Source: Pascua guehoae | Taxonomy: Eukaryota; Basidiomycota; Tremellomycetes; Trichosporonales; Trichosporonaceae | DNA length: 64,000 bases | Direction of reading: 5' to 3' | Assembly (NCBI GenBank): GCA_001600415.1 | Contig: BCJX01000001.1 | Location: 1,497,398-1,561,397 of the forward strand | Shown here: positions 1 through 64,000 of the stretch, one piece after another | Layout of the letters: every line of letters starts with the position of its first letter | Numbering within the stretch: the first letter of the stretch is position 1 | The notes under the pieces: generated by a model | Database searches by the model: none | The model's input: the letters and a program-made list of their open reading frames with translations, nothing else | Told to the model about the DNA's origin: nothing | Translations under genes and position numbers: made by a program

Positions 1-508
1 CCAAGGCCTCGAGACCGTTCTTTACAATCCCCGGCGCGGCAGCGGCGTCGATTGCCGTGCGCTGGACGTGGACAATGGCCGGCTCGCCATGGAGCGTGCC
101 GAGGAGGTAGGCCGAGCCTGTTGTCGGGCCTGGGGTCAGGTGTTAGTTGCGGGGGAGGGTGGGCATGGGAGACAGGGTGGGCATGAGGAGATCGAGCGGA
201 TAGAGGGTAGGAGGGTAGGGTTGAAGTTTGGGCGAGCACCGTGTTGGAACCGTGTTGTTTGCCACCTGCTCTTGGCAGCCCCGTATATCAGAGGCCTCGC
301 CCGCAATGATACTCGACAGGCGCGCGCACAGGTGCTTTCAAATGTGCGCGAAAGGCCGTGCGAGAATGGCCGGCGGCTGGCCAGAATGGCCGTGCGTGTC
401 TACACCATTCCAGCATTACAGACAAGACGCACTTTCAGAAAGGACGCGGTCAAATTCAAACGTCGCGAGCGTCGCGAGGTCGCAGGGCTTGAGGTCGTCG
501 GCGGACAT
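1..508 (-). CDS. DCS1: DcpS/DCS1-type scavenger mRNA decapping enzyme, N-terminal part (runs off the left edge)
   Basis: Two exons are visible on the minus strand: 508-433 (ATG at 508) and 129-1, joined across an intron with a GTGCGT donor, a CTAAC branch point and a CAG acceptor. The splice restores one frame, giving FEFDRVLSESPTTGSAYLLG and then HGEPAIVHVQRTAID. This matches the N-terminal swapped domain of DcpS/Dcs1 proteins (family knowledge: F-x-F/V-x-x-V-L, then LLGT...PAI...E/QRT). These enzymes hydrolyse the capped oligonucleotide or m7GpppN left after 3'-5' mRNA decay. The catalytic HIT motif (HxHxH) should lie beyond the edge and is not seen. The 303 nt intron is long for this window. 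The gene is divergent from the dioxygenase at 1168. The family call rests on about 67 residues. Confidence 0.72.
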
Positions 509-1167
509 TGCGAATGGGCGACGTCGAGGATGATGCAATGCGACGAGTGGAGGTTGGAAAGATGTTAATGACAAGTGACGAGACACGCCAGGCGCGAGGC
601 GCCAGGACGCGCACGAAATGGCTCGTGGCTCGCCAAGCCAGAGAGGTACCGCTTGGAGCGCTTGGAATCACGTGCCCGCGTGGATGGTGGAGAAAGTCCG
701 GAAAAAACGAGTGTGTCACATGTCCCGCCTTGAACCGTCTTGTGCCCCTCTTTGCGCCCCCTTCCGCTCAGTTGCTCCGCCCATGACTGCCCGCAATTGC
801 CCCGATACCAAGTCTTGTGCTCCGTAACGACGTCGTCGGCACCCTCCAGCCCTCCGCGCCCCCCGCCTCGGTGGCGCTCTCCTGCTAATCTGCTGATCCG
901 CCGACTAGTCGCACTGCAAGTGCAGCAACGTAAAAAGGCCGATAGGGCATTTCGGGCCGACGGGGAGCGAGGCAGCAAGCAGCAAGACGACAACGGATAA
1001 CACTTAAGAAACGTTCTTGTACCAGAGGCAGCGTCTCAACTCAACTCTGACTGATACCAACTGCTCTGTACCACAGTTCACAGCAGTCTACCCCCATCAT
1101 TGCACGGCCCTACAGTCCACAACCGGTGCACTTTTACATTACCTCCAAGCCCACCCAGTACCCCACA
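509..1167. promoter_or_regulatory. Divergent intergenic region between DCS1 and the dioxygenase gene
   Basis: This 659 nt stretch must carry the promoters of both flanking genes, which point away from each other. The last 100 nt before 1168 are rich in CA and CT, typical of fungal 5' leaders. No clear TATA box or other site was identified. Confidence 0.5.
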
Positions 1168-2363
1168 ATGGCCCCGCCTATCGCGACAGAGACTGCCACG
1201 GCCGCGGGCACGGAGACGCCGACGCTCAAGCTCCGGGGCGAGCGGGCGCAGCCTTCGATGGACGCGTTCCCCGAGCTCGAAACCAAGGGTGTGAGTGTAG
1301 CATCATTTGTTGTTTTGTTCTAGCGCGGCCGAGAGAAGGGGCTAGAAGCTGGGCTGCCCCTTGGCTCGCCGCAGGTGTGGTGTGGCGGTGGCGCATGTCG
1401 CACCCCACTCCCCTACTGCCCCACCTGGCCGCTTGCATTCACGCCACCTGACACTGACACTGGCAGTACACGGTTGTGCGCGGCGTACTTTCCGAGGAGA
1501 AGGCGGCCCACTATGTGGACGAAATGTACGCGTGGCTCGAGTCGTTTGGGCTTGGGTTCAAGGGCGACGACCGTTCGACGTGGAAGATTAGCAACATGCC
1601 CAAGTTTGACAAGGGCGGGCTATTCCACCGGTTTGGCGTGGGCCACGAGCAGTTTGCGTGGGACATTCGTTCCGAGCCCGCGGTGGTCGACGTCTTTGCG
1701 CGGCTGTGGGGCACCGACGAGCTGATTGTGTCGTATGACAGTGTCAACATTTCGCTCCCGCTCAAGCGCGAGCTGGACGCGGCGCGCGCCGAGCCATGGC
1801 CGCACGTCGACCAGAGCCCGACGCGCAACTGGCGCCACTGCGTGCAGGGTATTGTCAACCTGTACCCGAACGGGCCGGAGGACGGGGGCCTGATGGTCCT
1901 CGAGGGCTCGACGGCGCTGTTTGACGAATACTTCCAAACACACACACACCTCCGCCCCGAGGACGGATGGCCCACGGCAGACTGGTGGGGCCACGCCCAG
2001 GCCGAGCTCCAGTGGTTCTACGACCGGGGCTGCAAGTGGACCAAAGTCGAGGCAGGCCCCGGAGACGTCATTCTCTGGGACTCGCGCACGGTCCACTATG
2101 GCGACGCCGCGCGCGGAGACGAGCCCCGCATCGCCACATATGTCTGCTTCAAGCCCGCACGCGACATGGCGCCAGAAAAACTCAAGGAAAAGCAAGAGTG
2201 CTTTGAAAAGTACTGGGGCACAAGCCACGACCCCCTCGAGTTCCGCATCACCGCCGCGCGTTTCAAGGGCTGGGCCATCGACGAGGGAGAACGCACGGCG
2301 CCCCGCAAGCCCCCCGTCCTCTCGGACCGTGCAAAGCAGCTCGCAGGTCTCGTGCCGTACTAG
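1168..2363 (+). CDS. Phytanoyl-CoA dioxygenase (PhyH) family Fe(II)/2-oxoglutarate oxygenase
   Basis: Two exons, 1168-1290 and 1467-2363, separated by a GTGAGT...CAG intron, encode 339 residues. The ATG at 1168 is chosen because it opens the spliced frame after a CA-rich leader. After the splice the protein reads YTVVRGVLSEEKAAHYVDEM, the usual start of the PhyH fold. The metal triad is visible: HVD at residues 154-156 and a distal His near residue 251 in SRTVHYGD, followed by a downstream Arg (PRIATYVCFK) expected to hold 2-oxoglutarate. The family hydroxylates diverse substrates; fungal members of this length are mostly uncharacterised, so the substrate is unknown. No signal peptide or peroxisomal C-terminus is evident (ends AGLVPY). 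Confidence 0.82.
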
Positions 2364-3160
2364 ACGACAACGGCGGCGGCGACTAGTCCGGGTCGGCTTC
2401 GGCGTCGCAGCCGCGGCGCCGCGCCACCATCACATCACAGTTATTAGTAGTAGAATTCCAGCTGCATGAATACATATGATTTTTTCTCAATGGTTCCAAG
2501 GTGACACACTGTCGCTACCCAGTGACAGACCCGATGAGTAATACCCCCACCACGAGCCCCAGGCGCCGCGGCGAATGGAATGGCCGCGGCCAACGATGAC
2601 GTCCACGATATTAAAACCAACGTCCAGAGTGGTCAGAGATTGCTGACAGATTGACAGTAGGCGTCGGTGCGTCCGATAGCAGCGCGGATAGTGAACGCGT
2701 GTGCATGTGCGTGTGCATGTGATTCGGGCCTTGTCCTGTGTACATACAGCCACTGGCCACAGCCATGCACATACAATAATGCACAGCTCGCACAGCTCGT
2801 GTCTCTGCGGCCGTAGCGCCTAGCGGCCATGGCCACTGCACTGGAGTCTGCACGACCCTGCCGATGGTTACCGGAAGGTCCGGCCGAGTGGCCGAGGCAT
2901 GAGTGGCGCTCAAACGGTGCTTCTCACTGGCGGAAGAGGCCGAGCACTCGGCCGCACCCGCGGCGGCCCCGCGGCGGGCCCGTGCGCCGATCCACCATTG
3001 CCACCATTGCCGACGCTCGGTACGTGTACAAAGTGGTCCGACGCGAGGTGTCTGTCAACCCAAATCTCTCACCAGCGTACACCTGCACCAAGCCAGCACT
3101 ACACCAGCAACCAGCAACCAGCAGCCTCCAGTACACTACCGCATAGCATCCAAAGACACC
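2364..3160. promoter_or_regulatory. Intergenic region upstream of kynureninase
   Basis: The 797 nt between two co-oriented genes should hold the dioxygenase 3' UTR and the kynureninase promoter. The last 100 nt contain CAACCAGCAACCAGCAGCC-type CA repeats, a common leader composition. No gene or clear motif was found. Confidence 0.4.
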
Positions 3161-4929
3161 ATGGCACCCCCGACCAAGCAGCAGCTCCAGGAGTGGGACG
3201 CGGCGGACCCGCTCGCGTGGACGCGCGACGAGTTTGAGATTCCCGACGCGCGCCAGTGCGGCGGCGACGTCGGTGAGTGTTGAGACTGTATCGTGGGTGG
3301 GTGGGTGCTGACGGGGGAACAGATGGCGAGGCCGTCTACTTTTGCGGCAACTCGCTCGGCCCGCTGTCGAAGCGCGCGAGGCAGTATCTCGTCGAGGAGC
3401 TCGACACGTGGGGCAAGACGTGAGTACGAGCATTGGGTGAACGGGGATGGACAAGCTGGCGGCAGTGCTGGCTCGGCGTGCCCGCTGCCACCGTTCAGGA
3501 TGTGGTGGCCATCCTGCCCAACTGGCACGAACACGAGCATGGACACGCTCCCCAGCCGTGCTACACGCGCAAGAGGCCCAGCTCTAATCCCCTCCCCCCC
3601 TACCCCCCAGCGTACACCGCGAACACACCTAACCCCCAGCGCGGTGACGGGCCACTTCCAGCACAAGTACAACCGGCCGTGGAAGCACGTCGACCGGCCA
3701 TTGACGCCGATCCTGGCCAAGATGTTTGGCGCAAAGGAGAGCGAGATTAGCCACAGCGGCACGTTGACCGGCAACATGCACTCGCTGTTTACGACATTCT
3801 ACAACCCCTCTGCGACGCGGTGGAAGATTGTGATTGAAAAGGGCTCGTTCCCGACCGACTGGTTTGCGGCCCACTCGCACCCCAACCTGCACGCTGCGAC
3901 GCTGTCAAAGGAGCAGATTGCCAATGCGGTCATTGCGATTGAGCCGCGCGAGGGCGAGGAGACGCTGCGTACCGAGGACATTCTGGCGGTTCTCGACGAG
4001 AACAAGGACGAGGTAGGTCTGAGGCGTACGCCCGCTCTTGGACAGGCCCACTGACACACACACCAGATTGCGCTCGTGTGGCTGCCGATTATCCAGTACT
4101 ACAGCGGCCAGCTGTTTGACGCCGCGACCATTACCAAGAAGGCGCACGAGATTGGCGCGCTCATGGGCCTCGACATGGCGCACGGCGTCGGCAACGTGAC
4201 CATCAAGCTCGACGAGTGGGGTGTCGACTTTGCCGTCTGGTGCACGTACAAGTGAGTCGTAGTGTGGATGACAGCCCCTGGCAGCGCGTAGTAGCCATGA
4301 CAACAAGCCCTGACACCAGGTACCTGAACGCGGGACCCGGCGCAGTGGGCGGCTTCTTTATCCGCGACGGGCTCGACGACCACGGGCGCCGCCTGGCCGG
4401 CTGGTGGGGCGACAACGAAAAGACGCGGTTCCAGATGACCAACAAGTTTGACCCGACGCCAGGCGCAAAGGGCTACCAGCACTCGTGCACGAGCGCGCTC
4501 GCCACGGTCCCGCTCCTGGCCACGCTGGAAATCATGGACAAGGCAAACTTTGACACGCTGCGCGAAAAGGCCATCCGCCTGACGGCCGCCCTCGAGGACC
4601 TGCTCAAGGCCAGCCCATACTACCTGTCCAAGATCCCGGGTCCCAACGAACAGAGCAACAAGGTCGGCTTCCACATTATCACCCCCGACGCACCGTGGCG
4701 CGGCACCCAGCTGTCCATTTTCATCCACCCCAAAAAGGAGGGCGTCATGCCCCGCGTCTTTGAGCGCATGATCAAGCGCGGGCTCGTCGGCGACGAGCGC
4801 TTCCCGTACGTCATTCGCCTCGCGCCCGTTGCGCTCTACACCCGCTTCCAGGACGTTGGCAAGGCGGTCGACATTATCAACGACGCCCTCAAGGAGGAGG
4901 ACGAGTCAACAAAGGCAAACGGCCACTAG
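3161..4929 (+). CDS. BNA5: Kynureninase
   Basis: Five exons (3161-3272, 3323-3419, 3640-4012, 4067-4251, 4320-4929) give 458 residues. Kynureninase is a PLP enzyme that cleaves kynurenine and 3-hydroxykynurenine to anthranilate or 3-hydroxyanthranilate plus alanine, in tryptophan degradation and de novo NAD synthesis. The spliced protein shows VYFCGNSLGPLS near residue 42, the GTLTGNMH loop, LDMAHGVGNV, and WCTYKYLNAGPG in which K256 is the Schiff-base lysine. The C-terminal part has the family's LAPVALYTRF. Length is typical (about 460). All introns have standard signals; intron 2 (220 nt) is the longest. The cytosolic location is known for the family. Confidence 0.95.
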
Positions 4930-5844
4930 GCAAGGGGTGGCGCGCACAGCTAGATGGTAGGCAGAGGCTCAGGTGTCATGCATGGTTGGGTACATTGTTC
5001 ACCTCTCGGGTACCGTGGGTACATGCCTGTGGCGCACCGTGTGTGCGACATTGACTTGTCGTGGGTACAGTATTCACCTGTCGCGCACCGTGCACGACTT
5101 GCTTGCCCCAGTGGTTGCTGACTAAGACTGATTCTAATGCCATGAATCGCTGATGCGGGGGTAGTTGTTCTGCTCTGGCGCGGTCACCAATTGTGCAACT
5201 CGTGTGGGGCCACCTCCTTGGCACGACCTGTGCTGTGGCGTCCGGGGCGGCCACCTGGGGCGAACGGATCTGGGGTGGACCAAGACGGCACGGAGCGGAA
5301 ATATGTTCAACGTCTTGCAATGGCATTCCTCTGCTCCGTTTATGACAAGAGGTCCAAACGACATACGCAGACAGGTTGTGTTTTGGGACGACGGTCGGTC
5401 AGACGCCATACGGTCACTCAACAATCGTCCGAGCTTTGATCAGAACTGGTTTCCGGTGACAATCGTCGAACAATGTCAAGCGTAGTGACCCTTCTCAGGT
5501 CCCACCATACCTCGACGCACATCGCAACAGGTACGCTCTCTCGCCTGATCCCACTGACTGTGCGTGACTCTGGGTAACTTTGGGCAACTCTGGGTAACTT
5601 GGGCAACTTTGGGTAACTACGGGCAAGTCTGGCACCTCTGTGCACGCGACCCATATGCGGTAGCTGCCTCGAGTGTAACAGCCTCTGAGGGCAACAGGGA
5701 TACCCGCCCTCACCATCACCAGGCCCGTATCCGATGTTGTGGTTGCAACTGTCCATGACGAAAACTCTAAATCCCATCTATCATTGTCCGCCGCCGTTGT
5801 TGTGCGCGACTCTAAATAATTATATCATGTCCCCGCCTCTACTC
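4930..5844. other. Intergenic region between convergent genes, with a decamer repeat
   Basis: The 915 nt lies between the ends of kynureninase (+) and the CPL1-like gene (-). It holds only short open frames with no recognisable protein. A tandem repeat at 5565-5631 is described separately. The stretch near 5800-5850 is AT-richer and may carry 3' end signals. Confidence 0.5.
5565..5631. repeat. Tandem repeat of a TGGGTAACT/TGGGCAACT unit
   Basis: About six imperfect copies of a 9-11 nt unit alternate TGGGTAACT and TGGGCAACT. It lies in noncoding DNA between convergent genes. Confidence 0.75.
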
Positions 5845-6269
5845 TCACATCTTAACACAGCCCCCATCAACAAGGACATACCCCCTCATGCACGAATGCA
5901 CGACACACCTCCCAACCTCGCACGCCACCCCGCCAACGCCCGGGATATCGGTACAGTCCTCCCCCACCCCGGGGCAGCCACCACACGCCTCGAGATTCGT
6001 GGCCGTGTTGAGGCACTCGCGCCCCCGGGGCGTGGTGCAGGCTTCGTGGCCCGGGGCGCAGACGGGACCGCGGCGGCGGCGGGGGAGGCCGGAGGGTGTG
6101 GGTTCGAGGCAGGCTTCGACTTCCTGGAAAGTTAGTATGGGGTTTGGTTTGGGTCTGGTTTGGTTGGGTTGGGTTGGGGTTTTTGGGATGGGGGGGACGT
6201 ACTTCGGGGGTGCGGAGGAGGTAGCACGAGGAGAGAGAGGGGGCGGCGCGGCGCGCGTGCGTCGGGGTT
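5845..6269 (-). CDS. CPL1-like cysteine-rich secreted protein, C-terminal part (5' end lost in assembly gap)
   Basis: The last exon (6123-5845) encodes about 92 residues with EACLEP, VCAPGHEAC, ECLNTATNLEACGGCPG, DCTDIPGVGGVACEVGRC, VVHSCMRGYVLVDGGC and a stop. This cysteine spacing is that of the CPL1-like domain found in secreted fungal proteins (Cpl1 is a cysteine-rich protein of Cryptococcus linked to virulence-related traits). An intron with a GTACGT donor and TACTAAC branch point separates it from an upstream exon whose matching phase reads SCYLLRTPE. That exon runs into the N gap at 6270-6404, so the start and signal peptide are unseen. The intron is rich in CCAAA/CCCAA repeats. Confidence 0.72.
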
Positions 6270-6404
6270 NNNNNNNNNNNNNNNNNNNNNNNNNNNNNNN
6301 NNNNNNNNNNNNNNNNNNNNNNNNNNNNNNNNNNNNNNNNNNNNNNNNNNNNNNNNNNNNNNNNNNNNNNNNNNNNNNNNNNNNNNNNNNNNNNNNNNNN
6401 NNNN
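6270..6404. other. Assembly gap (135 N)
   Basis: A run of 135 undetermined bases. It is flanked by G-rich low-complexity sequence that probably caused the break. It removes the 5' part of the CPL1-like gene. Confidence 1.
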
Positions 6405-6459
6405 GGGGGGGAATGTGTGTGGGAGGGGTGTTGGGGGGGTGGGGATGTGGCCGGGAAGG

Positions 6460-6491
6460 TGGTGGTGGTGGTGGTGGTGGTGGTGGTGGTG
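6460..6491. repeat. (GGT)n microsatellite next to the gap
   Basis: About ten GGT/GTG triplets in a row directly beyond the assembly gap. On the minus strand it would encode poly-His, but no supported frame links it to the CPL1-like exons. Confidence 0.8.
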
Positions 6492-7193
6492 AAGGGCGAG
6501 TAAGGAGAGCACGATAAACGAGTGTGGTGCGCGACGACGCAGTGGATACAGTTACACCCGAACGAGGGAGACGAGGTTCAACAAGATCTGGGGCAAGAGC
6601 TGGGGGCAAGTCACCCGCTCTTTATGAGAGAGGGTTAGCTTGTACTTTTGGACTTTTGCTCGTGCACGATACCTTTGTCAGGCTGGGCCGGGCCCTGCGC
6701 GTCCACGCCCTGATGTTGGCAAGAAAAACAGCACCTGGGCACCTGCGCGCCACGAAGGCCTCTGGCCACTGGCCACTGGGCGGACGCCGTCCACGGCAGG
6801 CAGCTGACGGGGTCGCTGGTGTGGTGGTGAAACGCAGTCCGTATGCCCGTGCTCGTGAGTCACTAGAGCCCTGTCCTGTGCCATGGGCCGGGCTCAGAAC
6901 ACTGCACCCCCCATGCCCCAGCGCACGAACTATTCCCTCTCGCTGGGTGTCATGCCGGCCCAGACGCTGAAGGGCAAGGTGGGTGTCGTGCCATCAGACG
7001 CCGACAAGTTTAAGGACCAGCGCGCTTCTGGGTCAGGAAAGGCCTCGAGCCAGCGGCATCGAGGGCTATAACAGTACACCGGTGTAGGAATGAGACCCGC
7101 GAGTTACGGACCACGGCGACGAGACCCAATCGCGTGCATCGGTAGGTGGGGATGGGGAGTGCAGTATGCATGTCTTGAGAGCATCCGAGATCC

Positions 7194-7232
7194 GAGCCAC
7201 CGAGCCTCCGAGCCTCCGAGCCTCCGAGCATC
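7194..7232. repeat. Tandem (CCGAGCCT)n repeat
   Basis: About five copies of an 8 nt unit, CCGAGCCT or CCGAGCAT, in noncoding DNA. Confidence 0.75.
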
Positions 7233-7403
7233 CGAGGTTCCGGTCGGGTGGCGTGGACATGTACACATCGCTTGGAACAGGGAGAACAGCGAGACAGGGT
7301 GCATGCTAGGGTTCTACAGGTCTCCCAGGGACGAGCGAAACCCGAGAGGCGTCACCGAACAAGGTTGAAACGTTGGTACCATGTTGATTGCGTGTCCATT
7401 GGC

Positions 7404-7443
7404 CTGATGCCTGATGCCCGATACCTGATGCCCGATGCCCGAT
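7404..7443. repeat. Tandem CTGATGCC/CCGATGCC repeat
   Basis: Five imperfect copies of a unit near GATGCC-TGATGCCC, including one GATACC variant, in noncoding DNA. Confidence 0.7.
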
Positions 7444-9547
7444 GGCCAACGGAAAAATAAATCGAGCCCTGCTCGCTGCAGATCCTCGGAAAGAATTCTA
7501 TTGCGATCGGTGAGTCGCCAGTCGTTCAGGGATGCCCAGTGGCGGCCGGATACGTGAGCACGAGCCTCCCTTCCTCGATCCACCAAGCCTGGGTGTAGAT
7601 CCGTACGAGGCTCAACGCGATACACTGTGGCCAACAAAAGGCTCTCCGCCCAAGGAATCAGACCCCTACCTGCGCGGCGGTCCAGGTAGGCCGGGAATGG
7701 CGATCAGTGCACTCGGGCACGAATGCGGCAGGGACCACAAGTCCTTGGTGAGAACGCTGGGTGACAAAACACTGGCTACTGGTTACGACTATGGAGATTG
7801 CGCGTGGCTATCCGCGTGTATCTTTGCGTCGCCCTTCTTTTCCTGTTCGTGGTCGCAGCTTGAACTGGAGCCTGTTGGGCGCACAGTACTCCATTGTGCA
7901 CCTCTTTCATCTGGCAGAGCGCCTTGCCCAACACGCAACACGAGTTTCTCGTCAATCATCTCATCTCTCCTTGCATGCTACAGGGTGACAAATCGCAGGG
8001 ACCCGCCTCGATCGCAGGAATGCGCCTCACGCCTCGCCCTGGTGTGGTACAAACCCGGGAAAACCGGCAGCCACACTGTCGCCCGATCGCCCACTTGGGT
8101 ACATGCAAGGGGTGGAGCAAGGGTGGTGTCGATACCGAGGTATAGCCGTCAAACGCAGGGATACCGAGGAATACCCAGGCATGCTGCCGTTCATGCTGCT
8201 GGGCAGCGATGAGCAGCGAGCCCGAACTGGTCGTTCTGTCTCGCCTTGCTCCATACGACCGACCTTTTTGACCGAGGCCGTACAGTAAGTGCAGGCGTGC
8301 CTGCACGTGTGCAGTGCTGGTCGGGATAGACAAGAACAGTCACCGGTCACTGGGCGCGATCCGTATGTACCCTACCGTACTTGTTTGGGTATGACCTGCC
8401 AGGGCAAGTTTTGTGCCCAACCATGTGTAGTATCCCTGTGGCGGCGCCACACTGACCCCAAATACCGGCTAGGCCGAACCGCTCTCCACCCAACAAACCC
8501 ATGACATTCTCGATATTTCCTCTCCAATCCCGAGAATACCCCTAAACATCCGATCTGAAGGCCAGAAGAAAGATCTGCGGAACGTTCTTCGCTTCCCCAG
8601 CATGCTCCAAGCCACCGGCCTCTGCCCCATCCCTGGCATACGTACCTTGCGGCAGCCACCATGGGCGCCGCCGCGGACCGAGCACTCGGGCCCCCTGAGA
8701 ATCGGACCCCGAGTTGATGTCCCGGGCGCCGCTCACGAACGTGTCCCTCGGCCCAACACCTCACCTCAGGAAACAGCCCGGAGTTCTGGATCCCCGGAAG
8801 TATAGATATCGGCGTGCTGGTGCTACCCATGGACATGTGTTCTAACCCGGAATGGCTAGCAGGCCCAGCCGTGGCAGAGTGGGAGTGGTGAAATGCGCCA
8901 CTGTGAGTTATATGGGAATACGATCAGTGGTCATCGGTGCGATGGGTAGTCGACTGCCTCTATCGTGCGTCTAAAACTCTGGCCCGATGGAGCCTGATCT
9001 TGCATGACCTTAACCTCGTGGTAGGACGTGCACTCTTTGGAACTGGTGACCGTCGTGCCTGTTGGTACTTGTGCCGTTGCGCGTCCTCCTTACTGTTAGC
9101 ACTGAGGCTTCTCGCCCTGCGAGAACCCGAACTCAACCGCGACTGGTGACCACTGACTCTGACCCGCACGCCGCCGAATGGCCCCCAAGGCAGGACCTTC
9201 GGGTGGGAAGGGGGAAGCAAGGACATTGCCCGAGGCGACTGCACAGAGGTCGTAGAGCGCCAACGTACAGCTCACACCTGATCCACTGGCACGCAGGACC
9301 CGCTCAGCACCGTCCTCCCGCTGCCGCTCCACGCGACGACCCTCGCCGTGTACTTGCACTTCTTTCCAACCCCTCGTATATCCCCACCAGCTACTGAAAG
9401 CCTACTCTCAAGTCCTACTAGACAACTACGTGCCGAGTCCCACCCCCTCAGACGCATCGCAACCAGCATCTTGACCCCGCCACACCTCGCCCGAACGCCC
9501 ACCACCCACTGCCGACCCCCGGCCTCCCCGATCACACTCCTGCCGCG

Positions 9548-9940
9548 TCAGCCCGACACACGAGGGACAACGCGACGCACAGTCAGACCCAGACCAAGAC
9601 CAAGACCAAGACCATCGACGCTCGACACGGACCCCCCACGCTCCATCCTAGCCAGCATCTCGACAATATGCGGCGGATTCGGCAAAACCTCAACACGCCA
9701 GGCCCCGGGGCGTCTCCTGTCCTTGCCCGGACGTGCAACTTGCACCGGGCCCGGAACGTCACGGTCCACGAGCGTACCGAAGCCGTCTGTGCCAGAGCCG
9801 CTTTCGGAGTAGGGGCGGACCTGGTCAGGGGCGGAAATTGGGCTGAGGGCGGTATCGATCGGGGTGCCGTGCGATACAGAGGTCGCGGATGCGGATGCGA
9901 CCGAGGCGAGGATGTAGAGCGTGAGTGTGAGCGGTCTCAT
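9548..9940 (-). CDS. Small putative secreted protein
   Basis: A single-exon frame of 130 residues begins MRPLTLTLYILASVASASAT, a good signal peptide with likely cleavage near residue 18. The mature part is Ser/Pro/Gly-rich (TPIDTALSPISAP, SESGSGTDGFG), with a low-complexity GLGLGLGLGL run near the C-terminus. No domain is recognised. It is followed upstream by another secreted-type gene in the same orientation with a similar start (hydrophobic leader, then Thr/Ser and a TPID motif), which suggests an old duplication. Without splice evidence it could also be part of a longer gene. Confidence 0.42.
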   Translation of the reverse strand: MRPLTLTLYILASVASASATSVSHGTPIDTALSPISAPDQVRPYSESGSGTDGFGTLVDRDVPGPVQVARPGKDRRRPGAWRVEVLPNPPHIVEMLARMERGGSVSSVDGLGLGLGLGLTVRRVVPRVSG

Positions 9941-10256
9941 GGTGTCAGGGGGGGTGGTAAGTTGGGGCTCTGTGGCATATGTATCGTAAGTGATGGTTGG
10001 CGTTTCTGAGCGCCGTGGAGGGCAGCAACATTGACCGTGGCCACGTCGCTGGACGTAACCCACGAGGTGGTGCCACGCCACTCACCGCCGATGCGACATG
10101 GCCGTAGAATCTGCTAGCTATAAGCGGGCTCAACCAGTATTCACGTAAAGTACTTGACACTCGACCTGCCGATAATGCCATGCCATGCATGCATGCAACC
10201 TGTTGAACGCAGCCGGCATCTACTCGGCCCCACATGCCTCCAACCTGTACGCGGCG
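9941..10256. other. Spacer between two co-oriented secreted-protein genes
   Basis: This 316 nt stretch should be the promoter and leader of the gene at 9548-9940. On the minus strand a TATAG-containing segment and a CATGCATGCATG run near 10180-10195 are seen. No gene was recognised. Confidence 0.4.
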
Positions 10257-10943
10257 CTACAGCTCGTCCCTCAAGTGTGGCGCGTCCTGCGCGTCGCCGA
10301 GCCCAATCCTGTCCCAATCGCCCGCGACGGCCGCGCGCCTGTCGGCCCACATCTCTGCGCGCTGCTTGCGATACGCCTCGGCGGCCTTGGGGTCGGTCTG
10401 GCGCTTATCCCTGTTGTCCCGCTCCTGTTCTCGCCAGCCGGCGTTGTCAAAGGCGCGTTTCCATTCGGGCACACCCTCACCCCCACCCCCACTTACACCC
10501 CCACCCTCACCGTCCGCGCCCACGTTGGGAACGATCGCCGCGCGCCTAGCCTGAATCGCGCGCATGAGCTCCGCCACCTCGCCCCCGAGCGCCCAGTACC
10601 TCTTCCCATCGCCGTCGACAAAGATGGGCTGCCACGCGTACGCGCTAACCATGCCCGGGTGGGTGAATTCCAGCTCGTCGAGCTCGTCGGGCGTCGACAG
10701 TGTGCCGGAAAACGTTAGCCCGTCGTATACTGCAGGCAGGGATATGGATCGCGCGCTCGCGTCCCCTTGCTCTGTTGGTTGCGAGTCGGCGCCTGCGTCG
10801 ATCGGCGTGGATGCGTCGCCCTCGGCGGAGGCTGTCACGGTCACGTAGACTGTGCGCGTCGTTCGGGGGTGTGTGCTTGTTGTCGACGCGGTGACGGCGG
10901 CAGCGGCGGCAAGCAGAAGCGCCAGAGGGATCAGGCGGACCAT
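10257..10943 (-). CDS. Putative secreted protein with Arg/Asp-rich C-terminal half
   Basis: A single frame of 228 residues begins MVRLIPLALLLAAAAAVTAS, a strong signal peptide. It continues with a Thr-rich segment (TTRTVYVTVTAS), a stretch GMVSAYAWQPIFVDGDGKRY resembling fungal secreted repeat proteins, a Gly-rich linker, and a charged C-terminal third (KRQTDPKAAEAYRKQRAEMW). No catalytic motif is visible and I do not recognise the family. The start at 10943 is chosen because it gives the signal peptide; the frame is open further upstream. The paired TPID motif with the neighbour at 9548 hints at common origin. Confidence 0.5.
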   Translation of the reverse strand: MVRLIPLALLLAAAAAVTASTTSTHPRTTRTVYVTVTASAEGDASTPIDAGADSQPTEQGDASARSISLPAVYDGLTFSGTLSTPDELDELEFTHPGMVSAYAWQPIFVDGDGKRYWALGGEVAELMRAIQARRAAIVPNVGADGEGGGVSGGGGEGVPEWKRAFDNAGWREQERDNRDKRQTDPKAAEAYRKQRAEMWADRRAAVAGDWDRIGLGDAQDAPHLRDEL

Positions 10944-12153
10944 GGGTTCGGTGTGGTTGCGATATAAGAGACGTGGGTCGAGTCGGGCCCCTTTGCAAGC
11001 TGTAGAGTTGGGCAGAGAGAGTTGCGCGACGATGAGTGGATGTTGGGACAGGCTGCAGTTCACGGCAACAACTCCCACTTGGGTGATGCCGGCATGCGGG
11101 TCTTTGGTGAAACGTTGGCGCGTTCAGGCACAAACAAGCTCGTCCAGTTGACTCGATATGGGACCTCCAGGTTACGAAGAAGGCTCCATGCGATGCTTTA
11201 ATATCATGGGTTGTCCAGTATGCATATGGTCGCCTGCTCGTTCAGCCCCACCCCTCACGTTTTAGTATTTCCGGGCACTACTGTATTCTGTAATTCATTC
11301 AGCTGTGTTGGTTATCCGCCCCGCGTGGGCGGAGCACGAGTACGCGTCGCGCCGCGTTGACCAGGTTGACGGGGGGAACCCGGTGGACGGTCATGGTAGG
11401 CTGTCTGGGTGCGGTCGGGCGGTGAGACCGAGCGCTGACTTTGCTGGTCTTCTGAGCGGCGGAGCGGCTGGCTGACTTGGCGCTGCTGTTGCTGTTGCCG
11501 CGCCTCATAGGACCGACCAGGCATCGCTTGAGTGTCCGCCAGGTTGGGTTGGGGTCCCCCAAGGTCCAGCTTGGCTGTACGGTAGACAAAGTGCCCGCTG
11601 GGCTGGCGGGGAGGCGTGAGGGCCCAGGTTGGCCTTAGTCAAACTGTCGGGTGGGGTCTGTGGGGAGGCGTGAGGGACCAGGTGGGCCAAGAAACGCATT
11701 GGGGTTGCTTATCGGTGGCGCCTCGAGGGGCTGCCGGCGAGGGACGACGAAGCTCGAGGAAGGTGCGCCGCGACCGGGTGGTATGGCGAATTGGCATACC
11801 CAAAAGTGACGACGCGGCTTGGGCCATGTATGGTTGACCACCCTCTGCCGCGTGCGACGGCGGGGGATGGCTGCCTGCGATGCTTGAAATGCCGACCGCG
11901 TCTAGCATATCAGAGGTATCCACACATGCAAGGGCACTTACCGGATGGCTCATGATGGCCATGTGCGATTGCAGGCATCCTTCGCTTGAACGGGACCTCT
12001 GCAATGCCAACCCTTTTCTGGCCATTGGCCTCAACTTGGAAGATCGAGTAATGGTGCTGCATAAACTTGATTCCCAGGACTCAAGTCCCCCTGTGTAGTC
12101 AGCGATGGTGTCCGAAGAGTCGACATACGCATTGCCCTTCGGGTCTGCGCTGA
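10944..12153. other. Gene-poor stretch with a short direct repeat
   Basis: Open frames here are short and overlap on both strands without a recognisable product. Two copies of GGGGAGGCGTGAGGG followed by CCAGGT lie about 54 nt apart (near 11608 and 11662). It should include the promoter of the gene ending at 10257 (- strand) and the 3' UTR of the gene ending at 12154. Confidence 0.4.
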
Positions 12154-13393
12154 TTATAACACCTCCTGCCCGCTATTCTGATCAATCCAGGTCGGATCAG
12201 ACTTGGGCATGTAGAATGTCGTCTTGGTCTTATTGTGATCGCTGCCGAAGGTGAAGCCCAGAGAGTGCACCGAATGCGCGTCTCTAAGGTTCCAAGTTGT
12301 GAATGGAGAATTGGGAATGTCGATCACCTCAACCTTCTTCTCCCGTTCGAGTTTGGCCATGTGGCCCTCAATAGCCTGCAAGGCGGCGTATATGTAGTTT
12401 GACCCCCTGTTAAGTACGGCACAGGACCCTTGTGGGAGGCTGATCGCTTCACCTTTGACTCGAAAGTCGTGCAGGGGAATTGTCCAGTGAGGGTTGGATT
12501 CATCACGGCGTTTGACTGGGAACCAGTGCAGGTTCGCCGCGTTGTTGCCTTTGACGTGCCTCAGCGAATATCCTCTGGGCAGTGTGAGCATGGCACCACT
12601 TGCTGAACCCTCTGGCATACCCAATTTGCACCTCTCCTCCCATTCCCGGCTGCCCCCCGAGCCTTGGATCACGCTCAATGAAGAGAGAGAACGTTGTAGG
12701 CAACCCCAACGATTGGGCGACGAGGTACCAGAGGGGATACAGTTCATTCGGTGTTTTCGAGGGTCGAAACCATTTCAGCCCTAGAGCTAAAGTCCCCGCA
12801 AACGACCTCCGAGAAGCCGTCCTCAAAAGGGCCTGTACTGCTTGTCAGCTCGTGATGCATAGGTCAAGTGCGAGGTGGCGGGAACTCTTGGAAACGATGA
12901 CGTACGGAATGGCTCGTTGTTCACATTGACACCAGCAAGCCGAAGGTTTGCACAGCTGGCCATGCCAATTGTCATGCTCTCTTGACCGTTATGAATGATC
13001 TCCAAGGTGTCGTCGTTGTTGACGAACGTCGTCTCGTCGCTCTGTTGCAGGCCATTCGGCACTGCATTGGAGAAGTTGTCTTGGCATAACGAAGAGAACA
13101 AGATCATCCGAAAACCGCCCGCATTGACAAGGAGGTCGCATTTCTGACCTTCTTGAATTTCGAGTTTCGTGGTGATTCTATTCCCATCGCCGTCTATAGT
13201 GAGCCTGCAGCAAGCAACAGAGGACAGCTTACAAAACCTGCCTTTCTTTCCCCTTTCGGCGACGATGCTTCTTCACTGTTGGGGCAGGAGATTGTTGGGG
13301 CATCGGATTACCACCTCCGCCATGGAGGCGGTCCAGAGGGTATTGGAGTGGGGCATTCTGAATGGGATTGTGCGGCTGCGAGTTGAAGAACAT
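12154..13393 (-). CDS. Unrecognised multi-exon protein, internal structure unresolved
   Basis: The minus strand carries several linked coding segments. Exon 1 starts with the ATG at 13393 (MFFNSQPHNPIQNAPLQYP, then a basic patch KKHRRRKGKER) and splices at GTAAGC into a segment reading LTIDGDGNRITTKLEIQEGQ. That leads to GLQQSDETTFVNNDDTLEII and VNVNNEPF, where a GTACGT intron follows. A further segment ending at 12154 reads HWFPVKRRDESNPHWTIPL, SNYIYAALQAIEGHMAKLER and FTFGSDHNKTKTTFYMPKSD. The join between about 12840 and 12650 needs one more intron or contains a frame change; several options exist and none is clearly best. A TATATAAAG box at 13431-13438 (minus) lies just upstream of the ATG. 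No domain is recognised. Confidence 0.5.
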
Positions 13394-13917
13394 GATGGGT
13401 AGTTGCAGTCCATCCACTTACAACCGCCCCTATATAAAGCACTGTAGGAGTAACTCATCACGCCCAAATAACCCATCACATCCAAATATCTCATCACGTC
13501 CAAATAACTCATCACGCCCAAAGCAGGGGTGCCGGCAGAGGGAGATCATGCCGTGCAAGATGTGCATGGTGTACAACGCTGTGAAAGCCGTGCATGCCGC
13601 CTACCTCTGATTGACGGTGTACAGTTGAGTAGAGTCGTATTATTGAAGTTGCCTGGGGGTTGATGCGACATGCCACAGACCATGATATGGCTGCCCGGAC
13701 ACCAGGGGTAAATGTTTCATGCCAGGGGGTTGAATCATATGTCAGCGCGAGGCCTGCCGGCTGCCTCCACTCTCGACTCTACTGGAGGCACGTGATGCGT
13801 CATGTTGGCCACTCGCACTCGCTTCGATTCATCACGCTTCTTCACAACTCATCTTAGCTTACCTCCCCTTGTTGTCCCACTTTCATCTTTCATCATCTCA
13901 CTGCCGAGTACGTTGCA
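13394..13917. promoter_or_regulatory. Divergent intergenic region with a TATA box and 17-19 nt repeats
   Basis: It separates the unresolved gene (-) from the F-box gene (+). On the minus strand GCTTTATATA at 13431-13440 is a good TATA box for the leftward gene. A four-copy tandem repeat lies just behind it. Confidence 0.55.
13451..13522. repeat. Four-copy tandem repeat (about 18 nt, AACTCATCACGCCCAAAT type)
   Basis: Four imperfect units of the form A-A-C/T-C-A-T-C-A-C-G/A-C/T-C-C-A-A-A-T follow each other directly upstream of a TATA box. The position suggests upstream regulatory sites rather than random sequence. Confidence 0.8.
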
Positions 13918-15937
13918 ATGTCCTTTCAGTCATTGCCCCATGAGGTGAGTGTGTAGCCAAGCTCAAAATCATGAGCCGGCATTGACTCTCCCCAGCTTGT
14001 CGTGAGAATCATTGCCTTTGCAGCAATCTCGGATCTCCCATCGGTGGCAAAGGTATCCCAAACGAACCGACGGCTTTACAAGGTGGTAACATCGGTGCGT
14101 GATCCTCGATCTCCGACTGTGGGCTAACGTTGAAGAGCGACCAAGATGTGTGGCGGCAAATCCATTTGCTGCTGTATGACCCACCAGACCAGGCAGCTGC
14201 GTTTCTCACCCCCCGTACTGCTTACGACTGGAAGCAGGCGATCCTTGACCGGCATTTTGTGTTGCTGCATGTTCCGCGGCTTCGACTGCCGATTTCCTCA
14301 CGATCGAATAGGATCCCTTATCAGCACACTACATGGCACCCCGACTATGACTACATGGTCTACTTGGTGAGTGGCTTGTGGCATTGGGACGCAAAGCACC
14401 TAACACAGCCAGGACCGGCAGGTGGAAAGTGTGGTGAGGACGATCCTCAACCTATGCCTCGATTTGCCGGTTCGAGGCAGGCCGTCTCGCAACGCGGCTG
14501 TGCTTGAATCACTACTTCACCACCCGATCGTGGCGTGGATGATCGAAAACTGGATATACGCTCCCATGCGGCGCGACCTGAGCAAGATGAACAACATGTA
14601 TCATCTCCACGCGCTCGTCTGGCATCTCACTCGATTTCACCGCTTTCAAGGTCGGGATGTCATGTTTTATTGGGATGCGTGGAGCGGAGGATTCAACCCC
14701 AACGCTGGGTGCAATCCGCCGGACGCATGCCACACATGGTGGGGTGCTGTTAATGCAGCCGCATGCCCAGTAGGTCAATCCTCAGTACACTGAGCTAACC
14801 TCCAGTTCTTAGGCTACGTTGGGATTGTGCTACCCAACGCAACCACCTTTCTCAGTAACCCACGCTTCCAGAATATGGCCGCAAACGTCCAGAACCGGAT
14901 CTTATTGACATTGCAAAACGTGCATCGCAACAACCTGGTTCTCAACGCGGATGCGAAGCTGTTTGGGCTTGCAGGGGCAGGCGGCATCGACAGCATCCGC
15001 TCTTCGGGTCTCCACGGGCTCGATCCTCCACCTGGTGGCAAGGCTGCTTGGGATTGGGCCAACATTGCGGGCTCTTGGTATGCGGTGCTAACCAGCCGAG
15101 GGACCATGTCGCTTTCGGGTCAGAGACAGATGCCACCGGGCTGCCGGCTCGACCCACCGGACATCTTCAACATGGTTCCGGTTCCAAACGAGACAGCTCT
15201 CCTCGACGCGTATAAAACACAATCACTAGGACCCCTTTGGTCTCACCTACCACTACCTCGACCTGGCGCCGATATACCATTTCCACCTATTTATTTCTAC
15301 GGGACGAGCAAGCGTGCACCCACTAATATACTCCGTGCTGCTTCGAACGATAGCTCTGAAACGGACAACGGCGGTGGCAACGGTGGAGGGCACGCAGACA
15401 ATTCGCGCAGCGACTCGGATGGATATCGTCCCAAGGGCATCTACGGCATGGTCACCCTCACCAATGACTCGCCTCCTGAACTCCGTTGGGACTGTGTGAT
15501 CAGCGTACATGGAGATACGCAACTCTCAGTCTTTCAGGGTATACACGTCGGGGGTCGTGACGCCAAGATTGGTGTGTTTGGTGTGAGTTATAATCTTGCT
15601 GAGCTGGGAATGGGAGCTGACGCCTTTCCAGCTGATACAAGATCGTTATGCGGAAGACCAGCGACCTCCGCGACGTGAGCCGCCAGTTGTATCTCGCCCT
15701 GGTTTTGACAGCGACCTGGACGACACTAGTGACTGCGGCGATCAGGACAGCGGGAGAACCGCGAAGAAGAGGAAACGGGACGGAGGCAGAAATGGTAACG
15801 CGAAGCGCAGAAGGACGGGGGGCGGGTGCAGCGAGGACGATAGCGAGGGGGAAATCGAGGAGGATGTGGTTGACCAGACGTTCAACCTCAAGAACTACTG
15901 CCATGGGTCGGTGTGGTTCTTCAAAGCTCCAGAGTAG
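13918..15937 (+). CDS. F-box domain protein
   Basis: Six exons (13918-13944, 13996-14094, 14136-14366, 14413-14769, 14806-15582, 15632-15937), all joined in phase 0, give 598 residues. The N-terminus reads MSFQSLPHELVVRIIAFAAI followed by SDLPSVAKVSQTNRRLYK, a typical F-box (L-P-x-E-L/V...I...L..v..T.r.l). F-box proteins recruit substrates to SCF ubiquitin ligases through Skp1. The rest shows no recognised repeat; there is a conserved-looking middle (VAWMIENWIYAPMRR, HLTRFHRFQGRD) and a low-complexity C-terminus with a bipartite basic patch (TAKKRKRDGGRNGNAKRRR) that could be a nuclear signal, followed by an acidic run. The substrate is unknown. The first exon is only 27 nt. Confidence 0.78.
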
Positions 15938-16238
15938 GGGGGCATGTGTATGTTCTTGCAAATGTACAGCTATCTACCTGGTGTGCAACATGCGACAATA
16001 CGACAATGCTTAGCGTAGCGTGGGCAGCCAGCCAGCTACAGAGAGTTATACCAATGTAGAACGAATTGAACGAATGACGTGCGACACGTGTCTCCGGTCT
16101 TTGGGTGAATTAGTCAGGCACAAACGAGTGAGCGCTGAGCGTCATGGCCCGCACGTTGACCGAGCGTCGAGCAATACGCAGGCGTCATCATTCTGTTTCC
16201 CGACGCTTTCCTTGCCAGTGACAAGCAGTTCAAACCAC
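15938..16238. other. Intergenic spacer upstream of the GNAT gene
   Basis: The 301 nt between two co-oriented genes holds the F-box 3' UTR and the GNAT promoter. No specific motif was recognised. Confidence 0.4.
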
Positions 16239-16862
16239 ATGAGACGAGCACGTCCCACTACATATGCGGTACACCGAGCAACAGGGCCCATCGACACGCG
16301 CGCCCTCGACCTGTCCTTTGAGATTACGCAGGTTGCCGCACCGCCATACGACGGCCCTCGAGTGGTATCGACCCGGGACGTGACGCCGTACACGAAGCGC
16401 TACCCTTACGAGGCGGATGGGGATGCATCCCATGGGGAGATCAGTCACGGCGGGGACCGCGACGATGGCGACATCAAGACCGGGGACGTTGACGGCCGGG
16501 ACGACGCCGGACCATCAGCCCTCTTCACAGCCAACGACGACGAGACGGTGGTGGCCTTTGCAGCCTGCTCGACGTTCTGGAACGGGTACGCCTCGCTCGA
16601 CGACATTGCCGTCTCCCGCCCGCACCGTGGACAAGGGGCTGCGCGCACACTCCTCGACGCCGTGTGCGATTGGGCCCGCAAGCGTGGCCTGAAAGGCGTC
16701 CGCGCCGAGACGCAGCGCAACAATCTCGGCGCGTGCAGGATGTACGAGGCGTACGGGTTTGTCCTGGCGGGGTTTGATCGGATGCTGTACTCGGCCACTG
16801 AGCATCGGGACGAGGTCGCGTTGTTTTATTACCTCGAGTTCGGCCGAGGAGGGGTTACATGA
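16239..16862 (+). CDS. GNAT N-acetyltransferase resembling streptothricin acetyltransferase (Sat/Nat type)
   Basis: An intronless frame of 207 residues. The C-terminal half is a GNAT fold: VVAFAACSTFWNGYASLDDI, then the acetyl-CoA loop AVSRPHRGQGAARTLLDAV (R/Q-x-x-G-x-G/A), ETQRNNLGACRMYEAYGFVL and GFDRMLY, ending near VALFYYLEF. The run WNGY..L-DIAV, ETQ-NN-ACR-YE-GFVL-GFDRMLY and a terminal ALFYYL is the arrangement I know from bacterial streptothricin acetyltransferases. An acidic, Gly/Asp-rich insert (DGDASHGEISHGGDRDDGD) sits in the N-terminal third. The start at 16239 is the first ATG giving a plausible N-terminus; the frame is open to 16020. Lack of introns among intron-rich neighbours may reflect bacterial origin, but this is not proven. 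Confidence 0.72.
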   Translation: MRRARPTTYAVHRATGPIDTRALDLSFEITQVAAPPYDGPRVVSTRDVTPYTKRYPYEADGDASHGEISHGGDRDDGDIKTGDVDGRDDAGPSALFTANDDETVVAFAACSTFWNGYASLDDIAVSRPHRGQGAARTLLDAVCDWARKRGLKGVRAETQRNNLGACRMYEAYGFVLAGFDRMLYSATEHRDEVALFYYLEFGRGGVT

Positions 16863-17389
16863 GTTGCGGTCATGACGCGTTTGATGCACGGGGGGAGCGG
16901 TGTTGGTGGTCTCATATGCTCACTGGAGATTGTACAGAGGCATGAGCGTTGGAGACTACTGTAGCATGCTGCCATGGCGCCTTGTTCTGTTGATACTGGC
17001 TCTTGCTATGCATATCTTGGACACGGTTGGACCCCAGTCGACTCATGAACGATATCAAGAGTGGGCAGAAGCACGGCTTTGGCCGTCTGGTACTGGCGCA
17101 GGCAGGTCTGTGGGGCGCCACTTGTGGACATTGGGGAAATCAAATTGGACCCCGCTATTGCCCCCCCGGGCACCCACCCACTAAGCAAAGCACGGCCAGT
17201 TGAAGCGAGGCACACGACGCCCCCTTGGCTGTTTGCTTGCGCGCTTGCCCGAGTTCGACGGCCCGACGAGTGCCGGCGTCATCAAACCCCGCGCGCCATC
17301 CCCGACTGTAACACAACACACTTGCATCGCACCATCTCCCTGCATCGCATATCCTATCACCCTACCAACCCCCGCATCCCATCGGCGAC
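16863..17389. promoter_or_regulatory. Intergenic region upstream of the CreC-like gene
   Basis: The 527 nt between co-oriented genes ends in a CA/CT-rich leader (CATCTCCCTGCATCGCATATCC type). No distinct motif was recognised. Confidence 0.4.
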
Positions 17390-19990
17390 ATGGAGCTCTA
17401 CATCCCGCCGCCGATGCACTACCTGCCGCGGCCGATGCCCGTGCGGCCTCCAGTGCCCACGGTGCCGGTCGTGCCTACGCCGGACCTGCCAGACGTCCTG
17501 CACGCGCCCGAGGGCGCGTACCGGCTGGCGAAAGAATTGTTTCCCGACGTGGAGCGTCCGGGTCCGCTACCTGTCGATGTCGCTCCTGCGCGGCCGCCGA
17601 TGACGGCGGGCAACGCATTGATGGCTGGGCCTGCGTTTGTGCCGATGCCGACGCTGAGCAGTCCCAACATCTACGCGGTGAGCACGGGGGCGACGCTGGT
17701 GAATGGGCAGTGGCAGCCTGGGCACTCGTGCCGGCTCACGTTTGCCGACGTGTGGTATCCGTCCCGTATACCGGGCAAGGAGAGCAGTTTTGGCGCACTC
17801 GTCCGCCTCGGCCTGGGCAAGCGGACCAACACGTCGACCAACATCAAGGACGCGGCAAAGGACACCGAGCCCGAGCCCGTCAATGTCTACGAGGACGACT
17901 TTTCCGACTCTGCATCCGACCGCTCCGACATGGGGCCCGCACACACCCCCGCACCTGCGCACGAGCAACTCCAGCTCCCTGGTGCGGGAGGCGGCGCGCC
18001 ATCGGGGGGCAAAAAGGGCTTTGGCAAGAGCGACAAGAATAAGAAACAGGACAAGAGTCTGTCGTCGTCCCGTGGTGGCATCATCACGCGCGTGTCCCCA
18101 AACATCAACCTCGGTAGCATTATGGATGACAAGGGCAAGAATGGCGGCGAGCGCGTGCGCTGGGCGTTTTGGAACATGGGCCGCCTCTTTTGCTGGGCTG
18201 AAGAGGGCGGAAACGTCATGGAAAACCTGGCCACGGTCGTCTTTCAAACCCCTCCAACCGCCCATGCCATCTCGCATCTCACCGTCGGCCCAGAACGCCA
18301 GGACATTGTCGTCGGCCTCGAGACGGGCGACCTCGTCTATCTCGACTTTATCAACGATCGCACAGAGCGCTTCAATATAGGAGTGAGTACCGCGGGGCAA
18401 AGTGCCTGGGCAGCGCAGGCGCTGCATGGATATCCTCCGAGCGATATCTGCGCGTGCCAAGTGCGCAATCTATCTACTCCCCAAGATGTCCTGTCACAGT
18501 TTTGTCTCACAGGCATCTCTCCGTCGTCTCCCTTGCCCACCGCCACAGGTCCAGCTGCTCACACCCCAGGGCAAAATCATAAAGTCGGCCGTGACGGGTA
18601 TTCACTTTGACCCGCGCGGCGGCGACCGGTTCCTCGTCTCGTTTGCCGACAATTCCATGGCCCAGTACCACCTGTTCGCCGAGGACCCGACCGACGCAGC
18701 CCTGGCCGTCGTCACCAGCCTGCCGCGCCCGTGGACGACGCTCTTTGAGGCCGAGGAGGCTGCCGCGCGCGCCGACGAAGAGCGCGCCGCCGAAGCGCAG
18801 GCCGCAGCCAGAGAAGCAGGCGAGGGGCTCAGTCCCGCCTCGCCCAACGGCAACCCAGGCGCGCAGGCCGCGTCTGCAGAGGCTGCTAATGGTTCATCCA
18901 CCCCCGCACGCACACCGGGAGCGGCCACCCCAGCGCGCACACCGGGAGCGGCCACGCCCCTGCCCGGTGCGCCTGCGATACTCGGTATGACCGACCGCCC
19001 GCCCTTCCTCGACAAGCTGGTCGAGTGGAAAAACGACGAGTGGAAGGTGCCCGAAAGCGAGCGCGATAAGAAGGGCGAAAAGTATCCGTGGGCAGGCAAG
19101 AACCCGCTCCTGGTTGCGCAGCTCGGCTGCAAGTCGTCGATTACTTGTGAGTTGGGCTAGTCTACGGGTGGGAGCCAGAGGCCGGCGCTTGTGGGGAAAC
19201 TTGGCTTGTTTTTATTTTTCTGTTTCTAAAAAAACACCCTCAGCACACGAGTGCAACCGCTGACATCAGCCATGGCGTACTCGCCCGACGGACGATGGCT
19301 CGCAGTGACGACAAAGGATGGCCTGCTGCGCCTGCTGGACACGGAAGAGAACCGGTGAGTCGCTCCTGCCTGCCCCAGCTATGCGGGTCCGCGACTAACG
19401 CCCCCAGTGTGACAGACGTGTTTGAGAGCTACTTTGCCTCGCTAACGTGCTCGGCATGGTCGCCCGACTCGCGCTTTGTGGCCGTGGGCGGCCAAGACGA
19501 CCTGGTGACAATCTACTCTCCGCGCGAATCGCGCCTCGTCGCGCGGTGCCAGGGCCACACGGGCTTTGTGACCTGTATCGCGTTTGACCCGACGATGCGC
19601 TCCGAGGGCCGCGGATACCGCTTTGGGTCTGTGGGCGAAGACGGCAAACTCCTCCTGTGGGACTTTTCCGCCGCCGCACTGCGCAAACCCCGGCATCAGC
19701 ACCACCACCACTCGTCCATCAGCTACGGCGCTGGATCCACCGCCTCGCTCCCCCTCGGCCAGCTGGCCAACCTCGGCCCCGTCTACCACCCCCCACCACC
19801 AAAGTCCGAGGTGGCCATGCTCCAGCCCGTCCTCGCCCGCGTCGTCGAGGGAAACCTCATGACGAGCCTCCACTTTGGGCCCAAGACGATTGCCACCGTC
19901 AGTCGCGCGGGCAGCATCAAGGTCTGGACTAGGCCCCCGCGGCCCCCACGGGCAAAGCGGAGGAAGGATAAGGACAAGGCCGCAGAGTAG
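17390..19990 (+). CDS. creC: CreC/WDR20-family WD40 protein
   Basis: Four exons (17390-18382, 18549-19146, 19252-19354, 19408-19990) give 758 residues. CreC in Aspergillus is the WD40 partner of the deubiquitinase CreB in carbon catabolite repression; WDR20 is the animal counterpart. Visible blocks: RWAFWNMGRLFCWAEEGG, DIVVGLETGDLVYLDFINDR, AVTGIHFDPRGGDRFLVSFA, AMAYSPDGRWLAVTTKDGLL, LTCSAWSPDSRFVAVGGQDD, CQGHTGFVTCIAFDP, YRFGSVGEDGKLLLWDF and AGSIKVWTRP. The N-terminal 80 residues are Pro-rich. An Ala/Glu-rich insert with ARTPGAAT repeats (18732-18990) and a poly-His stretch interrupt the propeller. The acceptor before exon 3 is inferred as ACGAG at 19251, because the nearby CAG breaks the frame; this is the weakest join. 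The protein ends in a basic tail, RAKRRKDKDKAAE. Confidence 0.86.
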
Positions 19991-20697
19991 GGTTAGACGT
20001 ACGGGCCACCGGGGATGGGGACGGTAGTGGGTTGTACGCGGTATGGGCATGTGATTTCTTGAACCCTTTGGTCAGTCAGTTCGGCAAGACGTGGGGGTGC
20101 GTAGATATGCATTGGTAACTCCCCGGTCGGGCCAGACAGGCGACAGCAGCAGTGCAGCGAACGCTGGCCAAGAGGCAGTGCTGCTCGAGAGAAAGCGCAG
20201 GTCGAGCGGAACAAGCTCTCAGTTGGCAAGGCTACTCGAGATACCGAGGACCCCCGAGGGCCAGTGGGGACGAAGCGGTACAAGTACTGGAAACATCAGC
20301 ACTATCCATGCCACTTGACGCAAAGCAAAGTGTCACTCTGGCTAGAGAACGGGCCCCGCTCACGCCCCATATGGTTCTCGTGCTGCAGCAAACTTTGTCA
20401 TTCCATTTTCATCAATGCTTCGGCTGTGGTATCTGGGTATCTATACAAGTGGCAACAAGGCATGCTCCCCTACCCGGGGCGTCTGAGATGGCTCTCGCCA
20501 CGGACCAGTTCTCCACATCTGCCTGCTGCCTCTGACTATTATTCGTGGTGACGAGTCGGCCGCCTAGGAAATGGACACCTTGAGCGCAGCACTCTCGTCA
20601 CAGAAGAGCACATCAGTCAAGCCATGCTATTCCGTCCATTTCCGTCCCCCGGCGGCCTCCGTTCGCCCCACCGCGACACTCACGATGCTCGCAACGC
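19991..20697. other. Intergenic region between convergent genes
   Basis: The 707 nt separates the ends of creC (+) and the AP-2 alpha gene (-). Short open frames are present but none resembles a protein. I see no RNA gene. Confidence 0.5.
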
Positions 20698-23600
20698 TCA
20701 CAGCGACGCGGCCGTGTCTACATTAAGGGGCTTTGCCAGAAGACGGAGCATCTCGGCCGACACGCCCTCGTTTGTGCTGCGCACGGTGATGCGGCAGAGC
20801 TTTGCGTCCTTGTTGGGCTCGAGACGCGCGAGGATGCCGACCTTGCCCGCATCTTTCATGTGGAGGACGCCCGCGACAACGAGCTGGCGTGGTTAGTCAG
20901 GTTGTACACGGTTGAATGGCTCTGGGGCCAGGAGACGAGACATACGTTGGAGGCATTGGGGTCGATATTCGGGAGGAGTGACAAACGCTGGCCACCGACA
21001 ACGCGCGAGTTGCGAACGAGGTCGAGCTCGTTGGCAGCGGTGAGCTTGATAGGGATAATCTGCTGTGCCTCGCGAGGCGGGCCTGGTGGGTGAGTATACC
21101 ACAAACGAAAACTGGCACCCACCACCAATAATTTTCCAACGCTCAAAGAATGCGGCCTGCTCGAGCTGGACACCCTCAATGAAGCGGGACAGGAAGATGG
21201 GGAGGCGGAGAACGAGGGTCGTAAAGCTTCCTGCGAGGTACGTGAAGCGGAGGATGGGTGGTTCTGTAAAGACGCCCTTGCACTCGACGTGGATCATCTC
21301 CTGGATCTGCGCCAGGCCGGCAATCTCTGTCAGTGGCGGGTCGTGGAAGTTGGCATTGACAGCGTCTGGCTGTGGGTTCTCAATCTTTGCCGAGATGGAA
21401 GTGAACGGTGTCGAAATCTTGTTACCAATAAACACTGCGATCCGTCCCAGAGGCCCGTGGTACTCGGCCTTGACACCAATCTGGATCTGCTTGTCCTCGT
21501 ACAGCACTCCTTCGTTTGAGTAGCTCAGGCGCTCGAGCCACTTTTCAATGTTTGGTGCTACTGTTGGTGGCGCCAACAGCGCCGCACTGACACCGCCCAG
21601 CGTCGCCGTGTGCTGGAAGTCCAGCGGGCTCGTTGCTGGCACAGAAGTAGGCGTCATGACGTCTGGTTCGCTCGACAGCGGCGCATCTCCAGACAGTAAG
21701 CGGTCGAGGCCTGGACGTGCCGGCGGTGCTTCGGCAGGCGACATTGGTGATGTCGAGTCGGACATGTCGAGACCTGCCAGCGACGTCATGATGTCTTCCG
21801 ACAGCTGCGCGTTGCCACCCATCATTGGTTCGCCAACGCTGTCCGCACGCGCTCGTGTTGGCTGCTCCGGAACGGAAAGAGTGGCGGACCGGGATGGGGG
21901 AAGCGGCTGGGACGCGGGTTCGGGGCCGCCAGACGCCGCCGATGTAGCAGAGACAGCAGAGAGCGGTCCCGATGTCGAGTCAATGGTCGACTTGCGGAAG
22001 TTCTTAAACTTCTCTGCAACACGACCCCTGTTGTCCGACTGTTGGCCAATGATCCACGTCCTCTTGTCCTGCGCCTTGTCGCCACGGGCATGCAGGCGGT
22101 TGACCAGTGCAGACTCGCGCTCCGGGAACACGGGCATCTCGTCGCACACAGCCACCAGCAGCTCGTCGCCATCGTCGCGTGTCGCAAGAGCGAGGTACTC
22201 GCATGCTCGTTGTTGCAGCTCTGCGTCGAGCACGTGTGTGTATCGCCGGAAGATGTTGACGAGATGCTCCTTGATCTCGGGGAAGAGGTTGACCCACTGA
22301 GGTGTGAGTTGAGATACCATGTCAGACGTTGCAACTCACCTTAATGTACGTCGTGAGAAGAAGAGCACGTGTAGGAGCTGTACAGATGTTGATCTTGGAG
22401 TGGAGAGCATGGAACTGCTCGATCGGGCTGCAGCCGTCGTCGTTGGCAATGAGGTGGCCAAATTCACCAAGAATGTATCCACCGACCTTGACCATGTTCT
22501 CGTGGACTGAAGACGCCTGGAGGTGGTTATATACAGCCGCAGAGGCATAAGCCTGCAGGTCCTCGTTGTTGGTAACCAGCTGAACAACACGGTACCAGAC
22601 CTCTGCGCCAACGTGGTCTCCTGCAGTAGAAATGAGCTGGAGAATGGTGTCGATGTACCACTCGTACTGTTCATGGTCAGCTGTCAATTCAAAGCGGTCA
22701 GCTCACCTCTGTGGCGAAGCGCTCAGTCAAGATGGCAATCTTGAGAACCATTTCCTCGCGGAGATTGTAGTCTGCGACTTGGAGGTAACGAAGGAGCTCG
22801 CCGACAATCGTCTTCGCGTTGGTCGTGTCGCACATAGAATACAAGAGGTCCAGTGCACGACGGCGAACGGAAATGTCGCGGTCCTTGAGACTGAGGATAA
22901 TCGTCTCTTGGTGGAGCTTTACGGGCTCGAGCGACGTCGAGCACGCGGCAAGGTGTGCCATGGCGTCCAGACCAAGGTAGCGCACGTTGGTCTCACGCGC
23001 GAGGATGAACCGGCCGAGCAGAACAGAGGCATTGGAGACTGCCTTGGATTCCGGGTCAAGGTGAATCGCAAGGTTGATCGCCTCAAAGAGGACGGAGTTT
23101 TGGGCATTGTTGTGTTGCACGTTCTGACGGTCAGCTAAAGGGGTGGCATTCGATCGCTCAGCTGACCCACCCTTGGCGTCTCCTGCGACATGTCGATAAT
23201 CGCCTGCAGCACACCGTTGACCATCTCGATCACCTCTGGGTTATCTGGTGGTGGGTAATATTGCAACAGTCGGAGCAGCTTGATCTGGAGCCATGGGTTC
23301 GGAACCTTGTAGTAGATGTATGTCGCCGGGGTCTCAGAGTCGAATACAATCTGCGCGGGTTAGCTCCGAAGAGACGTTTATAGCAACCCACCCTGTCTAA
23401 ACGATCAACAGCCTTCTGGTAGCACCCCGCAAAGACCTCGAGGTTGTCCTGAGCAAGAGCTGTAACGAGGCTGACCACGGTCATTGCAACACCCTGGTCT
23501 CGCTCGAGAATGAGGGGCACCATGCGCTCAGCCCATTCGTCGAGGGGCATGACCGTTGGATGCTTGCGGTACAAGCGAAGGAGCGTGAGGGCCGCCTTCT

Positions 23601-24363
23601 TTTTAACGAATGTTGTAGAGGTCCTGTGTCGTCAGCACTGTGCGGTAACCGTGCTGGCGCCGGTCGCTGTGCACTTACGGGCTAATGAGACAACGGAAGA
23701 CGCTCTCGACAAGTGACTCGGCCATCTCCTTCCCTCCGAGGTTTGCAATGGCGTGAAGCGCAAGACAGTTGTTGATTTCATTGTTGTCTTCGAGGTCCTT
23801 GCGAATCGAGTTGATCACGAGTCGCACAAGGTCCGAGTTCTCGTGCATGAGCAGTGTGATTGCAAGGTATCCCTGTGGTGTCAGCTCCATCTCACACACG
23901 GTGCCACTGGCACCAGACGCCTCGTGAGGACGTAGCGTCGACTCTCTTCCCGTAATCATACTCATGACACATACAATCTGCTTCTCGCTATATTTGTTAC
24001 TGCTGATCAAGTTGACCGCCTCCATATGTCCCACATCGACCTTGTAGCCGAGGATGTAGGTGAAGACGACCTTTGACAGGTACTTCTTCTTCTGGTAGCC
24101 GTCCAGGTTTCCATCCTTGAACTTTTGTCGAATGTGGGCCATTTCCCGGTTAACGCGCTTCTCCTCCAGCTCCCGGACACGGCATGCGCGCAAGTCCGAG
24201 ATGTACTGAACGTTAGCCAGGAGGACAAAGTGGAGGGGAGGTGCGCGGAGTTGCACAGAAGGCTTGTTGCTACACATAGACTGCTGTGCAATACCTCTTC
24301 TGTGAACTCTATGCCCTCAGTGCCGTTGCTCACCTGGGTAAGCCCCCGCATGGACGTCGTCAT
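20698..24363 (-). CDS. APL3: AP-2 complex subunit alpha (alpha-adaptin)
   Basis: Nine exons on the minus strand (24363-24334, 24205-23679, 23623-23392, 23350-23171, 23123-22707, 22666-22340, 22296-21123, 21082-20946, 20883-20698) give 1069 residues. AP-2 links clathrin to PIP2-rich plasma membrane and cargo in endocytosis. The trunk starts [20 protein letters not shown] and continues with [58 protein letters not shown] and [14 protein letters not shown]. The hinge (about residues 600-760) is Ser/Pro/Thr-rich. The C-terminal ear shows [40 protein letters not shown] and [19 protein letters not shown]. The intron at 22667-22706 is only 40 nt. A 26 nt alternative was rejected because it would break similarity. 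Confidence 0.95.
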
Positions 24364-25090
24364 CTTGGTCGAGTCGCACGGGGTCGGGTGACGATGAGGA
24401 CTGTTGTGGCTTGATGGATGAAGCTAATGGTTTTGCGAGAAGAGTAAGAGTGGCCGGCGTGACAGTCGGGAATGTATATCCACCCGTTCTGTTTGCCGTG
24501 AAGTATGTTGTTTAGGTTTAAATGGGTGTGATGTTGGCGCGTTGTGGACGAGATGAATGAGCTACCAACGTTGACGTTGACGTTGACACGGCCGGGCGAG
24601 GGAGGGGGAGGGAGGGAGGGTCACATCGGTGACAAGCGGGACGTGCATCGCCGGCTCGCTTCAGGTAGGTGGCTTATCACAATTTCCACGTGGCAAGAAA
24701 GACCGATCACATCTCAGTCATTCAAATTGTACACGTCATAAACTACTGTTTCCTCGGTGCCTGTCTGCCTGTTGGTGACTCGGTTCGGTGTTGCGGCGTG
24801 TGTGGTGTGGTGTGGTGTGGATGGATGGATGGATGGATGGAAATGAAACAATGTGGTGGTTGATCGGCCACTTGAAAGCCCTCCTTGTCCATCTCCTCTT
24901 TCCACTTTCCTTCCCCTTCATTCGCTCCCACTCCCTTCCCCTCTTTACATTGACACTTGATCAACTATCCACAACTCCTAGGTCGCTTTCGACTGTCCCA
25001 TTCCTTTCTTTTCCGAGTTTCCAAGCTCGTTTCCCGCCCTCACACCTTCCTCGAGCTCCATCAACCTCGATCTCCACAAGCGTCTCTACC
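24364..25090. promoter_or_regulatory. Divergent promoter region between APL3 and HEL2
   Basis: The 727 nt contains GGAGGGAGGGAGGG (near 24602), a GGAT tetranucleotide run at 24820-24841 and a CT-rich leader before the HEL2 start. No classical TATA box is obvious. Confidence 0.5.
24820..24841. repeat. (GGAT)n microsatellite
   Basis: Five GGAT units in the shared upstream region of APL3 and HEL2. Confidence 0.85.
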
Positions 25091-27865
25091 ATGTCGCGTC
25101 GCAAGGCCTTTGACACGTCCCTCACGGGTGGCAGCGGCACGTCCAAGTCCAAGACGCCCTCCATTACGTCTGCCAGCACGGGTGATGACAAAGCCGTGAC
25201 TGTCAAGGCACCCAGTGCCGCAGGTATCTCCACCCCACCTGAGCTTGATGACACATCCGTCTGCTTTATCTGTGCCGAGCCCGTGACCTTCTGGGCAGTG
25301 GGCCAGTGCAACCACCGCGTATGCCAGTACGTATACTCGCAATGCTACATGCTTGACAAGCTAACAAAATGCCAGTGTTTGCGCGATCCGTCTGCGTGTC
25401 TTCTACAAGTATGTCGTGTCAACACACTTCGGATCCGAAAGTGATCGTACATGCTGGGGCAAGGTACTAACCACACTACCCCAGGATGCTCGAGTGTGCC
25501 TACTGCAAGACACTGTGTCCTTCCCTTCTCTTTTCACGCTCGCATGAGACTCCCTTCCCCGATGGTCCGTTCCGCCGCCCCTCGAGCGAGCAGGCCATTG
25601 AGCGTGCACATGCCGATGCCGACAAGCCCGAAAACAAGGGCAAGAAGTGGTATCAGGGCCTTGTGCTGCCTGGGACACTCGACTTGAAGGACTTTAAATA
25701 CAAGGACGACAAGCTGGGGGTGGTCTTTGAGGACGAGGATGTCGTGAGTTGACAGGACCTTGGCTTGACTAACCCCACAGATGGAGTCATCGCTGCTGCT
25801 GCTCCGCTTCAACTGTCCCTACCCTGACTGTGCCCACATGTCGAATGGGTGGCAGGGCCTGGAGAAGCATACACTTGCAGAGCATGGTTTAGTATTCTGC
25901 AAGCTTTGCACACGTCAGCTCTCTCGCTTTTCCCACGAGCAGGTACTGTATCCGCCGCATCTGCTTGCCTTGCACGACCCGTCGCGGTTGCAGCGTGGGC
26001 AGAAGCCGCCTCGCCCCAGGACCGATAAAGAACGAGACTTGGTCAAATCATGGGACACTCCCCACCCCATCTGTGAAGTAAGTCCAACTCGCTGTCGCTA
26101 AGCTGACGATCCAGTTCTGTCACGAAGCCTTCTTTGGCCCCGACGAGTTATTCAAGCACATGCGCGAGCGCCACGAAGAGTGCTTTGTGTGCAAACAGTT
26201 AGGACACAAGGATGTCTAGTGAGTGAAACCCCCATGTAATCGCTAACTGTCCAGTTTCCAGAATTATGCCAAGTTGGAAAACCACTTCAAGTGCGTAGCT
26301 ACTCTCTGTATGTCATATAGCTGTGCTAACCATCAGCCGCGACCACTTCCCGTGTACCAATCCTATCTGTGTGGAGAAGAAGTTCCAGGTGTTCGGCAGC
26401 GAGCTGGACCTTCGTGCCCACATGATGGAGGAGGTGAGCACATTTGTATCTGTCTGCAACTGACGAGTCAGCACGGCGAGGCCATGTCTCAGCGTGACCG
26501 TGCGCAGGCCCGTCAGCTCCACATTGACTTTGCTTCACCCCGCGATGCTGGACCCTCACATACTGCCCCCTCGCGTGCCGGTGGACGTGGCTTCACTCTT
26601 GGTGGTCAGGCAGCTCCCCAGGCGCAGCAGCTTGCCCCTCCGCCGATGAACGCGGCGCAGGCGGCTCAGCATCGTCGCCAGCGGCAGACGGACCGCCACG
26701 AGGAGAGCCGTCGCCGCAAGGCGTTCGCCACGGGTCTCAGCGACGGTAACGGCGCGTCGTCGTCTGCACCTGCTTCCGCCCCTGCCTCGGGTCGCCAGAG
26801 CCCCGAGGAGAGTGCGAGCGGATTCGCTACCCCACGTGAGGATGTCGACGACGCTACTGCTGCTCGCCACGCGGCTCTGCTCTCGCGTGTGTCAATGCTT
26901 GTCAACGACTCTGCGACCAAGCTCGCGTCTTTCCGCTCGGCCGTGCGCCAGTTCAAGAACGGCGAGTCGACGGCCAAGGACATGGTCGACACGCTGTACA
27001 ACGTATTTGACCAGGACCAGGACACGACCTCTGGCGTGTCGCGTGAGATTGCCAATCTCTTCAATGGCGAGGGCGACCAGGACAAGCAGAGGGCAGTGCT
27101 CGAGGCATTGAATGCGTTCCGCGTGGAGGTGGGTTGCATTCGTCTTCCAAACTGACCCAACAGCAACAAGAACAATTCCCTGCCCTTGGTGGGGCGCCTA
27201 CCGGTCTGGGCACCAACTGGGCGGCCGTCTCGTCTGGTCGCATCCTCTCTGCGAAGCGTGCAACACGCACGGGTGGTGGTCGTTCCAACTCGCAAGTATG
27301 GGACCGCGTCGCGGCTGCAGCGTCCCGCCCAACCACGGGCCTCAACGGCCGGACTGTGCCCGGTGCTACCGCTCGTTCCGCTGCGGCCTTCCCTGCGCTC
27401 GCGGCGGGTCCGTCCAAGCCTTCCACGCACTCGACGCCGTGGGCCGGCGGTGGCGCTGGTTCGTCATCCAAAGCGCCCTCGGCACTCGTTCCGCAGATCC
27501 GTTCCGTGCACATGCCCACCGTCTCGAGCTACAAGGGCAAGTCGAACAAGTCTACGTCGCTCAACAAGGCCGAGTTCCCTGGTCTCCCGCCGTCGTCCGG
27601 TAAGAAGACGACGGCGGCCGAGCGTGCAGCCCTGTTTGCCAAGCCGACACCGCGTGACGAGACGATTGCCCGCATCCGCGGACAGCCCGTCGCAAAGGCA
27701 CCGTCTGGCAACCAGTGGGGCGGGACGAGTGTTTCCAACGGCGTCGCGAGCATGAGCATCGCCGACGAGCCGACGGAAGCTCCTGCACCGGCAGAAGCGA
27801 CGACAAAGAGCAAGAAGAAGGGCAAGGGCAAGCAGCTCCTCTTCAGCGTCAGTGCGAGCCATTGA
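25091..27865 (+). CDS. HEL2: Hel2/ZNF598-type RING E3 ubiquitin ligase
   Basis: Nine exons (25091-25326, 25376-25408, 25485-25743, 25781-26077, 26115-26218, 26255-26290, 26337-26433, 26472-27128, 27164-27865) give 806 residues. Hel2/ZNF598 senses collided ribosomes, ubiquitinates small-subunit proteins and starts ribosome-associated quality control. The RING lies at about residues 57-97 (CFICAEPVTFWAVGQCNHRV, then CHVCAIRLRVFYKMLECAYC across two introns). A series of C2H2-type fingers follows: CPYPDCAHMSNGWQGLEKHT, CEFCHEAFFGPDELFKHMRE, ECFVCKQLGHKDVYFQNYAK and CTNPICVEKKFQVFGSELDL. The C-terminal half is disordered with the conserved EFPGLP and a KGKGKQLLF end. Exons 2 (33 nt) and 6 (36 nt) are very short. 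Confidence 0.95.
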
Positions 27866-28268
27866 GCGCGCTATGTCAGCATTCATGCCTGAGCGCAGCC
27901 TTGCCGCCAGCCACATGCATCGTCTTGCAACATTGTCACACCGCAACATTGTCACACCCACACACTGCACTGCGGCACGGTGCATTGTCACCCACAGATC
28001 CATTTCAGTCCCAGATGTCCATCCAAGTCCCGGAGGTCCATTTCTAGTCTATGTATACGCGACAGCCCATCGTAGTGCTGGTCCCGCCAGCGCTGCGCCA
28101 CATGCCATGTGAATGCCACTCTAGATGACTTTGTTGGGGATCAGTGAGCCGCGGCGGGCCGGACGGGCCGGTCCTGTAGAATACACCTAGGGCAACCGAT
28201 CGATACCCGCGTACCCGCCGAAAAGACACCGAGACGGCCAAAGCTGGCCTCAACGTCGCGAGCGGGGT
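27866..28268. other. Spacer between convergent HEL2 and HAD phosphatase genes
   Basis: The 403 nt holds the 3' UTRs of both genes. No gene or repeat was recognised. Confidence 0.5.
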
Positions 28269-29628
28269 TTACTCGTGGCCCATCTCGCGTGCGGCAGCGT
28301 CGGCCACGACCTGGGCCGGCTCCTTGCGTCCCTCGACAACCTCGGCCACCTCGGTCTGGACCGTGTCAAAGCTCGAGAAGCGCACATGTGGGATACCCTC
28401 GCGCTTGCAGTATGCGAGCAGCTCGGTGTTGCCGCCGGGGAGGACCTTTGTGAACAAGAGGTCGGCGTGGCGTGCAGCCGAGAGGTCTGTAGATGGAACA
28501 AAAACACAGGGAAGGGTGGTGAGAGGGTCCAATGGGTGAAGAAATCACGTCAGCCAAGCCATCTCATCAGACTGCCGCAGGGACCCACCAGAAACACCAT
28601 CACCGGCAAAGAAGAGGGTGGGCCCACCGGGAATGTCGCGGTAGGGAATAATGCTGCGGCTCTTGTCGTGCCCAAAGCCGCTCTCGGGGTGGCGGAAGAC
28701 AATCTCCCACGTGTCGCCCTTGCCCTCTGGGTCGGTGAATTTGACGTCGTTTGCGATAATCTCAATCTCGGAAGCCTGCTCGACGCCCACGAGCTTTTCG
28801 AGCACGGCGCGGATAATGGGCGCCATGCCGCTCGAGACAATGATGAGCGGGATGCCGCGCTCCTTGCACCAGCGGTAGAAGGTCTCAAAGCCCGGGTCGA
28901 GCGTGATGTCTGCCGTCAGCCATGGCGCCGTGTAAGGCTGTGGGCACAAAGGTAGGTGGAGTGGGGGAGATGTTGGCAGGTGGGGGGGCGAGTAACCGAA
29001 CCGATGGCCTGTCCAACGGCCGGCCCGAGGGGCACAGACCACGGCACTCGTAGCTGTTTGGGAGCCCCATGCAGCCAGCCTCTCTCCCATCGCATCCTCC
29101 CTCAAGACTGGACTCACTCTCCCTCAGCACACGCTTGCACTCTTCAAACGGAGCGTCGATGCTGTCGAGCATCTGGCGGAAGGCATCGCGAAAGTGTGCC
29201 GTGCCATTGAGCACATCAACGTTGAGCTCGCGGCTGCGGGTTAGCATGCACAACGAGGCGGAGCATGTAGGCTCGAAAAATTACAGCGGCCCAGGCGGTG
29301 GGGGTAGACGACTCGGCAACTCGGGAGAGCAACGTGCGATGCGATATGCGATGGGGTGGAGCTCCAACTCAAACCCATCGCATCGCATTCGCGCCCGTCC
29401 GTAACAAAGGTACACCAGTTGACCGCCCGTAGCCCCCTTTTCCCTCCGATGGAAGCTAGCTTCCACTTCCCCCCCACACTCTAGCTCTACTCACCGCTTG
29501 ACCTCGCCGAAGCCGAGGTTGTCGATGAGAAAGTCGTTCGAGTCGCGGTCCGTGATCGTTCCGTCCCAGTCGGAGAGAAAGACAAATTTTGCGTCCTTGT
29601 GGAGCAGGGGCTGCGGGAGGCCGGACAT
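28269..29628 (-). CDS. HAD-superfamily phosphatase (phosphoserine-phosphatase-like, subfamily IB)
   Basis: Four exons (29628-29495, 29233-29118, 28909-28589, 28486-28269) give 262 residues. Motif I is VFLSDWDGTITDRDSNDFLI with nucleophile D20 and acid/base D22. Motif II is IPLIIVSSGM with the Ser of SSG, and motif IV is PTLFFAGDGVSDLSAARHAD, with the two acidic residues of GDGVSD created exactly at a splice junction. The segment CKRVLRENITLDPGFETFYR also forms only after splicing, which supports acceptor 28910. The family dephosphorylates small metabolites; the substrate of these fungal cytosolic members is not fixed by sequence. The 261 and 208 nt introns are long for the window. Confidence 0.85.
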
Positions 29629-30165
29629 TTTGGGATTACAGGAGGGGGAGTAGGTAGGTACGAGGCGAAGAAAAGGAAAAGACCGGAAAGCAAGACGGCC
29701 GAGAAAAAGAGCAATGGACGGAGAAAAGGGTTGGGGGCGGTGGTGACTGACGTCTTTCTCTATTTCAACTCTTTGTGTTCCACACCCACTGCCCGTGGCG
29801 CCATCCATCTCAGTCTCGGTCCGTCACAGAAATCTACCGCCGGCGCCGAGGTCCGATAAGCCGCCCTGGATCCAGGAAAGTGCCACGTGGCTGCCAAGGA
29901 ACCGAGCTTGGCGAGAACGAATGGCCGAGGCGGAAGCAGATCAAGCAGACGCGACGCGTCCCACCTCATGTCCGAGGCGGAAATGAAAGTCAACATGCAC
30001 TCGAAAGTCGCCATCAAGCTCAACACTGGACCACAAACAACCGCTCTTCCACCCCAATACCGGGATCCATCGACATAGTCGGCTCACACAGCTACAACAC
30101 AACACGCATCGGTCCCATAAAACGGCCTTACCTCTACCAGCCCCCATCCCAACTCGGCTGGCAGC
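29629..30165. promoter_or_regulatory. Divergent promoter region between the HAD phosphatase gene and CTF8
   Basis: The 537 nt separates two outward-facing genes. The last 100 nt before CTF8 carry CATAAAACGGCCTTACC, a weak TATA-like segment. Nothing else was recognised. Confidence 0.45.
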
Positions 30166-31283
30166 ATGCGCATCCACCTGCCCCTCCACCCGCACCACTT
30201 TGCCGCCGACAGCCCCGCCGCAGGCGGGCCGTTTGCGCGTATCGGCGGCGAGCTCGTGGTCATTGAGCTCCAGGGCGAGCTGACGTGGGAGGGCGAGAAG
30301 AGCAATGGGGTCGTGGGTGTGCTGGGGCTTGATCGGCCGGTGAGTTGTGACTGTAACGGTGTCTGTTAGGACTGGAGGTTGCGTGGTGTTTGGGGCGAGA
30401 CTGGAGTGCTTTCACGGGAGAAGGTTAAGAGTTGGACTGGCGGATCGCAAGAAAGAGGCAACGGGTCATGTCTCGTGCGAGAGGCCGGTTGGTGATGAAC
30501 GGTGCTGGGAGCGGTGACGGGCAGGACAGTGAGCCATGAGCCACGTTTGCGTCCTCGCCACTCGTCGCTGTGAATGTCCCTGTGCTCGGTGCAGTAGGCC
30601 GAGGTCCACCGCTTGCCCTCCGACCCACTAACGCGCCAGGACAAGCCGACGTTCCACATTGGCGAACACCACCTTCTGCACGGCAAGGTCTCTACGCTTC
30701 CAAAGCCATACGCCGTGATCCGCCGCGTGCGGGGCGAGGGCTCGACGACGGTGGACGGCGACGCGGCCGACGAGGAGAGCGACGCGGAGCGCGAGGCCGG
30801 CGGCGACGAGGACGAGCGCACACCAAAGAAGCCAAAGCGTGCCGACGATGAAGACGACGAGGACGAGCCCCCGCTGTTTCCGGAACAAACCTCGCCCCTC
30901 GCCAAGAAGCAACCACTGGCATACCCGCCCAGCTCGCCGTTCCCCAGCTCGATGCCGTCGAGTGCGCACGAGTACTCGTCCGACCTCGAGATGAGCTCGC
31001 CGCCCAGGCAACCCGAGAGCGACGACGACGAGACGCGCCGCGAACGTGAACGCCAAGCAAGGGAAAAGGCGCACAAGGCCGAGCGGCGCGCACGGCGCCG
31101 CGCAGAACGCCCAGAGAGGACACGGCATTACGAGGTCGTCGGGATTGTACGCAAAAAGCTCGTGTTTGCGTTGCGGTGAGTCTGCGGGCGACGGCGGTAT
31201 TTTGGAATGCAGCTGGCGTTTGAGGCGACAAGACTGACGCCAGCCCCGAGCCACTCGTTGCGGCGACGCCGTTGCCAGAGTAG
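30166..31283 (+). CDS. CTF8: Chromosome transmission fidelity protein 8 (Ctf8), with a large acidic insert
   Basis: Three exons (30166-30339, 30640-31175, 31244-31283) give 249 residues. Ctf8 with Dcc1 and Ctf18 forms the alternative clamp loader for PCNA, needed for sister-chromatid cohesion. The conserved halves are LVVIELQGELTWEG with GVLGLDRPDKPTFHIGEHHL and LHGKVSTLPKPYAVIRR, then the C-terminal HYEVVGIVRKKLVFALRPEP. The last of these is completed only by the third exon, 40 nt long. Between the halves lies an insert of about 120 residues rich in Asp/Glu, Ser and Arg (DEESDAEREAGGDEDERTPK, DDEDDEDEPP, EKAHKAERRARRRAERPER). The family is usually near 120-150 residues, so the insert nearly doubles it. 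Confidence 0.85.
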
Positions 31284-31730
31284 GCAGACTTGGACTGGAG
31301 CATATTGTATACTAGTTGCATGGGCATGGATGTACCACACGGCTGCCGAGGATACTGATTCTGATTACTGAGGCCTTCTGCAGGTTACCAGGGAACCACG
31401 AGAGGTGATCAGTACGGGAGCTATACCAAGCTCCCCGTTTCCAACGCAGTCGTCTCCAGACGTAACCACTGCGACCTGTTCCTATTCCTCGTCCTACTCC
31501 TCTTCCTCCTCCTCCTTGTCCTCCTTGTCCTCCTCCTTGTCCTCCTCCTTGTCCTCCTCCTTGTCCTCCTCTTCCTCCTCCTCCTCCTCCTCCTCCTCCT
31601 CCACTTATCCCCAGCAACTTCCTATTGCCCCACGAGCAGTCCTCGCTACCACAAGGCACCAGACCAACATCGACTGCCGACACGACGGACCCGGCGCGCC
31701 GGGGGCGTCTCGAGCGCCTCCTCGACATCC
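31284..31730. other. Intergenic region with (TCC)n microsatellite before a tRNA gene
   Basis: The stretch between CTF8 and the tRNA contains a TCC/TTGTCC repeat at 31484-31603. The long open frames across it are produced by the repeat. Confidence 0.6.
31484..31603. repeat. (TCC)n / CTCCTTGTC compound microsatellite
   Basis: About 120 nt of TCC triplets mixed with CTCCTTGTCC units, with strong strand asymmetry (pyrimidines on the plus strand). Confidence 0.9.
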
Positions 31731-31829
31731 TCTTCGCTAGTATATCGGTTAGTATAATCGCCTCTCAAGAGAGAGCCCGGCAACAGCTGGAGAACGCGAT
31801 AGAGCAGGGTTCGACTCCCTGGCGGAGAA
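31731..31829 (+). tRNA. tRNA-Glu (anticodon CUC) with a 27 nt intron
   Basis: The acceptor stem TCTTCGC (31731-31737) pairs with GCGGAGA (31822-31828), discriminator A at 31829. The D arm is TAGTATATCGGTTAGTATA. The anticodon stem ATCGC (31757-31761) pairs with GCGAT (31796-31800). The anticodon loop C-T-CTC-A places CTC at 31764-31766. An intron (about 31768-31794) sits at the canonical position one base 3' of the anticodon. The T arm is CAGGG-TTCGACT-CCCTG. A TTTTT terminator follows at 31832-31836. All four stems pair with only one G-T wobble in the acceptor stem. Confidence 0.93.
31768..31794 (+). other. tRNA-Glu(CUC) intron
   Basis: 27 nt removed by the tRNA splicing endonuclease; it starts AGAGAGAGC and lies directly after position 37. 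Exact ends could shift by one base. Confidence 0.8.
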
Positions 31830-31831
31830 GC

Positions 31832-31836
31832 TTTTT
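31832..31836 (+). terminator. RNA polymerase III terminator of the tRNA gene
   Basis: A run of five T three bases after the tRNA discriminator base. Confidence 0.85.
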
Positions 31837-32297
31837 GCCTCTGGCGGTGCTGGGATGTGGACGGGGTCCGTGACATGGTCGTGCGTGGTGTTCCGACTCG
31901 CTGGGAAGGGCTGGGAGTGAGGAGGACGAAGGACAGGTGCGAGTTGGGACTGGGGCTGAGGTGCTGAGGCTTTGTGGGCCCTCCTGCTCCTCCTGACATG
32001 GCTGACGATGTAGCTGGGACGTGCAGATAGACATGGTCTGTGCGTAGTGGGCGAAAGGTGCTGGGTGGGGGAGACGGCACGGCTGACGCTTGTGACGATA
32101 TACCGCACTGCCTGCTCACGTCTCCTGCCACGCGCTTGCAACTGGGCTAATGCAATGTCCGATAGCATTGAAGGAACTCATTACGAAGGAAACAGTTACT
32201 TTTGAGTGGTGCGCCGACAGCTCGCGATGTCAACTGCACGTCAGCCCAGGTCCTTGTCCAACCTCTGACCGCTCACCACGGGCATGCGATGGCGTGG
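31837..32297. other. Spacer between the tRNA and the cysteine-module gene array
   Basis: This 461 nt stretch shows only short open frames on both strands and no recognisable feature. It should contain the 3' UTR of the two-module gene on the minus strand. Confidence 0.4.
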
Positions 32298-33104
32298 TTA
32301 CCAGTCGGTCGGGAGGCAGCGCCCGCAGTGGCTGCACATGACCCAGCCGTCGGCGCGGCGGAACGGCGAGCACCAGCCTGGTTCGTCAGCTCCATACTTG
32401 TGCCTTGCTGCCTGGGACTTGACTGTGTACACGACGATCAAACCGGGTGCAGTGTACAAAGCCAGCAGGCCCGAAACCCCGTGTGGTGCAGTGCACGTCG
32501 GAGACCCCGCCGGGGATGGACCTACCGCCAACATTGCAGCCCTGCGAGCTGCCCGTGCACGTGGTCGGGTGGTGCGGGGGGTGGACGTAGCCCGTCTCGG
32601 CGGGCGGCGGGCGCGTCTTGCTGAATGTAAGCGACGAGGGGCAGTAGTACAGGCGGCAAGTCAAGTCTGCATGGCAGCCATGACCGATAGGCTTGACAGC
32701 GACCAGCGGCGGCTGACGACCACAATACTGTGCAGTATTAATTCACGCGCCCTGGTGGCACGGGCCGCGGATCGGCCGCCACGCGCCACAGAGGAACAGG
32801 AGTGACAGCCACCGGCACCACGCCACCACGCCCGGAGGCCAGGAGGCCAGGTCCACGCCGGCGCGCGGCACCGAGGGAGGGCTGGCCCAGACCCCGCCTG
32901 AGCCTCGAGCCTAAGCCTCGAGCCTGAGCCAGCCTCGAGTCGACTCACCCGCAGTAGATGCACGCCGAGCCGCCGTCCCCGGTCTGCTGAAAGTCGCACA
33001 TGTCTGGGGTTGGCTCGACGTTTTCTTTTCGTTGGACCTCGCAGAGGGTACGTACAGCCGTAGTTTTGCCAGTGGTTGTGGGCGGCGCCGGTGCAGTAGG
33101 ACAT
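32298..33104 (-). CDS. Two-module member of the small cysteine-module gene array (92 aa)
   Basis: Four exons (33104-33056, 33003-32949, 32620-32526, 32377-32298) give 92 residues. Module 1 is C4-x-G...N14-x4-C19...C31-x2-C34 (NHWQNYGYMCDF, ACIYCG). Module 2 is C56-x-G...N64-x4-C69...C81-x2-C84 (CTGSSQGCNVGGWC, DGWVMCSHCGRCL). Each module is split by a phase-1 intron at the same codon (N+3). A phase-2 intron with a perfect GTGAGT donor and a CTTAC branch point before CAG links the modules. If that 328 nt intron is not removed, TGA inside the donor ends the protein after 35 residues, so module 1 alone would be made. Four cysteines per module suggest zinc binding; the function is unknown. Confidence 0.72.
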
Positions 33105-35630
33105 TTTGTATGGCCGGAGGGGGGGTGTACTAGGCTATAGAATAGAGAGTTTGGGGGTTGGGGATGAGGAGTGGGGGTGGGGCGGGGGGGGGGNGATTAT
33201 TATCTGTTTTTCTGCACCAGTGCAAGGCAGGGTACGAGGGTACGAGACGGCTGCGAGAGAGAGAGTGTGTGGAGAGCATGGAGGTCTACGGCGTGGATGC
33301 CATGTATCTCCTGGCGCACCCGATCGGGGACACGGCGAGCATGGCATACACGAGGCCGCCACGCGCGCCGCGCTCGATGAGGAGGGGGAGGGGGTTGGGG
33401 GAAAGGAGGGAGCAGGGAGGGAGGAACGAGGTAAGAGGGAGTAGGGAAGAGAGTGACAGAAAATGAGAAATAGAACACCGACAGAGCGTGGACCCGCTCA
33501 CTCGCTCACTCGCGCACTCGCGCACCCGCCCACTCGTGGACGCCGCAGGTTGTTGCAACACTGCTGTCCTGTGGCGCGGCATGGCCCCAGGTCCTCGCCA
33601 CCAGAGCCCCAGGTACGTCCTCGAGGCCGGGGTGCATGACTACCAAGCCGCATTGGGGCGGGCGAGACGGTGGGGCTCATTGGACAATTGGGCGCCTGTG
33701 ACAGCCACGACACTCTTGCCAGCCTGCACTGCGGTACGCGCTTGCGCAACGCGATGCCATTGGGCTGTACGTGTAGCGTGTTCAGGTTTCACAGAGCCAC
33801 ATTGCGCACGGGGTCTGGGCGGGTGATGCTGGTTAGAGCCCCACCGGATCTTGGCAGCGTCAGGCAGGTGGAGCCTCCCTGAGTGTTGCAGAGAAAAACA
33901 CGCTCTTGGGTCGTTTCGGCAGTGCGGCGGCGCGGTTTGCAACGGCTACCTATACTATGTACCCTGCCCCGGTCCTCTGGTACGGTCCATATGTCGCGAT
34001 CGAGAAAACGTTGGGGCCAGGTGTCTTATCCAACGACGCGTAGAGTCTGTGCTTCAGGTGCGTTTGTTTGGACGCGTTTGCGGGAGCGACGCCTCGCGCG
34101 CCTCGTGTTTGCGGCTCGGGCGACGCCACCCCCACCCCATTAACCCCATTGCCACCATGCCACCCGTCCAGGCTCGTGTGGCGTTTGTGGATGTATGTGT
34201 TTTGCGGCATTTTGCTGCCCCGCATGCATGCCCCGCTTTCGATTCCCACGTCGCGCCTGGATTTTGCGCAGTATCGGATCCGAGCGAGTCGTAACCGCTG
34301 CGTCCCCGCAAGAGCGAGGCCGTGCGACGCTGCGACGAACAGCGCACGGGTACATGTTTGCATGCAAGGCGTGGTGCATACCTGTGTACCTGGCATGCAC
34401 CGCGGCACCGTGCCATGGCAGTACGGGTGTGTCCTAAAAGTCATGAGACTGCGTGTGACATTAATCTAGGGCACCGGTACGGCAGGCATACAGAGCGGCA
34501 CACAGGAGGCGGCGCGCAGGACATGTGGGATACAGCAAGCAGGAAACATCAGTGTGTCCACTTGCCGTGCTTGCAGGTCTAGAGAGTTTCCATGCGCAAC
34601 TTTGGCTGACCGAGCTCAGACTCAGAGTGGGAGTCTCAAGACTTTCCGGACACACGGTATTGCTCCTTCCAACTGGGGCGCGCGTAGGAGTGACCAACAA
34701 GACTAGCATACTAAGACGAGTGTACAAAGACTAGTATACTGCCTTGGTCGGACGGCAAGTCTCTAGAATGTTCTGTGGGTAATGAAGATAGTGATGAGCC
34801 TTCTCCGTGTGCGTACACGTGGACTACCACTGCGACTCAGCCCGCTCCGCAGCGTGTTTGGCACAAACTAATTAAACAAAGGAAATGAACATGTTTCGGT
34901 GCACCGTACTGTGGTGCTGAAAATGCGTGCGCAGCCCCGTGCTGACTACATCATGTGTATGCGCCACATTCCGCACACGTTGCCAACTTGCACAACTGGT
35001 CAATGCAACCATGCATGGTGGCAACGTTGCTCAAGGCAGTACAATGGCCCTCATAAAGGTTGACACTACGCGTGCGTAAGCCACAGGGAGTACAAGGCAG
35101 TACCACAGAGGTTTTTGTGAAAATCCCTGTCGCCACGGGGGGGGGGGGGGGGGCTGGGTGTCAACCTTTAAGCGGGTCACTGTACTGTTCACAGGCACAC
35201 TTCGTTTGACGAGAGAGATACTTGGCCCACCATCCTTTGTTACATCGACCTGGTCCGCTGACACATGCTAGTCGCTGACACATGCGAGGTGCTGACCCAC
35301 TCGAGTTGCTGACACACTCGAGTCCGTAAACAGACGCATCACCACCTCCAGCCATGGCAACACGTTTGCTTCAGACCAAGTTTTCTTCAGACCCTCCCGG
35401 GATGCATTCTGAACTTATAATACACTTTTGATTTCTGTATTGATACGTATGTTGTTGTTTGTTTTTCGTAGAGTCGTCAAGGAGTCGTAACTATGCGATG
35501 GTATGGGCGCGACACGCGGTGCCGTCGTGGTATGGAGGTATGTACGGTACGGACGGACGCCAGTAGTGGCGTACGGTAGGTCTCGGCGACTCGCGCGCGA
35601 CTCGGGAGGTACCGGCTCGCTCGCCGCCCC
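33105..35630. other. Gene-poor 2.5 kb inside the cysteine-module array
   Basis: No frame with the module or any other known domain was found here. It includes one undetermined base at 33194 in a G-run, and a 17 nt poly-G run at 35137-35153. The first 50 nt should be promoter of the two-module gene. The region is less GC-rich toward 34.8-35.5 kb. Confidence 0.45.
35137..35153. repeat. Poly-G run (about 17 nt)
   Basis: An uninterrupted G homopolymer in noncoding DNA; its true length may be uncertain from sequencing. Confidence 0.85.
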
Positions 35631-35985
35631 TCAGTCGAGGTTGCGGCGGCAGAAGCGGCACAGACGCCAGCCGCACACACGCAGGTCGAGACGGCAGAAC
35701 CCTGTTTGTCAGCAGGCTGTACAGAGCGTGGTGCGGCATGCGACTCTGGGTGGGTGGTGTGTGGGTGTGCGTGTGTGTGTTTGCAGAATCGCCACGCGCG
35801 CCACGGCCAAAATGCCACTCTTGGATAAAAGGATGAAAACGCTTTTTGCCACCCAACACTTCGCCACCCACGCCACTCGGCCGCCCACCCACACCACCCA
35901 CACACCACCCCACCCCAGCAAATGGTCGATACTCACCACCCCGGTTCTCGCCAAGCGTGGAACCCAAGCAGCGAATATTGGGCAT
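35631..35985 (-). CDS. Minimal single-module member of the cysteine-module array (39 aa)
   Basis: Two exons (35985-35937, 35701-35631) encode only 39 residues, almost nothing but the module: C6-L-G...N14-R-G...C19...C31-x2-C34, with CRLDLRVCGWRLCRFCRRNL at the end. The phase-1 intron (235 nt, GTGAGT...ACAG) falls in codon 17, three after N14, as in all paralogs. A good TATA box (GATTATATAA on the minus strand, 36041-36050) lies about 60 nt upstream of the ATG, and the leader between them is short and AT-rich. This makes it the clearest case that such tiny genes are transcribed. An extra Cys at position 26 is unique. The protein has no signal peptide, so it is likely intracellular. Confidence 0.75.
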
Positions 35986-36430
35986 TTTAGTGGATGGACA
36001 AAGAGATGAATGAATGTTTAAAGTCGCTGCAGCGCAACGCTTATATAATCGTTTCCCATGCCCAGGCTGGGTCAGCGTAGGCCAAGCCCCGCCGGCCTCC
36101 CGCCGAGGTATTTCCAATTTGCCACGTGGTTCGCGGGTCGAGTGGCGTTTTCGAGCTTTCGAGTCGAGAGTGGCACATGTCCACAATATTCCATGAGTCC
36201 GTCCAGATGCATTGCACCATGACTGGGCCACACGAGGCCAGGAGCGAATAGCAGAGGTTGCATATTAACTCTCGGGGACAACCCATGTCACATAAGGCAG
36301 TGAATTATGCATTGGAAGAGCTACAGGATGCAGAACAATACCCACGCGCCGGCGCGTTTGTCATGGAATTTCGGCGCCCGAAGCGGCGCCGGCGTCGCAC
36401 GACCCCCGAGGGCCGCCGGGCACGAGGCCG
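35986..36430. promoter_or_regulatory. Upstream region of the 39-residue gene
   Basis: The 445 nt holds the TATA box at 36041-36050 (minus strand) and the 3' flank of the next array gene. No further gene was seen. Confidence 0.55.
36041..36050 (-). promoter_or_regulatory. TATA box of the 39-residue cysteine-module gene
   Basis: GATTATATAA on the minus strand, 56-65 nt before the ATG at 35985. Confidence 0.65.
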
Positions 36431-36823
36431 CTACGCCTCCTTCGCGTCGTCTCCACCACTCTGCTGCGCGCCTGCACCTCCCCCCTTGGCTTTGAGCTCA
36501 CGCCACCCTAACACGCGCTTGCAGTGGCGGCACGTTACCCAGCCGTCCTTGGCTGTAGTTGGGCAGCAGTAGTCTGGCGCAGTCATGTCAGGCGGAAACG
36601 AACAGTGTACGAAGGTGCGGGGCTATGCATGGCCCGAGGAACGGGGGACTGAGTACGGAGGGGGAGCACGGTGGGGGAGCACGGAGGGGAGCACTGGGCG
36701 GAACACCGAGGCTCCTGCACATACTCGTCAATCGCACAACGTACCGCCTTTGTTGAACCCTTTCTGATCGCCCGCGCAACCGTTGGAGAACGGGCAGGGA
36801 GGCGGTTTCCAGGGCTTGGGCAT
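36431..36823 (-). CDS. Cysteine-module array member (73 aa)
   Basis: Two exons (36823-36745, 36573-36431) give 73 residues. The N-terminus MPKPWKPPPCPFSNG is Pro-rich. The module is C16-A-G-D...N24-K-G...C29...C41-x2-C44 (CAGDQKGFNKGDYCC, DGWVTCRHCKRVLGW). The intron is phase 1 in codon 27, GTACGT donor and GCGCCAG acceptor. After the module comes a short Gly/Gln/Asp tail (KAKGGGAGAQQSGGDD). A stop codon in frame directly upstream of ATG 36823 supports that start, unless an unseen upstream exon exists. No signal peptide. Function unknown. Confidence 0.74.
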
Positions 36824-37525
36824 GGGCTTTCAAAGCGTGGTTGGCGGTGCGTGACGAGGAAAACGTGGTGGGGGACAAGTTTGGTGAACGATAAACGCGT
36901 GGTATGGAAAGGTAGAAATGGGCTGCAGGAAGCGCAATGCACCACGCACCACTGGCATTTTGAACCCCAGGCATGCCACGCAGTGCGTGGTCTGCGCACG
37001 AAAGGCCTTGTGCTGCTGCATGTAGAACCGGTCGCAAAGCACACAATCAACCATGGGCTGCTCATAAGCTGTGTGCCTGCTATGCCATTAATGAAACCTC
37101 CAGCCTGCACAGACCAGACGAGGAAACTTTGGCATCCCCAAACACTGTATGTCGGAATTTTCACAGCAGGCCCCTCCCGGCACTCGGCCGCGAGCTTCAT
37201 CGCGGTGTGCAGATGTTACAATGTTGTACAGACGAGAAATTCGGCACACGATCACTCCGGAAATTTCCGTCGTGCGAGCCACCCGAAGCCACCTGCAGTG
37301 CCGCAGTCGCTCACCCCCACCACGACGGCGAATTCTCTTGCCAGCCAGATTTCCTGTCACCCAGTTTTCTTGCCATCCAGATTGATTCCTTGCCACCGAG
37401 TTGTGCCACCGAGTCCCTTTGCCCCCACGTCCCCTTGTAACCCAGAAATGTAAATTTTCCCTGCCTCGTTTCCAAAACCCCTACCGATGGAAGTACGCAT
37501 GCACATTGCACGTTACACGTTCCAG
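36824..37525. other. Intergenic region within the cysteine-module array
   Basis: The 702 nt between two array genes contains overlapping short frames on both strands without the module. Near 37330-37440 there is a CCAG/CCACCGAG-type semi-repetitive segment. Confidence 0.4.
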
Positions 37526-38135
37526 CTAAGCATACATGTACGCCGCGTCGTACTGATACTGCCTCCGGCCCATGACGCGGCGGCAGTGGCGACAGACGAC
37601 CATGACCCCCGGGTGGTCCCAGGTGCGCAGCTCGACGACCTTGCACGACCCTGCGTGTGAGCGTGTGTTCCGTGGTGTTCGTGTATGGTCCAAGCCATTG
37701 CTCAATCCCAAACCACTCTCAAGAGTCTGGAGACTGGGAGGAGGGTGGGACACGGCACTCACGACCACGGTTGAACGCGTACTCGTCGCCCTTGCACGGG
37801 TACCGCGTCCAGTGGAAGCAGGGGGGGTGGCTGCGCCAGAAGCTCGGCCGCAGGATAGGCGGGAGGAAGAAGATGCGGCGGTAGAATACTCTTCGTCGCG
37901 GTGGCGGCCTGGGGGCGTTGGTGGGGTCGCCGGGTACCTCTACTTGAGAGACGGGGCGGGCGGGCGACGAGGGGGCCGTCGGGTAGGGCGAAGAACCGGC
38001 GCGAGGCGGGATGGGCACGTAGGCCGACGCGAGCGGCGTCGGGGGCGTCAGGTAGATGGTGGGCGGCGAGGGGGGGCGGACTATTGGGTGGTGCTGGTGG
38101 TAGTGCACAGGCATGGCGTACGGGGCGACGTTCAT
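37526..38135 (-). CDS. Cysteine-module array member with long Pro-rich N-terminus (165 aa)
   Basis: Two exons (38135-37763, 37650-37526) give 165 residues. The first 100 residues are Pro/His/Ala-rich (MNVAPYAMPVHYHQHHPIV, PPTIYLTPPTPLASAYVPIP) and likely disordered. The module is C114-K-G-D...N122-R-G...C127...C144-x2-C147 (CKGDEYAFNRGRSCK, VMVVCRHCRRVMG), then a Tyr-rich tail (RRQYQYDAAYMYA). The phase-1 intron cuts codon 125 (C|GG), again N+3, with GTGAGT donor and CGCAG acceptor. The leader before the ATG is CT-rich (CCCACCTCTTCACCATG), a good start context. Confidence 0.76.
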
Positions 38136-38858
38136 GGTGAAGAGGTGGGCAACAGGAACACAGAGTACGAGGGGGACGACTATTATGTGCTCTCGACGCG
38201 CTCTGGCGAGGTCGACGACAAGTGTGTCCATGTCCTCTGCAGCTGGCCACTCTGCTGGCTGCCTTTGCCACTAGGCACTGGTTGTCACCTTGGGTCGTCT
38301 CTGTGCATCCCCCCCCTGTTTATCCCTTGTTTTGGGGCACCTTTGTTTTGTCGATCACGATCGGTGCTTTGGGGGGACCCCGCAGCCACCGCAGCCACCA
38401 CAGCCACCGTTCCACATTCCGACAAACAGTCATGTTGCACGGTGTACAATACATACAGAACCTAGTAGACATGTACAAGCATGCAGATATGCAGACCCCG
38501 TAACATTCCGACAAACCGATCATGTTTCGTCGCTACCGTCGCTACAACAACCCGGACAAGATAATGGGGTAGCCGACGGCGCCCACCCCGGCCCCCAGAC
38601 AAATCTACCAGAGCGAAGCCCGTTGGTGACAAGTGGTGAGAGTCGCCGCCGGAGTGTGCAGCGTGCAGCTCGGACCCAGCCGTCGGCGGCTAGGTGGCTT
38701 CTTCCCCACGACTGTCCCCATGTCACCGCTCGTTCCTCCCTCTGTGAACAAGGCAGATCGTACGATTTTGGCCACATAGTTCTGCTAGCAAGCAAACCAA
38801 CACCCCATTCCCATGCATTTGCCACCTTTATACTTGGCCTCCCTGCCAGCCTCGCTCT
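38136..38858. other. Intergenic region containing a possible decayed array member
   Basis: The 723 nt between two array genes holds the candidate remnant at 38640-38700 and otherwise nothing recognisable. Confidence 0.4.
38640..38700 (-). pseudogene. Possible decayed last exon of a cysteine-module gene
   Basis: On the minus strand GCCGACGGCTGGGTC is identical over 15 nt to the last exon of the two-module gene. The following codons keep a Cys and an RRRL-like end, but the C-x2-C spacing is lost. No matching first exon was found upstream. This looks like a relic of a duplicated copy; the match is short and could be chance. Confidence 0.35.
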
Positions 38859-39274
38859 CTATGGCGGCACGGCCCAGCGGCTCTTGGTCGACGCCTTGAT
38901 GCCGAGGATACCCGTGCAGTGCTCGCACACGACGAGGCCGTTGTTCATGCGGAACGTCTGGCACAGGTCTGTCGCGCAGCGTGGGGCGAAAACAAAAAAA
39001 AAAATCAAAAATCAAAATCCGAATCGAGCGCCGTTTGGGGGTGGGTAGGCCGTACGGGGTAGTGGGCGCCGGGAGGATCGGATACGGATACGGGTACGGA
39101 CACGGGTAGGATACGTACCGCACAAGAAGTCACTGTCAGTGTCCCACAAATCTCCGAGGCCCAGCGATAAAACGTACACCCACGGTTCCTGCCCGCTTGG
39201 TCGCCGGGACAGAGCTGGATGGGCTTCTTGGAATCGCCCGGTGGGGAGCGCGGGGGAGCAGGACGTGACCTCAT
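38859..39274 (-). CDS. Cysteine-module array member (68 aa)
   Basis: Two exons (39274-39178, 38968-38859) give 68 residues. N-terminus MRSRPAPPRSPPGDSKKPIQ; module C22-P-G-D...N30-R-G...C35...C47-x2-C50 (CPGDQAGRNRGYLCQ, NGLVVCEHCTGILG); tail IKASTKSRWAVPP. The phase-1 intron (209 nt, GTACGT to GACAG) cuts codon 33 (T|AC), at N+3. Without the splice the frame runs into unrelated residues after the conserved NRG, so the paralog comparison fixes the donor. The leader upstream is CT/CA-rich. Confidence 0.75.
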
Positions 39275-41168
39275 GTTGGCTGCGGAAGTTGCGCGAGCGT
39301 AGCGTGTGCGAGAGTGTGGGTGGGAGGGGTCAGGCCATGAGAGGGGATATGGAGAGGGGAGAGAAAGGACAGCAAAGTGTGAATATGTAATACCTGTCCT
39401 CGAGGCTGCGACCACGCCACACACACACTTGCGGCAGCACGCAGCAAGTGTCCGTCGGCCGTCGGGAGGCTTCGGGACGCCGGCGCCGGCAGAGTGTTCT
39501 TTCTCGTGCCCATGTCCCGCACGGAACCCCGCGCTCGAAAAGGTACCATGCAGGGGAGATGCTTCTGACATTATCTTATGTCTCGGGTACGATACAACCT
39601 GGCTTGATACATGGTCATGTGCCAAATGAAGCCCAGAGGTGTCCAAAGGGGGATTGACGACTGTCTAAACCAGTCATGCCTAGTCATCATTTCCATAAAA
39701 CAATGTATGTGCGCGTCTCAACCGCTCACTTGGCACGTGGACTGCACTTCTCCAATAGCCGCCGAGCAACTCAGTCTCCCCAGTACCTCAACGACACGAG
39801 CTACCTGGTGATTTGTCTCCAAGGAGATGCACACGATTGCATCAAGACTCACTTACAGGCCGAGGCCATTCGCCAGGCGATATGAATACCACGTTTCTCT
39901 CAAGCGCTAAAGGGATGGCTTTCCACCACCGCAGGCTACTGTTGGCTGACCCACATTATCCTCGTTCCATCCTCACTTTGCCAAGCTCCTGGCTCTCTCC
40001 CGGTGGGCGTGGCAGAGGTCGTCGTTAACACCGTCCGTGGTGAGGGTATGCTTCCCCAGCGGAGCTATGTCATGACCGGGGCGCCATACCAAGAGGAAGG
40101 GCGTGGGACGAGTATGGGTGGTGAGGGGGGGGGGGGGGGGTGGTGTCGAGGGGTGAGGGTTGGGTGGCAAGGGGAGAGGGGTGGGTGGCAAGGGAAATGG
40201 GTGGCAAGGGAAGTGGGTGGCGAGGGAAGTGGGTGGCGAGCAGAGAGGGTTGGATAGGTACAGTTGGTAGCTAGGAAAAGGTGAAGTGAAATGAAGTGAA
40301 GTTTAGGTTATCGCACCCCCAACTGGGCAGCGCAGTGTCACTCGCGCCCCCATTGCGGGCAGCGCATTGACAAGTTTGGTTGACAGTGATGTTACTTGTG
40401 GGAGAAGATGAGTGTAATAATAGATATGTGCAGTTGTGTCAAGGACGTGTCTTAAGAGAGGGGCTGCTACGTTTGAACAGATTTGTTGCTTGTGGAGAGC
40501 GGCGCCACTTTGCCAAATTGGGTGGCGACTGTCTTTGTCCCCCTCCCAACCTTCGTGTCCTCCGTCTCGGAGGCTGTTCATTCAGCAATGGCAGGAGATT
40601 CCAACAAAGCGGTCATCCCCGAGCCCGAAGCGGGTGGCACCACTCTCTTGGATTCGTGAGGGCAAAGTCTCAAAGACTCACACGTCGACGTTGCGATTGA
40701 TTGATTCTACTCTTTGCCGCCTGGTATCCCCTGAAGAGAGACCCTGATTCGATCCGCATGTGTCGGAAAGTCGTTTCGAGGCGTTATTGTGTTTCAACCG
40801 AAAAGGATGCAGACAGTTGGAACGGACAGTCGACGCTGCTGGTGACTGATGGGTGTGGACCGCTGTAGCAGAGGAAGGGACTTGTATACGCAGCCAGCAA
40901 TGCACGAGGGTTGGATTAAAGGTATTTGGTTAGTGGTTGGGGCTGGTGTGGTGTTGCGTGTGTGCGTCAATGGCAAGACGGCCACAGTGCTGTTTGACAC
41001 GAGGAGGCAATTACATTTCAACCTTGCCAACAATCGAGAATACCGATGATGGCAACTATGAAAGGCAGCGACGTAGTTGCCGCAGTGGAAAGATGTGAAT
41101 GCAATGGACAATACCCAACGCCCAAACAGGCCCATCACCACACTGCCTCCCGACACCTATCAAACAAG
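39275..41168. other. Gene-poor 1.9 kb within the array
   Basis: No module-encoding frame or other gene was recognised. It holds a poly-G run (about 40125-40140) and GTGGGTGGCAAGGGAA-type tandem repeats (40158-40240). The first 150 nt should be the promoter of the 68-residue gene. Confidence 0.45.
40125..40245. repeat. Poly-G run followed by GGGTGGC(A/G)AGGGAA tandem repeats
   Basis: A G homopolymer of about 16 nt followed by at least four imperfect units of about 17 nt, each containing GGGTGGCRAGGG. The G-rich strand is plus. Confidence 0.8.
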
Positions 41169-41641
41169 CTACACGGCGCCGACGCGCCGGCAGTAGGGGC
41201 AGAGCACCAAAGACCCATACCCCAGAGCGCCACAGAGATCTTCATCCGTCAGCATCGACACCCTTGGCTTTGGCGGCGCCACTACTCACAGCCACGGTTG
41301 ACTCCCCAAAGGTCGCCAGCGCACAGCGCGTCCTGGAAGCAGCACATCGGGACCTGGTCGCGCACAGTCGTGTCGGTGCTTTCGGTGCTTCCGGTCGGGA
41401 AGGTGCAGAGGTATGCCGCGGGACACGTTGCGTCACCACGGAAGCCTGGGGCGAGGGTGTTTGCTGAACTGGTGGTGCCTTTGTGGCTGTTCTGGTCCGG
41501 AAGTGGGGCGCGGGCGGGCGGGGCGTCGGTGGCGCTCGCGCTGGCTTCTGTGCCGTGGGCGGTGGGATGGTACAGGCATGAGAGCGGGTCGTCGTATGTG
41601 TACGCCGTGGTGGACGTTGGGGGTTGGTGGTGCTGGGTCAT
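41169..41641 (-). CDS. Cysteine-module array member with Ser/Thr/Pro-rich N-terminus (140 aa)
   Basis: Two exons (41641-41290, 41239-41169) give 140 residues. The N-terminal 100 residues are Ser/Thr/Pro/Ala-rich with scattered cysteines (DPLSCLYHPT, ATCPAAYLCTFPTG, VPMCCFQDAL). The module is C107-A-G-D...N115-R-G...C120...C131-x2-C134 (CAGDLWGVNRGYLCG, SLVLCPYCRRVG) and the protein ends a few residues later. The phase-1 intron is only 50 nt and cuts codon 118 (T|AT), at N+3. The start has a good context (CAACTCTCACCATGAC). Confidence 0.76.
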
Positions 41642-42189
41642 GGTGAGAGTTGGTGGGAGTGAGTAAATGAGACGCCGCAAGATGAGTAAGAGCGTGTGAT
41701 GCTGGGTGTCTACGAGTGGATGTCTGCGAGTGGATGTGTATCTGTTGCATGTGAGTTGCGAGGAAAGGGGTGATTCACACGAAGTACACATGGCATAAAC
41801 AAAACAAGGCGTCAGCAATCAGCATCACTCGGCGCCACTCTCGCCGCTCGGTGTATTTGCCACCCAAACCGCCATCGAGCATCGGTCCACAGCGTCTCTT
41901 CTATTGTTCAGTTCCTTTCCTGGGGTGGTTGTGGGAATGCTCGGGCAACAGCACTTACAGGTTCAGAATCAGCCAAAGGACCATAGCCCCAGGGGCCACA
42001 GAGTGTACCTGTATGTGCGTGTGTTTGTGCACGAATCGACTCAATGCCAGCACCCCAAAGACATAGTATACACTTCATCCAACACGTAGACTTGCCCAAC
42101 TAGCCCAACTCGAACCTACAGTACGGTACACCCCGCGCCACCGACAATTCACCGCCACTCTCCCGAAGCCACCACCCTAACCCCCCGAC
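41642..42189. other. Intergenic region within the array
   Basis: The 548 nt should contain the promoter of the 140-residue gene and the 3' flank of the 52-residue gene. No gene was recognised. Confidence 0.4.
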
Positions 42190-42413
42190 TTATTCGCCCA
42201 AGTACCGCCCGCAGAGCTTGCAGGTGACGACGTTGCGCCCCTTTTCGTCCGTGTTCTCGACCGGTTGGCACATTCCTATCGACGTCAGTTGTTTCGTCAC
42301 CGTATCAGTGCATGGAACAGCATTCATGGCGCGCACATACCCTGGACGTTTTCGCCAAACTGGTTGCCCTCGCACCGGAATCGTCCTGCCTCCTTGCGAG
42401 TTTCTTCGAGCAT
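42190..42413 (-). CDS. Cysteine-module array member (52 aa)
   Basis: Two exons (42413-42341, 42275-42190) give 52 residues: a short charged N-terminus (MLEETRKEAGRFR), then the module C14-E-G-N...N22-V-Q-G...C27...C43-x2-C46 (CEGNQFGENVQGMCQ, VVTCKLCGRYLGE) and stop. The phase-1 intron (65 nt, GTATGT to GATAG) cuts codon 25 (G|GA), at N+3. The spacing between Cys2 and Cys3 (15) is longer than the usual 10-11. The ATG at 42413 has a good context (TTGACACCATGC); the frame is open upstream through a Pro/His-rich stretch to 42611, so a longer form up to 118 residues is possible. Confidence 0.72.
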
Positions 42414-42895
42414 GGTGTCAAGATGGGGGTGCGAGCGGGGTTGAGGGGGTGGCGGGGTTGGTTGCCGGCTATTGCCCGGTGGAAGGGGGGGGTTATTGCC
42501 CGGCGCGTGCGAGAGGGTTGGATGTGAACGAGGTGGGTAGTGGTGGACTTTGTGGAGCGGGGTATTGCGGCTAAGATGATCGGAGATGATGGAACGTTGG
42601 AGTGTCGCCACTGCTGGGCGATGGGGTCAGGCTATTATAACCTCAGTCGTGGGGTCGGGTGGGGGCAACGGCACTGTCGGGGGCTGTTTGTTTGTCTCGA
42701 CTCCGCTCCGTCAGTGTCGGCCATCTGCGGCCCAGGGTCAGAGAGTGTGTGTGTGTCGGAGCGGCGTGCTTCTGTGTGTGCCGTGTGGCCAAGACTGGGT
42801 CGCTAGGTCGCTGCTGATCGTTGTCACATCATCGTCATTCTGCACAGACTCTGCTCATGTTAGCTGCAAAGCAGTCGAGTGTGTGGCCAAGCCAC
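42414..42895. other. Spacer between the array and the kinase-like gene
   Basis: The 482 nt carries the promoter of the 52-residue gene, with a TTATAATAGC segment near 42631-42640 on the minus strand, and the 3' UTR of the next gene. No other feature was seen. Confidence 0.4.
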
Positions 42896-44521
42896 TTACC
42901 CCACAGGGCCGAGATAGGCGGCCACACCACCCGTCCCCACAACGCTGGCGTCCATGTCCTCCTCGCTTTCCCCCGCGGCACGCAGACATGCTGCGCCTTC
43001 TGCTACGACCTTCTTCTTGCCCTCGTCACTGAGCTTGTCCTGCTCGAAGTCTGCTGCCGTGACCATTTCTCGCCCATATGCACACAAGGCTTGGCGCGTA
43101 AATGACAACGTAAGTAGCTGGGGTGCGCGCCGTGCGTACGCCTCGGCCAAGGCTTGTGCAAACACATCGCAGCGTGCACGTGCGAGCTCCGCCGCAGCGA
43201 TGGGTACAGACAATGTCGCGTCGGATTTCGATGGAGAGTGCTGGGCTTGGATGCCGTGCGCAGCAATGTGCGAGAGGAGCATGCCCACGTCCCCGCCGGG
43301 ATGGGCGGGTCCGGCAAACTCCCAATCAACGAGGGCGAGGCGCAGTTGGGCCCCATCGTCGTCAGCGCCGTCGGCATGTGAATGTGCTTTGCTCGATTCG
43401 GCCTCGCTGGCGGCGCATCCAAGCAGCACACTGCCGGGCCACAAGTCGACCATGCCCCAGATCTTGACGCCGTCGGCGGGCGGCGTACCCAGCCCAAGTC
43501 CGATACGCGTGGTGAGGAGGTCGGCGTCGGCAGCGTCAGACTCGCTGCTGTGCGTGCAGAGGAGGCGTGTGACACACGAGGAGAGGTAGGCTGCCATACT
43601 CGGCCCTGAGGGATTAGGGTCGGTGAACCGTGCGAGTAGCGTGTCGGACGGTCCCAGTGCTGCGAGATGCAGAGCAGCAAGGGTGCGGCCCATGCGTTCC
43701 CCAGCAGACTGTGCGATGCGCTCGTCCAAGGCGGTGAGATCTGGAGCAGCAGAGACATTATTGCCGCTGGGACAGACGCCCGAGTCTGCTGCTGCTCCCT
43801 GTCGCTCTGCCTCTGCGGCGTCTGCCTCTTCAAGCGCTGGTGTCTGAAGCAGTGACAGCTGTGCTCCAAGGAGGTAGTCTGTCAGAGTCGTGAGGCGACC
43901 CAGATCCGTGATCCAGAGTACATTGTGTGCGACATCATGCCACAGCACCGACGGGACCTTGACGCTGCCCTCGTCCAGTGCAGAAGAAAGCGACTCGTCG
44001 CCGGCAAGATGCTCGAGAGCGCGCGCCTCTGCTGTTTGCCGAAACGTGCTCAGTGGCGTCGCCTTGTCCCCCGGCATGTGGTCAGGGGCATACTTGAGCA
44101 CGCAGGATGGGCAGTGCAGGCCTGGTTGGACAGGCTGCGCCACAATGGTGCCCAGGAGGCCACCGGTTTGTCCCCGAGCCGTTTCAAACTCGTCACCCTC
44201 TACGGCCGCCACGCATGCGACGTTCGCGTCTTCCGAACCGGGTGTGGGGATTTGGGACGAGATGGCTCCGTCTGCCCCCAGCCGTCGAGCTTGTCGTGGG
44301 CCGTTTGCCCGAGCAGTGTCCGAATCGGCACCGTCTAGTATCTCTAGGCGCACAGTCGAATTGACTATCCCCCCAGTCAGTCTTGTAATCCGAAGCGCCG
44401 CCGACGGCAGGCCAAGCGCGTTTGCCGTATAGTCAGCCCACTGAGTCAGCTCCATGCCTGTTGGGAATACGGTAGACACGACGCGGGAATAGGAGGAGAG
44501 ACGGACAAAGGAGACATGCAT
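42896..44521 (-). CDS. Aminoglycoside-phosphotransferase (APH)-fold kinase-like protein
   Basis: A single frame of 541 residues. The APH/choline-kinase fold is seen in LRITRLTGGIVNSTVRLEIL (N-lobe loop), CVLKYAPDHMPGD with the ATP-binding Lys, the catalytic-loop equivalent IWGMVDLWPGSVLLG, and the metal-binding LALVDWEFAGPAHPGGDVGM. In the catalytic loop the His of the usual HGD is replaced (GMVD). Long low-complexity inserts (Ala/Glu-rich near 43800, Asp/Ser-rich near 43400) enlarge it. The start may instead be the internal MELTQWADY at 44455. The end is unusual: the stop TAA lies inside a GTAAGT-like donor at 42898. Substrate unknown; family members phosphorylate small molecules. Confidence 0.75.
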   Translation of the reverse strand: MHVSFVRLSSYSRVVSTVFPTGMELTQWADYTANALGLPSAALRITRLTGGIVNSTVRLEILDGADSDTARANGPRQARRLGADGAISSQIPTPGSEDANVACVAAVEGDEFETARGQTGGLLGTIVAQPVQPGLHCPSCVLKYAPDHMPGDKATPLSTFRQTAEARALEHLAGDESLSSALDEGSVKVPSVLWHDVAHNVLWITDLGRLTTLTDYLLGAQLSLLQTPALEEADAAEAERQGAAADSGVCPSGNNVSAAPDLTALDERIAQSAGERMGRTLAALHLAALGPSDTLLARFTDPNPSGPSMAAYLSSCVTRLLCTHSSESDAADADLLTTRIGLGLGTPPADGVKIWGMVDLWPGSVLLGCAASEAESSKAHSHADGADDDGAQLRLALVDWEFAGPAHPGGDVGMLLSHIAAHGIQAQHSPSKSDATLSVPIAAAELARARCDVFAQALAEAYARRAPQLLTLSFTRQALCAYGREMVTAADFEQDKLSDEGKKKVVAEGAACLRAAGESEEDMDASVVGTGGVAAYLGPVG

Positions 44522-44924
44522 TGCAGTTTAGCGAGGTAATGTAGGGGGAAAGATTGGGTTTCGAGTCGCGGGTGTCGTATGCGCCAAGATACAGTAGCTA
44601 GCTGCAAGCTGGCTGCCGGCTCGGGTCCGGGGCCGGCATGGGCCAGGCAGTCTCAAGCGCGCCAGTACGCCAGTGTTGATGGGGGTTTGGCATTTTGGAT
44701 TGGCTTGTCGCGGGCCCCCGCACGGACCTCGCTGGCGGCGGCGACTGGCCCAACTCTGGCAACTGGGCAACCTTCAGCCCATGGCAACTCTCGACCAACA
44801 GAGTGTTGTTGCACCATCGCATAGACGCTACTCGCCATTCTTTCTCTCTTCCTCACTATTCTTACTCTTCGTCACACTTGTGCGCCCGTCATCGGGCACC
44901 GATTCACGGACTGGCCTGCCCAAC
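44522..44924. promoter_or_regulatory. Divergent promoter region between the APH-like gene and HOK1
   Basis: The 403 nt separates two outward-facing genes. The part before HOK1 is CT-rich (TTCTTTCTCTCTTCCTCACT). No TATA box was recognised. Confidence 0.5.
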
Positions 44925-47900
44925 ATGTCACGTCGCGAGCAGGATGCCCTGCTCGCGCTATTCAACTCATTCCGCCCCTCGCGGCGTGTCACCGCCTTTG
45001 AGCAACTGGCGGATGGCAAGGTCCTGATGGAGGTGAGTCTCTGCAGCCATACATGCGTGTACGCATGCATGGGAACCTGCGAACCAACCTGATGGACCTC
45101 AAAACTGACATGCCCAGGTTATGCACTCAATGTACGCCTACCCTACCTCATGCCCCATACCGTACCTTGTACACATGGACCACTAACACCGTCAGCGATG
45201 GCACCCACTTCAAGGGTGGACTCAAGGCTCACGCTCGACACTCGCACTCTGGCTCATCCGGACAGAATGACAACTGGGTTCTGCGGATGAACATTCTGTA
45301 CGGCAACAACAACAACAACAACCAACATGGGTATCGCTGACAATGCTACAGCAAACGCCTATATCGCCTCTTACTATCCTACCCTCTCAACGCTCCCAAT
45401 GCCCCCACTCTCGCTGTCACAACTCTCTCTGAACCAAACTTCAATGCCATTGCACGCAATCCCAAGAGCCACGATGGCGCAGCAGGACTGGCTCAGATAT
45501 GCCGCCTCTGTGTCGCCGTCGGTGCCATGGGACCAGCAAACGAGCGTGTCATTGCAAAGATCCAGGCGCTCGACGAAGGCGCCATGGTCGAGCTCATGAA
45601 GACGATCGAAGGTGTGAGTTTTTTGCCACCAACATTTCCCACCTTCCGAACCATCGGAAATTTGTTTATGCGGTATGCTGACTAGCCTAGGTCATGGCCA
45701 CACTGCCAAAAGGCATTGATCACGATGTCGACAAGGACGACCTTTCGTACGTTGACCATTCCGAATACACCCGGGACACCGGCTGACACCCAACTAGCCC
45801 ACCATCGTCGGCTCTTCGTGATGAGCGCGACCGCCTTCTGCAGGAGAATGATGATCTCCGTGCTCGATGCGACCAGATGACCGAGCAAGTTGGCAAGCTC
45901 AACCTCCAGATGGTGCGGAAACTAGTCCCCCTTTGCATTATCTGACAACAGAACGAGGCCAAAGCTGAGCGCGATGAGGCCGATCGCCGCGCATCGATCG
46001 AATCGGCAAATGCCCGCAACGCTGCGGTTGGGACAGGCGAGACAGAGACTCTTCGAGCAGATCTGTGAGTCGACGTCTGCCCAACCATGCAAGCTGACAA
46101 AGAGTGCGCGAGCCGAAGAAGGCCTTGCCGAGACGGAAGCTGCGCTGGAGAAGCAGACCAACCTCGTGGCAGAACTGACTAAGACGGTAAGATATCCCGC
46201 TATCGGGACTCCTGTCTCACATTGCTGATCAACCAGGTCGACGATCTCCGTGGCACCGCGGCCGAGGTATCCAAGCTTCGCGACCAGATTGACGAGTATC
46301 GCCAAGTCGAGGACCGCCTGCACCGGAGCGAAAACGTCATTGAGAAGTACAAGAAGAAGCTAGAGGATGCCGCGGGCTTGCGGCGCGAGATCCGAACACT
46401 GGAGGAGGAGAACGCGACATTGATTGACAAGAACTCTACTCTCGAGGTCGAGCTGCGCAAACTCGCCGCCTCCAAGACCGTCGCCGACAACTACAAGTTG
46501 CAAGTGGAGGCGTTTGAAAAGAAGGCGCACCAGCAGTCGGCCGAGTTTGCTCAACTCACTATTCAGCTCGAGGAGGCGCATGCCTCATTGGGCGACCTCG
46601 AGCGGGAGCGTGATCGCCTGCGCGATGAGATCCAGTTGCATCAGGAGCGTATCAAGGAGCTGGAGCAGGTGCCCAAACAGCGTTCTGCTTCCACCATGGC
46701 TGTGGGCAACACATCGCTTGATCGCGAGCTGGACGTCTCCGACTCGGAGGACCAAGGGTTGAGCAAGACTGAGTAAGTACTGTGAATGAAACACCACTGA
46801 CTCGCAGTCTCAAGCTCCGCATTCGTGCTCTTGAGCGCGAACTGGCTGCGGCCAAGGAAGGGTCGGACGAAAACGACCGCGTTGCCACTCTTACTGGCCT
46901 CCTAGCAGAAGCCAACAGTGCGCGTGAACGCTACCAGGCCGACTTTCTCGAGGCCCAGCGCGAAACGCTCTTGGCCCAGGCCAAGCTCGAGTACATTCTT
47001 ACGGGACGTGGCGGTGACCAGACCCAGACTGCCCTTGCCTTGCGCCAGAAGCTTGACGAGGTGGTCGAGGAGCGTGACCGACTGGTCAAGGACAAGCAGG
47101 CGATTGAAGGGACCCACGAGGACCTGGTGCGCCAGCTGACCGCGGCGCGTGCAGACTGTGAGCAACGGTTGTACTTCGCTGCTGACTCGCAGTGGGCTTG
47201 GTCGACAAGGACAAGCGGAGCATTATTGCGTCGGCGCGCGACGAGGCGCAAACTGAGACGCAAAAGTTTAGCGAACAGGTGTACAACCTCAAGGATGAAC
47301 TCGCAACGCTGCGCGAGCGCGACCGCCTGCATCTCGAGGAAATCCGGCGCTTGATGACGGACAAGATTGAATGGCAGACTGCAGGCATTGAGCGCAGCCA
47401 GGAGGCCCTCGACCGCGAGCGCATGTTAAAGTGGGAGCTTGTGCAAAAATATGTGGCTAACGTCAGCGACATGCGCTCGTCATTTGAGGCCAGCGGTACA
47501 TCACCGGGGGCCCAGGCGCATATCGTCGACTTACAGCTGCGCAACGACCACCTCCTGACCGAGGTCGCCAAGCTCAACGAAAAGCTCAAGAAGGCGAAAG
47601 GGTTTATTAAGACGCAGGACGCAATGTTCCGTGCCGAATTCGAGAAGAAGGTGCGCTCGAGTACGGGCTTGGCTGACAGCAGACGTCGACGGATGCGGCC
47701 GAGACACAGAAGCACTTTGAGTCCAAGATTGAGGCGCTGAAGAACGAGCTTTCTGTCGCCAAGGTGGGAGTTTGGAGGACGCATCTCGTTGCCGAGGTTA
47801 CTCACACTGCAGCACAATGCCCTATCGCTCGACTCGCGGTACCGCTTGGAGCAACAGCTCATGCTGGCAGCATGGCACGACTTGGGCACGCGTGTTGTGC

Positions 47901-48013
47901 GCGACCATGTCGGCGCCGCCGGGCTCCGCCGCCCCGTCGTCTCGCGGCCAGTGGCAACGTCGTGGCTGCCCAAGCAGCGCAAACACCAAGACGATGCCCT
48001 CTTTGCCAGGTGA
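44925..48013 (+). CDS. HOK1: Hook-family microtubule/dynein adaptor protein
   Basis: Thirteen exons (44925-45032, 45118-45131, 45196-45297, 45352-45613, 45691-45746, 45798-45912, 45952-46064, 46105-46186, 46237-46772, 46808-47157, 47193-47650, 47683-47763, 47813-48013) give 825 residues. Fungal Hook links early endosomes (via Fts and FHIP) to dynein. The N-terminal Hook domain (about 1-165) reads LLALFNSFRPSRRVTAFEQL, ADGKVLMEVMHSIDGTHFKG, DNWVLRMNILKRLYRLLLSY and AAGLAQICRLCVAVGAMG. A long coiled coil follows (ADLARAEEGLAETEAALEKQ and onward). The C-terminal cargo-binding end has LDSRYRLEQQLMLAAWHDLG and SWLPKQRKHQDD. Exon 2 is only 14 nt, and the acceptor before exon 8 (AAAGAG) was chosen because it keeps the coiled coil open. 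Confidence 0.9.
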
Positions 48014-48737
48014 CGGCAAGCGCTGACCGCGGGGGCGCGCTTTGCGAGCTGGATGCTCGCGCGCCGCGGAAGGTGAGACTCCGGTGGGAGACCCTTGCGC
48101 CGGTGAACATGGGCATATTCAGTACCCAACCCGTACCTCGACCACACCCTTAGATCAAGATACCAACGCTTTCTGTCATGTCCCGTGTTCACGAAATCTC
48201 GATAATTCGATAACCCTTATTTCCCTCTGGGTATGCGACTAGACAATGTGCCTGTAGCCTTTTCTGGCATTGTCGCATCCACGGCACCATATGTGCCACC
48301 CTGCTGCCAACCACGCCTTGTACACCATCCTTTGGGATCGCGTCCATCGTTGAAACCTTGCAGTACTCTACCCTAGCTCCATCATCTGTGACAACCATCA
48401 CAACTGTCATTCCCATGTTTCGTATACTCTTATACCGCACCACTCGTACAATATCGTACTCTGCACTCTGCATGTCACGTTCATTACCTCGCTTGCGTAC
48501 TGAAAAGCCTCCACTCTGAATTCGAATGCCACAGCGCTTGGTTTCCTGTACTTCGTTCCCGCGAAAAGTACAAAGTCCAGTCCAGCCCAGCCCAGCCTCC
48601 ACCCCGGATTTATTTTTCCTTCCTTTTTCTCCCTTTTCTCCCGAATTGTCCCTCTTGTCCCCTCCCTCTGCTTGTCTCCAAGTCGCGACTTTGAGATCGC
48701 CGAGACTTACTCCGCCCCCGATTGACAAACCACAGCC
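48014..48737. promoter_or_regulatory. Intergenic region upstream of the mitochondrial ribosomal protein gene
   Basis: The 724 nt between co-oriented genes ends in a strongly pyrimidine-rich leader (48600-48700). The rest is noncoding and shows no clear motif. Confidence 0.45.
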
Positions 48738-50524
48738 ATGGTGCTATACGAGCTCTTCTGCATTGCCTCGCACAACCCGGCCTCGCCCGTGAGTCGGCCG
48801 GCAACCGTAGGGGCAGCCCAAGGGGTGGGGACGGGGACGACGCGGACGAAACGCCGACGACCGTGTCACTCGGCTTGGAGCTTGGTCGGGCGCGCACACC
48901 GATGCTGGTACCCCGCTCTCTCCCGACTCGGTCGCCTTGCCACACTCGCAGCTCGGAACCCGGCACACTTCGCCCTCACCCCGCTTCCCCCGCCCGCCCT
49001 CACCTCGGCGCTCCCCCGCCCGCCCCACCCCAGGCAGCCCAACCTGCCCCCCCCCCACACACACACTAACCCCAGGCCAACTTGCGCCAGCTGATCCAGT
49101 CGCTCGCGACGACGGTGCACCGCACGGGCGGCGTGGTGCGCGACCTGCGCTCGTTTGGCGTCGGCCTCACACTGCCGTACCGTATGCGGAGGAACCAGCA
49201 GTACCATGAGCGTGGCGAGTGAGTACTGGCTGGGTCGTGGAAGAAGCGGAAAAGGGAGAGTGGGAGGGAAGGGACGGAGGGAGGGATGGAGGGAGGGAGG
49301 GAGGGGCAGGAGGTATGGATGCGAGAGAGGGAGGGGCAGGAGAAAAGAAGGGTAGGGGAGGAGGAGGGAAGAGGAAGGGGGAGGGGGAGGGGAGAAAGGA
49401 GAAACGGCGGGCGAAAGAGGAATGGCCGAGAAGAGAAGCGGAGGCGACGAGGAAGGAGGGAGGCAAGAGCAACGGAAGGAAAGGGGAGAGGAGAAAACGG
49501 GGAGAGACAGAGAGAGAGGAAAGAGGAAAGGAAAGAGGAGAAGAAAGAGGAAAGGAAAGAGGAAAGAGCAGGCAGGTGGGAGAAGAGACGAGAAAGAGGG
49601 CGGAAAGAGAGAGGAGAGTGGAATGGGGAGCAAAGACAAAGGGACGAAGGGACGAGGGGGAGCTATGGAGAGGGGTAGGATGGCGCAGACTCAAGCCGCG
49701 ACGACGGGGTAGCGGTGTACCGCGACGCCGAGTAGACACGGCCATGTGCGCGGATCGCGATGAAGTGGGGCCAAGGCAAGACTACCGCCTGTTGGTGCTG
49801 CAGTGTGGTCATGCCTTTCAAGCAACCTTTGTTCTTGCGCTTCTGCGTACCCGGGACGTGCTATACTTCTGGATCCCAGCTGCTTTAAGGCACCTAGTCG
49901 CTCGACTGTGCACTTTGGGTGCGGCTTGTGCCGGGCTTTGCCCTGGGGCTCTTCCTCGTCTGCTCTCTTGCTTCCCCTCTGGCTCTCTGCACCTCTCGTC
50001 TGCTCGTCTACCCTCTCGTCTACTCTCTTGACTTCTCGTCTACCTTTTCACCCTCTCGTCTGCTCTCTCCTCTCTTGCCTGCCATTTCACCCTCTCGTCC
50101 GTCCCCTCCCTGGTTCCACTGCTCCTCCCACCATGCAACGCTTGTCTCTTCGCCCCCAAGCGCATCTCCCTGTCCACTTTCTACCGCTAACACGCAGCCA
50201 CTTTCAGATGACGTTTGACACGTCGCCCATCGTCCTCAAGCACCTCGACGAGGCGCTCCGCGCCGACCCGCTCGTCGTGCGCTGGACCCTCTTGAAGAAG
50301 GGCGAGAAGCTGTGAGTCTGTCGGGGCCCCGTCCGATGTGGGAAAAGGAAGAGGCATTCAGCTTTTCCGCTCTCAACAAGCTGTCCTGCTCGCTTCCTTG
50401 TCCTACTGCCTGCCGTCTCACACCCCCGCGGCCACGCCGCTGACCCCACAGCAAAGACCTCAACCCCCCGCCGCCGTCGACCATCCTCGACCTCGGGCCT
50501 GACGACGTTGGCCGCACCGCATAG
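48738..50524 (+). CDS. MRP17: Mitochondrial small-subunit ribosomal protein bS6m (Mrp17)
   Basis: Four exons (48738-48788, 49076-49218, 50198-50311, 50452-50524) give 126 residues. It reads MVLYELFCIASHNPASPANL with RQLIQSLATTVHRTGGVVRD, SFGVGLTLPYRMRRNQQYHE, HFQMTFDTSPIVLKHLDEAL and RADPLVVRWTLLKKGEKL. This is the bacterial S6 fold (YEL... start, G-x-V-x-x-... strand, Y...F..., DP.V.R) of the mitochondrial ribosome. Three quarters of the gene is intron: intron 2 is 979 nt and carries a purine-rich tract and a pyrimidine-rich tract. The long open frames inside that intron arise from the repeats. It converges with the ataxin-10 gene, 263 nt away. Confidence 0.9.
49219..49690. repeat. Purine-rich (GGA/GAAA) tract in intron 2 of MRP17
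   Basis: About 450 nt in which the plus strand is almost only G and A (GGGAGGGA, GAAAGAGGAAAG units). Such a run is a low-complexity polypurine tract. It lies within an intron spliced by normal GTGAGT...CAG signals. Confidence 0.9.
49925..50112. repeat. Pyrimidine-rich (CTCTCGTCT) tract in intron 2 of MRP17
   Basis: About 190 nt of CT-rich sequence with repeated CCCTCTCGTCTGCTCTC-type units, on the opposite strand bias from the purine tract 250 nt upstream in the same intron. Confidence 0.85.
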
Positions 50525-50787
50525 TTTCTCACACACCACTCATAGCTTGTATCATCATGGGATCATTGCACCGTCCATTCATCGCAGGTCTGGGCTCGTT
50601 CCGTCTCCCCATCCGAGCCCGGAGTGACTACTGCAGCGAGTAAAGGCTTGATTACGAGGGGAGAACCTCGTGCCCACGTTGCATTCGTTGTCTTGTCATT
50701 GATTCTACTGATGATGTCTCGCGGTCTAGTCTCATGCTTACCGCTCCTGCTCTTCCGGCTCACCAGCTCACACATGCCGACACTACT

Positions 50788-53124
50788 CTACTGGGCACTG
50801 GTGGCATTCGCCGTGGGCGCACTTGCCTCACCCGCTGTCGCCTCACCCCCACCCGCGCCATTCGCTCCGCCTTTCGCCTTCTTGTTCATGCCCCTCATCC
50901 GTTCAGGAAGCGGCAGGATCTCCCCGTCCATGCCGACAATGCCGACGGGGTCCATCTGTGCAATGATCGCCTGGTTTGTGGGGTTGCCCAGCATGAGGTT
51001 GCGGATGGCAAAGAGGGCGTGTTCGCGCAGGTCTGCAGCGTCAGTACGTGGAGAAGGGTTGGGTCACCAGGGTAGGCAAAAGGACACACTGTGCACACAA
51101 TATCGAGCCGCCCAAAGCGTCCTTGGACGCATAAATGCCCTCAGCGCACCTGTCCCACTCCACCTCAACACAGCAAGCCCCACAATTGTCGTCGGCCAAA
51201 CTCCCACACCACCACACTCACAAGGATTCCTCTCGTCTGTCTCACACAGGCCCAACACGAGCTCGACGCCACCCGCCTCACGGACCGCGTCGCCAAACGC
51301 AGTGTCCCCGTACGCAAGGGTGCCGAGAAGGCGGACGAGGTCGCGCTTGAGGTTTGCGAATGGGAGCTGTGGGTCGGTCTCGTCTGGCAGCTCGCCACTT
51401 TCTGGAACCGGTGTAATGGTCGCTTCTGGCTGGAGGGGTTTGATGCGGGGGAGGAAGACGTTGGAAGCCGCAATCGTCTGGGCGAGCGGCTTTGCGACAG
51501 CCAGAGCTGGGTCGGATCGGCCCTTCATGGCGGCCACAAGCGCTTCGTCGCCGTCATTTGTGGCGTCTGGTCGTGTCTGGGATGCAGGAGTCCGTTCCCA
51601 GCGGGCCTGGGCAATGAGGGCAGTAGCGGTGAGGATCTCCGTGGCGAGATTGAGCGCCACGAGGACTTTGGGCAGAATGGCGTCGTCGGCACCCGCGTTC
51701 ATCGATGCAGTGGCATACGCTGCTACCCTGTGCCATGCGTCGAGGACGAACGCATTAGGTGATGGCGGGGGCTGAGAAGGTTCAGGTGTTGATGCGTGTG
51801 ACGCAGCGGTCACGGCCGAGTCGATGATCTTCAGCAGCGTCGTCTGCGATGGTGTAACTGCTTCATCGGCGACTGCGAGCGCCTCATACAGCTGCGACTG
51901 GAGACCCAGTGCGAGGAACCGGTTGAAGAGCTTAACACACAGGTCGAAACGACCGTCGTGGGCTTCGAGCCAGTCGTCCATTCGTCCCAGGAGCTGGGCG
52001 AGCCACCGCACGCCGACGGGGGAGAGGAGCTGCTTCCTTCTTGTCAGCGGGAGAGAGAGGGGCACGAGTTGTGAGAGCGGAAACCGCGAATCGCGCAGTG
52101 TTATCGTCAGACTTACATGCGCTCCTCCGTATCAGCCATGTTGGTGAGCAAGTGCAGTGTCGCGAGGTTGGTCTTTGGCTCGCGCGAGTCGAGCAAACGG
52201 CTGAAGTGAGCTTCACTTCAAGTCAGCATGAGCTCACATGATGATGTCGGCCTCCCGCTCGCCGGAAAGGTAGAGCTTGATCATGCTATCCTCGCGTGCG
52301 TTTGACGCCGCGTCACCCGTCGACGATACGAGATTACAGAGCAGCTGGGCCAGAATCATCTGCAGCATGTAGTCTGCACAAGGGTCAGTCGAGTTACATC
52401 AATGACCCCTAGTAGCTCACACCGTTGGTCTTCGATGCGCCCGAACGTTGTCATGTCAAAGATGACCTTCCGGATGGCTGGCTCGTGCTCCCTGGTAGTG
52501 TTAGCTGAGTCACCAGGCCAAAACAGCTTACATGGCTGCCGCTTGGCTAGAGCTATCTCCGGCGACGAGGTTGCGCTCCAACCTGGCGGCGGCGACAGCG
52601 AGTGCGAGGACGCCATCACTCGGGTCGGCAGCCGGCTCCAGTACTGTGGCGAGGGCGGCCCAGAGCTTGCCTAGAAGGGTGAACAGTGTCTCTGTCGAGT
52701 GGGACGAGAACGCTTCCAGGATAGATGGCCTGATGTGAGCAGTTGAGCGGACGCTGTATGAAGGGGAAGCGCGTTGCAACTGGGCATGGCGGAGAAAAGG
52801 TATCCGTAGCACAAGCTTCCAGTCCGTAGTTGGAGGTGGTCATCTCTTGGGTGGCGCTACCAGTCGGCCTTTGCAGTGCCGTACATTGGTACAGGGTTGA
52901 CACTCTATCCTCGTATCGACAAACACACTCCCCAAAGATGCCGCCCACAACGCCGCTGTCCGTGCACCTTTCCCTTGCTATCGCCATACATACCGGTCAT
53001 TGAGATTCCGTCCAATGTAACGTGCTGCACTTTCGAGCTCGGTGGCCGCTGCTGCGGCGGCAGAGTCACTGGCAACTGTGCGGGCCGGATCGGCAAGAGC
53101 CTTTTGGAGAGCTGTCGTGTCCAT
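50788..53124 (-). CDS. CTR86: Ataxin-10 homolog (Ctr86)
   Basis: Seven exons (53124-52994, 52729-52532, 52491-52421, 52373-52238, 52200-52117, 52036-51222, 51032-50788) give 559 residues. The C-terminal ataxin-10 domain is clear: FANLKRDLVRLLGTLAYGDT, VREAGGVELVLGLCETDERN, and YLREHALFAIRNLMLGNPTN followed by QAIIAQMDPVGIV. The N-terminal half is helical and armadillo-like (ETLFTLLGKLWAALATVLEP, NLATLHLLTNMADTEER). Yeast Ctr86 is essential; the human protein helps cytokinesis and neuronal survival. The acceptor before exon 6 could be three bases earlier. A Gly/Ala-rich tail (KGGANGAGGGEATAGEA) ends the protein. The second exon boundary chain keeps one frame throughout. Confidence 0.87.
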
Positions 53125-53486
53125 TGTCGTGCAAAGTGGAAAAGATCAAGGAGGAATGATGATGACAAAGGAAGGAAGGAAGGAAGGAAGGAAAATGAAA
53201 TGTCGACAATGAAATGGGCCTCGTCCATGGATCCATGACGTGCATACTGTAGGTGCGGAAAATCATAGACACGGTGGCTGTGGGGCCCCGCCTCAACAGT
53301 TCGATTGCAATTGGGCCCAAGCACACGTTTCTGTCCCCGCCCGCGATGCCACCCACCATGCCACCCCCCCCCCCCCCGCCTTGTTGGGCCTTGCTTCGGG
53401 CCTGGGCTTGGAGGGGTGCCTCGATGCCATTAATGCATACATCGCCCAAACCACTACTCTCTTCCGCCCATCTCTCCATATCCACC
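53125..53486. promoter_or_regulatory. Divergent promoter region between CTR86 and VIP1
   Basis: The 362 nt holds a GAAG repeat (53165-53192), a poly-C run near 53367-53379 and CT/CA-rich leader sequence before VIP1. The reading frame of VIP1 is open upstream but no good start lies there. Confidence 0.5.
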
Positions 53487-56400
53487 ATGTCTGGACCACG
53501 CTCGCCGATCCCACTGCGCGTCGGCGCCCGGCCCCCGACCAAATCGGCCACGTCGCCCAGCCCCGTCTCGGCTGCGTCCCCGACACGGTTATCGCCGGGC
53601 AAGGCGCCATCCAAGGAGCTCGAGGGCAAGAAGCCCACAATCGTAGTGGGCGTCTGCGCCATGGACATCAAGGCGCGCTCCAAGGCGATGCGCGAAATCC
53701 TCACCCGCCTCAACCAGATTGAAGGGACAGGCGTGGACGTCAAGATCTTTGGCGATGTCGTGATTCTCCAAGAGGGTAGGTTTTCGATGCGCAGGGTGGT
53801 CGGTGGCTTGGGTGCAAGGTGGTAACTTCCGAGGCTTGGCCCTAGTCTTGGCTGCAGACGAGCCCTTCGTCTCGTCGAGCTCGGGCAGTGGAGCTCTATG
53901 GCATTTCCCGACCCATGCGGTGGTGTTTTCAACATGTGCACCGAGATCGCGAGAACGCCTTACTGACGCCCCGACAGAAATCGACCACTGGCCACAGTGC
54001 GATGTGCTTATCTCGTTCTTCTCGACCGACTTTCCGCTACCAAAGGCGTTGGCGTACACGCAGCTCCCGGGCCGTACGCCACCAGTGTCGATCAACTCGC
54101 TTGCCATGCAGAGCCTTTTGTGGGACAGGCGTCTCGTGCTTGCGATTCTGGACCACATTGGCGTCCCGACGCCCAACCGTGCCGAGGTGAATCGCGATGG
54201 CGGCCCACGGGTACCTCGCGTCCTGCGACAGCGCGTGCGCAAGGAGCTCGGCCTCGTGCTTCCCGGTGCCCATTCCAAGGACGAAGACTCATGGGACCCA
54301 GTCGTTGTGCCCGATCGCTGGAAGGGCAAGCGCACCAAGCCCGACGTGCCGCGCTCCAGGGAGGTCATCCTCCGCGAGGACGGCGACGCGATTATCGTCG
54401 ACGGGCACGTCATTGAGAAGCCGTTTGTCGAGAAGCCAGTCGATGGCGAGGACCACAACGTGTACATCTACTACCGCGGCGGTGGTGGACGCAGACTCTT
54501 CCGCAAGGTCGGCAACAAGAGCTCAGAGTATGACCCCACCATGTATCACCCCCGCACCGTTGGGTCTTTCATCTATGAAGAGTTTATCAATGTCGACAAT
54601 GGTAGGTTGCAGTGTTTCTTCCGTTTATGATATCGATGGCTGACGTGATTCCAGCCGAGGACATCAAGGTCTACACGATTGGCCCGGAATTTTCGCACGC
54701 CGAAACACGCAAATCACCCGTCGTCGACGGCCTGGTCCAGCGAAACGCAGACGGCAAGGAGACCCGGTTCATCACAAAGCTCTCGGACCAGGAGGAAATG
54801 TACGCGACCGATGTGGTCGAGGCATTTGGACAGCGCGTGTGCGGCTTTGACCTGTTGCGCTGCGGCGAACGCAGCATGGTCATCGACGTCAACGGGTGGT
54901 CGTTTGTCAAGGGCAACCAGGCATACTATGACAAGGCCGCCGAGATTCTTTCTGGCATCTGTCAAAAGGTCCGCGAGCGCAAGATTGCAGAACGGTCAAA
55001 GACCCGCAGCGCCCTCATGCAGCCACCCGACGCTGTTCCGGCCTCTACGTCGACTCTGAGGGCCACCGTGACAGTCCTCCGTCACGCCGACCGTACCCCA
55101 AAGATGAAGCTCAAGGTGAGTATTGCGCACTGCACGTGTGTTGTTTGTTGCTGACACTCTTCACAGTTCTCGTTCCCTGCTCATGAGCCTTGGGCGCGGC
55201 CATTCTTGGCGCTGCTCCGTGGGCACCGTGAGGAGATTATCCTCCGTGACCCCCGCCAGCTCAATTTTATCCTCCTTGCCGCGGAAGAGGCTGAAAAGGT
55301 GCCTGGCATCTCACAAGAGATTATTTCCAAGCTCGAGCAACTGCGCGAGGTTCTCACAAAGAAAATGTCAATGCCGGGCACAAAGGCGCAGCTCAAGCCC
55401 TCGTTTGCCAAGAAGAAGGCCGATGGTGACGCCGAGGGCTCGGACAAGAAGGCTAAAAAGGACAAGAAGGACAAGAAGGAAAAGGGATCAGACGACGAGA
55501 GCGAGTTGACCGAGGCGCAGCGCAAGCAGCGAGTCGACGACTGGCTCAAGCGCGGATCCATCGGCAACGGAACCGCCGGAACTCCACCCTCGTCGTCCAC
55601 ACCTGCGGCCGTCCCGCACACACCAGAAATGCGCGCCGTGCTCGATTCTGACCAGTATCTCATTCCCGAGGGCCTCGAGAAGATGCAGCTCGTCGTTAAA
55701 TGGGGCGGAGAGAGCACACACTCGGCGCGATACCAGGCACGCGATCTTGGTGAACAGGTTAAAAAGGTGTGTGCGATTGCGACTCCCTCCGCGAGTCGGA
55801 GATCCGAACGTCCCGGGGGGGAGAAGGATGACCTACGTCATGGCTCCAGCTCACACCACAGGACATGCTGCTCATGAGTGCGTAATTTGGTGCTCGGGCC
55901 GAAATTTGGCGCACCGGCGCCACCGCCGCCGCCCAACGCCACGGTGACTAACGCTAACTGTGCAGACAAGGACGTGCTTTCCAACGTCAAGATCTACACG
56001 TCGTCCGAGCGGCGGGTCATTGTGAGTAGGAGCACACTGATTCGTAGCCGCTAGCCGCGTGTGCTAACTCTGTGGTGCAGAACACGGCGCAGATCTTTGC
56101 GCACGCCCTGCTTGGCGTCGAGGGCTCACAGGCGGCGACGCCAGCACGCTCTGGCTCGACACAGCCCGGCGAGCCGTCTGGCCCCTTGATCTCGCACTTG
56201 ATCCAGCGACGCGACTTGCTCGACGACAACAATGCGGGCAAGGAAAAGATGACCGAGGCCAAGAAGAAGCTCAAGATTCTCCTGCGTTCGGGTGAGACCG
56301 AGAAGCGTTCCGACCTTTCGTGGCCCAAAAGCTTCAAGAAGGAGCCCGTCGAGGTCGTCAAGGAGGTCATTGAGCAGCTCACCGAGCTGCGTGCGATTAT

Positions 56401-57917
56401 GCGCACAAACTATGACAACGGCAACGTTGATAAAATCCCCCAGCAACGTTGGTGCTCGGGCGATTCACCATGGCTCTTCCGCGAACGCTGGGAGAAGATC
56501 TTTGAGGACTGGGTTGGCGTCAAGCAGGAAAAGTTTGACCCATCGCGTGTGTCCGAGCTGTACGACAGCGTGAGTGAACGGACGGATGGTGTCGGCTGGT
56601 GTGGTCATTACCTCCATTGTTCTAACTGGTGCAGATCAAATACGACTCGCTGCACAACCGCAACTTCCTGTTCGCCGTCTTCGACCCCGAGGGCAAGGGC
56701 TTGTCGTCACGCTCGGGTGCCGAACACCAGGACCGCCGACTGCACGAGCTGTACGCGCGCGCCAAGGCCCTGTTCGACCTTGTCTCGCCCCAGGAGTACG
56801 GGTATGATGCAGAGGCAAAGGAGGAAATTGGCGTCTTGACCTCGCTACCCCTCCTCCGCAAGGTCTGGGGTGACCTTGAAGAGGCCAAGCAGACGGGCAG
56901 GAGTCTTGCGTGCTTCTACTTTACGTGAGTGGATGTGGTGGAGGGCGGCCGATCATGCTGGCCGGTGCTAACCCATCACAGAAAGGAATCCCACATCACC
57001 ACCTTTGTCAACCTTCTCCTCGCGTCCGGTTTGCCGTTCACGGATGTCCGCATTCCCGAATTAGACTACTGCTCAAACGTTACGATTGAGCTCTGGGAAA
57101 AGTCGTCGGGCAAGGGCGGCCAAAAGGACTTTTCCATCCGTCTCGGTATCAGCGAGGGTGCCCACTCGCCTGCTGTGTTGGACAGCAATGTCGATGCGGT
57201 GAGTTTGGTTGTTGATTGTGCGCTCCAGTGTGTGGTCGAGGATGGGAAGAGTGGTGGCGCTCTTATTACAGTCCAGCAACTTGTAGCAACTCTCTTTGTC
57301 GGGGTGTCTGGCGGAGCGTGCGGTGTCTTGGACCACTTTGGCGCCCCTGCCTCACGCTCCTTGCTGCTGTTGGACAACTCCAACCACGTTTAGTGCACCG
57401 TGCACGTCGCTCAGTGCATGGCCACTGCGCTCTTACACCATCCCTCTTCGCAGTGTCGAATCCATTCAGCGACAGCAAGCGAGAACGTCCATGCTAACCA
57501 TCCCAGCGCCACAGTCTCACCGTCCAGCCGCGCAAGACGCTCACGCCGCATGTGGACTGGTCAATTGCGGAAAAGTGTCTCTCCAAACACTTTGGCAAGG
57601 GCTTGACATTCTCTACGACGCCACTCGAGGTAAGTTTCATGAGATTGTGGTGGGCAAGTGAAATATAACTCGTGCACGGTTTCGTCTCGACCCCTGGCCA
57701 GCCTTGCGAACGTGCCACTTGTCCATTCCGCCACTAGACGCCTCGCACGTGCGTGTGCACTGACCACCCTCACCAGGGCGACGAAGTCTACCTCAAGAAA
57801 CCGATCCAGGACGAGTCGGTGCTACCGCTCTCGCTCTCGCGAGCAGGCGAGGACACACCACGCGTCATGTCGTCGGCGAGCAGTTTCCGGAGCGCAGCAA
57901 GCGATGCTGGGTGGTAG
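53487..57917 (+). CDS. VIP1: Diphosphoinositol pentakisphosphate kinase (PPIP5K; Vip1/Asp1)
   Basis: Eleven exons (53487-53775, 53978-54601, 54655-55115, 55167-55766, 55862-55877, 55966-56021, 56081-56569, 56635-56924, 56982-57198, 57507-57629, 57777-57917) give 1101 residues. The N-terminal ATP-grasp kinase domain makes 1-InsP7: KPTIVVGVCAMDIKARSKAM, DHWPQCDVLISFFSTDFPLP, SINSLAMQSLLWDRRLVLAI, VGSFIYEEFINVDN and KVYTIGPEFSHAETRKSPVV. The C-terminal histidine-acid-phosphatase-like domain removes it: TVTVLRHADRTPKMKLK (RHxxRxP), then DMLLMNKDVLSNVKIYTSSE, KYDSLHN and FTKESHITTFVNLLLASG-type blocks. A 16 nt microexon (55862-55877) is needed to complete DMLLMN. A Lys/Asp-rich insert (KKAKKDKKDKKEKGSDDESE) interrupts the phosphatase domain. 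InsP8/InsP7 control phosphate signalling and microtubules. Confidence 0.95.
55862..55877 (+). other. 16 nt microexon of VIP1
   Basis: GACATGCTGCTCATGA between a CCACAG acceptor and a GTGCGT donor. It supplies DMLLM and the first base of the following Asn; skipping it would shift the frame. Confidence 0.85.
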
Positions 57918-59478
57918 GTGGAGCGTTGTGTTTTCAGCGCTAGAGGGTGAATGAATGCCAGGTCACATTCGCGACGCCTGTCGGAGGCGAGCTCAAGTGG
58001 CAAGAGTGGCAAGTTTAAGCGCAGCAAGTTGAATTAGCAAGACGATTCCCCCAGTGTAGCGCAATCAGAGCAAGCGCGAGCGCAATCAGAGCAAGACGAG
58101 CCAGTGCAAGGTGCAAGAGGACAAGGTGCAAGATGTCAAGATGTTGAACAAGACGTGTCAAGCTGAGAAGATGGATTGGGAGCCTATATATTTGCCGCCG
58201 TAACCCACATTAGAGTGTGTACTGTGATCCTTTTCCCGAAACCCTCGTACTCGTGCGTTGCACGTTGTTGATGGGGTGCCAAGGCCATGCACGAGTGTCG
58301 GCTAATGTGGGGCCCCATTGAGGGTTTTGGGATCGAGTGGAGCTTTTGGGGGGTGACGTGCGTGCATGCCGGCATTGTCCCGTGGGTTGGGGTGTGTCGA
58401 GGGCAGTTTATCAGAGCAAGACAAAGGACAGTAGCAAAAAGCGGCAGAGGCGGCAGAGGCGGCATAAAGGGGCAAATGACGCGTCGAGCGATCAAATAAT
58501 GAGCTTAGCTTACGAGGGTACCTAGAGTAGAGTAGAGTAGAGTAGAGTAGAGTACTCTCTCGGCTTTGGTAGTCGGGGCCTGACGTCTTTTGCTTTGTCC
58601 AGATTTCCCCCACTGCCGCGTTGAGCCGTGCGTTGGCAGGGCGAGATGCGAGAGACGCGGCAAAAAGGGACAGAGAGCAGAGAGCGTGCAGAGGGAGCGG
58701 CCAGAGCCAGAGCCCGTGACCATGCGTGTTGCCCGTTGGGCCGTTGGCCGTTGGTCGTTTACCGCGCAAGAGGGTAAGCGCAGTGGACAGTGAGAGGAGA
58801 GGAGAGGGGAGGGGGAGGGACCGGCGGGGGCCGAAGCGGGATGATGAGTCGTGAGGATCTGACCTGACCGACCCCTCGATGCATGCATCCATCCACACCA
58901 CACGCCCCCTCTGGCCTGTCTTTTGATATCTAGACGAGGCCTATCGAGAAAACGCCACACCCACGTCACTTTGGGTTGATTCTTTACAAACTCATTGCTC
59001 GTCGCTCGTCGTCATCGCTGCCCAGCTACCAAAGCACGCAGACATCATTGCGATAAACACCGACAACCAACAACCCACCCCACTCATCCACCATCTCTCC
59101 CTGTCACCATTGTCCGGCATCCAGCACACTGTGGATCGCGCTCCAACCCCACCCCACTCAACCGCCTCGGCTTCTCATTCTTGCCTTCGCTTCGCCCCTC
59201 ACCCCTCACCCCACCCCCCTGCGCGCCTCGCTTGGCTTGTGCTGGCCGACGCGTCGATTGACCCGGTAATCACCCGCACTCGTCGCTCGGGCTCCTTGCT
59301 CTCCCCCACACCACTGCCGCCACCGTCCCGCGCACCTGTGCATCTCGGCTTCTCGCCATCGCCCGCCCCCACCGGGCTTCTCTAGTGCAGTCCGCGCACC
59401 ACCGACCAGCGCTCCCCGTACGCGCCTTGGGACTAACCCCTACCCCACCTTCCTCGACACTCCCTCCCCGTAACCACC
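57918..59478. other. 1.5 kb intergenic region upstream of the OSH gene
   Basis: It contains an AGAGT repeat (58523-58553), a CTATATATTTG segment near 58184, and a long CA/CT-rich leader (59040-59478) before the OSH start. Frames on either strand are short and unrecognised. The start of the region is the VIP1 3' UTR. Confidence 0.5.
58523..58553. repeat. (GAGTA)n tandem repeat
   Basis: About six GAGTA units in intergenic DNA. Confidence 0.85.
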
Positions 59479-62400
59479 ATGGGCCTCCTGTCGCAATCGA
59501 TGGAGGCGCTGTCGCTCAACAAGAGCCGGCGCTCGAGCACGGCCGCGCCCCCCGACGACGCCAACGAGGCAGACACGAGCACGCTCGACAAGGACGAGGG
59601 CAACATTCTCATGGCGCTCATCTCCCAGCGTGAGTACGAGGACGAGTATGAACATGAGATTCTCCAGTCGGTGCGCCGTCGCCACCAGCCGGTGCGAGCC
59701 AGGACCGCGAGGGAGCGCGAGGGAGCGCGCGGGTGTGAACGCGAGCCCGAACGACACCGAGCCACAGCGACCAGACTCTGCTGCCTTGACGGCACGAGCG
59801 TGCCGTTCATGCTGCCTCTGGGTGCGAGGCCCACCTCCCGAGCGACGCCGACGGCGACAATCAAACGAGGGCAAAGTTTGTCCTTTGTCCATGTCATTGT
59901 CGCAGACGCGTCCCCAGAAACCACCAATGACGCACCGCGGCGTCGCAGGGTCGGCGCGCGCGTCGGCGGCCGGGTAGCACATCGGGCCCCTCGGCCCCCT
60001 CGGCCTCGGTCTCGGTTGACGTCTGGAGTCTCGAGTACCTGGTCTTTCTGATTTTGGGGGCCGCGTCTGGTGTCGCCTGGCGGTCGTTGTATGTTTCGAC
60101 CGGCGGCCTGCACGCAGCTCAGCCTGGCGGGTGCACGTCGTCGCAAGCGAGTTCGAGCTCTGGGGGCTGGCTGGGATCGAGCTGCCTGGACTATGTCCTC
60201 GTCGATTGAGTGTTCCTCGTCGATTGAGTGTTCCGTCGATTGAACGTTCTGCTGGAGCGTTCCTCTTCGGCACGGCCATGAGGAGCTGCTTCCACTTGCT
60301 TTGATGCCTCCATGGGTTGCCCGTACCAGAGACCGATACTTTTGCTCCTACACGTGGTCCTACATGCTCCCGTCGCTCTGCCTGCCCCCCACTGACTCCC
60401 AGTTCGCCCTGGCATGGACCTGACCAAAATCGCTCTCCCGACATTCGTTCTCGAGCCCCGTTCTCTCCTCGAGCGGATCACCGACTTCTTCAGTCACCCC
60501 GATCTCATTATTGGGTGAGTTGGCACTGGGGCTGGGTATTGGCTTCGTCGTCAAGAGTAGACTCGGCTGTGTACAGCATCGAGTGGATGTTGAGGCCCAG
60601 ACGGCAGAGCTGCTGGTGCCCGGCCCGAATGGCCGAGCTTGGAATAAGCGCCGGTCGTCGAGGACTGTGCAGTGGCGTGGTACAAGGATGAGCGGTGTCT
60701 CGCGCCATGTGCTATCGGACACTGTTCGCGATTGGCATGACCATGACGCGAACGTTCCCTTGACGCCGAGCTCTCGTCTCATACACTGGGTCTCGTGCCA
60801 TTGCTCGCCGTCTCGCTTAGCTTAGCTCGGCTTCCTGTGGACCGGTCTCGATACGCGCCACGCGCACAAGCTCGCTGGACACTGGCAACTGCGTGCAGTC
60901 GCAATTATTTCGGCCGCAACAGTCCTACCTTGCAACTCGTCATGGCACGAGACTGGCATCTTGTTGCCAAGATTTCCGCTCTGCAAATATACTCTCCGGA
61001 CCCTGATACCGCTCCGCCAAGCTTTACTGACTCGCACAGTGCTGGCGATGAGGCTGACCCACGCGAACGCTTTATGCGCATTGTCACCTTCTACCTCTCG
61101 GGATGGCACATCAAGCCCCGTGGAGTCAAGAAGCCATACAACCCCGTCCTCAACGAGTTCTTCCGTTGCACGTACTACTACGGGGATGGATCGCAGGCGT
61201 ACTATGTTGCCGAGCAGGTCTCGCACCATCCCGTGAGTAGTGGAGGATGCGAGAGTGTGGGCACTAACCCCGTAGCCTGTCTCGGCATTCTTCTACGTGT
61301 GGCCCAAGCACGGTATCCTCGTCACTGGTGAACTCAAGCCAAAGGTGCGTTGCTGTTCTTATAGATTTGGGGACACCCGCCGAATGACGACATGCTGACA
61401 TGTAGTCCAAATTCCTGGGCAACTCTGCTGCAACCATCATGGAGGGAGAGGACCGCATCCGCCTCCTTCAGCGCCCCGAAGATGGTGAATACCGCATCTC
61501 TATGCCCAACACGTACGCCCGCGGTATCCTGTTTGGAAAGATGGTGCTCGAGCTTGGCGACATGAGCATTATCCGAAACGACAAGACCGACTACAAGTGT
61601 GACGTTGAATTCAAAACAAAGGTGAGTAGGTTGGAGAATGCGAGGGACCGGGCTGCTTGAAGGGGTCCGTGGCTGTGGCGCACGCAAGAGCGACACACGC
61701 TGTGTCGCTTCCTGTGGTCTCTCTGCCCCGAATCCTCTCATTGCCCTTCCGACCAACCACTCACGCCTTACAGGGCTGGATCTCTGGCGGGTACAACCAG
61801 ATTGTGGGCCACGTCCGGGGCCCAAAGAAGGCGGAGCTGGGCGAATTGTCGGGAATGTGGAGCGGCGCGATCGACTACACGAGCAAGGGCAAAAAGACGA
61901 CCCTGTTTGACGCTGCAAACTCGACGGCGGTCGCAAAGTCGGTCCTCCCGGAGAGCGAGCAGGAAGAGTACGAGAGCCGGCGGTGAGTTTGCACTGGCGT
62001 GGAGCCTACTCTATTCTTGAGCACCCTTAACATTGCACAGACTCTGGGCCAAGCTCACCCAGGCCATCAAGATGGCCGACATGGTGGCTGCGCAGGAGGC
62101 AAAGTCGGAGGTGGAAGAACACCAGCGTGGCCTGCGTGCTTTGCGTGACCAGGCAGGACAACCACCCCCCGAGTCTCGGTTCTTCAAGCCTGTAGGCGAC
62201 AAGTGGATGCCGCGGCTGGACGTTGACAAGTGAGTTGGTCGATAGGCGTTCTAACTTCTGGGGTTCACGTACTGACACTCAGCCTCCCGAAAGACGTTGG
62301 CCAGCTCGAGGCGGCCGTCCGCAAATTCATCTTCAACGACCGCGTCCCGGGCCCATCGACGCACGGCTCTGCGACGCCCCAGCGCAACGAGCCCGCGCCA

Positions 62401-62670
62401 ACCATCGAAGTGCCCCCCTCACCCACGGCGCCGACGGCCGCGCGCGTCGCCGCCCCCGCTGCAGTCGGCCCCCGCGTCCCGGCCCCGCGCCATGCACCAC
62501 CTGCGGCTTCGGCCTCTGGCCCTGCGCCGATCGCCACGGGTGTTGCCGTGCCCAAACGCGGCGTCTCACCCGCGCCATCCACGTCGACCGCCTCGTCGGT
62601 CAGCCCCACCAATGCAAAGGCACTCACGCCGTCGTCCAAGACGTCTCCTGGTCCCCCCGCCGGCAAGTAG
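59479..62670 (+). CDS. OSH6: Oxysterol-binding-protein homolog, Osh6/Osh7 type
   Basis: Eight exons (59479-59629, 60403-60514, 61040-61232, 61276-61344, 61406-61621, 61774-61982, 62041-62229, 62283-62670) give 508 residues. Short ORPs carry lipid between ER and plasma membrane; Osh6/7 exchange phosphatidylserine for PI4P. Seen: [73 protein letters not shown], the signature [36 protein letters not shown] and [19 protein letters not shown]. No PH domain or FFAT motif is visible. The last 110 residues are Pro/Ala/Ser-rich and disordered. Introns 1 (773 nt) and 2 (525 nt) are unusually long; the rest are short. Confidence 0.92.
60196..60248. repeat. Tandem TCCTCGTCGATTGAGTGT repeat in OSH intron 1
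   Basis: Three imperfect copies of an 18-20 nt unit containing GTCGATTGA, the third shortened. It lies in the long first intron. Confidence 0.75.
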
Positions 62671-63218
62671 GCCGCGCGCGCACGCAGAGATTTGTTTAAT
62701 GATACCCCAAGCCACCCACGACAGGCCCAGTGGCTCGCACCAGGCGGGCACGAGTACCAGAACCACCAGACCCACCGACCACACTTTCTTGGAATGGGGC
62801 AGGCTGCCGCACTTGGGCCGCGCCAGCTGGCCGCGGGCACGGCAGACGACACGACGCACTCGATATACAGTATTCACGACAGTAGAGACTCGGTAGAGGT
62901 GTATGCATCCGTGCGAACATGTGCGTGGAAGTGCAGGCTGCCAGGCAGGAGCGCAGAACAGCATGAGGCACGGCAGAAGCAGAGGCCTTCGCTGATGACG
63001 CTGGCTGGCGATACTGACCGTTGTGCCATGTCGTGCCATGATACCATGACGAGGCGATACGACGTCGACAGCTGCGCCGAGCCCAAGACCACGGTGCTGA
63101 GTCGACCACGGCCTGTCCGGCACAGTCCGGCCAGCACACCACGACGCAGCAACCCACGCGCAAGCGACCCCACGCGAAGCGACCCCACACGTACCGACGA
63201 CCAAATGCATCATGACAT
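62671..63218. other. Spacer between convergent OSH and SEC20 genes
   Basis: The 548 nt contains both 3' UTRs. Short direct repeats (GCGACCCCACGCGAAGCGACCCCAC, 63167-63189) are seen. No gene was recognised. Confidence 0.5.
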
Positions 63219-63973
63219 CTACAGCTCGACGTGCCGTGGCGTCTCGTCCGCTGGCACGTCCACGCGTACGCCGTCGTCAACCACTCGTCCCTCGACACTC
63301 TCGATGGCCTCCTTGGCGTGTCCGATCATCTGCTCGGCCGACGCGGCCGCGGCCGCGGCCGCAACTGCCGACGCGACGTCGGCGGCACTCTCGGCTAGTA
63401 CGTCGTGGGTGGCTCGGCTCTTGGCTGCAGCTGCTGCACTCGCTACGCTGGCAGAGCTGGCAGCACTCGCTGCGCTCGCTGCGCTGGCTACGCTGGCTGC
63501 ACTCGCTACGCTGGCTGCACTCGCTACGCTGGCTGCACTCGCTACACTGGCTGCACTAGCTGCACTGGCTGCACTCGCTACGCTGGCGGCACTCGCAGAA
63601 CTCGCCATACTAGCGGCACTCGCCGCACTCGCCAAACTCAACGCGGTAGCACTCGCCGCGCTCGCCGCCGCCACACTCGCACTCGCACTCGCCGCCACGC
63701 GAGCCACGCTGCTCTTGCCCCCAAACCCGAGCCGTACCAGGCGCCAGCTGCCGCCAATCCACCACGCGGCGGCGCCGCCGACGCGGTCCAGGACGCGCTG
63801 CTTGATGACGTACGCGACGCACAGGAGGAAGACGGCGAGGGCGGCGAGGATGAGCGCGCGGTCCCACCAGTCGGCGCGCTCGAGGGCGTGCACGAGTGCG
63901 GATGATGAGGAGAGGAGGGACGCGTAGCGGTCGTACAGGGTTTGGGTCGCGCGAATCGTGTTTGTCGATTCGT
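63219..63973 (-). CDS. SEC20: SNARE Sec20, C-terminal exon (gene runs off the right edge)
   Basis: The exon begins after a CTAAC branch point and ACAG acceptor and encodes about 251 residues to a TAG. It starts with the end of the SNARE helix (TIRATQTLYDRYASLLSSSS, ALVHALERADWWDRALI) and a transmembrane segment (LILAALAVFLLCVAYVIKQR). These match the Sec20 domain. Sec20 is the Qb-SNARE for Golgi-to-ER retrograde fusion with Ufe1 and Use1. After the membrane span comes a luminal tail of about 180 residues dominated by Ala/Ser (VASAASVASAAS repeats), ending in TPRHVEL. Yeast Sec20 ends in HDEL, so HVEL is a likely variant ER-retrieval signal. Upstream exons are outside the window. Confidence 0.85.
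63460..63640. repeat. 18 nt tandem repeat (CTGGCTGCACTCGCTACG type) in the SEC20 tail
   Basis: Direct repeats of CTGGCTGCACTCGCTACG and variants, encoding (V/A)ASAAS on the minus strand. The array is in frame and free of stops. Confidence 0.88.
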
Positions 63974-64000
63974 CTGTGTGTTAGTGGTGTTAGAGGGGGG

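Follow-up and report, generated by a model that had tools for sequence, protein, structure and literature searches.

A tandem cluster of very small basidiomycete genes sharing a four-cysteine module and one intron position: a candidate family of zinc-binding microproteins

The closest described counterparts of the genes reported here are the zf-RING_7 family and the one-domain zinc finger micro-proteins of the archaeon Haloferax volcanii. The zf-RING_7 family carries the motif CXXC-X18-26-CXXC, and the proteins compared there have a long coiled coil preceding it (PMC5947703). The micro-proteins are stand-alone and very small, with several per genome (PMC6562870). The genes of the present locus also encode very small, free-standing proteins, a comparison of kind that carries no claim of homology; only three of the seven (g1, g3, and g6) encode fewer than 70 aa, and one (g7) has two modules.

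The window, i.e., the whole 64,000-nucleotide stretch of DNA analyzed, corresponds to C1:1497398-1561397 of a 33.6-Mb, 28-contig genome (GC ~60%). The presence of introns, this GC content and the top match of a kinase-like gene next to the cluster (Saitozyma, 35%) indicate a basidiomycete, probably a tremellomycete. Hand splicing with a script check yielded seven module genes between window positions 42413 and 32298, all on the minus strand and together carrying eight modules, consistent with the original prediction in number, strand and position. Its range of protein sizes, 39 to 165 residues, was likewise recovered after splicing:

g1, 42190..42413, minus strand: 52 aa; exons 42413-42341 and 42275-42190; one module
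g2, 41169..41641, minus strand: 140 aa; exons 41641-41290 and 41239-41169; one module, C-terminal
g3, 38859..39274, minus strand: 68 aa; exons 39274-39178 and 38968-38859; one module
g4, 37526..38135, minus strand: 165 aa; exons 38135-37763 and 37650-37526; one module close to the C-terminus
g5, 36431..36823, minus strand: 73 aa; exons 36823-36745 and 36573-36431; one module
g6, 35631..35985, minus strand: 39 aa; exons 35985-35937 and 35701-35631; the module is nearly the whole protein
g7, 32298..33104, minus strand: 92 aa; exons 33104-33056, 33003-32949, 32620-32526 and 32377-32298; two modules

The N-terminus of g4 was proline-rich. We infer that g7 is one two-module gene with a 328-nt middle intron, and the total is seven genes rather than eight because the last two modules are joined through this intron. 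Open spliced frames with intact donors and acceptors were found for all seven genes. The donors were GTRNGT in 9/9 introns of the models, and CTNAY lay 11–18 nt ahead of the acceptor in seven, the exceptions being the first intron of g7 and the intron of g3, in which CTNAY was absent from the last 60 nt. An A was present at -3 for six of the seven start codons, and third-position GC was 0.83 in the joined coding sequence vs. 0.61 in the introns. A codon-usage score, whose training set included spurious ORFs, ranked the true frame top of six in five of the seven genes; antisense frames beat g1 and g6, and the true frame of g6 was the lowest of six.

The eight modules shared the consensus C-x-G-x(5 or 7)-N-x4-C-x(10-16)-C-x2-C, with six residues (C, G, N, C, C, and C) invariant in every module of the cluster. 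The first cysteine pair was C-x(10 to 12)-C and the second C-x2-C in 8/8. The cysteines, glycine and asparagine were thus as originally described; the spacing of four to six residues proposed between Gly and Asn was not, being five residues in seven modules and seven in one. An x-R-x-L-G tail, said to follow often, was complete only in g1 and g5 (2/8), with the R in six modules and the L in five. Including a gene on contig C17 described below, the four cysteines were kept in 9/9 strongly diverged copies, as expected of the single, widely diverged family with retained cysteines that had been proposed. That proposal was strengthened by a feature absent from it: position and phase of the intron were identical in 8/8 modules, splitting the third codon past the Asn after its first base (phase 1). 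This common phase-1 intron is the best evidence in the sequence for common descent of the modules.

The splice-aware fixed pattern matched eight times in the cluster and nowhere else in 264 kb on both strands, with no additional match in the 100 kb on either side of the window. Markov-1 simulation gave 15 matches over 150 runs of 264 kb, i.e., 0.38 per Mb, and an earlier set of 12 simulated runs gave none. Leave-one-out scoring was the fairer test, because the pattern had been built from the same modules: held-out modules scored 31.1-51.1 in 7/7 cases, compared with 22.9-26.4 for the top-scoring pair beyond the cluster, with the x7-spaced module left out and spurious in-cluster pairs dropped from the background. 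A comparison of the dN/dS type between paralogs, suggested as a check on the prediction, pointed to purifying selection on the module at the codon level, with pN<pS in 30 of 36 pairs (mean pS 0.56, mean pN 0.37; 17 aligned codons in nine modules, including the six invariant positions, which biases the result toward pN<pS).

Genome-wide protein queries returned the query genes themselves plus a few weak matches, and are weak for such divergence, the g5 query recovering a single one of the seven modules besides its own. A weak match on contig C17 (E 0.008) came from the g7 query, and two genes were read there:

C17:338758-338970: 52-aa gene; the six invariant residues are all present, and the phase-1 intron is shared
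C17:339632-340086: doubtful second gene, left out of the counts

The 52-aa gene sits ~0.7 kb ahead of the second, originally matched gene. The unchanged splice-aware pattern matched it, which makes it an out-of-sample match; at the simulated rate, about 0.0007 matches are expected by chance in the 1.8 kb of C17 read, a stretch picked because of the weak match. The family predicted to be tandem therefore does form a tandem cluster, and is not purely tandem. Exon 2 of the doubtful gene fits the family, and its intron lies at the shared place and phase; in exon 1, His replaces both the first Cys and the Asn, the score on the exon-1 matrix is 0.0 and the coding signal is weak (third-position GC 0.62, below the first-position 0.70). 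It is possible that this gene could be read unspliced. Weak query matches at C5:705815, C11:397231, C6:1825061, C15:584566, and C1:53968 contained no module on reading. Additional weak matches fell at C11:231649 and C5:1137066, and further copies of the family may exist in the genome.

Searches for known relatives agreed with the earlier remark that the pattern was not familiar from named domain families. No significant match was found in Pfam (sub-cut-off matches only, among them Zn_ribbon_10 at 0.091 and PyrI_C at 0.027, the latter with the C17 protein), NCBIfam (one match at 0.27), PHROGs (one match at 0.053) or the PDB sequences. The profile search against proteins suggested alongside the prediction gave the same outcome: among 5.8 billion proteins, profiles A1 (40 candidates) and A3 (959 candidates) had no match at E up to 10, in a search that reaches predicted proteins with shared 5-residue words, fungal proteins included (the kinase-like gene beside the cluster found Saitozyma), and that could miss unannotated or very diverged relatives. 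Judged by titles and abstract openings, no listed paper was recognizable as describing the module family. Weak profile matches in the PDB were confined to the C-x2-C side, the best being a glutaredoxin (E 0.045 in one search, 0.1 in another), followed by RNF125 (0.12), uS14 type Z (0.35), CT398 (0.47 and 1.1 in two profile searches), and HP0958 (1.2 and 0.84). Because the C-x2-C of glutaredoxin is a redox site, these weak matches alone are no proof of zinc.

The modules resemble zf-RING_7 (PF02591; HP0958, CT398, and MSMEG_4306) in having a C-x2-C and then x-R-x-L closing a short ribbon, and in the profile searches HP0958 and CT398 matched weakly over this second half only. However, in place of the first CXXC all eight modules have C-x(10 to 12)-C with C-x-G and an Asn, the 39-aa protein has no coiled-coil domain, and the module family gave no match to the Pfam entry for zf-RING_7 at E up to 10. 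The likeness to uS14 type Z is the weak match that covers the C-x2-C turn; uS14 itself acts in the ribosome and carries two such C-x2-C pairs. The GRF-type zinc finger has an N-x-G stretch before a cysteine that resembles the module, with a different ligand order and spacing; it was considered for this N-x-G and dropped, GRF not being among the Pfam matches.

As predicted, the proteins appear to lack signal peptides: by simple hydropathy, which is not a signal-peptide predictor, none of the seven had a hydrophobic N-terminus, the highest 10-residue value within the first 35 residues being 0.80. The four invariant cysteines, combined with this N-terminus, would favor zinc over disulfides. The module is probably self-folding, since g6 consists almost entirely of it. 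The array is tight. Its duplications look old, because no direct DNA repeat of at least 24 nt between 31900 and 42700 links the copies besides a simple repeat and a single 26-nt pair (77%). Of the claim that the family is old and still duplicating, the age is supported, and ongoing duplication is not.

These observations are best explained, with a probability of roughly 0.6, by an old, lineage-restricted basidiomycete family of free-standing zinc-binding microproteins that expanded mostly in tandem. The common module, the place and phase of its intron, and the second locus were observed directly, and on this sequence evidence the orphan family is real; it would be known in kind, as small zinc-ribbon-like proteins, and apparently new in sequence as well as in the motif's first half. 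An unlikely alternative is that the modules belong to a described zinc-ribbon family, of the zf-RING_7, uS14 or PyrI metal-domain type, as a branch so diverged that it has passed beyond profile recognition, its first C-x2-C knuckle having been stretched to C-x-G-x5-N-x4-C. The weak matches linking the second half with CT398, HP0958, and uS14 type Z, and the C17 protein with PyrI_C, are what such a branch might leave, yet no match reached a curated cut-off and the first half was never covered. It is much less probable that the genes are genuine but decaying copies, leftovers of a once larger family with some pseudogenes among them: the doubtful second C17 gene and the poor codon score of g6 point in that direction, against which all seven cluster genes keep intact spliced frames, splice sites and the six invariant residues.

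That the proteins are held by disulfides instead of zinc, for example as secreted effectors, would fit their small size and conserved cysteines; given that the first 35 residues contain no hydrophobic stretch, and that the C-x2-C, together with the conserved glycine and asparagine, resembles a metal knuckle, we regard this as very improbable. Scarcely credible is an origin by chance, with the pattern arising from GC-rich sequence and no genes present, or with the long plus-strand ORFs (e.g., 37572-38465) as the real genes, since eight matches fell within 10 kb vs. the simulated rate, and the seven plus-strand ORFs tested over the cluster had a third-position GC of 0.55-0.69 and no Pfam match at E up to 1.

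For the family of zinc-binding microproteins preferred here, the four cysteines would bind a single zinc, giving ~30 residues the fold of a ribbon. The second half of this ribbon may be an ordinary hairpin closing with C-x2-C, a turn that resembles those of zinc ribbons, and its first half may be an atypical loop, C-x-G-x5-N-x-G-x2-C. With less confidence, each protein could be an intracellular adaptor: the zinc core, constant among the copies, would dock on a single type of partner (protein or RNA), and copy-specific tails and charge would set specificity. Such a role would fit the widely differing tails and the pI values, which ranged over 5.4-10.2 among the seven genes and was 4.1 for the C17 gene. 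It is a tentative suggestion, somewhat doubtful at present, that the ~30-residue C4 module represents a new zinc-fold family, with a first half unlike described knuckles, serving as the interchangeable core of tandem and dispersed fungal microproteins and probably missed by standard annotation. If real and expressed, this would be a clean duplicated microprotein family, united by one intron and outside the domain libraries searched, and g6, at 39 residues, would come close to a minimal metal-folded domain that is easily produced and solved. Interest is held down because fungi commonly have gene families restricted to one lineage.

Several other features were observed in and around the cluster. 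A tRNA-like stretch, possibly intron-containing, was spotted by eye at 31735-31840 and had no match in ARAGORN or Rfam. A short tandem repeat of TGGGTGGCAAGG-like units occupied 40140-40261, between g2 and g3. Beside the cluster, on the plus strand at 26274-27155, was a gene with a ZNF598 PAH domain (PF23202). Immediately upstream of g1 and on the same strand was a kinase-like gene (42896-44521; APH, PF01636), whose top protein match among the best 7999 candidates scored was from Saitozyma sp. JCM 24511 (35%).
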